Shown here in pieces: positions 1-36,836 of a DNA stretch of 36,836 bases. The notes beneath the pieces are model-generated. The model did not search any database, had not been told where the DNA came from, and saw only the letters and a program-made list of their open reading frames with translations. Position 1 is the stretch's first letter. Every line of letters starts with the position of its first letter. The translations under genes were made by a program, and so were the position numbers. The DNA is taken from NCBI GenBank assembly GCA_005787785.1, contig SXZT01000132.1:1-36836 (forward strand), in the 5' to 3' direction. This stretch comes from Actinomycetota bacterium (GTDB lineage: Bacteria > Actinomycetota > Acidimicrobiia > Acidimicrobiales > Ilumatobacteraceae).

Positions 1-692
1 GCCATCACCGACGCGATGCGCAGCGCGAAACACTTCTTGCCGAGCAATGCATTGCCGCCGTACCCCGAGCCGTAGCTCCAGATCTCGCGCGTCTCAGGGA
101 AGTGGACGATGTACTTGTTGTCGGGGTTGCACGGCCAGGCGACGTCGGCTTGACCCGCTGCGAGGGGGGCACCGACCGAGTGAACGCAGGGAACCCACTG
201 GCTGTCGCCGAGGACGTCGAGTGCGCCCTGACCCATGCGGGTCATGATGCGCATACTGACCGCCACGTAGGCCGAGTCGGTGAGCTGCACGCCGATGTGG
301 GCGATGGGCGATCCCAGCGGTCCCATCGAGAACGGCACGACATACATCGTGCGACCCTTCATCGCGCCCTTGTACAGCGACGTCAACTCTTCACGCATCT
401 CGTCGGGATTGCGCCAGTTGTTGTTCGGCCCGGCGTCGGCTGCGTCGTTCGAGCAGATGAACGTGCGGTCCTCGACGCGCGCGACGTCGCCCGGGTCGGA
501 ATGTGCCCAGTAACTGTTCGGACGCTTCGCTTCGTCGAGTTTCGTGAAGGTTCCCGCATCGACGAGCAGTTGACACAAACGGTCGTACTCTTGCGCGCTG
601 CCGTCACACCAATAGATGTCACTCGGCTCGAGAACCGCAGCCCAGTCCTTGACCCACTGCTGCAGTTTGGCGTTCTTGGTGGTGGCGCTCAC
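1..692 (-). CDS. pckG: Phosphoenolpyruvate carboxykinase (GTP), N-terminal part
   Basis: GTP-dependent PEP carboxykinase interconverts oxaloacetate and PEP (gluconeogenesis/anaplerosis) in the cytosol. The gene runs off the left edge, so only about 230 N-terminal codons are visible; the family is usually around 600 residues. Family signatures seen in order are IYWCDGS near residue 30, RTFICS followed by [59 protein letters not shown] and the [14 protein letters not shown] substrate-binding segment. The start is GTG at 690-692, preceded on the minus strand by a strong AAGGAGG Shine-Dalgarno. The GTP-type (not ATP-type) assignment rests on these motifs. No frameshift is seen in the visible part. 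Confidence 0.97.
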
Positions 693-744
693 GCGTCCTC
701 CTTGGCGGGGATTTTCGATCGGGGGATGACGATGTTTTCCGACG

Positions 745-771
745 AAAAAACTCACGGAAAAACTCGGTGAG
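745..771 (-). terminator. Possible weak intrinsic terminator upstream of pckG
   Basis: Read on the minus strand, CTCAC (771-767) pairs with GTGAG (755-751) across an 11-nt loop and is followed by six T residues (750-745). It lies between the cold-shock-like gene and pckG, so it could end the rpmB/cold-shock transcript or act as a pckG leader attenuator. The stem is only 5 bp, so confidence is modest. Confidence 0.4.
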
Positions 772-819
772 AAAACGATAAACCCTGAGGGGCTGCAGCG
801 AGAACTTCGGGTGAACCGG

Positions 820-1041
820 TCAGAAACCGGGGGTGCCCATGTCGGATTCGGAACCGAGGCTCAGACGCGTTGCCCGACCCTCTGAATCAAGGGTGAAAAC
901 CACGCGCTGGCCCTGTCGCAACATGCGGAAAATCGATCCCTCGAGCGCATCGGGGGCCAGGTTGAACTCGCTGAGATCTTTGTCACTGATGACAATGCCG
1001 TCGCCCGATCCCGGGTCGTAGGCCTTGATGATCCCTTGCAT
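820..1041 (-). CDS. Small cold-shock-domain-like protein lacking canonical RNP motifs
   Basis: This is a 73-residue protein. Its spacing of conserved glycines and hydrophobics resembles a CspA-type OB fold: [10 protein letters not shown] at the start, GDGIVISD where CspA has GFGFI, an F plus A stretch, then [11 protein letters not shown] and a final ATRLSLG strand. The aromatic nucleic-acid-binding residues of RNP1 (KGFGFI) and RNP2 (VFVH) are not present, so classic single-strand RNA chaperone activity cannot be assumed. It starts 34 bp after the rpmB stop on the same strand and may be co-transcribed with it. The ATG at 1039-1041 is clear, but no strong ribosome-binding site is visible. The cold-shock-fold assignment is inferred from the pattern; the function is unknown. 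Confidence 0.75.
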
Positions 1042-1075
1042 GCGGTCCAGTCTCGCAGACTTCGGTCGCGGCGGA

Positions 1076-1270
1076 CTAGCGGCCGGCCTTGACTACCTTG
1101 CCGGACTTGATGCAGCCAGTGCACACGTAAAGACGCTTGGGTGCCCCGCCGACGAGAGCGCGGACGCGCTGGATGTTCGGGTTCCAGCGGCGCTTGGTGC
1201 GCACGTGCGAGTGCGACACCGACATGCCCCACGAGGGGCCCTTACCGCATACCTGACACTTAGCCGACAT
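1076..1270 (-). CDS. rpmB: 50S ribosomal protein L28 (bL28), zinc-binding type
   Basis: L28 is a structural protein of the large ribosomal subunit. The start [12 protein letters not shown] and the later [13 protein letters not shown] and [12 protein letters not shown] segments are diagnostic. The CxxC pairs near residues 5-8 and 52-55 mark the zinc-ribbon (C+) form. I use the ATG at 1268-1270 because the family begins at this point. An in-frame TTG at 1277-1279 has a better-placed Shine-Dalgarno (GGAAGGAG at 1291-1298, 11 nt away) and would add three residues. The gene faces away from the FakA-like gene across a 115-bp gap that must hold both promoters. Confidence 0.96.
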
Positions 1271-1380
1271 GAGAGTCAAGGCTAACAGCGCTCCTTCCGA
1301 GGCCCAACCAGCGGGGACCCGATTCCCTGCGTTGTCCGTACCGATTCAGGGTGGGGAACGCCCATGCCCTGTTGAATCAT

Positions 1381-1386
1381 TACGAT
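1381..1386 (+). promoter_or_regulatory. -10 hexamer, probable leaderless promoter of fakA-like gene
   Basis: TACGAT lies 7 nt before the GTG at 1394, and no Shine-Dalgarno is visible. A start site about 7 nt downstream of the -10 would coincide with the start codon, giving a leaderless mRNA. No clear -35 is seen. Confidence 0.55.
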
Positions 1387-1393
1387 TTGACCC

Positions 1394-3115
1394 GTGCCCG
1401 GCCTTGACCAGCTCTCTGCCGTGCAAATCCGCGATGTCATCGCCACGTTCCGAGACACGATCCGCCGACATCAATCCGCGATCAACCGTCTGAACGTCTA
1501 CCCGGTGCCCGATGGTGACACCGGAACGAACATGGCTCGCACCCTGGATGCGGTCGTCGCCGAGGTGGATGACCGCGTTGCCAAATCTGGTCTGTCCTTC
1601 GAAACCGTGTGCGGCGGCATCAGCCATGGTGCGTTGATGGGTGCGCGCGGAAACAGCGGCGTGATTCTCTCGCAGGTCTTGCGCGGTCTTGCCGCAACGT
1701 TTGCCCCATCGGACGCCGTGGGTGTGACCGCGCCGAAGCTGGCCGACGGACTGTCTGCGGCATCGAAGTCGGCGTACGAAGCGGTCTTGAAGCCGGTCGA
1801 AGGAACCATTCTCACCGTCGTTCGCGAATCCGCCGATGCAGCGGCCGCAGGCGCAGCTTCGGGTGACGACCTCACGGCCGTTCTTCTCGCCGCGCGCGAA
1901 GCCGGCGGCGACGCGTTGCGACGCACGCCCGAGATGCTTCCCGTCCTTAAACAGGCGGGGGTCGTCGATGCGGGCGGAGCGGGGTATCTCCTTTTGCTCG
2001 ATGCGTTGCTCCACGTCGTGGCAGGAGTCGCACTACCCGAACCTGACGAGTCGGCCGGGCCCGACCTCGATGCGCTGGAATTGGTCGCGCACCGCTCGTC
2101 CGACGAAGGAGTCGATGTCAGCGAACTGCGTTACGAGGTGATGTTCCTCCTCGACCTTGCCGACACCCAGCACCGGACATTCATGGAAGCGTGGGGACGT
2201 ATCGGTGATTCGATCGTCGTTGTCGGTGGTGACGGGCTCTACAACTGCCACATCCACACGAACGACATCGGTGCCGCAATCGAGGCGCCTCTCGAACTCG
2301 GGGGGCGTCCGCACGCGATTCGCGTTACCGACCTGTTCGAGGAGGTCGCCGACGAACACGCGAAGCGGGAAGCCGAACTCGGGGTCGACGCGGGAGACGT
2401 GGTGCATCCGGCGCGCGTTGGGCATGGTGGTCAGCACTCGACCTCTCTGCCGCCCGTGACGTGCGCCGTGGTTGCAGTCGCGAGTGGTGATGGCATCGCC
2501 GAACTGTTCGGCCAACTCGGAGTCCATGGTGTCGTGTCCGGCGGGCAATCGTTGAATCCTTCGACGGCTGAACTTCTCGATGCCGTCGAGCGCATGAACG
2601 CAAACCAGATTGTTCTGCTGCCGAACAACAAGAACATCATTCCGGTGGCGAACCAGGTCGGAGAACTGACGAAAAAGGACGTGCGCGTCGTACCCTCATG
2701 TTCGATGCCCGAAGCGCTTGCCTCGCTCGTGCTGTACGACCCCGAGGCGTCGGCCGAGCAGAACGCGCGCGAAATGAGTGCTGCTGCGGCAAGCGTGGCG
2801 ACGGGTGAAATCACGCAGGCAGTCCGCGACACCGACAGCGATGCAGGGTCCATCACAACCGGTGACTGGATCGGCATCGTTCGCGGCGACGGCATCGTGG
2901 CGATCGGCGGAACCTGGCGCGCCGCCACGACCCATCTGCTCGACCACCTCATTTCGCCCGAACGCGAGATTCTGACTGTGCTTGCGGGGGCCGATGCGAC
3001 CCCCGCAATGACGGCCGAACTGTCGGCGTGGATGGCCGAGCATCACCCCGGCATCACGGTCGAGGTCCACCACGGTGGCCAGCCGCTGTACCCATACTTG
3101 TTCGGTGTCGAGTAG
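1394..3115 (+). CDS. fakA: FakA/YloV-type DAK2-domain kinase
   Basis: This 573-residue protein has an N-terminal DhaL/DAK2 nucleotide-binding domain with the Mg-ATP motif PVPDGDTGTNM near residue 38 and GARGNSGVILSQ near residue 80. The middle and C-terminal part is FakA-like (FLLDL, GDGLYNCHIHTND, VLLPNNKNIIPVANQ). In Firmicutes, FakA phosphorylates fatty acids held by the DegV-family protein FakB, feeding PlsX/PlsY. No fakB is in this window, so the substrate here is inferred. The neighbourhood rpmB / DAK2 kinase / recG is commonly conserved. The start is GTG with no visible Shine-Dalgarno. The 3' end overlaps the likely recG start. Confidence 0.88.
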   Translation: MPGLDQLSAVQIRDVIATFRDTIRRHQSAINRLNVYPVPDGDTGTNMARTLDAVVAEVDDRVAKSGLSFETVCGGISHGALMGARGNSGVILSQVLRGLAATFAPSDAVGVTAPKLADGLSAASKSAYEAVLKPVEGTILTVVRESADAAAAGAASGDDLTAVLLAAREAGGDALRRTPEMLPVLKQAGVVDAGGAGYLLLLDALLHVVAGVALPEPDESAGPDLDALELVAHRSSDEGVDVSELRYEVMFLLDLADTQHRTFMEAWGRIGDSIVVVGGDGLYNCHIHTNDIGAAIEAPLELGGRPHAIRVTDLFEEVADEHAKREAELGVDAGDVVHPARVGHGGQHSTSLPPVTCAVVAVASGDGIAELFGQLGVHGVVSGGQSLNPSTAELLDAVERMNANQIVLLPNNKNIIPVANQVGELTKKDVRVVPSCSMPEALASLVLYDPEASAEQNAREMSAAAASVATGEITQAVRDTDSDAGSITTGDWIGIVRGDGIVAIGGTWRAATTHLLDHLISPEREILTVLAGADATPAMTAELSAWMAEHHPGITVEVHHGGQPLYPYLFGVE

Positions 3116-5282
3116 GAAAACCGAACCCGCCGAAGAAACCGGCACGGGTCCCTTGACGCTTGCCGAATTGCAGGCGAAGGACTTCGAGGGTTTCAAGGGC
3201 ATCGGCGAAAAGAGACTGGCGGACCTCCACGCGTTGGAAGTCGACAGCGTCCTCGATCTCCTCATGTACTACCCCCGCCGATGGGTGGACCGCACGCAAG
3301 AGTGTCGCGTGTGCGACCTTGCCGCCGGCGCATCGGCGCTGGTCGTCGTCGACGTGCTGTCGGTCGACAAGCGATCCACGCGCAACGGACGATCGATGGT
3401 CTCCGCCCGCGTGGGCGACGACACGGGCAAATTCACCCTCACGTTCTTCAACCAACCGTGGCGCAGTCGACAGTTGTACGCCGGTCTCACGATTTCGGTG
3501 TGGGGCAAGCCCGACACGTACCGGGGTGCGTTGCAAATGACCAACCCCATCGTCGATCTGATCGGTGACCGTACGGGCCGCATCGTGCCCATCTACCCCC
3601 AGAGCGGCGACAACGGCGTCAAGACGTGGGAGATGGCGAAGTGGGTCGAAACCGCACTGCGTAAATGTGCTCCGCGCGGCGTCGACGATCCGGTGCCCGA
3701 TGGCGTACGTCGCAAGTACAACCTCGTGCCGCGCTTCGAAGCGATGAAGTCGATCCACTTGCCGTCCTCGATGGACGAGGTGGAGAGCGCGCGACGACGC
3801 CTTGCTTTCGACGAACTGTTGCGCGTGCAGACCTATCTGGTGCGGGAAAAGAAGCGCATCGAACAGTCCGCACGCGGCATTGCACACTCGACACGCAGTG
3901 TTTTCGTGAACCAATTCATCGAAAACCTTTCGTTCCCATTGACATCCGCGCAGCGCCGCGTCATCGATGAAGTCTCCACGGACATGTCGAGAACCGTGCC
4001 GATGAACCGGCTTCTTCAGGGTGACGTCGGCAGTGGAAAGACCGTTGTCGCGGTTGCGACGCTGCTGACTGCGGTCGAAGGCGGCTACCAGGGTGCGTTG
4101 ATGGCCCCAACCGAAGTACTCGCCGAGCAGCATTTCGCTGGTGTGACGCGTCTACTCGATGGTCTCGTGGTCTCCGACCCCGACAATCTCTTCGGCGACC
4201 GACCGGTGCGGGTGGAACTGTTGACGAACCGCATCACGGGTGAACAGCGTCGACGCGTCGTTGCAGGTCTGGCCGACGGCTCCATCGACATCGCCATCGG
4301 AACCCACGCCCTCATCCAGAAGGGGATCGAGTTCAAGTCGCTCGGCGCTGTGGTCGTCGACGAACAGCACCGTTTCGGGGTCGAGCAGCGGGCAAGATTG
4401 CGTGAAATGTCGGAGATCCGCCCCGACACGTTGGTGATGACCGCGACACCCATCCCGCGCACGGCGGCGTTGACGATCTTTGGCGACCTCGATGTCAGCG
4501 TGCTCGATGAAATGCCACCGGGTCGTACCCCGATCGTCACGCATGCGGTCGCGGGCGAGGCGGAAACGAGTGCGATGTGGGCCGCGGTTCGCGAGACAGT
4601 CGGCCGGGGAGACCAGGTGTACGTGGTGTGCCCTCTCGTCGAAGACAGCGAGAAGCTCGAGGCTGCCTCGGCAGAGGCGACGTTCACCGACCTCTGCGAC
4701 GGTGAACTGGCAGGTCTGCGTATCGGACTCATGCACGGCCGCATGAAGTCGACCGAAAAGGACGTCGTGATGGGGTCTTTCCGCCGGGCCGACCTCGACG
4801 TTCTCGTCGCAACCACCGTCATCGAAGTTGGTGTCGACGTCCCCAACGCGACGCAGATGGTGATCCTCGACGCCGATCGATTCGGTATCGCACAGTTGCA
4901 TCAGTTGCGTGGACGCGTCGGTCGTGGAGACAAGGCATCGACCTGCTGGCTCGTGACGCGGTTGTCCGACGACGAACTGATCGCCGAAATGAAGCCACGT
5001 ATCGAAGCGCTTGTCGCGTCGACCGATGGCTTCGACCTTGCCGAGATCGACCTTCAGCTGCGCGGTGAGGGCACGATCATGGACAAGCGACAGAGTGGTG
5101 GCAGCGACGATCTCAAACTCGCATCGTTGAAGACCGATCGTGATCTCATTGAGGCGGCCCGCGAGGTCGCGATCGGCATTGTCGGCGACGATACGAGCCT
5201 CGCCGCCCATCCCCACATTCGCGATGAGGTGCAACTCTTCATCGAGGATCCCGGGCGCGAAGACTTCGTTGTTCGGAATTGA
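3105..5282 (+). CDS. recG: ATP-dependent DNA helicase RecG
   Basis: RecG is a double-strand branch-migration helicase that remodels stalled forks and Holliday junctions. The protein has an N-terminal wedge/OB region (LLMYYPRRWVDRT), Walker A GDVGSGKT, a DEQHRFGV DEAD-like box, TATPIPRT motif III, and motifs V and VI (TTVIEVGVDVPNA, QLRGRVGRG). It ends in the usual RecG C-terminal region (DLQLRGEGTIM). The predicted length is 725 residues, normal to slightly long. The start is uncertain: GTG 3105 overlaps the upstream stop by 11 nt and gives an N-terminus shortly before LTLAELQAKDF; an upstream GTG at 3075 would add ten residues. Confidence 0.97.
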   Translation: MSSRKTEPAEETGTGPLTLAELQAKDFEGFKGIGEKRLADLHALEVDSVLDLLMYYPRRWVDRTQECRVCDLAAGASALVVVDVLSVDKRSTRNGRSMVSARVGDDTGKFTLTFFNQPWRSRQLYAGLTISVWGKPDTYRGALQMTNPIVDLIGDRTGRIVPIYPQSGDNGVKTWEMAKWVETALRKCAPRGVDDPVPDGVRRKYNLVPRFEAMKSIHLPSSMDEVESARRRLAFDELLRVQTYLVREKKRIEQSARGIAHSTRSVFVNQFIENLSFPLTSAQRRVIDEVSTDMSRTVPMNRLLQGDVGSGKTVVAVATLLTAVEGGYQGALMAPTEVLAEQHFAGVTRLLDGLVVSDPDNLFGDRPVRVELLTNRITGEQRRRVVAGLADGSIDIAIGTHALIQKGIEFKSLGAVVVDEQHRFGVEQRARLREMSEIRPDTLVMTATPIPRTAALTIFGDLDVSVLDEMPPGRTPIVTHAVAGEAETSAMWAAVRETVGRGDQVYVVCPLVEDSEKLEAASAEATFTDLCDGELAGLRIGLMHGRMKSTEKDVVMGSFRRADLDVLVATTVIEVGVDVPNATQMVILDADRFGIAQLHQLRGRVGRGDKASTCWLVTRLSDDELIAEMKPRIEALVASTDGFDLAEIDLQLRGEGTIMDKRQSGGSDDLKLASLKTDRDLIEAAREVAIGIVGDDTSLAAHPHIRDEVQLFIEDPGREDFVVRN

Positions 5283-5293
5283 GCCGACGGAAA

Positions 5294-5476
5294 TCAGTCG
5301 TCGGGGGATTCGACGTCGTCGCTCTCAAGAATGATGTCCCATCTGTCGCGGCAGTCCCTGCAGCGATAGGTGACGATGTCCCCGACCAACCAGGTGCCAT
5401 CCTCGCGCGGGCGAGTGAGAAGGTGCGCAACGCCGCCGCAGTCGACGCAGATGCTCTCGGATGGTGGTTGCTGCAC
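5294..5476 (-). CDS. Small zinc-ribbon protein, 60 aa
   Basis: This short minus-strand gene lies tail to tail with recG and diverges from rsmD. It encodes 60 residues with paired knuckles CVDC (10-13) and CRDC (39-42), the spacing of a zinc ribbon, and an acidic tail. The GTG start at 5474-5476 is chosen because anything longer would run antisense through rsmD, and because an AATAAT hexamer lies exactly 6 nt upstream. Its role is unknown; a nucleic-acid or protein-binding zinc ribbon is the most that can be said. It is the only minus-strand gene between 1394 and 21542. Confidence 0.75.
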   Translation of the reverse strand: MQQPPSESICVDCGGVAHLLTRPREDGTWLVGDIVTYRCRDCRDRWDIILESDDVESPDD

Positions 5477-5482
5477 GGACCG

Positions 5483-5488
5483 ATTATT
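5483..5488 (-). promoter_or_regulatory. -10 hexamer, probable leaderless promoter of zinc-ribbon gene
   Basis: On the minus strand AATAAT (five of six to TATAAT) lies 6 nt before the GTG at 5476. It sits in the 30-bp gap shared with rsmD. Confidence 0.5.
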
Positions 5489-5506
5489 GCCTGACAGACT
5501 GCTTCC

Positions 5507-6094
5507 ATGCGTGTGGTGGCAGGCGACTTGCGGGGGCGCCGCATCGAGGGCCCTGAAGGCAACGCAACCCGTCCGACTACCGACAAGGTCCGCGAAGCGG
5601 TCTTCAACGCGCTCGGCAGCATCGATGCAATCGATGGTGCCGTGGTCGTCGACCTCTTCGCAGGTTCCGGTGCACTCGGCATCGAGGCACTGTCGCGCGG
5701 CGCGGCACGGTGCACTTTCGTGGAAAATGATCGTCGAGCTCTCGGTGTGCTTTCGGGAAACATCGACTCGCTCGGTATCGGGGACTTGTCCCGGGTCGTC
5801 CCTCTCGACATCGTCCGCGACATCGCTTCGGCCGGTGCGTTGCGCCTTCGCGAGGAAGTCGTCGACGCAACACTGGTTCTCGCCGATCCGCCGTACGTAT
5901 TCCCGCACTGGGACGAGATTTTTTCTGTGGTCGAGTCGGCCGACCCTTCCGCCATGCTTGTGATCGAGACGGAAATGCGGGCTGCGGTTCACGATGAAGC
6001 GCCGCGGGGCTGGAAGGCAGTCCGCCGGCGTGACTACGGGCGCACAACGGTTGGGTTTTTCGTCCGTGACGGGGTGAATGCCGACGGGTCGTGA
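5507..6094 (+). CDS. rsmD: 16S rRNA (guanine(966)-N(2))-methyltransferase RsmD
   Basis: RsmD is a SAM-dependent methyltransferase that makes m2G966 in 16S rRNA during 30S assembly. The 195-residue protein opens with RVVAGDLRGRRIEGP, the family's N-terminal signature, then RPTTDKVREAVFNAL. The SAM-binding motif I is VVDLFAGSGALGIEALSRGA, and the catalytic motif IV is DPPY near residue 128. The gene is followed after 26 bp by coaD, the standard pairing in bacteria. The ATG start is directly ahead of the conserved N-terminus. Confidence 0.96.
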   Translation: MRVVAGDLRGRRIEGPEGNATRPTTDKVREAVFNALGSIDAIDGAVVVDLFAGSGALGIEALSRGAARCTFVENDRRALGVLSGNIDSLGIGDLSRVVPLDIVRDIASAGALRLREEVVDATLVLADPPYVFPHWDEIFSVVESADPSAMLVIETEMRAAVHDEAPRGWKAVRRRDYGRTTVGFFVRDGVNADGS

Positions 6095-6105
6095 ACGTGC
6101 GGTTG

Positions 6106-6111
6106 TACCGT
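6106..6111 (+). promoter_or_regulatory. Possible -10 hexamer ahead of coaD
   Basis: TACCGT lies 9 nt before the coaD ATG in the 26-bp rsmD-coaD gap. It may drive a leaderless or nearly leaderless transcript. No -35 was recognised. Confidence 0.35.
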
Positions 6112-6120
6112 TGTGGGTGC

Positions 6121-6606
6121 ATGACGAAGGTCCTCTATCCGGGCAGTTTCGACCCGATTCATCTAGGTCACGTCGACGTGATCGAACAGGCGTCCCGTCT
6201 CTTCGGCCACGTCGTCATCGCCATTCTCCACAACCCCGAAAAGCACGGCGGGGTGTTCACCGTCGAACAGCGCATCCACCTCATCGACGGTGCACTCGCC
6301 GACGGGCACTGCGCGGGCAAGTATTCGGTCAAGGCGTTTCCCGGTCTTGCGGTCGATGCCGCAAAGGCCGCCGACGTCGACTTCATCGTGAAGGGTCTGC
6401 GCAACTCGGGTGACTTCGAGATCGAACAGCAAATGGCGCACACCAACCTCGCCGTTGCCGGTGTTCCCACCGTTTATCTTCCGTGCAGTCCCGAGCGGTC
6501 GTCGGTGAGCAGCCGCTTCGTGCGCGAGATCGCCCAGTATGGTGGCGACCCTTCGTCCATGGTGCCGAGCAACGTCACTGCGGCGCTGAAGGAGATCTTC
6601 TCATGA
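6121..6606 (+). CDS. coaD: Phosphopantetheine adenylyltransferase
   Basis: CoaD transfers AMP from ATP to 4'-phosphopantetheine, the penultimate step of coenzyme A synthesis. The 161-residue length is typical. The nucleotidyltransferase signature YPGSFDPIHLGH is at the N-terminus (H/GxH motif), KGLRNSGDFEIEQQMA follows in the middle, and SSVSSRFVREIA is the ISSTxVRE-like motif near residue 130. The ATG at 6121 fits the family start; a GTG ten codons earlier is less likely. Its stop overlaps the next start as ATGA, implying translational coupling. Confidence 0.97.
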   Translation: MTKVLYPGSFDPIHLGHVDVIEQASRLFGHVVIAILHNPEKHGGVFTVEQRIHLIDGALADGHCAGKYSVKAFPGLAVDAAKAADVDFIVKGLRNSGDFEIEQQMAHTNLAVAGVPTVYLPCSPERSSVSSRFVREIAQYGGDPSSMVPSNVTAALKEIFS

Positions 6607-7181
6607 GCTACGACGACGGTTACGACGACTTCGAGCAGCAACCCGTCGAGCCGCAGATGGGTGACGCCGAGGCCTTGGTGCGTCGCGCACTCGACATCAT
6701 CGCGTCGGCGCCGAACATGCCGCTCTCGAGCACGCCGCGCATCGACCGCGACGAGATCATCGAGATCCTCGAAGATGCCCTCGTGCGTATGCCCGAAGAA
6801 CTGCGCCAGGCACGGTGGATGCTGCGCGAGAAGCAGGAATTCGTCAACAAGGCGCGCCGCGAAGCCGACGAAATCATCGAAGCCGCTCGCGTCCAGGCCG
6901 AGCGCATGGTGCAGCGCACCGAAGTCGTGCGCGCCGCCGAATCCAGGGCGCGAACGGTCGTCGAGAACGCCGAGGCTGACGCACGTCGTCTGCGCATGGA
7001 GACCGAAGACTTCCTCGACCAGCGACTCGGCAGCTTCGAGATCCTGCTCGACCGTCTCATAAAGACCGTGGCCACGGGTCGTCAACGCCTTTCCATCGGC
7101 AACCGACCCGACGCCGACGAGCCGCAGCCGACCGATCCCTCGGGCGAGATCCAGGGGTTCTTCGACCAAGACCGCTTCTGA
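6603..7181 (+). CDS. DivIVA-like coiled-coil protein, probable SepIVA homologue
   Basis: This 192-residue, highly charged protein has an acidic N-terminus (MSYDDGYDDFEQQ) and a long predicted coiled coil from about residue 55 to 150, rich in Glu, Arg and Ala. The tail is short and disordered. It resembles the DivIVA-like proteins that actinobacteria encode just upstream of DUF177. In mycobacteria the gene in that position is SepIVA, a septation factor. The homology is inferred from composition, heptad-like pattern and synteny; an ATP-synthase b-subunit-like coiled coil would look similar, but no membrane segment is present. The start overlaps the coaD stop by 4 nt. Confidence 0.75.
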   Translation: MSYDDGYDDFEQQPVEPQMGDAEALVRRALDIIASAPNMPLSSTPRIDRDEIIEILEDALVRMPEELRQARWMLREKQEFVNKARREADEIIEAARVQAERMVQRTEVVRAAESRARTVVENAEADARRLRMETEDFLDQRLGSFEILLDRLIKTVATGRQRLSIGNRPDADEPQPTDPSGEIQGFFDQDRF

Positions 7182-7197
7182 GCGTCGGCGAGTAGTT

Positions 7198-7728
7198 GTG
7201 ACATCTCCTCTTTCGGGTCTCGTCGTCAACGTCGCCGAGGTGCTGCGGCGCGTCGGCAACGTGAAGGACGTCGACGTCGCCGTCGACAGCAACCTGCTCG
7301 AACTCGGTGACAGTCGCATTGTCACCCAGGATGTTCCCATCGCGTTTCATCTCGAATCGACGAACTCCGGAATCGTCGTGCGCGGCACGGTGTCGGCCCG
7401 GTACCGCGACACGTGCCGACGGTGCCTCGCTGAGGTGCGTGACACCGTCACCGTCGAGATCCGTGAGTTGTACCAGCGCGAGATCACTGATCCCGATGCC
7501 TATCCACTCGAGGGGGATCAACTGCTTCTGTCGCCGTTGGTTCGGGAGCATCTGCTGTTGTCGCTGCCTGACGCACCCCTCTGCAGCGCCGATTGTCCCG
7601 GACTGTGTCCAGTCTGTGGGGCCGACAAATCGAACCCCGGCGAGGCCGAATGTGGTTGCGCGGTCGGCGCCTCGGACCCCCGGTGGGCCGGCCTCGATGC
7701 CCTGCGCGAGCGGCTCGACGACCGCTGA
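7198..7728 (+). CDS. DUF177 (YceD-family) protein
   Basis: This 176-residue DUF177 protein is encoded directly before rpmF, as in most bacteria. The DUF177 core is visible as VVRGTVSARYRDTCRRCL near residue 60, a paired-Cys knuckle, and then CSADCPGLCPVCG near residue 135, a Cys-rich segment likely to bind zinc. YceD-family proteins are associated with 23S rRNA/ribosome assembly and chloroplast rRNA processing; the precise role in actinobacteria is not established. The GTG start follows the coiled-coil gene by 16 nt. Confidence 0.9.
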   Translation: MTSPLSGLVVNVAEVLRRVGNVKDVDVAVDSNLLELGDSRIVTQDVPIAFHLESTNSGIVVRGTVSARYRDTCRRCLAEVRDTVTVEIRELYQREITDPDAYPLEGDQLLLSPLVREHLLLSLPDAPLCSADCPGLCPVCGADKSNPGEAECGCAVGASDPRWAGLDALRERLDDR

Positions 7729-7760
7729 ACGCGGGTGGGCGCAAACTCCCGTCGTGCCGA

Positions 7761-7766
7761 TAACCT
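7761..7766 (+). promoter_or_regulatory. Possible -10 hexamer for rpmF
   Basis: TAACCT lies about 35 bp before the rpmF GTG. It would give a short leader of roughly 29 nt that includes GGAGA. No convincing -35 is seen. Confidence 0.35.
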
Positions 7767-7801
7767 CTCGGGGCTGAGAAAGACGTCCAACGGAGACCAT
7801 C

Positions 7802-7981
7802 GTGGCTGTACCCAAGAAAAAGAAGTCGAAGGCGAAGACCCACAGCCGCAAGTCCGCGAACATGCGCATGGAATTGCCATCGCGGAGCGTGTGCCCCCGT
7901 TGTGGCGCGGCGAAGAAGCCGCACGTGGTGTGTGGCGGTTGCGGTTGGTACAAGGGTCGTACCGCCGTCGAAGTCGCCTAA
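7802..7981 (+). CDS. rpmF: 50S ribosomal protein L32 (bL32), zinc-binding type
   Basis: L32 is a small protein of the large ribosomal subunit. The 59-residue product starts MAVPKKKKSKAKTHSRKS, the canonical L32 N-terminus, and carries CPRCG (31-35) and CGGC (44-47), the zinc-ribbon Cys pairs of the C+ form. It starts at GTG 7802 with a GGAGA ribosome-binding site 8 nt upstream. The stop codon TAA is also the first part of the plsX -10 hexamer. Placement between DUF177 and plsX is the classic arrangement. Confidence 0.97.
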   Translation: MAVPKKKKSKAKTHSRKSANMRMELPSRSVCPRCGAAKKPHVVCGGCGWYKGRTAVEVA

Positions 7982-7984
7982 TCT
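7979..7984 (+). promoter_or_regulatory. -10 hexamer of plsX, built on the rpmF stop codon
   Basis: TAATCT begins with the rpmF TAA stop and lies 6 nt before the plsX GTG, the leaderless arrangement. Confidence 0.5.
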
Positions 7985-7990
7985 CGCTCC

Positions 7991-9004
7991 GTGAATCTTC
8001 CTGTTGCGGTCGACGCACTCGGCGGCGACAAAGCTCCCGATGAAATCCTGAAGGGGACCCTTGACGCGGCCGCTGCTGGCGTTCCGTGCGTTCTTGTCGG
8101 GCCCGACAATCTCGCTTCGCTCACGTCGATCGACATCTCGTCACTCGCCGTGATTCGCGCCAACGAGGTCATCGCGATGGACGAGGACCCGGCGGGTGGC
8201 GTGCGGCGCAAGAAGGACTCCACCCTCGTTCGTGCGGCTGAAGCGGTGCGCGACGGCAAAGCCTCGGCGATGATTTCTGCAGGCAACACCGGCGCAACCA
8301 TGGCCTCGGCATTGTTGCGCATGGGTCGTGTGAAGGGTGTGAACCGTCCCGCCATCGCCACCCCGATCCCGGTACCCGGTCACACGCCGACGGTTCTCCT
8401 TGACGCAGGGGCCAATGCCGAAGTGCAGGCCGACTGGCTGGTGCAGTTTGCGGTGATGGGTTCGATCTACTCCGCGCGACGTTTCGGCATCGCAAACCCG
8501 CGCGTCGGGCTGTTGTCGATCGGTGAGGAACCCGGAAAGGGTGACACGCTGCGTAAGGAGGCCTACGAACTTCTCTCCGTCGCGCCGGGCATCAACTTCG
8601 TCGGCAACGTCGAGGGCCGTGACATCATGACGCCCGACGTCGATGTGGTCGTCGCCGACGGCTTCACGGGGAACGTCGTCCTAAAAACGCTCGAAGGCAG
8701 CCTCAAGACGGTGGTCAAGGCGCTGTTCTCGGCGTTCGGTTCCAGTCCCGACCTCAAGGTGCACGCGGATGCGTTGCTGCCGGCGCTGTTGCCGCTCTAC
8801 GAGTCACTCGACCCCGACACCTACGGTGGTGCGATCCTGCTCGGCGTCGACGGCGTCTGCATCATTTCGCACGGATCGTCCTCGGCTCGAGCGATGCTCA
8901 ACGGCATCAAAGTCGCCAAAGAAATGGTCGATTCAGGCATGGTCGAGGCCATTCGCTCGGCAATCGGTCTAATCTCGGACACGTCCGTCAACGACGGACG
9001 CTGA
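7991..9004 (+). CDS. plsX: Phosphate acyltransferase PlsX
   Basis: PlsX converts acyl-ACP and phosphate to acyl-phosphate for glycerol-3-phosphate acylation by PlsY; it is a peripheral membrane enzyme of phospholipid synthesis. The 337-residue protein starts NLPVAVDALGGDKAPDE, the PlsX hallmark. It continues with SAGNTGATMASAL near residue 97, LLDAGANAE near residue 137, LLSIGEEPGKG, and VADGFTGNVVLKTLEG near residue 222. The start is GTG 7991, with no Shine-Dalgarno. The acpP gene follows 34 bp later, so substrate carrier and enzyme are adjacent. Confidence 0.97.
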   Translation: MNLPVAVDALGGDKAPDEILKGTLDAAAAGVPCVLVGPDNLASLTSIDISSLAVIRANEVIAMDEDPAGGVRRKKDSTLVRAAEAVRDGKASAMISAGNTGATMASALLRMGRVKGVNRPAIATPIPVPGHTPTVLLDAGANAEVQADWLVQFAVMGSIYSARRFGIANPRVGLLSIGEEPGKGDTLRKEAYELLSVAPGINFVGNVEGRDIMTPDVDVVVADGFTGNVVLKTLEGSLKTVVKALFSAFGSSPDLKVHADALLPALLPLYESLDPDTYGGAILLGVDGVCIISHGSSSARAMLNGIKVAKEMVDSGMVEAIRSAIGLISDTSVNDGR

Positions 9005-9038
9005 CGAGCACCCAACCGCAACACCACAGGAGACAGAC

Positions 9039-9314
9039 ATGGCATCAATCGATCGGGCCGGAATTTTTGCGATCGTTCGCGACCAACTGTCTGAGATTCT
9101 CGAAATCGATCCAAGCGCAATCTCCGAAGGTCAGTCGTTCGTCGATGACCTCGACGCCGACTCGCTGGCGCTCATCGAGCTCGTCGAGGCCCTCGAGGAA
9201 GAACTCGCCGACGTCGTCGCCGGATTCCGTATCGAGGACGAAGACCTGCAGGACCTAAAGACGGTGCGCGATGCCGTCGACTACGTCTATGGTCGAGTTT
9301 CATCCGGATCCTGA
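9039..9314 (+). CDS. acpP: Acyl carrier protein
   Basis: This small acidic carrier holds acyl chains on a 4'-phosphopantetheine arm for fatty-acid synthesis. The 91-residue product has the attachment site DSLALIELVEALEEEL, with Ser in the DSL motif near residue 46, inside the typical four-helix pattern. A good AGGAGA ribosome-binding site (9028-9033) is 5 nt before the ATG. The 3' end overlaps the start of rnc by 26 nt, suggesting coupled translation. The plsX-acpP-rnc order is widely conserved. Confidence 0.96.
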   Translation: MASIDRAGIFAIVRDQLSEILEIDPSAISEGQSFVDDLDADSLALIELVEALEEELADVVAGFRIEDEDLQDLKTVRDAVDYVYGRVSSGS

Positions 9315-9999
9315 GGCACTCACCCGACTGGCAGTCGGGTTCGACCACGAGTTCGCCGATCCCACACTGCTCGTACGGGCCCTTCAGCACCGTTCGTGGC
9401 AAGCCGAGGTCGAAGCGCCCGAGTCGAATGAGCGTCTCGAATTTCTTGGCGATGCGGTCCTCGGATGGATCGTCGCCGACATCGCATTCACGACGTTCGG
9501 CGATCTTCCTGAAGGTCGCCTGACCGATCTGCGCAAGAGCGTCGTCAATGCGAAGGCTCTCGCGTCGCTGGCGCGTCAGGTGAACCTCGGTCCCGCACTG
9601 TTGCTGGGCCGTGGAGAAGATACGGCGGGCGGACGAACAAAGACGTCGATCCTGTCCGATGCCTTCGAGGCCGTCATCGGCGCGATCTATCTCGACGCGG
9701 GGCCGACTGTTGCCTACGAAAAGGTGAAGCAGCTTTTACTACCCGCGATGCACCGTGCGCTGCCCAACATCGACAAACTTGATGCAAAGACAGTCCTTCA
9801 GGAACGCGCCGCACGTCTGGGTCTGCAGGCGCCCCGCTACGTCGTCGACAGCGAGGGACCCGACCACGCAAAGACGTTCACGGCACGCGTCATCGTCGGC
9901 AAAGTCGAAGCGGTTGGCACGGGGCCATCGAAAAAGAACGCCGAGCAAGTGGCGGCAGAGGGCGCCCTCGGTCGTTTGCCCGAGCCGACCGACGGCTGA
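9289..9999 (+). CDS. rnc: Ribonuclease III
   Basis: RNase III cleaves double-stranded RNA in rRNA precursors and mRNAs. The catalytic signature NERLEFLGDAVLGWIVAD lies near residue 45, with a downstream DAFEAVIGAIYLD segment holding the second acidic pair. The C-terminal third is a double-strand RNA-binding domain ending in GTGPSKKNAEQVAAEGAL. The ATG at 9289 (236 residues) lies inside acpP; an ATG at 9271 would add six residues. Neither has an obvious Shine-Dalgarno, which fits translational coupling to acpP. Confidence 0.96.
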   Translation: MVEFHPDPEALTRLAVGFDHEFADPTLLVRALQHRSWQAEVEAPESNERLEFLGDAVLGWIVADIAFTTFGDLPEGRLTDLRKSVVNAKALASLARQVNLGPALLLGRGEDTAGGRTKTSILSDAFEAVIGAIYLDAGPTVAYEKVKQLLLPAMHRALPNIDKLDAKTVLQERAARLGLQAPRYVVDSEGPDHAKTFTARVIVGKVEAVGTGPSKKNAEQVAAEGALGRLPEPTDG

Positions 10000-10007
10000 G
10001 CCGCGAC

Positions 10008-10850
10008 ATGCCCGAGTTGCCCGAAGTGGAAACCGTGCGACGTTCGCTCGACACCGCGATCGTCGGATCACGTGTGATCAGGGTCGACATCGGCCGGTTG
10101 CGGAGCGTGCGCCGTACGCGCCCGGAGGTGGTGCGCGCGGGCCTTCTCGGAGAAACCTTCACCACGACGTATCGACGCGGCAAGTACCTGTTCTTCGACC
10201 TTGCCAACGGCAACTCGATGATGGTGCACCTGCGCATGAGCGGGCGGCTGTTGCTCGCGGCGCCGGATGCTCCCCGCGAGGCCCACACTCACGTTGCGCT
10301 GCTGCTTGAACGCAGCGGTGCCGAGCCGACCGAACTGAGATTCGTCGACCCCCGCACGTTCGGCGAGGTAGTGGTGTTCAACCCCGACGACGACCTCGTC
10401 CCCGAAGTCGGTCGTCTCGGTCTCGATCCTCTCGTTGACGAGTTCGGTTTTGAGGCGTTCCGTTCCGCGGTCGCAGGTCGTCGCCGTGGCCTGAAGGCTG
10501 TGCTCCTCGATCAGACGGTCATCGCCGGCATCGGCAACATCTACGCCGACGAGATCATGCACCGCGCACACATGCGCTGGGATCGCCGAGTCGACACCCT
10601 GGCAACCGCGCAACTCAAGGTGCTGCACCGCATGACCGTCGAGGTCCTCCGCGAAGCCGTAGCGGCGGGCGGGTCGACCCTTTCCGACACGCAGTACGTC
10701 GATGCACTCGGACGTCAGGGCATCTTCCAGGCCGAGCACCGCGTGTACGCGCGGGAGGGGGAGAGATGCATCACGTGCGGTCGGGGGATCATCCGCCGCG
10801 TGACCGGGGCGGGTCGGTCCACCCATTTTTGCCCTGTCTGTCAACGCTGA
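10008..10850 (+). CDS. mutM: Formamidopyrimidine-DNA glycosylase (Fpg/MutM)
   Basis: Fpg is a bifunctional glycosylase/AP lyase that removes 8-oxoguanine and formamidopyrimidines. The 280-residue product begins PELPEVETVRR, giving the catalytic Pro1 after Met removal and the essential Glu2. The conserved Lys-containing strand RRGKYLFFDL is near residue 56. The helix-two-turn-helix segment includes LDQTVIAGIGNIYADEIMHRA. The C-terminal zinc finger has CITCG and CPVCQ. It follows rnc by 8 nt, the order used by many actinobacteria (rnc-mutM-smc). Confidence 0.97.
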   Translation: MPELPEVETVRRSLDTAIVGSRVIRVDIGRLRSVRRTRPEVVRAGLLGETFTTTYRRGKYLFFDLANGNSMMVHLRMSGRLLLAAPDAPREAHTHVALLLERSGAEPTELRFVDPRTFGEVVVFNPDDDLVPEVGRLGLDPLVDEFGFEAFRSAVAGRRRGLKAVLLDQTVIAGIGNIYADEIMHRAHMRWDRRVDTLATAQLKVLHRMTVEVLREAVAAGGSTLSDTQYVDALGRQGIFQAEHRVYAREGERCITCGRGIIRRVTGAGRSTHFCPVCQR

Positions 10851-10888
10851 CGGGCCCGCGGAAGTCGGTCCAAATCTGCCCGATCTTG

Positions 10889-10894
10889 TAAGTT
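10889..10894 (+). promoter_or_regulatory. Possible -10 hexamer ahead of smc
   Basis: TAAGTT lies 9 nt before the smc GTG. There is no Shine-Dalgarno, so a leaderless or near-leaderless transcript is likely. Confidence 0.35.
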
Positions 10895-10903
10895 CGGATT
10901 GTT

Positions 10904-13900
10904 GTGTTTCTCAAGTCCCTGACCCTGAAAGGCTTCAAATCCTTCGCCGACACCACGGTGATGGAACTGGAACCCGGGGTTACCGTCGTCGTCGGTCCCA
11001 ACGGGTCGGGCAAGTCGAACGTCGTTGACGCCATCGCGTGGGTCCTCGGTGCGCAGGCACCTTCCGCCGTGCGCAGTCAGAAGATGGACGATGTCATCTT
11101 CGCGGGTACCGAAAAGCGACCCGCCCTCGGTCGTGCCGAGGTGGTGCTCACGCTCGACAACTCCACGGGCCTCTTGCCGATCGAATTCACCGAGGTCACG
11201 GTCGGTCGTACGCTCTTCCGTTCGGGCGAAAGCGAGTATTCGATCAACGGCGTCGAATGTCGACTGCTCGACGTTCAGGAACTGTTGTCCGACGCGGGTG
11301 TCGGTCGTCAGCAGCACGTCATCGTCAGCCAGGGCCAGATCGATGCCGTATTGAACGCGCGCCCTGAAGACCGTCGTGCCATCATCGAAGAGGCAGCCGG
11401 CGTGTTGAAGTACCGCAAGCGCAAGGAGAAAGCAGAACGGCGCCTCGACAGCACCGAGGCGAACCTCCTTCGTGTCCAGGACCTCATCCGCGAGGTACGC
11501 CGACAGCTGCGTCCCCTCGAACGTCAGGCGGAAGCGGCACGTCGGCACGGCGATCTTGTGACCGAGTTGAAGGCGCTCCAGATCTACCTCGCGGGTCGCG
11601 AGATCGCCTCGACCCGCGCCCGTCTCGTGTCACTCGCCGGGGACAAAGCCAACGGTGTGCGCACCGAGCAAGAGCTGCGTGTCCGCCTCTCCGGGCTTGA
11701 CACCCTCGTGTTGTCGTCCGAGGTCGAACTGACAGCGCTTGGGGACACCGGAGTCAGCGACCAGTTGGTGCGCGTCGAGCAATTGCGCGAGCGTGCGCGC
11801 GGCCTAGCGGCTCTTCTCGCTGAACGTCGTCGTTCGATGGAGCGTGACCGTAGTCAGTTCATGGACGCCGATGTGATGGCCTCGCTCGAGGTCGATGCGG
11901 CGGCGCTGCGCGAAGAACTCGACTCCATCAACGCGGAACTGTCCCTCGTCGACCCCGAACGCGGGTCGCTCGAGCGCGATGAAGCAGACTTCGCGGCACG
12001 CCGAGAAACCGCGAGCGACGACGACGTTCCTGAGATAACGACAGCGATTGCGGCGAGCGCCGCCGCCGAGGTGCGCGGAGAATTGCGCACCCTGCGCGCA
12101 AACGACGAACGCGACCGTGCCGAATTACAACGTGTTGCAACACGCATCGCGCAACTCGATGACAGGGCGATGCGCCTGGCGGCCGACATCGAGCGCCTCG
12201 GCAACGAATACGAATCCGCCGAAGGCGCGGCAAAGCGCATCGAAGACGAGGTGCGCGGCCAGTCCGAACGTCGGGCTGTTGCCGAAGTCGCGCTCGATGC
12301 AGCCACGCAATCCGGTGCCAATGCGGCTGCTTCGCTGGCGCACTGGAACGCCCGCGTCGAGGTGCTGCGCGAGGCCCTCGAAACCGCACGCAGCCGCGCC
12401 GGACTGCAGCATCTTGCGGACGTGGACGGCGTGGTTGGCGCCCTCGTCGATCTTGTTCGCATCGAAGACGGTTGGGAGGCCGCGGTGCACGCGGCTCTCG
12501 GGGATGCGGTTGCCGGCATTGTGATGCGCGATGCATCGGCTGCGCGTGCCGCGTTGTCCAGCCTCGACTCGATGAACGTGAACGGAGCCGTGCTGGCGCT
12601 CGGTGGTGCTCGGGAATCGACCGGCGCCACTCCGGCCGGCGCGCGGCCGGTTCGCGCAGTCGTGCGTGCCGCCGGGCCCGACGCGGGCGCGATCGACGCT
12701 CTGCTCGACACGTTGCTTTCACGAGCGTTCATCGCCGATTCTTGGGCAACCGCCGTGGACGTTGCACTGGCGAACCCCACGCTGCACGTGGTCACGCGTC
12801 GCGGTGACCGCTTCGCGCCGTCAGGGTGGCGTATCGGCGGCCAGGCCGATGCGGTGACCGCGGCTGCGCTTGGCGATGCGGTTGCGCGGCAGTCCGAGGC
12901 GAACACCGAATCAGAACGCCGTGCAAGCGATTCGGCGCGTGCCCGGGCAGAAGTGCAATCCGCACGTGATTCCTTCGCTGAACTCGAGCGTCGTCACGAA
13001 CAACTGACGCGTGCACGTCTTGCAGCGGCCGAGAGTCTGCAACGAGTGACGGGGGAGCGGCGCGAAGTGATTGCCGAGCTCGATGCCGTCCGCTCGCAGC
13101 GCGACGACGTCTCAGGGCGTCTCGAACGGGCAGCGTCGCGGCTTGCGGAACTCGAAGCAGTTCTGCCGCGTCTCGAAGCCGACGAGGCGATGGAGGCCGA
13201 GACGATGCGCACCATCGGTGCCGCACGAGCGGGGCTCGATGCCGAGGCCTCGCGACTCGCATTGAGACGCAAAGACCTCGAGGTGAAGTCCGTCGGCCTC
13301 GTCGAGCGTCAGCAGTTCGTGCAGCGCCGACTCGACGAAACAGAGTCCCGTCTGGCCGCCGACGCCGACGCGCGCGCGCAGGCCGCAGAGCAGCGGATTC
13401 GTCTTCAGCGCGCATTCGATGCGATCGTCGGTCTCAGCGACCTCGTCGACCGTCACCGCATCACCACAGAGGCCTTGCTCGTCGAACTTCACGAGGCTCG
13501 TCGCCGCCAAAGCGACGAGGTGCGCGAGGTCGCGGCACGACTCGACACGGCACGACGCGAACGACAGTCGACCGAACGTGAACTCGACGAACAGCGTGAA
13601 CGAGGCCGGCGCGTCGAAATCGACGAGGCCGAAGTGCGGATGCGACTCGAAGCGGCCGTCGAATCACTGCGTCGTGATCTCGAAGTCGAACCCGAAGTCG
13701 CCGAAGCGACGGAGCCGCCGCCGATGACCGAAGGCGTCGTGCCGATCGCGCGCGTGCGTGAACTCGAACGAGAGTTGCGCCTCATGGGTCCGATCAACCC
13801 GCTGGCGCTGCAGGAGTTCACCGAGCTCCAGAAGCGGCACGAATTCCTCGAAGCCCAACTCGAAGACGTTCGCAACACGCGACGGGATCTTCTGCGCGTC

Positions 13901-14386
13901 ATCAGGGCAGTCGACGAAGAAATCCAGTCGGTGTTCGGTACCGCGTTCCACGACGTCGCCCGCAACTTTCAGGAACTCTTCGGAGGTCTTTTCCCGGGCG
14001 GTACGGGCCGGCTCACATTGACCCTGCCCGAGGACCCGTTGAACACGGGTATCGAAGTCGAGGCTCGTCCGGGTGGCAAGAACGTGAAGAAGCTCTCGCT
14101 CCTGTCGGGCGGAGAGCGGTCGCTCACCGCACTTGCCTTTCTTTTTGCGGTGTTCCGCAGTCGCCCCTCACCGTTCTATGTGATGGACGAAGTCGAGGCC
14201 GCTCTCGACGACGTGAACCTGTCGCGGTTTCTCAGCCTGCTCGGCGAATTCCGTCGCGACGCACAGTTGCTCGTTGTCAGTCACCAGAAGCGCACGATGG
14301 AAGCGGGCGACTGTCTTCTCGGCGTCACCATGCAGCCGGGTGGCTCGTCGAAGGTGATCGTCGAACGCGCCTCGACCCCGAACTGA
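10904..14386 (+). CDS. smc: Chromosome segregation ATPase SMC
   Basis: SMC is the core of the bacterial condensin that organises and segregates the chromosome with ScpA and ScpB. The 1160-residue protein has an N-terminal ATPase half (Walker A GPNGSGKSN at 31-39) and two long coiled-coil arms. A hinge lies at roughly residues 500-650 (DGVVGALVDLVRIEDGWEAAVHAALGDAV and following). The C-terminal half carries the ABC signature LSGGERSLTALAFLF and Walker B FYVMDEVEAALDD. Length and layout are normal. GTG start; scpA and scpB are not nearby. ftsY follows after 6 nt. Confidence 0.97.
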   Translation: MFLKSLTLKGFKSFADTTVMELEPGVTVVVGPNGSGKSNVVDAIAWVLGAQAPSAVRSQKMDDVIFAGTEKRPALGRAEVVLTLDNSTGLLPIEFTEVTVGRTLFRSGESEYSINGVECRLLDVQELLSDAGVGRQQHVIVSQGQIDAVLNARPEDRRAIIEEAAGVLKYRKRKEKAERRLDSTEANLLRVQDLIREVRRQLRPLERQAEAARRHGDLVTELKALQIYLAGREIASTRARLVSLAGDKANGVRTEQELRVRLSGLDTLVLSSEVELTALGDTGVSDQLVRVEQLRERARGLAALLAERRRSMERDRSQFMDADVMASLEVDAAALREELDSINAELSLVDPERGSLERDEADFAARRETASDDDVPEITTAIAASAAAEVRGELRTLRANDERDRAELQRVATRIAQLDDRAMRLAADIERLGNEYESAEGAAKRIEDEVRGQSERRAVAEVALDAATQSGANAAASLAHWNARVEVLREALETARSRAGLQHLADVDGVVGALVDLVRIEDGWEAAVHAALGDAVAGIVMRDASAARAALSSLDSMNVNGAVLALGGARESTGATPAGARPVRAVVRAAGPDAGAIDALLDTLLSRAFIADSWATAVDVALANPTLHVVTRRGDRFAPSGWRIGGQADAVTAAALGDAVARQSEANTESERRASDSARARAEVQSARDSFAELERRHEQLTRARLAAAESLQRVTGERREVIAELDAVRSQRDDVSGRLERAASRLAELEAVLPRLEADEAMEAETMRTIGAARAGLDAEASRLALRRKDLEVKSVGLVERQQFVQRRLDETESRLAADADARAQAAEQRIRLQRAFDAIVGLSDLVDRHRITTEALLVELHEARRRQSDEVREVAARLDTARRERQSTERELDEQRERGRRVEIDEAEVRMRLEAAVESLRRDLEVEPEVAEATEPPPMTEGVVPIARVRELERELRLMGPINPLALQEFTELQKRHEFLEAQLEDVRNTRRDLLRVIRAVDEEIQSVFGTAFHDVARNFQELFGGLFPGGTGRLTLTLPEDPLNTGIEVEARPGGKNVKKLSLLSGGERSLTALAFLFAVFRSRPSPFYVMDEVEAALDDVNLSRFLSLLGEFRRDAQLLVVSHQKRTMEAGDCLLGVTMQPGGSSKVIVERASTPN

Positions 14387-14392
14387 GCCCAC

Positions 14393-15565
14393 ATGGACAA
14401 CGCACCCCTCATACTCCTTCTCCTCGTCGGCATCGTCGTGGTCTTTGGACTCGGCGTCATCGCGCTCAACCGCCGCAGGGCGGACGCTCCGGCTGCCGTC
14501 GAGGCGCCATCTGCTCCGACCGTCGAAAAGTCGCTTCGTATCGACGAGGTTCCGCGTGTCGAAGAACCCACGGTGCGCAAAGAGGTCGAAGAGGTCGAAG
14601 AGGTCGAAGCGGAAGAGACGGGTCCCGAACCCGGCCCGCTTGTCGAGCCCGAACCTGTGGCACCGAAGCGCAGGTTTGCCAAGGCCGCGGGCATTTTCAC
14701 GGGTGCATTTGCCGGCGTGCGGGCCAAGGAAAAGATCACCGCTGACACGTGGGACGACCTGGAAGAAACGCTGCTGCGCGCCGACGTCGGCCTGTCGGTG
14801 ACGACGTCGTTGCTTGCGGGCTTGAAGTCACGCATCGACAAAAAGGAAATCACCGACCCCCGCAGCTTGGTCGATGCTCTGCAGGCCGAGATGACAGCCC
14901 AGTTGAGCGCCAACGCGCGCGATCTCACGTTCGATGCATCGGTCAAGCAGCCGAACATCTGGCTTTTCGTCGGCGTGAACGGCGTCGGCAAAACAACGAC
15001 GATCGGCAAAGTGGCCTTCGCGCAGAAGGCGAACGGCCGGAACGTGCTTCTCGCCGCGGGTGACACGTTCCGCGCCGCGGCCAGCGAGCAGTTGGAGACG
15101 TGGGCCGGGCGAGCCGAAGTTCCCATTGTGCGTGGCAGCGAAGGGGGCGACCCGAGTGCGGTCATCTTCGATGCCGTGCAGAGCGCCGCGGCGCGCGGGT
15201 GCGACCTCGTTCTCGCCGATACCGCCGGCCGGTTGCAGAACAAGACCAACCTCATGGAGGAACTGAAGAAGGTTCGCCGCGTCGCAGAAAAGGATGCCGG
15301 CACCGTCACCGAGGTGCTTCTCGTCATCGATGCGACGACGGGCCAGAACGGTCTCTCCCAAGCGGCGCAATTCGCCGAAGCCACCAACGTCACCGGGGTG
15401 GTGCTGACGAAGCTCGACGGATCCGCAAAGGGTGGCATCGTGTTCGCGATCGAAACGCAGTTGGGCATTCCCGTGAAGTTGGTCGGACTCGGTGAAACAA
15501 TCGCCGACTTGGTTGCCTTCGACCCCGACGAGTACATCCACGAACTCTTCGACGCCGGGTCCTGA
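14393..15565 (+). CDS. ftsY: Signal recognition particle receptor FtsY
   Basis: FtsY is the SRP GTPase receptor that docks ribosome-nascent chain complexes at the membrane. The 390-residue product has an N-terminal membrane segment (about residues 6-25), then an acidic A-domain linker with a short tandem EEVEEVE repeat. The N domain begins around residue 90. The G domain holds GVNGVGKTTTIGKVA (G1), DTFRAAASEQLE, DTAGRL (G3) and TKLDGSAKGG (G4). An N-terminal anchor of this kind is common in actinobacterial FtsY. The related GTPase gene ffh lies 1.6 kb downstream, separated by one lipoprotein gene. Confidence 0.97.
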   Translation: MDNAPLILLLLVGIVVVFGLGVIALNRRRADAPAAVEAPSAPTVEKSLRIDEVPRVEEPTVRKEVEEVEEVEAEETGPEPGPLVEPEPVAPKRRFAKAAGIFTGAFAGVRAKEKITADTWDDLEETLLRADVGLSVTTSLLAGLKSRIDKKEITDPRSLVDALQAEMTAQLSANARDLTFDASVKQPNIWLFVGVNGVGKTTTIGKVAFAQKANGRNVLLAAGDTFRAAASEQLETWAGRAEVPIVRGSEGGDPSAVIFDAVQSAAARGCDLVLADTAGRLQNKTNLMEELKKVRRVAEKDAGTVTEVLLVIDATTGQNGLSQAAQFAEATNVTGVVLTKLDGSAKGGIVFAIETQLGIPVKLVGLGETIADLVAFDPDEYIHELFDAGS

Positions 15566-15623
15566 CAGACGTCACGCGAACGGCGTCTTGCAAGGGTGAC
15601 GAGCGCATTGCTGGCGTCAGTCG

Positions 15624-15629
15624 TAGATT
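15624..15629 (+). promoter_or_regulatory. -10 hexamer, probable leaderless promoter of I78-like lipoprotein gene
   Basis: TAGATT lies 7 nt before the ATG at 15637, in the 71-bp ftsY gap. No Shine-Dalgarno is present. Confidence 0.5.
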
Positions 15630-15636
15630 TCTCGTC

Positions 15637-17145
15637 ATGAAGATCTTCTCCCGGTTCACACTCCTCGCCGCCGCCTCGGCACTCGCTCTTGCTGCATGCG
15701 GCAGCAGCGAAGAGGCGGCTGAGCCGATCGTGTTCTCCTCGGCGCAGTCCACGTTGTCGTCGCGAACCGCCGGCGCGGCCGAGGCCGCTGCGGACGCGGC
15801 GATGCCGAACAGCAAGATGGCGGGTCTCGCCCCGTACGCGGTCGAGTACGAGGTCGAAGGAGACCTTCCCGCGCTCGACGACAAGGCCCAGGCGTGGAAA
15901 GCGAAGGGCGAGCCAACGAAGAAGCAAATGAACGCGATCGTGAAGGCGTTGGGCGTCGAGGGTGATCTGGTCGAGCGCAAGAAGGATGAAGGTGGCGGCT
16001 TCGTCGCGGGTCCGATCGATGGCTCTGCACCCTCGGTGAGCTTCGGCGATGCCGAATTCGACCCGTACCTCAACTGGTACTACTCGGCCGCGTGGGCTGC
16101 GTCGTCTCGTTCATCTGAACCCGCAGTCGCCCCCGACACAGCGACATCCGATACTGCGACATCCGACACCGCGATATCCGATACTGCGACGTCCGATGAA
16201 GTCGTCGAAGTTCCCCAAGAGATGAAGAAGCCTGAGAATCTGCCCACCAAGGACGAGTCGCGTGAGCGGGCAAAGTCGATCATGAAAGACGCCGGCGTCG
16301 ACGTTCGTGACGACGACATTGAGGTGTACGCCGACGACTGGTCGGTATCGGTGACCGCGTGGACGCGCGTCGGGGACGTGCGTGCACCGATGTCATGGAC
16401 GTTCGGCTTCGGTGGGAACGGCGCGGTGACCTGGGCGGGCGGCAATCTTCTCGCCTTCGAAAAGGGCCCCAAGTTCCCACGGGTCGGAGCGCTCGCCGGT
16501 GTCGAGCGTCTGGGGGACCCGAAGTACTCCGGCTGGTACGGCTACGGACCGGTTGCGAAGGGAGTCACCGAGCCCGCGTTCGCGGAGGATTCGGTCGCGA
16601 TCGCGCCGTCACCCGCCGGCGATGCAGCAACAACCGATTCCGTCGCACCAACTGTGCAGACGATCGTGATCACCGGCGTGAAGGAGTCGCTGACGCCGAT
16701 CATCGACGCTGGCAACGTGATGTGGCTCGTGCCGTCGTATGAGTACACGGTGAAGGACGGCTACACGATCAGCGCACTCGCGATCACCGAAGAGTTCATC
16801 GAACAGGCGACGCCCACTCCCGACACCACTCCCGACACCACTCCCGACACCTCGTCCGACACCGCGACCGGTGGTGGGTCGAGCGGCTCCGGTTCATCCG
16901 AAGGCTCAGAGGGCTCGGGAGAAACGCTGCCCGCCGTCGACGTACCGGCACTCAGCCAGGACGAGGCGGTCACGTTGGTCGGCCTCACCGAGGACGAGGC
17001 CATGAAAGTCGCCGAATCGAAAGGTTGGATCACCCGCGTGAGTTCGCGCGACGGCGAAGACTTCCAGCTGACGATGGACTACGTGACCAATCGCGTCAAT
17101 CTTGCGATCGTCGACGGAAAGGTGACCGGCGTCAGCGTTGGGTAG
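15637..17145 (+). CDS. Secreted lipoprotein with I78-inhibitor-like C-terminal domain
   Basis: I do not recognise a named family for the full 502-residue protein. Visible features are a lipoprotein signal peptide with lipobox LAAC (Cys21), a long body with a WTFGFGGNGAVTWAGGNLLAFEKG segment, and two low-complexity linkers (tandem DTATS units, then PDTT and Gly/Ser runs). The final 65 residues (LVGLTEDEAMKVAESKGW, DYVTNRVNLAIVDGKV, VSVG end) match the pattern of peptidase-inhibitor I78 / potato-inhibitor-like domains. It splits the two SRP GTPase genes ftsY and ffh. The promoter is its own and leaderless by appearance. It could be an envelope protease inhibitor; this is inference from the C-terminus only. 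Confidence 0.8.
   Translation: MKIFSRFTLLAAASALALAACGSSEEAAEPIVFSSAQSTLSSRTAGAAEAAADAAMPNSKMAGLAPYAVEYEVEGDLPALDDKAQAWKAKGEPTKKQMNAIVKALGVEGDLVERKKDEGGGFVAGPIDGSAPSVSFGDAEFDPYLNWYYSAAWAASSRSSEPAVAPDTATSDTATSDTAISDTATSDEVVEVPQEMKKPENLPTKDESRERAKSIMKDAGVDVRDDDIEVYADDWSVSVTAWTRVGDVRAPMSWTFGFGGNGAVTWAGGNLLAFEKGPKFPRVGALAGVERLGDPKYSGWYGYGPVAKGVTEPAFAEDSVAIAPSPAGDAATTDSVAPTVQTIVITGVKESLTPIIDAGNVMWLVPSYEYTVKDGYTISALAITEEFIEQATPTPDTTPDTTPDTSSDTATGGGSSGSGSSEGSEGSGETLPAVDVPALSQDEAVTLVGLTEDEAMKVAESKGWITRVSSRDGEDFQLTMDYVTNRVNLAIVDGKVTGVSVG
16138..16197 (+). repeat. Four 15-bp tandem repeats coding TATSD
   Basis: Four near-identical 15-bp units encode TATSD, TATSD, TAISD and TATSD, forming an in-frame linker in the I78-like lipoprotein. 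Copy number could vary between strains by slippage. Confidence 0.9.
16816..16851 (+). repeat. Three 12-bp tandem repeats coding TPDT
   Basis: ACTCCCGACACC is repeated exactly three times, in frame, just before a Gly/Ser-rich linker and the C-terminal I78-like domain of the same lipoprotein. Confidence 0.92.
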
Positions 17146-17148
17146 CCT
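17143..17148 (+). promoter_or_regulatory. Possible -10 hexamer of ffh, built on upstream stop codon
   Basis: TAGCCT begins with the TAG stop of the lipoprotein gene and lies 10 nt before the ffh ATG. It would give a leader of at most a few nucleotides. Confidence 0.35.
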
Positions 17149-17158
17149 CACGGGCGTC

Positions 17159-18616
17159 ATGTTCGACAGCCTGAGTTCGAAATTCGAGTCGATTCTCAAC
17201 AAGGTCCGTGGTCGCGGTCGCCTCACCGAGGATGACGTCGAGGAAGTTCTTTCGGAAATCCGGGCCGCACTGCTCGACGCCGACGTCAACGTCACCGTCG
17301 CGCGCAACGTCGTCGCGCGCATTCGCGAGCAGGCAGTCGGCGCAGAGCTTTCGAAGGCCCTCGACCCGGGCCAGCAGATCGTCAAGATCGTCAATCAGGA
17401 ACTGACGGCGATCCTCGGCGGCGACACGCTGAAAATCACCTATGCCGGCAAGCCACCGACCGTCGTCTTGATGGCGGGTCTCCAGGGATCGGGCAAGACC
17501 ACCAGCGCCGCCAAGTTGGCCCGGTGGTTCAAGTCGCAGGGTCGCCAACCCTTGCTGGTGGGTGCCGACTTGCAGCGTCCCGCTGCCGTCGAGCAGTTGC
17601 GCACGCTCGGTCGCCAGATCGATGTCCCGGTGTTTTCCGACCCGGGTGACCCGGTCACCACCGCAACGCGCGGTCTCGCGGAGGCACGACGTATCGGCCG
17701 CGATGTTCTCATCGTCGATACCGCCGGCCGTTTGTCCATTGACGCCGACTTGATGGACGAGATTCGTCGTATCAGTGACGCGATCGAGCCGCACTACACC
17801 TTCCTCGTCATCGACGCGATGACAGGCCAGGACGCGGTCAACACCGCAGAGGCCTTCAATGCGACGCTCGAGATCGACGGTGTGATTCTTTCCAAGCTCG
17901 ACGGTGATGCACGTGGTGGTGCCGCCCTGTCGGTGAAGGAAGTCATCGGCAAGCCCATCGCTTTCGCGGCGACGGGAGAAAAAATCGATGCATTCGAACA
18001 GTTCCACCCCGACCGCATGGCAGGGCGCATTCTCGGCATGGGCGACGTTCTCACGCTCATCGAGCAGGCCGAGCAGGTCTTCGAAAAAGAAGAAGCCGAG
18101 GCGACCGCGGTAAAAATGTTCGAGGGCGAATTCACCCTCGACGACTTCCTCGAGCAGCTTCAGCAGGTCAAGAAGATGGGGTCGATCTCCAGCATCATGG
18201 GAATGCTCCCCGGCATGCCGAAGGAACTAAAGAACGCAGAGATCGGCGACGATCAAGTGAAGGTGACCGAGGCGATCATCAGGTCGATGACCCTAGAAGA
18301 GCGTCGCAGCCCCGAGATCATCAACGGTTCGCGACGTGTGCGCATCGCGAAGGGGAGTGGCACCACCGTGCCCGACGTGAACCGCCTCGTGAAGCAGTTC
18401 AGCGAGATGCAGCGCATGATGAAGCAGATGGGCGGCCTGGCGGGCAAGAAGTCGGGCAAGAAGGGCAAGCCGCCCAAGATGAACCCAGTCAAGATGGCAA
18501 AGGCCATGAAGCAGATGGGTGCTGGTGACCTCTCGGGTTTGGGCCTGCCCGGCCAGCCGGGCCTGCCCGGCCAGAAAAACCCCGGGGCCTTTCCCGATTT
18601 TCGCGACTTCCGATAG
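17159..18616 (+). CDS. ffh: Signal recognition particle protein Ffh
   Basis: Ffh is the SRP54 GTPase that binds 4.5S RNA and hydrophobic signal sequences. The 485-residue product starts MFDSLSSKFESILNKVRG. The G domain shows GLQGSGKTTSAAKLA near residue 107, DLQRPAAVEQL, DTAGRLSID and SKLDGDARGGA. The methionine-rich M domain begins around residue 320 (FTLDDFLEQLQQVKKMG, MGMLPGM) and carries the RNA-binding helix with SRRVRIAKGSGT. The tail is a basic, glycine-rich extension with GLPGQP repeats. The ATG at 17159 is preferred over a GTG seven codons earlier because it matches the conserved N-terminus. Confidence 0.97.
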   Translation: MFDSLSSKFESILNKVRGRGRLTEDDVEEVLSEIRAALLDADVNVTVARNVVARIREQAVGAELSKALDPGQQIVKIVNQELTAILGGDTLKITYAGKPPTVVLMAGLQGSGKTTSAAKLARWFKSQGRQPLLVGADLQRPAAVEQLRTLGRQIDVPVFSDPGDPVTTATRGLAEARRIGRDVLIVDTAGRLSIDADLMDEIRRISDAIEPHYTFLVIDAMTGQDAVNTAEAFNATLEIDGVILSKLDGDARGGAALSVKEVIGKPIAFAATGEKIDAFEQFHPDRMAGRILGMGDVLTLIEQAEQVFEKEEAEATAVKMFEGEFTLDDFLEQLQQVKKMGSISSIMGMLPGMPKELKNAEIGDDQVKVTEAIIRSMTLEERRSPEIINGSRRVRIAKGSGTTVPDVNRLVKQFSEMQRMMKQMGGLAGKKSGKKGKPPKMNPVKMAKAMKQMGAGDLSGLGLPGQPGLPGQKNPGAFPDFRDFR

Positions 18617-18619
18617 CCT
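18614..18619 (+). promoter_or_regulatory. Possible -10 hexamer for rpsP operon, built on ffh stop
   Basis: TAGCCT starts with the ffh TAG stop and lies 56 bp before the rpsP ATG. It could start a transcript with a roughly 50-nt leader for rpsP-khpA-rimM-trmD. No clear -35 is seen. Confidence 0.3.
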
Positions 18620-18675
18620 TTCCCAGTCCGGTCGCGGCCGCCTCCAGCCTCGACGACCCAGTTGCAGGAGTTTTC

Positions 18676-18948
18676 ATGTCAGTCAAGTTGCGTCTCACCC
18701 GTGTCGGAAAGACCAAGCAGCCGCATTACCGCATCATCGTCGCCGACGAGCGCCGCTCGCGCGACGGTCGCTTCATCGAGATTCTCGGTCAGTACAACCC
18801 GCGTCAAGAGCCGTCGCACCTGAAGGTCGACAATGACAAAGCGGTTGCCTGGTTGCAGCAGGGTGCACAGCCCACCGAGCGTGTGCGCAAGCTTCTCGAG
18901 ATCTCGGGCGCGTGGGCACAGTTCACCGCTTCGAAGAGCGCCAAGTGA
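18676..18948 (+). CDS. rpsP: 30S ribosomal protein S16 (bS16)
   Basis: S16 is a small-subunit assembly protein. The 90-residue product begins SVKLRLTRVGKTKQPHYRIIVADERRSRDGRFIE, which is diagnostic. GQYNPRQEPSHLKVD and DKAVAWLQQGAQPTERVRKLL follow as expected. A GCAGGAG ribosome-binding site lies 6 nt before the ATG. It heads the conserved rpsP-khpA-rimM-trmD-rplS cluster, and its stop overlaps the next start as GTGA. Confidence 0.98.
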   Translation: MSVKLRLTRVGKTKQPHYRIIVADERRSRDGRFIEILGQYNPRQEPSHLKVDNDKAVAWLQQGAQPTERVRKLLEISGAWAQFTASKSAK

Positions 18949-19214
18949 GCGACAGCGGCAATCTGGTTCCCGCACCCACGGCGACGGCGGTACTTCACCA
19001 CGTCGTTCGATCGATCGTCGACGACCCCGATGCGGTGTCGGTCGACCATCGCGAGGGTGACGACAAGGTGTACCTCGAGGTGCGCGTCGGCTCGGGCGAC
19101 CTCGGTCGTGTCATCGGCCGTCGCGGTCGCACGGCTCAAAGCATTCGCACCGTGGTGCGTGCGGCGGCAAGCCGCGACGGCGTCGACGTCGACGTCGACT
19201 TCGTCGATGAATGA
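18945..19214 (+). CDS. khpA: KH-domain RNA-binding protein KhpA
   Basis: This 89-residue single KH-domain protein is of the KhpA (YlqC) type, which binds RNA with KhpB and affects cell envelope and division in Gram-positives. The nucleic-acid-binding loop is in VIGRRGRTAQSIRTVV near residue 58. The GTG start at 18945 overlaps the rpsP stop by 4 nt. Position between rpsP and rimM is standard. khpB is not in this window. Confidence 0.93.
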   Translation: MSDSGNLVPAPTATAVLHHVVRSIVDDPDAVSVDHREGDDKVYLEVRVGSGDLGRVIGRRGRTAQSIRTVVRAAASRDGVDVDVDFVDE

Positions 19215-19240
19215 GCCGTGTTGACGGATAACCCGTGTCG

Positions 19241-19729
19241 ATGAGCAGCCCGCCCGACGGTCTTCTCGAAATCGGCAGACTGGGTCGGCCCCACGGAGTG
19301 CGCGGCGAGATCTATCTCAGTTTGGTCTCCGATCGTCCCGAACGCAGACGAGCCGGTTCGCAGGTCTTCGTTGCCGGAGGATGGCGCACGATCGAGGCCA
19401 TCAGGCCCTCAAACGACCGTTTTCTCGTGGTGCTCGAGGGCCTCGGCGTGCGCGAAGATGCGGCCAAACTGACGAACGAAGTCGTCTACGGCGAACCCAT
19501 CGACGACCCCGCCGCTCTGTGGGTCCACGATCTCGTGGGTGCCCGCATCATTTCGGTCGACGGAACCGAGTTCGGAACGTGTGTGGCCGTCATCGACAAT
19601 CCCGCACACGCGATTCTCGAAACCGACCGCGGCGTGCTCGTGCCGGTTCCGTTCGTGACGTCGCGTGAAGACGGTGTCGTCACGGTGTCGCCGCCCGCGG
19701 GGCTGCTCGACCTGCAGGACAACGCCTGA
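19241..19729 (+). CDS. rimM: Ribosome maturation factor RimM
   Basis: RimM assists 30S head assembly and binds S19. The N-terminal RimM domain shows LEIGRLGRPHGVRGEIYLSLVSDRP, the family hallmark. The C-terminal PRC-barrel contains VHDLVGARIISVDGTEFGTC and VLVPVPFV. The ATG at 19241 gives 162 residues; a GTG two codons earlier (19235) is also possible. It overlaps trmD by one base (TGATG). Confidence 0.95.
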   Translation: MSSPPDGLLEIGRLGRPHGVRGEIYLSLVSDRPERRRAGSQVFVAGGWRTIEAIRPSNDRFLVVLEGLGVREDAAKLTNEVVYGEPIDDPAALWVHDLVGARIISVDGTEFGTCVAVIDNPAHAILETDRGVLVPVPFVTSREDGVVTVSPPAGLLDLQDNA

Positions 19730-20502
19730 TGCGTATCGACGTCTTCAGCATCTTCCCCGGCATCGTCAATGGTTTCTGTTCGGAAAGCCTGCTCGGCAAG
19801 GCTCGGGAGTCGGGACTCCTCGATCTGCGTGCCCACGACCTGCGAGACCACACGAGCGACGTCCATCGCTCCGTCGACGACACGGTCTTCGGTGGTGGCG
19901 CCGGCATGCTCATGCGCCCCGAGCCGATATTCGACGCCGTCGACGCCGTGCAGCCGCCCAGACCACTCATTCTCGTCGGCCCCGGAGGTGACCGTTTCGA
20001 TCAGGCAATGGCGCGTCGACTCGCCGAATTGCCCGGTTTCAGCATTCTGTGTGGCCGCTACGAAGGAGTTGACCAACGTGTGCGCGAGCATCTCGTCGAC
20101 GCGGAGGTGTCGGTCGGTGATGTGGTGCTGTCGGGCGGGGAAGTGGCGGCATGTCTCATCATCGAGGCGGTCGTGCGGCTCGTTCCGGGTGCGATGGGCA
20201 ACGCAGAGTCGCCCTTGACCGAAAGTTTCGGAGCTACGGGTTTGCTGGAAGAACCCCAATACACGCGCCCGGCCGACTTCCGTGGGTGGTTGGTCCCCGA
20301 CGTGTTGCGCGGCGGCGACCACGCGCTCGTTGCCCGTTGGCGCCTCGCCCAGGCGCTGCACCGCACGATTTTGGCGCGACCCGACCTCATCGAGGCCCGT
20401 GGAGGGCTTTCGGCCGCGGAAAAGAGACTGTTGGAAGAGTTCGCCCCCGTCTCGTATCCTTCATCGTTCGCTCAGGGCGGCTCACCCGCCCCCGACCAGT
20501 AA
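19729..20502 (+). CDS. trmD: tRNA (guanine(37)-N(1))-methyltransferase TrmD
   Basis: TrmD places m1G at position 37 of tRNAs with a G36, preventing +1 frameshifting, using SAM in a trefoil-knot SPOUT fold. The 257-residue protein starts [12 protein letters not shown] and shows [19 protein letters not shown] near residue 45. [33 protein letters not shown] is the SAM-binding knot near residue 105, followed by the C-terminal domain ([21 protein letters not shown]). Translation is coupled to rimM by a 1-nt overlap. Confidence 0.98.
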
Positions 20503-20513
20503 CGGATCGCCCC

Positions 20514-20861
20514 ATGAAGACCACCGACCTCGTCGACAACCAGTACCTCCGCAGCGACCTTCCCGACCTCCGCGCCGGAGACGAGGTCAAGGTTCATGTG
20601 CGCGTCGTCGAAAGCGGCAAGGAGCGCATCCAGATTTTCCAGGGCAACATCATCGCGATCCAGGGCTCGGGCGTTGCCGAGTCGTACACCGTCCGCAAGC
20701 TCAGCTACGGCGTGGGTGTCGAGCGCACCTTCCCCAAGCACAGCCCAGCGGTTGCCAAGGTCGAACTGATGCACCGTGGTGAAGTGCGCCGCGCAAAGCT
20801 CTACTTCCTCCGCGAGCGCACCGGCAAAGCCGCCAAGATTCGCGAGAAGCGCGAATCCTGA
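20514..20861 (+). CDS. rplS: 50S ribosomal protein L19 (bL19)
   Basis: L19 sits at the subunit interface of the ribosome. The 115-residue product starts [33 protein letters not shown] and continues [35 protein letters not shown] and [18 protein letters not shown], all highly conserved. The ATG lies 11 nt after trmD. A TATCCT hexamer inside the end of trmD may provide an extra promoter. It ends the canonical rpsP-to-rplS cluster. Confidence 0.98.
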
Positions 20862-20886
20862 TCCGCGCACACACTGACGTGAACCA

Positions 20887-21201
20887 TTGCCTCGTGCCGG
20901 GGCCACGTTGAACACCGACGACCTCGAGAATTTCGAGGCCGAGCGCGAATTGCAGCTCGCCCAGGAGTACCAGGACGTCGTGTCCATGTTCCGCTTCGCG
21001 GTCGAGTCCGAACGCCGTTTCTACCTCGCGAACGAGGTCGTCACGCGTGTCGCCGCTGACGGTCCCCGTCCGCTCATCGAAGTGGAGTTGACCGACGCAT
21101 GGGTGTGGGACATGTACCGCAAGAGCCGATTCGTTCCCCGGGTGAAAATCCTCTCGTTCAAGGACGTGAACGTCGAGGAACTGCCCGGCCTCGAGAACTA
21201 G
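20887..21201 (+). CDS. DUF2469 family protein
   Basis: This 104-residue protein matches the actinobacteria-specific DUF2469 family: a DLENFEAERELQLAQEYQDVVSMF helix, then VESERRFYLANEV, DAWVWDMYRKSRFV and FKDVNVEELPG at the end. The function is unknown. In mycobacteria the order is rplS-lepB-rnhB-DUF2469; here the gene follows rplS directly after 25 bp. The start is uncertain: TTG 20887 is used, but TTG 20908 gives an N-terminus (MNTDDLE) closer to the family. Both are non-ATG, and no ribosome-binding site decides between them. Confidence 0.9.
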   Translation: MPRAGATLNTDDLENFEAERELQLAQEYQDVVSMFRFAVESERRFYLANEVVTRVAADGPRPLIEVELTDAWVWDMYRKSRFVPRVKILSFKDVNVEELPGLEN

Positions 21202-21542
21202 CCGCCGCTCGTCGCGCCCGCGGAGCGTGGGGCGAGAACCTGGTCGCGTCGTGGTACGTGCGCAATGGTTGGCGCATAGTCGGGCGCAATGTGCGTCACG
21301 GCAGGGGAGAGGTCGACATCATCGCCGAGCGGAATGGTGTGTACGCCGTGTGTGAGGTGAAGGCCCGACGCAACAACGAGTACGGCTTCGCAGCCGAGGC
21401 GATGACACCGGCCAAGTGCCGAACCGTGCGTCGCACCGCGTTCGGGTGGGCACGCGACAACGGCGTGCCGAATTCGCGACTACGTTTCGACGCCGCCTTC
21501 GTGGTGGGCTCTTCCATCGACGTCATCGAGAACGCCTATTGA
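21099..21542 (+). CDS. yraN: YraN family protein (UPF0102, nuclease-like fold)
   Basis: The YraN core is clear: GAWGENLVASWYVRNGWRIVGRNVRHGRGEVDIIAERNGVYAVCEVKAR. It has the GEVDII and EVKAR acidic/Lys motifs of a restriction-endonuclease-like fold. Its biochemical role is not established. The start is problematic. The family normally begins about ten residues before the GE motif, but no ATG, GTG or TTG is in frame there. The nearest are ATG 21099 and GTG 21105, which lie about 100 bp inside DUF2469 and add roughly 38 non-conserved residues. A non-canonical start or coupling from the DUF2469 stop region is also possible. Confidence 0.85.
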   Translation: MGVGHVPQEPIRSPGENPLVQGRERRGTARPRELAAARRARGAWGENLVASWYVRNGWRIVGRNVRHGRGEVDIIAERNGVYAVCEVKARRNNEYGFAAEAMTPAKCRTVRRTAFGWARDNGVPNSRLRFDAAFVVGSSIDVIENAY

Positions 21543-21546
21543 CCGA

Positions 21547-21759
21547 TCACGCAGAAGCGGAGCGGTCCCGACGGTCCCAACACGCGTGATGCCAGTGGCG
21601 ACGCAGATCCGGCGCGTCGGCCGGAACCGTGACGCAATGCCCCGTTCCCGTCGGAATCTCGCGGTTGCAGCCCGGACAGAGGTAGGGCTTCGTTGCTTCG
21701 TAGGGCTGCACGCGACGTACCTCGACTGGCCCGTAGAGACCGCTCCAGATGTTGCTCAT
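21547..21759 (-). CDS. Small CxxC...HWHxxCW zinc-binding protein
   Basis: This 70-residue protein has CPGC at 28-31 and RRHWHHACW at 53-61, a pattern I recognise from small conserved actinobacterial proteins of unknown function. Cys28, Cys31, a His at 57/58 and Cys60 could form a treble-clef-like zinc site. No membrane segment is present. The ATG at 21757-21759 follows the stop of the 36-residue membrane protein gene by 3 nt on the same strand, so the two form a bicistronic unit. It is convergent with yraN, 4 nt apart. Confidence 0.8.
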   Translation of the reverse strand: MSNIWSGLYGPVEVRRVQPYEATKPYLCPGCNREIPTGTGHCVTVPADAPDLRRHWHHACWDRRDRSASA

Positions 21760-21762
21760 CGT

Positions 21763-21873
21763 TCACCCAAGAAAAGCCCAGGCAACGAGGGCCAGGGCGA
21801 CGATCAGCGCGGCCGCGACGAAGACGATGTCCGTACGGCGCTTGACCCGCTTCCGCGTCGCATCGAATCCCAC
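21763..21873 (-). CDS. 36-residue single-pass membrane protein
   Basis: This short gene encodes a 36-residue protein: a basic N-terminus with TRKRVKRRTD, then one hydrophobic segment from about residue 16 to 35 and no C-terminal tail, predicted N-in. GTG start at 21873 with a CATAAT hexamer exactly 6 nt upstream; the stop is 3 nt before the next start. The positive-inside pattern, promoter spacing and tight linkage to the zinc-binding gene support a real gene. The function is unknown. Confidence 0.7.
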   Translation of the reverse strand: MGFDATRKRVKRRTDIVFVAAALIVALALVAWAFLG

Positions 21874-21879
21874 GGCGTC

Positions 21880-21885
21880 ATTATG
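21880..21885 (-). promoter_or_regulatory. -10 hexamer of the small membrane protein operon
   Basis: On the minus strand CATAAT (five of six to TATAAT) lies 6 nt before the GTG at 21873. It directly abuts the plus-strand -10 of the enoyl-CoA hydratase gene. Confidence 0.6.
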
Positions 21886-21891
21886 TATCGT
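21886..21891 (+). promoter_or_regulatory. -10 hexamer of the enoyl-CoA hydratase gene
   Basis: TATCGT lies 6 nt before the ATG at 21898, with no Shine-Dalgarno. It abuts the divergent minus-strand -10. Confidence 0.55.
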
Positions 21892-21897
21892 CGGGTC

Positions 21898-22689
21898 ATG
21901 ACAACCAACGCGTTCGAGACAATCATCGTCGAGCGGGCCGACGGCGTCGTCACCGTCACCCTCAACCGCCCGACAAAGAAGAATGCGGCGAACAACACGA
22001 TGTGGAGCGAACTACTTGCGACGTTCCGCGAGGTTGCCGCGTCACCCGATGATCGTTGTGTCGTGCTCACCGGCGCGGGTGGCGACTTCTGTTCCGGTGC
22101 CGACCTGTGGGCCGGCGACGACGCGTCGGCGAGGCAGCATCAGTTGGCGCGCATGCGCAACGTCGGCGACGTCGCCATGGCCCTCGCGCGTTTGCCCCAA
22201 CCCGTCATTGCGAAGGTTCGCGGGGTTGCCGTCGGCGCCGGTATGAACATGGCACTCGGTTGCGACCTAGTGGTTGCCTCAGAGAATGCCCGATTCTCGG
22301 AGATCTTTGCCAAGCGCGGGCTCAGCATCGACTTCGGCGGATCGTGGTTGTTGCCGCGTCGTGTTGGTCTGCACCGCGCAAAAGAACTTGCCCTCTTCGC
22401 CGACATCATCAACGCGGCCGAGGCCGAGCGCATCGGGCTGGTGAATCGGGTCGTGCCCGACGTGGAACTCGATGCCTTCGTCGATGGTTGGTCGAAGAAA
22501 CTCGCCGCCATGCCACCGATTGCGATCGCCCAGACCAAGCGCATGTTGAACAACGCGATGAACGTCACGCTCGAAGAGGCACTCGACGACGAAGGCGCGG
22601 CGCAGACGGTCAACTTCGGCACGAAGGACACGGCCGAGGCGATCGCGGCCTTCACCGAGAAGCGCGACCCAGTCTTCCGCGGCCGGTAG
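21898..22689 (+). CDS. Enoyl-CoA hydratase/isomerase family protein (PaaG-like)
   Basis: This 263-residue crotonase-fold protein acts on CoA thioesters. The oxyanion-hole strands are GDFCSGADL near residue 64 and VAVGAGMNMALGCDLV near residue 110. The position of the first catalytic Glu of classical hydratases appears to be Asn (GAGMNMAL). The segment KRGLSIDFGGSWLLPRRVG resembles PaaG-type isomerases, which use an Asp there. An isomerase or non-classical hydratase activity is therefore more likely than plain 2-enoyl-CoA hydration. Real start is ATG 21898; reading further upstream would oppose the minus-strand genes. Confidence 0.88.
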   Translation: MTTNAFETIIVERADGVVTVTLNRPTKKNAANNTMWSELLATFREVAASPDDRCVVLTGAGGDFCSGADLWAGDDASARQHQLARMRNVGDVAMALARLPQPVIAKVRGVAVGAGMNMALGCDLVVASENARFSEIFAKRGLSIDFGGSWLLPRRVGLHRAKELALFADIINAAEAERIGLVNRVVPDVELDAFVDGWSKKLAAMPPIAIAQTKRMLNNAMNVTLEEALDDEGAAQTVNFGTKDTAEAIAAFTEKRDPVFRGR

Positions 22690-22694
22690 CGGGC

Positions 22695-23414
22695 GTGCGC
22701 GGTCGTCGTGTCGTTGCGGCGCTCGCGGTGCCGGTGGTGCTGGCGTTCGCCTCGCACGCCCATGCTTCCGTCGACCCGAACGGCACGTCGACGATCGTCG
22801 AGGTCCCGGTCGACGAACCCGTCGATGAGCAGGGAGGTGTGTCAGTTCCGCCTGAGGTCGTATCCGTCAGCACGGTGCCCTCGGCAACCACGACCGTGCC
22901 CGTGGGTTGTCCACCCGCACCCGTCTCACAGGCGGTGTTCGTCGGCAAGGTCAAGGTGCTCGATGCGACCCAGGCGCTCTTCGAAGTCGTCCGCTTGAGA
23001 TCGGGAAGTCTCGGGGGTTACTCGACCGAGGTTCCCAATGTGGATGGCACCGTGGTGACCGAAGTCGGCATCTACTACGGCCGCGACGTGAAGTTCCTCG
23101 AGGTCGGAGACTCGTACCTCGTCGGTACCGCACTCGATGCAACGACCGGCCGCATCTACTCGCGCGTCACGGAAGCGGCGCCACTCTTCGGCGGCAACGA
23201 AGTGGCCGACATCAACAATTCGGGCATTGTGTGTCCCGACTTTGCGGACGTGGCTCGAACGCTGAACGTCGACGGCTCGTCGGTCGAGTCGGGAGTGTTG
23301 TCGGGTCTTTCGGGTGAATCCGATCGCGTCACCCTGGCGGTGCTCGTACCCGCGGGCTTGGTTCTCTTGGGTCTCGTCACGCTCGTTTTGATCAGGCGTT
23401 CGTTGCCGGCCTGA
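22695..23414 (+). CDS. Secreted, C-terminally membrane-anchored protein
   Basis: I do not recognise a family for this 239-residue protein. It has an N-terminal signal peptide (basic RGRR, hydrophobic stretch, AHA-S cleavage-like site near residue 24), a Val/Pro/Thr-rich spacer, and an extracellular domain of about 140 residues with two Cys (CPPAP and VCPDF). A C-terminal membrane helix ends in IRRSLPA. This is the layout of a surface protein held by a tail anchor, not an LPXTG protein. GTG start 5 nt after the enoyl-CoA hydratase stop, so translation is probably coupled. The function is unknown. Confidence 0.8.
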   Translation: MRGRRVVAALAVPVVLAFASHAHASVDPNGTSTIVEVPVDEPVDEQGGVSVPPEVVSVSTVPSATTTVPVGCPPAPVSQAVFVGKVKVLDATQALFEVVRLRSGSLGGYSTEVPNVDGTVVTEVGIYYGRDVKFLEVGDSYLVGTALDATTGRIYSRVTEAAPLFGGNEVADINNSGIVCPDFADVARTLNVDGSSVESGVLSGLSGESDRVTLAVLVPAGLVLLGLVTLVLIRRSLPA

Positions 23415-23440
23415 TCCGCGGCGCGCTCAGGTGACTTGCA

Positions 23441-24127
23441 TCAGGCACTGAAAGCGGCAGTGCCCAGGTCGCGCAGTTCCGACACCGCGGCAGCAAGTCC
23501 GCCCGGGTGCTTGAAGAGGGCACTTCCTGCGACGAGTACATTTGCCCCCGCCGCAGATGCGCCGGAAACCGTCGCAGCGGAGATGCCGCCGTCAACCTCG
23601 ACGTTGATCGCGTCGCCCAGTCCGGCTGCCGTGATCATGTTGCGCACTTCACGAACCTTGCACTCCATGGTGCCGATGTAATTCTGGCCGCCGAAGCCGG
23701 GATTCACGGTCATGACGAGTACGAGGTCGATGAGATCGAGCACATTTTCGACTGCCGATGCGGGGGTTGCCGGATTCAACGCGACGGCAGCGGTGGCGCC
23801 GAGCGAGCGGATGTTGTCGAGCGTGCGGTGGAGGTGCGTGCAGGCCTCGGCATGAACGATGAGGCGCGAGCAGCCTGCCTTCACGTACTCGGCTGCCATC
23901 ACGTCCGGGGTGAGCACCATGAGGTGTGCCTCGAAGGGGAGATCACAATGCCTGCGAGCAGCGGCGATGACGTCGGGACCAAACGTGAGATTCGGAACGA
24001 ACTGACCGTCCATGACGTCCCACTGAATGAGGTCGACACCGGCCGTCTGCAGATCGCGCACGGCCTTGCCGAGTTCGGCGAAGTCTGCGGGCAAAACCGA
24101 CGGTGCGATCTGGATCGGAAGCGTCAC
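23441..24127 (-). CDS. rpe: Ribulose-phosphate 3-epimerase
   Basis: Rpe interconverts ribulose 5-phosphate and xylulose 5-phosphate in the pentose phosphate pathway. The 228-residue TIM-barrel protein shows IQIAPSVLPADFAELG at the N-terminus, WDVMDGQFVPNLTFGP near residue 35, FEAHLMV, MTVNPGFGGQNY near residue 140 and VDGGISAATV near residue 175, matching the metal-binding and phosphate-binding motifs. GTG at 24127 is chosen because of the family N-terminus and the TAGAGT hexamer 7 nt upstream. It is convergent with the surface-protein gene and divergent from the RNA methyltransferase gene. Confidence 0.96.
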   Translation of the reverse strand: MTLPIQIAPSVLPADFAELGKAVRDLQTAGVDLIQWDVMDGQFVPNLTFGPDVIAAARRHCDLPFEAHLMVLTPDVMAAEYVKAGCSRLIVHAEACTHLHRTLDNIRSLGATAAVALNPATPASAVENVLDLIDLVLVMTVNPGFGGQNYIGTMECKVREVRNMITAAGLGDAINVEVDGGISAATVSGASAAGANVLVAGSALFKHPGGLAAAVSELRDLGTAAFSA

Positions 24128-24134
24128 GCGGTCC

Positions 24135-24140
24135 ACTCTA
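24135..24140 (-). promoter_or_regulatory. -10 hexamer, probable leaderless promoter of rpe
   Basis: On the minus strand TAGAGT lies 7 nt before the rpe GTG. The same hexamer and spacing recur at the quinone reductase operon (26575-26580). Confidence 0.5.
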
Positions 24141-24158
24141 CCGATGCACCTCCAAACG

Positions 24159-24164
24159 TAAGGT
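24159..24164 (+). promoter_or_regulatory. -10 hexamer, probable leaderless promoter of RNA methyltransferase gene
   Basis: TAAGGT lies 6 nt before the ATG at 24171, divergent from the rpe promoter within a 43-bp gap. Confidence 0.5.
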
Positions 24165-24170
24165 TGATGC

Positions 24171-25427
24171 ATGGAACTCGAGGCCGGCGCCCTCGTCGCC
24201 GGCGGCGATGCAATCGGTCGGATGCCGAGCGGCAAGGTGATCTTCGTCGACGGGGCGCTACCGGGCGAGCGGGTCGAGGTGGTCCTCACCGACACCCGCA
24301 AGGACTACGCGCGCGCAACGGTGACGCGCGTGATCGAGGCGTCGTCCGGGAGGGTTGCGCCGCCCTGTCCGCACGTCGTGCAGGGCTGTGGTGGGTGCAG
24401 ATGGCAACACCTGTCGGCCGACGCGCAATACGAAGCCAAGGTCCGCATCGCCGTCGAATCGCTGTCCCGTATCGCGCGCATTCCCGTCTCCGACGATTTT
24501 GTGGCGCGCGCCGCCAGCGGTGTGCAAGTCCCCCCATCGGGGTACCGCACCACCATTCGACTCGCCTTCGACTCCGAAGGCCGACCTGGTTTCCGCGAAC
24601 GCTCGAGCAACAAAGTCGTCGCGATCGAAGAGTGTCTCGTCGCACACCCGTTGCTGCAGTCGGCGATCGCGTCACTCTCGGTGCGCCGTGGAAGCAACGT
24701 CGAAGTGACTGTGCGCTGCAGCACGACCACCGGCGTCGTTGGTGCGGTCGTGCACGGAGATGAAACCGAGGTGCGCGGGCTCGAACGCGTCGATGTCGTG
24801 GGTGACGGGGCACGTCTCGTCGAGACGGTTCACGGAACAGACCTCGTCGTGTCGATGGGGTCTTTCTTTCAGTCGGGCCAGCTCGCAGCCGAGGTGCTGG
24901 TCGACACGGTCCGGCGCATCGCGGGCCCCGAGGCGCTGAGTGGTGCTTTCGGGCAGGTTGTCGATGCCTACGGGGGAGTGGGGCTGTTCTCGGCGACGAT
25001 CGTGCCCGCGCACGTTGCCGTCACTCTCGTCGAGTCGAATCCCTTCGCCGTGGCAGATGCGCGGCACAACCTCGTCAACCATCGCGCAACCGTCGTCGAA
25101 TCGCTCTTCGAAGATTGGCAACCGCAGCCCGCCGGTCTCGTCCTCGTCGACCCCGCCCGCACGGGCCTCGGATCTCCGGGCGTGTCGACGCTCGTCGCCA
25201 CCCGTGCACCCGTGATCGTGCTCGTCAGTTGCGATGCCGCTTCCGGCGCGCGCGATGCCCGGCTGCTCGCCGAGGCGGGTTACGAACTCGACGACCTCGT
25301 GGTTCTCGATCTTTTTCCCCACACCCACCACCTCGAGATGGTGATGCGTTTCCGTCAATCGAGGGTGGCCGACGAGAGCCGGTCGGTCACAAGATTCGTC
25401 GGAGGAGTCGTTCCACCCGCTGCATGA
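24171..25427 (+). CDS. RNA m5U methyltransferase, TrmA/RlmD family
   Basis: This 418-residue SAM-dependent enzyme methylates C5 of uridine in rRNA or tRNA. An N-terminal TRAM-like OB domain covers about residues 1-60. A 4Fe-4S cluster motif is formed by Cys66, Cys73 and Cys76, with Cys155 as the likely fourth ligand. The SAM domain contains VDAYGGVGLFSATI, then VLVDPARTGLG. The catalytic Cys is in LVSCDAASGARD, and the general-base Glu is in the FPHTHHLEMVMRF end motif. Whether it modifies tRNA U54 or rRNA cannot be told from sequence alone. Its 3' end overlaps the opposing quinone reductase gene by 41 bp. Confidence 0.92.
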   Translation: MELEAGALVAGGDAIGRMPSGKVIFVDGALPGERVEVVLTDTRKDYARATVTRVIEASSGRVAPPCPHVVQGCGGCRWQHLSADAQYEAKVRIAVESLSRIARIPVSDDFVARAASGVQVPPSGYRTTIRLAFDSEGRPGFRERSSNKVVAIEECLVAHPLLQSAIASLSVRRGSNVEVTVRCSTTTGVVGAVVHGDETEVRGLERVDVVGDGARLVETVHGTDLVVSMGSFFQSGQLAAEVLVDTVRRIAGPEALSGAFGQVVDAYGGVGLFSATIVPAHVAVTLVESNPFAVADARHNLVNHRATVVESLFEDWQPQPAGLVLVDPARTGLGSPGVSTLVATRAPVIVLVSCDAASGARDARLLAEAGYELDDLVVLDLFPHTHHLEMVMRFRQSRVADESRSVTRFVGGVVPPAA

Positions 25428-25983
25428 AGCGGTCGCGTTCGAAGCGGGTCGAGTGATCGAGCGAGTAGAGGGCAACCCAGCGGGCACGGCAGCGCCACGA
25501 GCACAACCGCCGCACGCTACGCACGATCGTTGCACGACCTGCCTGCCCACACATGAGATTCACCGTGCGTGACCGACCATGGGTGGTGATGGCGATGATG
25601 CGCGTGACGTTGCGCAATGCGGGCATCGCGTGTCCGCTCGATTCGTCGAGATTCCACGCGACTCCGTTGGCGAGAACGCGGTCGACCCAACCCTTCAGCA
25701 CCGCCGGTTGGCCCGACCACCACGTCGGATAAACAAAGACGAGCGTGTCGCACCACGCGACGTCGTCGAAGTACGGGCCGAGGTGCGGCTTCGACTCCGG
25801 TGCGGCGCCGCGCAACGTCCATTCGTTGGCCGACACGACGGGGGAGAACCCGCGCGCATACAAGTCGTGCAAACGCACGTCGGCCCCGCGACCCTCCGCG
25901 ACGCGCAGGACGAGGTCGCGCAGCGCTGCCGAAAAACTCGCCTCGTCTGGATGCGCGAAGACTATGAGAACCCGTCGGGTCAC
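25387..25983 (-). CDS. Flavodoxin-fold NAD(P)H quinone oxidoreductase (second of pair)
   Basis: This 198-residue protein is of the NQO1/MdaB (Flavodoxin_2) type: RVLIVFAHPDEASFSAAL at the N-terminus, LHDLYARGF, then VFVYPTWWSGQPAVLKGWVDRVLANGVAW near residue 85, the FMN/NADPH-binding WW motif. Likely reaction: two-electron reduction of quinones by a bound flavin. It starts at GTG 25983 overlapping the upstream paralogue's stop by 4 nt, so the pair is one operon. The C-terminal 60 residues are unusually Arg/Cys-rich (VRRLCSWRCRARW). The coding end is antisense to the RNA methyltransferase gene. Confidence 0.88.
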   Translation of the reverse strand: MTRRVLIVFAHPDEASFSAALRDLVLRVAEGRGADVRLHDLYARGFSPVVSANEWTLRGAAPESKPHLGPYFDDVAWCDTLVFVYPTWWSGQPAVLKGWVDRVLANGVAWNLDESSGHAMPALRNVTRIIAITTHGRSRTVNLMCGQAGRATIVRSVRRLCSWRCRARWVALYSLDHSTRFERDRFMQRVERLLRRIL

Positions 25984-26567
25984 CGCAGCGCCGCCAGTCG
26001 CTCGCCGGTCCGGCGCAGGAATCGAGCCCGCTTCTCGTCGTTCGTCGCGGCCTCACCGGGGCCGGCCCAGCACACGAGGGTTCGCGTGCGCAAACCCGTG
26101 GCGCGTCGCAGTGACCTGCCGAATGCGCGTGCCAAGTGCCGGGTCGACCGCTGAGGGAAGTGTCCCGGGGGCTCGGCGGCGGTCACGACGGCAATGTTGC
26201 GCACGTGACGCAGTCCGGGGCTGACGCGCCCCGTGTCTGCAAGATCGAATGCCACACCCGGCGCGAGAACCCTGTCGAAAAAGCCCTTCAGCATGGATGG
26301 TGGTCCCGACCACCACATGGGAAACACGAAGGCGATCACTTCGGCCTCGCGAACGAGGTCGGCGTACCTTGCGTTGGCGACGGTGGGCTGCGACGTGGGG
26401 TAGGTGCGCCACTCATCGCACGTCATGGCGGCTTCGAAGTTCTCGCGGTAAAGGTCGACCACGTTCACCTCGTGGCCCGCCGCGACAAGACCGTCGACCG
26501 TGACGTCGAGCAATTCACGGGCGAACTGATCGGGCTTCGGATGGGTGAAGACGACGAGCGCGGTCAC
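25980..26567 (-). CDS. Flavodoxin-fold NAD(P)H quinone oxidoreductase (first of pair)
   Basis: This 195-residue paralogue of the next gene has the same motif order: TALVVFTHPKPDQFAREL, VDLYRENFEA, and FVFPMWWSGPPSMLKGFFDRVLAPGVAF. The GTG at 26567 is the start because it abuts the first beta strand and has a TAGAGT hexamer 7 nt upstream; longer reading frames would extend into the divergent kinase gene. Tandem duplication of this family suggests two partners or substrates, but nothing here names them. Confidence 0.88.
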   Translation of the reverse strand: MTALVVFTHPKPDQFARELLDVTVDGLVAAGHEVNVVDLYRENFEAAMTCDEWRTYPTSQPTVANARYADLVREAEVIAFVFPMWWSGPPSMLKGFFDRVLAPGVAFDLADTGRVSPGLRHVRNIAVVTAAEPPGHFPQRSTRHLARAFGRSLRRATGLRTRTLVCWAGPGEAATNDEKRARFLRRTGERLAALR

Positions 26568-26574
26568 TGCCCCC

Positions 26575-26580
26575 ACTCTA
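26575..26580 (-). promoter_or_regulatory. -10 hexamer, probable leaderless promoter of quinone reductase operon
   Basis: On the minus strand TAGAGT lies 7 nt before the GTG at 26567. Confidence 0.5.
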
Positions 26581-26599
26581 CGAAGCCCGTGACCTGGAC

Positions 26600-26605
26600 T
26601 ACCCT
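26600..26605 (+). promoter_or_regulatory. Possible -10 hexamer of the APH-fold kinase gene
   Basis: TACCCT lies 20 nt before the GTG at 26626, with a GGGGGGTGA Shine-Dalgarno-like run (26612-26620) in between. This gene looks leadered rather than leaderless. Confidence 0.35.
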
Positions 26606-26625
26606 TGCTTTGGGGGGTGAGTGCT

Positions 26626-27681
26626 GTGGGGGCTGCACCGCGCGACGTGAGTGACATTTCCGCTGAGTGGCTGGCCGGTGTGATGGGCTGCCGGGTCGAC
26701 GACTTCGACGTCGAGGTCATCGGCGCCGGGATCGGTTTCATGGGCCAACTTGCCCGCGTGCGGCTGGTCGCACGCGACGTGCCGGCATCGCTCGTCGTGA
26801 AGATGCCCTCGTCGGACCCCGGTGCGCAGATGATCGGTGGGATGATGCGGGTGTGGGAGCGAGAACATCGCTTTTACATGGAGGTTGCGCCGAGGGTGCG
26901 GTCCGTGCGATTGCCGCACTGCATCCATTCGGGAACAGATCCGTTCGTGCTCGTTCTCGAGGATCTTTCGCCGGCGGCTCCGGGCGACCAGGTGGTGGGT
27001 CCGACGCCCGAACAGGCACGCACCGTCATCGACACCGCGGCCGCGCTGCACGCGGAGTGGATGAATCATCCTGCTCTCGCAAGTCTGGATTGGATGCCCG
27101 ATCTCAACGATCCCTCGACGGGCATAATCGCACAGTTGTTCCCTGTCGGCTGGCCGACGTTCCTCGCGCGCTACGCCGACAGCCTTCCCGAGCGGGTTCT
27201 GCGATGGTGCGAAGCTTTCGTGCCGCGCATCGTCGATTGGATCCACACCTACGACGATTGGCCGACGACGTTGATCCACGGTGACTTCCGGCTCGACAAC
27301 ATGTTCTTCGACGACCGTGGCGGGATGACTCTCATCGACTGGCAATTGGCAATGCGCGCCCCGAGCACCACCGACCTCGTCTACTTCATTGGCACAAACC
27401 TGCCGACCGACACCCGCCGTGCGATGACGGACGAACTCATTGATCGCTATTGCGAAGGTCTGCGTCGCGGAGGCGTCCACGCCGAGTGGGCCGACCGTGA
27501 ACGAATCATGAGGGGACTGACCGAAGGAGTGCTCTTCTATTGCACGTCTTTCGCCGCGAGTATCCTTTCACTTGACCAAGCCAACGAACGCGGTGCAGCC
27601 TTGATGGACTCGCTCGTTCGCCGCGCGTTTTCCGCAGCCGACGATCTGGATGCCGGTGCGCTTCTTGGACTCGACGGCTGA
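26626..27681 (+). CDS. Aminoglycoside-phosphotransferase-fold kinase
   Basis: This protein of about 351 residues has the APH/ecdysteroid-kinase-like fold. The catalytic loop is TLIHGDFRLDNMFF (HGDxxxxN) and the metal-binding motif is LIDWQLAMR. An N-lobe ATP-binding Lys is seen in SLVVKMPSS, and a FVLVLEDLSP hinge follows. Substrates of this family are small molecules with hydroxyls, from sugars to antibiotics or steroids; nothing here identifies which. GTG 26626 is chosen for the GGGGGGTGA element 5 nt upstream; GTG 26617 and TTG 26605 are alternatives. It diverges from the quinone reductase operon. Confidence 0.85.
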   Translation: MGAAPRDVSDISAEWLAGVMGCRVDDFDVEVIGAGIGFMGQLARVRLVARDVPASLVVKMPSSDPGAQMIGGMMRVWEREHRFYMEVAPRVRSVRLPHCIHSGTDPFVLVLEDLSPAAPGDQVVGPTPEQARTVIDTAAALHAEWMNHPALASLDWMPDLNDPSTGIIAQLFPVGWPTFLARYADSLPERVLRWCEAFVPRIVDWIHTYDDWPTTLIHGDFRLDNMFFDDRGGMTLIDWQLAMRAPSTTDLVYFIGTNLPTDTRRAMTDELIDRYCEGLRRGGVHAEWADRERIMRGLTEGVLFYCTSFAASILSLDQANERGAALMDSLVRRAFSAADDLDAGALLGLDG

Positions 27682-27688
27682 AAAGTTC

Positions 27689-27694
27689 TAGATT
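27689..27694 (+). promoter_or_regulatory. -10 hexamer, probable leaderless promoter of pentapeptide lipoprotein gene
   Basis: TAGATT lies 8 nt before the ATG at 27703, in a 21-bp gap. The same hexamer is used by the I78-like lipoprotein gene. Confidence 0.45.
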
Positions 27695-27702
27695 GGCGAC
27701 TC

Positions 27703-28248
27703 ATGTCCTGCCGGCGAGTGTTTCGTGTTTCCATCGGCCTGCTCGTCGTGACATTGGTGCTGACCCCCCTCGTTGGCTGTGGTCCACCGACGCGTAAGGC
27801 ACGCGTGCCCTTCCCCACCGTGCCTGATCCGCTTGCAGAGACGGGTGCCGAGCGCGATGTCGAAGGAGTGACGGCGGGGCCGGGAGCGGATCTTTCCGGA
27901 CTTGACCTGACGCGTGAGGATTTCTCGGGCCTTGACTTGTCGGGCGCGAACCTCGAAGGTGCAGTCATCGCACGGTCGTGGTTGTCTCGTTCGAAGTTTG
28001 TCGGCGCAAATCTCGCCGGCGCCGATGCCATTGCAGTCAACGCCTACCGCACCGACTTCACCAACGCGGACCTCACGAACGCCAGTTTCGTCGGTGCGAA
28101 TCTGGAAGAGGCGATCCTTACGGGGGCCAAACTGGACGGCGCCGACTTCTCGTTCACGTACCTGCGGGGCGCCGTACTGGATGAGGGTGCGACGTCCGCC
28201 GCGAATTTCGCTGGCGCCACCATGCCGGATGGCACAATCGGGAATTGA
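27703..28248 (+). CDS. Pentapeptide-repeat lipoprotein (small)
   Basis: This 181-residue protein has a lipoprotein signal (basic CRRVFR, hydrophobic core, lipobox LVGC, Cys26), a short Pro-rich spacer, and then about 20 pentapeptide repeats of the A(D/N)LXX type from residue 65 to 175 (ADLSGLDLTREDF, GANLEGA, NADLTNASFVGANL, ADFSFTYLRGA). Such repeats fold as a right-handed four-sided beta helix. The location outside the membrane is inferred from the lipobox; pentapeptide proteins are more often cytosolic. A larger lipoprotein of the same type lies 3.4 kb downstream. The stop overlaps the start of the next gene. Confidence 0.85.
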   Translation: MSCRRVFRVSIGLLVVTLVLTPLVGCGPPTRKARVPFPTVPDPLAETGAERDVEGVTAGPGADLSGLDLTREDFSGLDLSGANLEGAVIARSWLSRSKFVGANLAGADAIAVNAYRTDFTNADLTNASFVGANLEEAILTGAKLDGADFSFTYLRGAVLDEGATSAANFAGATMPDGTIGN

Positions 28249-28921
28249 GTTGCGTCGGTGCACGGTTGGCGCGATTGTCTGCGTCGTCGCGGCCACCGCG
28301 GCGATCCCACTCGGTAACGCCAGACCTGGGCTTGCGAAGTCGAGCCCATGTGCTGCGGTGCGCAACGTCGTTCTGCCCTCCGATGAACTCGGCCTGATTA
28401 TCGTCCAACGCCAGATTCTCGCTTGCGTCCGCCATCTTCAGCGCTATACGTACGGGCAGGGTCGCAAGCAAGAGTGCATTCCATTTGCGAATGCGCTCAT
28501 GAACATCCTGCGTCCCGCGCTGAAAGACCGTGTCATCGGCCAATCTCGTCCGCACAACGCCGGCAACTTCACCGAGGCGCTGCGGTGGCGGAAACTCCTT
28601 TTTGCCCGCGACCGATCGACGGGTCTTCCAGAGCGTCCGCGCGATCTTGGCTCGCGGCCCGCGTTCGTCTGGTGGGACACCAATCAGAAGACCGAAGGGC
28701 ACGTCGGCGTCTACATCGGTGGGGGCCTCTTCGTCGACAGTTACGTCGGCTACGAACTTGCGAAGCTGTCGAACGACGAAATGGCTGCGATCACCGACCC
28801 ATCGCGTTGGTCGTGGACCGTGAAGCCGGGTCCACAGCGCCGCGTGCCGTGGCCCGAAGGCCACTGGCCTCGCGAGCGGGTGAACGACGGGTTCTCAGTC
28901 GTTCGCGTTCGCGGTGCCTGA
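28229..28921 (+). CDS. Secreted protein, possible NlpC/P60- or CHAP-like hydrolase
   Basis: This is a 230-residue exported protein. A candidate Cys in QECIPFANALMN near residue 83 and a His in GHVGVYIGGGLFVDS near residue 165 follow the Cys-helix then His-strand order of NlpC/P60 and CHAP peptidoglycan hydrolases. The match is at motif level only, and the third catalytic residue is not obvious. The ATG at 28229 overlaps the pentapeptide gene by 20 nt. A TTG at 28250, 1 nt after that gene's stop, gives a more typical signal peptide beginning MRRCTVG and may be the true start. Coupling to the pentapeptide lipoprotein suggests a shared envelope role. Confidence 0.65.
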   Translation: MAQSGIELRRCTVGAIVCVVAATAAIPLGNARPGLAKSSPCAAVRNVVLPSDELGLIIVQRQILACVRHLQRYTYGQGRKQECIPFANALMNILRPALKDRVIGQSRPHNAGNFTEALRWRKLLFARDRSTGLPERPRDLGSRPAFVWWDTNQKTEGHVGVYIGGGLFVDSYVGYELAKLSNDEMAAITDPSRWSWTVKPGPQRRVPWPEGHWPRERVNDGFSVVRVRGA

Positions 28922-29773
28922 CACAACCTTTGCGCGGCGACCGATGGCGACCCCCGAAATGATCGAGATCACGCCGATCACGACCCATGCGATGCCGACG
29001 GTGCGAAACGGCGAAAGAAGGGAATCGGCGACGACGGGTACGGCGGCGTTTGCAAATCTGTCCGTCTCGTCGACCGACGACGCCACCGCCGAACGCACCG
29101 CCCCGGCGGCGACAAGGTCGACGACGCCGAGAACGATCATCGTGATGCCGCCGAAGAGCAGGGCTCCGCGCTTCGACCGCGACCAGCGTGCGTAAAGGGC
29201 ACCCGCTGCAAGTGTCAACAACAAGGCGATCCAGAAAAGAGAGTTGAGGCCGTCCTTGATCGACTTCAGGTCGGGGCCGTCGTTCATCGGTTCGAGTTCG
29301 AGGCCCTTCCAGTCGTCAACTTCCTGCTGCAAGTTCGAAAACTCAGGGTCAACTTCGACCAAGGCATCGACCAGGTCGCCAACCACTGCCTTTGCTTGGA
29401 CAACCTGTGTCTCGTCGACGCCGTTCACGAAGAAGTCGTACACCTCGTCCGAAATGTCACCGACCTTTGCCATGAACTCGTCGTTCGCAACCAATTCGTC
29501 GAGCTTGGTGCTGATCGTCGACTCCAATTCATCGAACCTCGCCAAGTCCTCGGCCGACGCACCTTCGGTCAACTTCTCGATGAAGAAGCGCGCCGCTTCA
29601 TCGCGAACCTCTTTGTTTTCCGTCAATGCGGTGACGGTCTTGCTTGCGGGGCTTCCCGCACCCACCGACAGCCACGTCGGCAGGGTGACCGATAGGACGA
29701 ATGCGAACAGGACGAAGAGGATGCCGAACAGCACGGCGAACCCTCGTTTCGCCTTGAAAAAGTACCCGGCCAC
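28895..29773 (-). CDS. Membrane protein with helical extracytoplasmic insertion
   Basis: I do not recognise a specific family for this 292-residue protein. One membrane helix is at residues 10-35, followed by an acidic, mostly helical region (about 45-185, rich in Glu, Asp and Val), and three more membrane helices near 185-205, 215-235 and 260-280. The tail is basic (GRRAKV) and thus likely cytosolic. GTG start with TAACGT 6 nt upstream. Its 3' end overlaps the opposing NlpC-like gene by 27 bp. Confidence 0.8.
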   Translation of the reverse strand: MAGYFFKAKRGFAVLFGILFVLFAFVLSVTLPTWLSVGAGSPASKTVTALTENKEVRDEAARFFIEKLTEGASAEDLARFDELESTISTKLDELVANDEFMAKVGDISDEVYDFFVNGVDETQVVQAKAVVGDLVDALVEVDPEFSNLQQEVDDWKGLELEPMNDGPDLKSIKDGLNSLFWIALLLTLAAGALYARWSRSKRGALLFGGITMIVLGVVDLVAAGAVRSAVASSVDETDRFANAAVPVVADSLLSPFRTVGIAWVVIGVISIISGVAIGRRAKVVSGTANAND

Positions 29774-29779
29774 GTGGGG

Positions 29780-29785
29780 ACGTTA
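29780..29785 (-). promoter_or_regulatory. -10 hexamer, probable leaderless promoter of membrane protein gene
   Basis: On the minus strand TAACGT lies 6 nt before the GTG at 29773, in the 66-bp gap shared with the esterase gene. Confidence 0.5.
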
Positions 29786-29839
29786 GATCAATCAGGGAAC
29801 GGTTGTGTGCGGTCCTGGTGGCGGAACTAAGAAAAAGGC

Positions 29840-30913
29840 ATGAAACGTCGTGCTTTTCTGTCGCTGTCCCTGTTCGTTATCGCCGCGTGCGGCCCGACCG
29901 AAACGGGTTCCCCCGCGAAGGGAGTGGGTGGCGACGCCGTCGAGACGGTCTACGACGTCGGTGTCACGACGGTCATGATCAACGAGTTCATTCCGGCGGA
30001 GGTCTGGTATCCCGCGGTCGACGGTCCCGGGGTCACGGAGGAGTACGACGTGCGCGACTTTGCGCCGTCGATCATCCGTTCGATGCTCACGGGCGATGCT
30101 CCGTCGACGTATTCCTACCCCGCGACGCGCGATGCCGAAGTGGCGGGCGGGCGGTTTCCGGTCGTCCTCTTCAGCCACGGTTTCGGCGGCTTCCGAACGC
30201 AAAGCACCTTCTTGACGGCGCACCTCGCGTCGCGGGGCATGATCGTCATTTCCCCGGATCACCCTTCGCGCGATCTTGCTGCGGCTCTTTCGTCGGGGAC
30301 GTTCGAGACAGACGACCCGCAGGTGCACCTTCTTGAATCGCTGGACTATCTCGTGGGGGACGACACACGCTTTGCGGGTCACGTCGATGCGGATCGTGTG
30401 GCGACGCTCGGACACTCCGCTGGTGGCGGTACGGCACTGGCCGTTGCGGCCGATGATCGGATTGATGGATTCGTCTCGATGGCGTCCGGACGGCTCGGAG
30501 CCGCGGGTGAAGGCAAAATGCCGAACAAGCCTTCGTTCTTTCTTGCCGGGTCTGTTGACGCGATCGTTCCACCGTCTCGAACGGAGGAAGCGTACGCCGC
30601 TGCTGCTGAGCCCGCCGTCTTTTGGACGATCGAAGGTGTCGGCCACAACGGTTTCGACGATCTCTGCACCTTCGGAAACGGACTCGGCATCATCGGTGTG
30701 GCACTTGCTTCCGGACTCGAGCGTCTCCTCGAGATGCAGCCGCAAATGAGGTCGCTCGGTGAAGACGGTTGCGTACCGCCGGCACTTCCCGTTGTTGAGA
30801 CGTTCCCCGTCATACGTGACGGAGTGACGTCATGGCTCGAGGCGCTCTTCAATGGTGCACCCTCAGTCCCTGAACCGCCGGAGGGCATCGAGGTTGCCGT
30901 CGCGTCCAAGTAA
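29840..30913 (+). CDS. Lipoprotein alpha/beta hydrolase, PAF-acetylhydrolase-like
   Basis: This 357-residue protein starts with a lipoprotein signal (KRR, hydrophobic core, IAAC lipobox, Cys17). It continues as an alpha/beta hydrolase: VVLFSHGFGGFRTQ for the oxyanion turn, the nucleophile elbow LGHSAGGG with Ser193, an Asp in SVDAIVPPS, and a His in EGVGHNGFDD. The order and the HGFGG/GHSAGG pair resemble platelet-activating-factor acetylhydrolase isoform II and related esterases. It likely hydrolyses esters on the outer face of the membrane; the substrate is unknown. The gene opens a same-strand pair with the RDD gene. Confidence 0.85.
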   Translation: MKRRAFLSLSLFVIAACGPTETGSPAKGVGGDAVETVYDVGVTTVMINEFIPAEVWYPAVDGPGVTEEYDVRDFAPSIIRSMLTGDAPSTYSYPATRDAEVAGGRFPVVLFSHGFGGFRTQSTFLTAHLASRGMIVISPDHPSRDLAAALSSGTFETDDPQVHLLESLDYLVGDDTRFAGHVDADRVATLGHSAGGGTALAVAADDRIDGFVSMASGRLGAAGEGKMPNKPSFFLAGSVDAIVPPSRTEEAYAAAAEPAVFWTIEGVGHNGFDDLCTFGNGLGIIGVALASGLERLLEMQPQMRSLGEDGCVPPALPVVETFPVIRDGVTSWLEALFNGAPSVPEPPEGIEVAVASK

Positions 30914-30926
30914 AAGTCGCCTCGGC

Positions 30927-30932
30927 TACGCT
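30927..30932 (+). promoter_or_regulatory. -10 hexamer, probable leaderless promoter of RDD gene
   Basis: TACGCT lies 6 nt before the ATG at 30939, in the 25-bp gap after the esterase gene. Confidence 0.5.
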
Positions 30933-30938
30933 CTCGAG

Positions 30939-31331
30939 ATGACCACACAATTGCCGCCACCTCCGCCGGTTTCGATTCAGGCAATTACTCCCACGCAACT
31001 TGCCTCCGCCGGTTCGCGGATCGGGGCCGCTCTTCTCGACATTCTCCTCATGATCGTCACGCTCTTCATCGGTTGGCTGATCTGGAGCATCGTCCTCTGG
31101 AAGCAGTCGACCTCGCCCGCGAAGAAGATGCTCGGCATGACGGTCGTCGACGCCAACACGGGTGCGCCGGCGACGATCAAGCAGATGGTCATGCGCGAGG
31201 TCCTCGGCAAATGGGTCGTCGGCTCGGTCGCGGGAATCGTCACGCTGGCCTCGCTCGTCATGTTGTGGGCAACCCCGCGCCGCCAGGCTGTCTGGGATTA
31301 CATCGGCACGACGGTTGTCGTGAAGCGCTAG
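30939..31331 (+). CDS. RDD family membrane protein
   Basis: This 130-residue protein has a Pro-rich cytosolic N-terminus and an RDD-type core: ASAGSRIGAALLDILLMIV (the Arg-x-x-Asp signature with Asp in the first helix), a second helix IGWLIWSIVLW, the SPAKKMLGMTVVDANTG loop, and a third helix. The ending RQAVWDYIGTTVVVKR is typical of the family. RDD proteins are proposed transporters or stress-response factors; the specific role here is unknown. It shares a CTAG with the opposing gene's stop codon. Confidence 0.9.
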   Translation: MTTQLPPPPPVSIQAITPTQLASAGSRIGAALLDILLMIVTLFIGWLIWSIVLWKQSTSPAKKMLGMTVVDANTGAPATIKQMVMREVLGKWVVGSVAGIVTLASLVMLWATPRRQAVWDYIGTTVVVKR

Positions 31332-31531
31332 GGGCGCGCGGCCCGCTTTCGGCGTTTGCGAACCCATTCAAAACCGTCGAGGCTCTTCGCGATCACGAAC
31401 GCAACGATGCAGAGAATCGCGAACCACGTGAGGTACGCGCCACCGCGGCCCGCAGCGGCGAGAAAGATGCCCAACGTCAATCGACGGTTGACCCAGTCGG
31501 CTTTCTGCAGCGGAGGAATTGGGCGGTCCAT
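31328..31531 (-). CDS. Small membrane protein, 67 aa
   Basis: This 67-residue protein has one membrane segment (about residues 37-55, TWFAILCIVAFVIA), a preceding amphipathic stretch, and a strongly basic C-terminal tail (VRKRRKRAARP). No family is recognised. The start is uncertain: ATG 31531 is used; upstream in-frame starts, including GTG in the NILRS region and ATG 31612, would lengthen it by up to 27 residues. It converges on the RDD gene, and the two stop codons occupy the same CTAG. Confidence 0.55.
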   Translation of the reverse strand: MDRPIPPLQKADWVNRRLTLGIFLAAAGRGGAYLTWFAILCIVAFVIAKSLDGFEWVRKRRKRAARP

Positions 31532-31618
31532 GACGTTGAGACCCGAGACGACCGACCGAAGAATATTCACCCTCGTCGGTGTACAAGTTGCTGAATGAAA
31601 CAATCTCGGCACGACGTT

Positions 31619-31624
31619 TACTAT
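31619..31624 (+). promoter_or_regulatory. -10 hexamer, probable leaderless promoter of large pentapeptide lipoprotein gene
   Basis: TACTAT lies 6 nt before the GTG at 31631; no Shine-Dalgarno is present. Confidence 0.55.
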
Positions 31625-31630
31625 TGAAGA

Positions 31631-32902
31631 GTGCTCAAGAAATCTGCCCTGCTTGTCGTCTTAGCCGCAACGATATTTGGAGCAGGTTGTAGCCAATCAG
31701 AGAACGATGTCTCCGGTGGCGCTCGGGCGAAGAACTCCGCCCTCGATGAAGAACAGGCAGTACCGACGACCGTGGTTGCTTTACCTAGGGACGGCGCGGC
31801 ATGTAACGATAACAATGCGGCTACAGCAAATGACGAGATCATCCTCGGCAGGTGTGAGGGGCGACCGGTCAATTGTGACGATGGCAACTCGGCCACCTTC
31901 GACGCATCCGATGCGCAACGCGGATGCGTCAACACTCCGAAGCCCGACAAGTCGGTGTGTGACGACGGAGATCCTTTGACATCGCCCGACTATGTCAAGT
32001 CCGGAGTTTGCGTTCCGGGACCTTCCGTGACGACGTCGACGCGGCCTGCTTCAACAACCATTCCGTCGACGACGGTGCCCGCGACAACTTCCACAACAAC
32101 CACTTTGCCCGCGACCACATCGACGGTGAATTACGCGAGCAGCGCGATCGATGGCGCGGACTTCACGGGCCGGATCATGATTGACGGCGACTTCACGGGG
32201 GCTCAACTGCGCAACGCATCATTCGTGAGAGCGAACTTGTACGTGGCACGGTTGCCGCAGGCTGTATTGACAGGGGCCAATTTCACCGACGCCATTCTCC
32301 GCCGCGCCGACTTTACGAACGGTCGTGCTCCCGCAACCCGGCTCGATCGCGCGAACCTCACCCGCGCCGATCTGCGCAGAGCCAACTTGAGTGGAGTTCG
32401 CTTGGATGGTTCGACACTGGCCAATGCTGACTTCTCCGGCGCCAACCTCGAGTTGGCGTCCCTGCGTGATGCGAATGTCAACGGGGCGAATTTCTCCGAG
32501 GCGAATCTGACCGGAGCCGATTTGCGTGGAGTATCGAACATCGTTTCGGCGCGATTCGGCGGCGCCAACATGTCTGGCGCCCGTCTGCCCGACGGATTCG
32601 ACTGCGTTGCCAGTGGCGCCGTCAACTGTCCGGTTCCGCCGACCACGACGACTATTGCCGCAACGACCACGCAAGCGCCGCGATCAAGCGCCACAACGGC
32701 GAAGCCGACAACCACCACAACGGCGAAGCCGACAACCACCACGACGGCCAGGCCAGCGACGACCGTGAAGCCGCCGACAACTACGGCACCGCGACCGACC
32801 ACGACTGTTTCACGACCTGCTACGACTGCGCCGAGACCCACGACGACTCCACCGAGGCCAACGACAACGGCAAAAGCGACCGCGACAACGATCAAGAAAT
32901 GA
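31631..32902 (+). CDS. Large pentapeptide-repeat lipoprotein with Cys/Asp-rich head and Thr/Pro tail
   Basis: This 423-residue protein has a modular layout. A lipoprotein signal (FGAGC, Cys20) is followed by a Cys/Asp/Asn-rich module at about 55-130 with three DG-type units (DGAACNDNNAAT, VNCDDGNSAT, SVCDDGDPLTS), reminiscent of small disulphide or calcium-binding modules. A Thr/Pro/Ser linker spans about 135-165. A pentapeptide-repeat domain covers about 170-325 (GADFTG, GANFTDAILRRADF, RANLTRADLRRANLSG, GANLELASL). Finally there is a Thr/Pro/Ala tail of about 80 residues with tandem AKPTTTTT units. The tail looks like a wall-spanning or glycosylated stalk. No homologue is identified here; the function is unknown. 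Confidence 0.82.
   Translation: MLKKSALLVVLAATIFGAGCSQSENDVSGGARAKNSALDEEQAVPTTVVALPRDGAACNDNNAATANDEIILGRCEGRPVNCDDGNSATFDASDAQRGCVNTPKPDKSVCDDGDPLTSPDYVKSGVCVPGPSVTTSTRPASTTIPSTTVPATTSTTTTLPATTSTVNYASSAIDGADFTGRIMIDGDFTGAQLRNASFVRANLYVARLPQAVLTGANFTDAILRRADFTNGRAPATRLDRANLTRADLRRANLSGVRLDGSTLANADFSGANLELASLRDANVNGANFSEANLTGADLRGVSNIVSARFGGANMSGARLPDGFDCVASGAVNCPVPPTTTTIAATTTQAPRSSATTAKPTTTTTAKPTTTTTARPATTVKPPTTTAPRPTTTVSRPATTAPRPTTTPPRPTTTAKATATTIKK
32696..32743 (+). repeat. Two 24-bp tandem repeats in Thr/Pro tail
   Basis: Two nearly identical 24-bp units (one base different) encode TAKPTTTT, followed by a degenerate third copy at 32744-32767. They are in frame, inside the lipoprotein tail. 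Confidence 0.9.
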
Positions 32903-32925
32903 GCGGTGGTCGCGACGCGATGAAG

Positions 32926-32997
32926 TGCGCCCCCTGGGATTCGAACCCAGAACCTGCGGATTAAGAGTCCGTTGCTCTGCCGTTGAGCTAGAGGCGC
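32926..32997 (-). tRNA. tRNA-Lys (CTT)
   Basis: A 72-nt cloverleaf on the minus strand. The acceptor pairs GCGCCTC with GGGGCGC (one G-T pair), with discriminator A. The D arm is GCTC/GAGC, the anticodon loop CTCTTAA gives anticodon CUU, and the T arm is CTGGG-TTCGAAT-CCCAG. The first anticodon-stem pair is an A-C mismatch. CCA is not encoded. Confidence 0.95.
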
Positions 32998-33070
32998 GAC
33001 GCGAGAACTATACGACACGTGAGTGGAAAACCAAGAAAGTAAACGGTGAGTGTTTTCTCCCGAAAGCAGA

Positions 33071-33101
33071 GAACCCGACCGGCGAAGCGCCGATCGGGTT
33101 C
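33071..33101 (-). terminator. Strong hairpin between the two tRNA genes
   Basis: GAACCCGA (33071-33078) pairs perfectly with TCGGGTTC (33094-33101); inside, CGGCG pairs with CGCCG around a 3-nt loop, with a C-A mismatch between the two stems. It lies 8 nt beyond the tRNA-His 3' end on the minus strand and is followed there by a T-containing stretch (TCTGCTTTC) rather than a pure T run. It probably terminates the tRNA-His transcript. Confidence 0.7.
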
Positions 33102-33109
33102 TCGTTTGG

Positions 33110-33185
33110 GGTGAGCGAGGGGACTTGAACCCCCGGCCTTCAGGGCCACAACCTGACGCTCTAACCAGGCTGAGCTACGCCCACC
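33110..33185 (-). tRNA. tRNA-His (GTG)
   Basis: Minus-strand cloverleaf. The acceptor GTGGGCG pairs with CGCTCAC (one G-T pair), discriminator is C73, and an encoded G at position -1 (33185) opposes it, the identity element of tRNA-His. The anticodon stem-loop is TCAGG-TTGTGGC-CCTGA with anticodon GUG. The T arm is GGGGG-TTCAAGT-CCCCT with one G-T pair. CCA is not encoded. Confidence 0.95.
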
Positions 33186-33288
33186 AAGGCTTTGAAGTGT
33201 GCCACGCTCGGCGGGTATTACCAACCGCAAAAAGCCCATGAAAGAGCGGTGTGCGCGGGCACGGTAATTTCGCGTGGAGGGGGCGCAC

Positions 33289-34158
33289 ATGGAAGCACGG
33301 GAAATCGACTGGGAATCGCGGATCACACCCGAGGTGGTGGACCAGTTCCAACGTGACGGCGTTGTGTTCTTCGATCAATTGATCCACCCGCTGTGGCTGC
33401 AGTTGGTCGAGATGGGCATCAGCCGCATCATGAACAATTCGAGCCGCAAGCAAATGTTCTTCGCGGGCGAAGAGGGTGCCTTCATAGACACGGTGCGCAA
33501 CTGGGACCTGACTCCCGAATTCCAGCGCCTGACCTACGACTCGCCGATTGCCGACATCCTCGGCCGGCTGATCGGTTCACCGCGAGTGTGGTTGTTGTTC
33601 GACCACGTCTTCGTGAAGGACGCGGGCAACTGCAAGCGCACGCCGTGGCACCAGGACCTCACGTACTGGCCCGTCGCGGGAACCCAGATCGCCTCGATGT
33701 GGATCACCATCGACCCGGTGCCCAAGCACGAGTGTCTCGAGTACGTCGCAGGTTCACACCGCGGTCCGCTCTACGACGGGTTCGATCCACCGCGCGCGGG
33801 GGAGGACCCGACGCTGCCGTTCTACGGCGAGGGCTTCCCGCGCCTGCCCGACATCGAGGCCGATCGATCGCAGTGGGACATTCGCTCATGGGACATCACA
33901 CCCGGCGACGTGATCGTCTTCCATCCGGGAGTGCTGCACGGAGGCGGCCCAACGAGCCAGGGCCGCAAGCGGCGCACCCTGTCGGTTCGTGTGTTCGGCG
34001 AGGACATCGTGTTCGCCTCGCGGCCACCCACGCGGCCCACCGCGCCACGTACGCCTGGTCTGCAATTGCAGTTGAAGCCCGGCGACCCGCTGCGCCACCC
34101 GTACTACCCGCGCCTGCGCCCTCTGCCGGCAAACCAGCGACCCGACTTCTACGAATAG
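33289..34158 (+). CDS. Phytanoyl-CoA dioxygenase (PhyH) family Fe(II)/2-oxoglutarate oxygenase
   Basis: This 289-residue double-stranded beta-helix oxygenase has the iron triad His121-x-Asp123 (WHQD) and a distal His at about 217 (HPGVLHGG). A downstream Arg in RRTLSVRV is suited to bind 2-oxoglutarate. The SHRGPLYDGFDPP loop after CLEYVAG is typical of PhyH proteins. It hydroxylates an unknown substrate. The ATG at 33289 has a GGAGGGGG ribosome-binding site (33276-33283) 5 nt upstream. A class III aminotransferase follows 106 bp later, so they may act in one pathway. Confidence 0.92.
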   Translation: MEAREIDWESRITPEVVDQFQRDGVVFFDQLIHPLWLQLVEMGISRIMNNSSRKQMFFAGEEGAFIDTVRNWDLTPEFQRLTYDSPIADILGRLIGSPRVWLLFDHVFVKDAGNCKRTPWHQDLTYWPVAGTQIASMWITIDPVPKHECLEYVAGSHRGPLYDGFDPPRAGEDPTLPFYGEGFPRLPDIEADRSQWDIRSWDITPGDVIVFHPGVLHGGGPTSQGRKRRTLSVRVFGEDIVFASRPPTRPTAPRTPGLQLQLKPGDPLRHPYYPRLRPLPANQRPDFYE

Positions 34159-34229
34159 CGAAGATTTTCGCCGAAATGTGGCGGATTCCGTATCTTCTGC
34201 GGTCAGTCGCGCGCCATTCCCTTGTCTGG

Positions 34230-34235
34230 TAGCCT
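34230..34235 (+). promoter_or_regulatory. Possible -10 hexamer ahead of aminotransferase gene
   Basis: TAGCCT lies 29 nt before the ATG at 34265; the intervening leader includes GGAG 5-8 nt before the start. This is a leadered promoter, unlike most others in the window. Confidence 0.35.
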
Positions 34236-34264
34236 CACGGGCAAGGAATCCATCGGAGAACGAT

Positions 34265-35665
34265 ATGAACGCGACGAATACCACGTTGCAGTCCCAGGTT
34301 CGGGCCCGCCCCGACCACCAACGGCTCGTTGAACGGGCCAAAGAAATCACCGCCGCCGAACTGCAGGTGTACGCACAGCGCACCGCCGGCTCGCAGAAAG
34401 CGAACGCGCGGGCGCGCAAAGTGATGCCGCTCGGAGTGCCGTCCAGCTTTCAGGCCTACGACCCGTATCCCATCGTGGTGCGTCGGTCAGAGGGCGCGTT
34501 CATGGAAGACGTCGATGGCAACCGCTACATCGACTTCGACATGGGCTTCGGGGCTTTGTTCTCGGGTCACGGCAACCCTGCCGTGCGCGCCGCCGTCGAT
34601 GCGCAGTTGGGCAACGGCACTCTCTTCGTGACGCCGTGTGAACTGAACGCCGTCGTCGCCGAACTTCTGGGTGAGCGTTACGGGCTGCCGATGTGGCGGT
34701 TCACGAACTCGGGCACCGAGGCCACGATGGACGCGATCCGCGTGGCGCGCGGGGTGACGGGACGCGACAAGATCGTGAAAGTCGAGGGCGGCTACCACGG
34801 TCACCACGACGAAGTGATGATTTCGATGAAGCCACCGCTCGACAAGGCGGGTCCGGCAGATGCACCGGTTTCGGTTCCGTCGACAGCCGGCGTGACGCGC
34901 GCGGTTCTCGGCGACACGATCGTCGTGCCGTACAACGACGCTGCGGCGCTCGAACGCGCGCTCGCGAACAACGACGTCGCGTGCTTCATCGTCGAACCCG
35001 TGATGGAGAACATCGGCATCTGTTTGCCACAGCCGGATTACCTGCAGCAGGTGCGCGAGATCACGCAACGTCATGGCACGTTGCTCATCTTCGACGAGGT
35101 GAAGACCGGCATCACCGCCGGTTGGTCCGGAGCGACCGGTGTGCTCGGTGTTCAGCCCGACTTGGTTGCGCTCGCGAAAAGCATCGGCGGCGGTTTCCCG
35201 CTCGGTGCGTTCGGCGGCAAGGCCGAATACATGGATGTCATCACGCAGGGCAAGGTGATCCACCTCGGTACCTACAACGGCAATCCGCTCGTGATGGCCG
35301 CCTCCCAGGCGGTTCTGAGCGAGGTGTGCACGTCCGCAGCCACCGACGAGGTCATCGCCCGCAACTCCCGCCTGCTCACCGAGTGTCAGTCGATCATCGA
35401 CGAGGCAAGTCTTCCGGCGCACACCGTGCAGTTCGGTGCCAAGGGCTGCATCACGTGGGCTCCGCAGCAGATCCGCAATTATCGCGACTACAAGGCGACC
35501 GATTTCGATTTGGCATTCGCACAGTGGATTCACGGAATCAACAGGGGAGTTCTGTTGCCGCCGGGTCTCGACGAGCAGTGGTTGATCTCGATGATGCACA
35601 CCGAAGCCGACGCGATGTACTACGCGGAGGTATTCAGCGACTTCGTGTCGGACCTCACGCGTTGA
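34265..35665 (+). CDS. PLP-dependent class III aminotransferase, glutamate-1-semialdehyde-mutase-like
   Basis: This 466-residue fold-type I PLP enzyme is related to glutamate-1-semialdehyde 2,1-aminomutase. RYIDFDMGFGALFSGHGNPAV is the N-terminal signature, FTNSGTEATMDAIRVAR and GGYHGHHD follow, and the PLP-phosphate-binding LIFDEVKTG motif leads to Lys305 in LAKSIGGGFPLGAFGG. The length is longer than typical HemL (about 430). A true haem-pathway role is uncertain, because the gene is coupled to an oxygenase and DUF983 and not to other hem genes. ATG start with GGAG upstream. Confidence 0.88.
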   Translation: MNATNTTLQSQVRARPDHQRLVERAKEITAAELQVYAQRTAGSQKANARARKVMPLGVPSSFQAYDPYPIVVRRSEGAFMEDVDGNRYIDFDMGFGALFSGHGNPAVRAAVDAQLGNGTLFVTPCELNAVVAELLGERYGLPMWRFTNSGTEATMDAIRVARGVTGRDKIVKVEGGYHGHHDEVMISMKPPLDKAGPADAPVSVPSTAGVTRAVLGDTIVVPYNDAAALERALANNDVACFIVEPVMENIGICLPQPDYLQQVREITQRHGTLLIFDEVKTGITAGWSGATGVLGVQPDLVALAKSIGGGFPLGAFGGKAEYMDVITQGKVIHLGTYNGNPLVMAASQAVLSEVCTSAATDEVIARNSRLLTECQSIIDEASLPAHTVQFGAKGCITWAPQQIRNYRDYKATDFDLAFAQWIHGINRGVLLPPGLDEQWLISMMHTEADAMYYAEVFSDFVSDLTR

Positions 35666-36099
35666 TGCGACCGGGACTACTTCGCATGCTCCTGCGAGGG
35701 GCAATTCGGCGTTGTCCGCTGTGCGCCGGCAAGGGGGCGTTCTTCGACGGGTGGTTCAAACGCAACGAACGTTGCCACACCTGTGGTCTGCTGTGGCAAC
35801 GAAAACTCGAGGGCTTCGAACTGGGGTCGATGACCGTGAACATGATCCTCACGTTCGGGACGATGCTCGTTTCGATGGGAATAGGCGTTGCCCTGTCGTA
35901 CCCCGACATCGCCGTCGTGCCGATCTTTGCCCTGGTCGTCGGGATCGCCGTTGTGATGCCCTGTGCGGTCTTCCCGATGACCTACAGCATCTGGCTGGCG
36001 GTCGATCTCTTCATGCGGGCCCCCGAGCCCGACGAGCTGGCTGATGCGGCTGCCCATCGCCCGTACACGGAAATGCTTGACCCGAACACCTGTTCGTAA
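35665..36099 (+). CDS. DUF983 zinc-ribbon membrane protein
   Basis: This 144-residue protein has a zinc ribbon (Cys17, Cys20, Cys37, Cys40) followed by two membrane helices (about 58-78 and 82-108), the DUF983 arrangement. The function of DUF983 is not established. The ATG overlaps the aminotransferase stop by one base (TGATG), so translation is coupled. The last bases of the gene, including the TAA stop, overlap the recA promoter and SOS box. Confidence 0.88.
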
Positions 36100-36106
36100 C
36101 TACAGT
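36077..36106 (+). promoter_or_regulatory. recA promoter with SOS (LexA) box in the spacer
   Basis: A -35 TTGACC (36077-36082) and a -10 TACAGT (36101-36106) are separated by 18 bp. The spacer begins with CGAACACCTGTTCG (36083-36096), a perfect inverted repeat matching the Gram-positive/actinobacterial LexA operator pattern CGAAC-N4-GTTCG. This places LexA exactly across the promoter, so recA is predicted to be SOS-induced. The start site would be near 36113, leaving about 120 nt of leader. A second palindrome GTTCGAAC (36112-36119) sits at the predicted start. Confidence 0.85.
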
Positions 36107-36202
36107 CCTGTTGTTCGAACAGCCCCGTGCGACACCCTCTCCGTAGGGTCCGCACACATTCAGCAAGTCCAGCCATCGCCCTTCGGGGCCGTTCCACCAG
36201 CA

Positions 36203-36271
36203 GTTCCAGCGACATCACAGAAAGACGGGCACACCATGGCCAGCTCAGCAAGCAACCGTTCCAGCGACATC
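36203..36271 (+). repeat. 14-bp direct repeat flanking the recA start
   Basis: GTTCCAGCGACATC occurs at 36203-36216 in the leader and again at 36258-36271 inside the first codons of recA, 55 bp apart. Confidence 0.85.
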
Positions 36272-36836
36272 GTGAACCACTCAAACAATGCGGGCGACCG
36301 CGACAAGGCCCTCGACGCGGCCCTGGCCCAGATCGACAAGCAGTTCGGCCAGGGCTCGATCAGGCGCATGGGCGAAAAGACCGGCATGGCCATCGAGTCC
36401 ATCAGCACCGGCGCGATCCCGCTCGACATCGCCCTCGGCGTGGGCGGCCTGCCCCGCGGTCGTGTGGTCGAGATCTTCGGCCCCGAATCCTCGGGTAAGT
36501 CGACCCTCGCAATGCACGTCGTGGCCGAGGCCCAGCGCAATGGTGGCGTGTGTGCGTACATCGACGCCGAACACGCGATGGACCCCGTCTACGCCCGTTC
36601 GATTGGCGTCGACATCGACCAACTTCTCATCTCGCAGCCCGACACCGGTGAACAGGCCCTCGAAATTGCCGACATGCTGATCCGCTCGGGCGCGCTCGAC
36701 GTCGTCGTCATCGACTCTGTTGCCGCGCTTACACCGCGTGCGGAAATCGAAGGTGAAATGGGCGACAGCCACGTGGGTCTGCAGGCCCGTCTCATGAGCC
36801 AGGCGCTCCGCAAGATTACGGCCAACCTGAACAAGA
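36236..36836 (+). CDS. recA: Recombinase RecA, N-terminal part
   Basis: RecA forms nucleoprotein filaments for homologous recombination and activates LexA self-cleavage. The gene runs off the right edge; 200 codons are visible. After a poorly conserved 22-residue N-terminus, the conserved core begins [25 protein letters not shown], then [22 protein letters not shown] (Walker A), [34 protein letters not shown] (Walker B) and [25 protein letters not shown]. The ATG at 36236 has only a weak ribosome-binding site; the 136-bp upstream region holds the SOS promoter and no other gene. Confidence 0.97.

Follow-up and report, generated by a model that had tools for sequence, protein, structure and literature searches.

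The 24-bp gap between two divergent genes in the window (the whole 36,836-nt stretch of DNA analysed here, from a member of the Ilumatobacteraceae) is very probably a doubly leaderless bidirectional promoter, or a slightly separated descendant of one, at which RNA polymerase could be engaged in either orientation. Under this reading the gap would be the entire intergenic region, made up of two back-to-back housekeeping-type -10 elements and nothing else; one leaderless mRNA would run from the GTG at 21873 through a small transmembrane (TM) protein gene and its 70-aa neighbour, and the other from the ATG at 21898 through an enoyl-CoA hydratase gene. Comparison across related genomes indicates that the shared promoter is real and unusually well conserved, and that its general type is already known.

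Layout of the intergenic gap and its two predicted -10 hexamers

The gap (21874-21897; GGCGTC ATTATG TATCGT CGGGTC) lies between the GTG of the small gene, which appears as CAC at 21871-21873, and the hydratase ATG, which begins at the first base after it. The minus-strand hexamer CATAAT, read from 21885 to 21880, abuts the plus-strand hexamer TATCGT with 0 bp shared. Reading of the sequence thus confirmed the first-pass annotation as to the 24-bp length, the abutting hexamers and their 6-nt distances from the two start codons (Table 1). The full gap pattern, with up to three mismatches allowed, matched the window once and 100 shuffles not at all.

Table 1. Features of the divergent locus and its intergenic gap (window coordinates)
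Feature	Position	Strand	Remarks
70-aa CxxC...HWHxxCW (zinc-finger-like) gene	21547..21759	-	follows the small TM gene directly
Small single-TM protein gene, 36 aa	21763..21873	-	GTG start 21873-21871; sequence MGFDATRKR...WAFLG
Possible plus -35, TCGAAT	21863..21868	+	inside small gene; 17-bp spacer; weak, 3/6; read from sequence
6-nt spacer, minus start	21874..21879		length fixed, sequence free; 5/6 columns variable in genus
Predicted minus -10 hexamer, CATAAT	21880..21885	-	6 nt before GTG; invariant in 11/11 genus members
GTAT	21885..21888		four bases not present in ATTATCGT of relatives, by gap comparison; exact placement ambiguous
Predicted plus -10 hexamer, TATCGT (TANNNT)	21886..21891	+	6 nt before ATG 21898; invariant in 11/11 genus members
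6-nt spacer, plus start	21892..21897		sequence free; 6/6 columns variable in genus; length mostly 6-7 nt across relatives
Enoyl-CoA hydratase/isomerase (crotonase family), 263 aa	21898..22689	+	PF00378, E 4e-58
Possible minus -35, TTGGTT	21903..21908	-	inside hydratase gene; 17-bp spacer; weak, 3/6; read from sequence

Both hexamers carry A at -11 and T at -7. The plus hexamer has the form expected of a leaderless promoter, TANNNT placed 6-7 nt before the start codon; the minus hexamer has the right position and the A-11/T-7 pair and departs from TANNNT at a single base, the missing T at -12. It could nevertheless act like a leaderless -10 element, perhaps a weak one or one read by another sigma factor. 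A consensus sigma-70 scan found no -10/-35 pair in the gap, its single match beginning at the ATG within the hydratase gene, and support for the promoter is therefore drawn from comparison rather than from consensus matching. The suggestion that any -35 element must fall within the opposing coding sequence is likewise supported; as no -35 enrichment was detected in 304 leaderless promoters of a sister genome or upstream of small genes that lack the hydratase partner (both sets described below), no -35 element is claimed.

Both members of the divergent pair are genuine genes. Hydratase orthologues in the order are 52-94% identical. A profile search recovered the small TM family (MGF[ND]PxRK...W; invariant M1, G2, R7, D15 and W32) from 87 of the 148 genomes searched in the order, as a rule in single copy, and in many relatives its start codon is ATG. 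The 70-aa gene is the probable second cistron, and a relative of its product is encoded near the locus in 51 of the 62 loci compared below; the protein gave no match above cut-off in Pfam or NCBIfam. The two minus-strand genes (21547-21873) make up a two-gene unit conserved in the order for which no model in either collection passes the cut-off.

Conservation of the arrangement among orthologous gaps

Hydratase loci from 41 genomes, together with genome contigs, yielded 62 distinct loci with the small gene in divergent orientation. Of these, 11 come from 11 species of the window's genus; in every one the gap measures 24 bp, and CATAAT and TATCGT are placed 6 nt before the respective starts. 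Across these loci the alignment is invariant at all 12 hexamer positions and at just 1 of the 12 spacer positions (Fisher P = 5 × 10−6). In 50 paired loci outside the genus, which span other families as well as other genera, the hexamers overlap instead (A[GT]TATCGT), with about 4 bp shared, and the offset from the minus start to the plus hexamer is 8-9. The cores of this overlap class are AGTATCGT (n = 30), ATTATCGT (n = 11), AGTATTGT (n = 6) and singletons (n = 3). Their minus hexamers are GATACT, GATAAT or AATACT, so that NATAMT stands 6-7 nt from the start in all 50, and their plus hexamers fit TATNNT (and hence TANNNT) in 49, the remaining one being TATCGC. Plus spacings of 6 or 7 nt predominate, with a maximum of 9 nt, and the gap is 20-24 bp with a mode of 21, two outliers (L104 and L024) excepted from both ranges.

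Altogether, both hexamers are kept in 61 of the 62 paired loci, the minus spacing being 6-7 nt in 61 and the plus spacing 6-9 nt in 59. The poorest fits are on the plus side, at L104 (32 nt), L024 (12 nt, with TATCGC) and L046 (9 nt), and the arrangement is absent from L105, whose hydratase is only 45% identical. Conservation of the hexamers among orthologues, on which the first-pass annotation had staked its proposal, therefore held, as did the distance of each from its start codon nearly everywhere, and both are kept far beyond chance. Retention of the 24-bp spacing held within the genus, where the hexamers abut, and not outside it, where gaps of mostly 20-24 bp contain overlapping hexamers; those same gaps show that 24 bp is not itself the minimum size.

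An in-frame ATG at 21883-21885, inside the promoter core, offers a second possible hydratase start upstream of 21898. The codon is created by a 4-bp insertion seen only in the window's genus and is absent from other genera, which makes ATG 21898 the likely start. An account in which the hydratase is translated from ATG 21883, or in which leadered transcripts begin inside the opposing genes, would reduce the hexamers to incidental sequence. Such an account gains something from the reading frame, which a gene caller could well adopt; yet other genera start at the equivalent of 21898, the spacers vary freely around invariant hexamers, and the spacers show no conserved ribosome-binding site, so that we consider it highly improbable. 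Gene callers may wrongly annotate ATG 21883 as the hydratase start.

A probable 4-bp insertion separating the two hexamers

The core in the window equals ATTATCGT plus four bases (ATTAT-GTAT-CGT), a difference that turns overlapping hexamers into abutting ones. Because the overlapping form is present in all other genera and families, we infer that the abutting form is derived, by insertion of 4 bp. The ancestor would have been a bidirectional promoter with overlapping -10 elements (ANTATCGT; minus N-ATA-M-T and plus TATCGT, about 4 bp in common), and in the window's genus the insertion between the hexamers would have made them abut with both start-codon distances kept. The genomes with 24-bp gaps are placed in one genus. 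A single origin of this class was not recovered from the hydratase tree, which splits it into two clades, though one clade was not rejected (p-AU 0.156).

Leaderless background and independence of the minus hexamer

Genome-wide statistics were obtained from a sister genome (G011; hydratase 94% identical), which comprises 1.37 Mb and 1317 genes called with a simple codon-usage gene caller, start codons included. In this genome TANNNT occurs before candidate starts 161 times at 6 nt and 143 times at 7 nt versus about 10 elsewhere; a genome from another genus of the family (G023) gave 71 and 60 versus about 4. As read from these sequences, the peak at 6-7 nt is the mark of leaderless transcription known from Mycobacterium tuberculosis (PMC3898074). 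The proposal that both promoters are leaderless is thus supported by leaderless promoters as the apparent genome-wide norm and by the conserved 6-nt spacings. At the leaderless position of G011, TATANT is found once at 6 nt and never at 7 nt, and TAGNNT accounts for half of the cases; the full -10 consensus seems to be avoided there.

The departure of the minus hexamer from TANNNT, the dominant leaderless motif, for want of T at -12 is what would favour a simpler explanation, namely that the gap holds a promoter for the hydratase alone, that sequence conservation around TATCGT yields the minus hexamer as a by-product, and that the small gene is transcribed from elsewhere. We compared a further 62 small-gene loci with no hydratase detected opposite, three of which (L218, L270 and L275) may hide a divergent open reading frame. 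NATANT stands 5-8 nt before the small-gene start in 41 of these 62, mostly as GATACT or CATACT, and a further 5 carry TANNNT; the minus hexamer is thus mostly kept where no hydratase was detected opposite and is no by-product of the plus promoter. Three other observations run against the explanation. One concerns the A that stands two positions ahead of the plus hexamer and is required solely as the T at -7 of the minus hexamer; it is present in 50 of 50 overlap-class loci versus 80 of 304 leaderless promoters of G011 (26%), a contrast that stands even though the 50 rows are related, so that 0.26^50 is no true probability. The minus spacing stayed at 6 nt across the 4-bp insertion. Finally, SATAMT, which like the minus hexamer has no T at -12, is rare in G011 and itself peaks at 6-7 nt (4 and 3 occurrences versus about 0.3). 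A promoter for the hydratase alone is accordingly very unlikely. Where the hydratase gene occurs without the small gene, the hexamer near its start is of an ordinary kind, for example TAGGGT (L076 and L077). The -10 element of the small genes at L191-L275 reads NATACT, a form conserved order-wide, its first base being C, G or A; no TATACT was seen among them.

The core might instead be an operator through which a regulator controls both genes, a notion to which its very strong conservation and its position between divergent genes, a common one for operators, lend some appeal. The core is not palindromic, however, each half lies at the genome-wide leaderless distance from its own start, and the minus half persists without the plus gene; of the explanations weighed here we give this one the least credence.

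Relation to known bidirectional promoters and expected output

The closest known systems are the bidirectional promoters with shared -10 elements described by Warman, Grainger and colleagues (PMC12825309, PMC10268837), which likewise have -10 elements on opposite strands, steric exclusion and a -35 of little weight. In Escherichia coli their start sites are commonly 18, 10 or 23 bp apart, and polymerases cannot bind simultaneously (PMC12825309). The A at -11 and T at -7 typical of each direction of such promoters are present in both hexamers of the window and invariant in its genus. The overlap-class relatives match these promoters, with about 4 bp shared in all 50 and a predicted start separation of 21-25 bp, mostly 21-22 bp. 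In the window, by contrast, the hexamers share 0 bp, the predicted start separation is 25 bp, leaderless transcripts are predicted in both directions, the promoter would constitute the entire intergenic region and conservation is order-wide. We would call the window's copy a derived variant that probably works like a bidirectional promoter and falls outside the strict shared -10 definition.

Leaderless promoters of M. tuberculosis start transcription at the start codon, with TANNNT lying 7-12 bp before the start site and no conserved -35 (Cortes et al. 2013, PMC3898074); 22-26% of genes in that organism are leaderless, closely juxtaposed divergent promoters are called common, and the divergent pair prpD/Rv1129c, both of whose mRNAs are leaderless, is induced together (PMC3898074). 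The present pair differs in that its promoters touch or overlap and in that the minus one is NATAMT, not TANNNT. The lysG/lysE locus of M. tuberculosis (PMC5648196) is similar in having divergent genes, overlapping -10/-35 motifs and one leaderless promoter (P2-lysE); it differs in its 108-bp intergenic region and in an inverted repeat bound by a LysR-type regulator, and is neither minimal nor doubly leaderless at one site. In the open-access literature on leaderless bidirectional promoters, the exact layout of the window was not found.

By analogy with these systems, two polymerases are plausibly excluded by steric hindrance from joint binding at the gap; the enzyme would engage either orientation and never both at once. 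The prediction of mutually exclusive or anticorrelated expression is a different matter and finds no support: basal activity of the E. coli bidirectional promoters is too low for competition, which is seen once one direction is activated (PMC12825309), and prpD and Rv1129c are co-induced. At ordinary low activity there would most likely be little effect on output, with competition arising only when one direction is strongly activated; anticorrelation is, on this analogy, a hypothesis about the activated state and makes no prediction for ordinary growth. The bolder idea that obligatory competition for one polymerase site couples the membrane-protein/zinc-finger operon to the hydratase across the order, with a geometry altered by the 4-bp insertion and both leaderless start distances unchanged, strikes us as rather doubtful.

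With two leaderless -10 elements and their 6-nt spacers, the gap appears to be near the smallest self-sufficient divergent intergenic region. Order-wide conservation with spacers free in sequence and fixed in length provides sequence evidence for selection maintaining shared-promoter layouts, and it indicates a route by which streamlined actinobacterial genomes arrive at divergent gaps of about 20 bp. Overlaps of 4 bp and 2 bp and the abutting form together offer a natural geometry series for tests of -10 overlap and of polymerase competition or coupling.

Other divergent pairs of the same design

Among the 198 divergent pairs of G011, a gap no longer than 60 bp with a leaderless hexamer for each direction was seen in 24 start combinations; the same count at five control spacings was 0. 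Six of these combinations have gaps of 22-24 bp. Five of the six share the TA of both TANNNT hexamers (N6-7 ANNNTANNNT N6-7), with a start separation of 23 or 24, and in the sixth (24 bp) the hexamers overlap slightly differently. The 22-bp TA-sharing pairs, with a predicted start separation of 23, also match the shared -10 promoters.

At a glycerate-kinase/amidase pair, ACCCTACGCT with free 6-nt spacers is kept in all genus members from which the locus was recovered. At a menaquinone-type pair, one of the six just described (G011 C9:25989-26013; L159 and L316), with MenE-like (minus) and MenA-like (plus) products identified by sequence, the 23-bp gap has a shared 10-bp core, AGCGTAGGGT, between variable spacers; this core is kept in three close species and is absent from other genus members, in which the sequence before menA is unrelated.

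An excess of doubly leaderless pairs in G011 was rejected, with 32 observed versus 32.3 expected of the 198 divergent pairs. As the count equals the independent expectation, the design follows from the high rate of leaderless promoters and not from a specially selected pairing; the window's locus stands out for how deeply it is conserved. The window contains a second divergent pair (24127-24171) with a gap of 43 bp and both leaderless hexamers, TAGAGT for a minus-strand 228-aa open reading frame, probably a ribulose-phosphate 3-epimerase, and TAAGGT for a plus-strand TRAM-domain methyltransferase; a similar 43-bp pair is present in G011 (contig C22).
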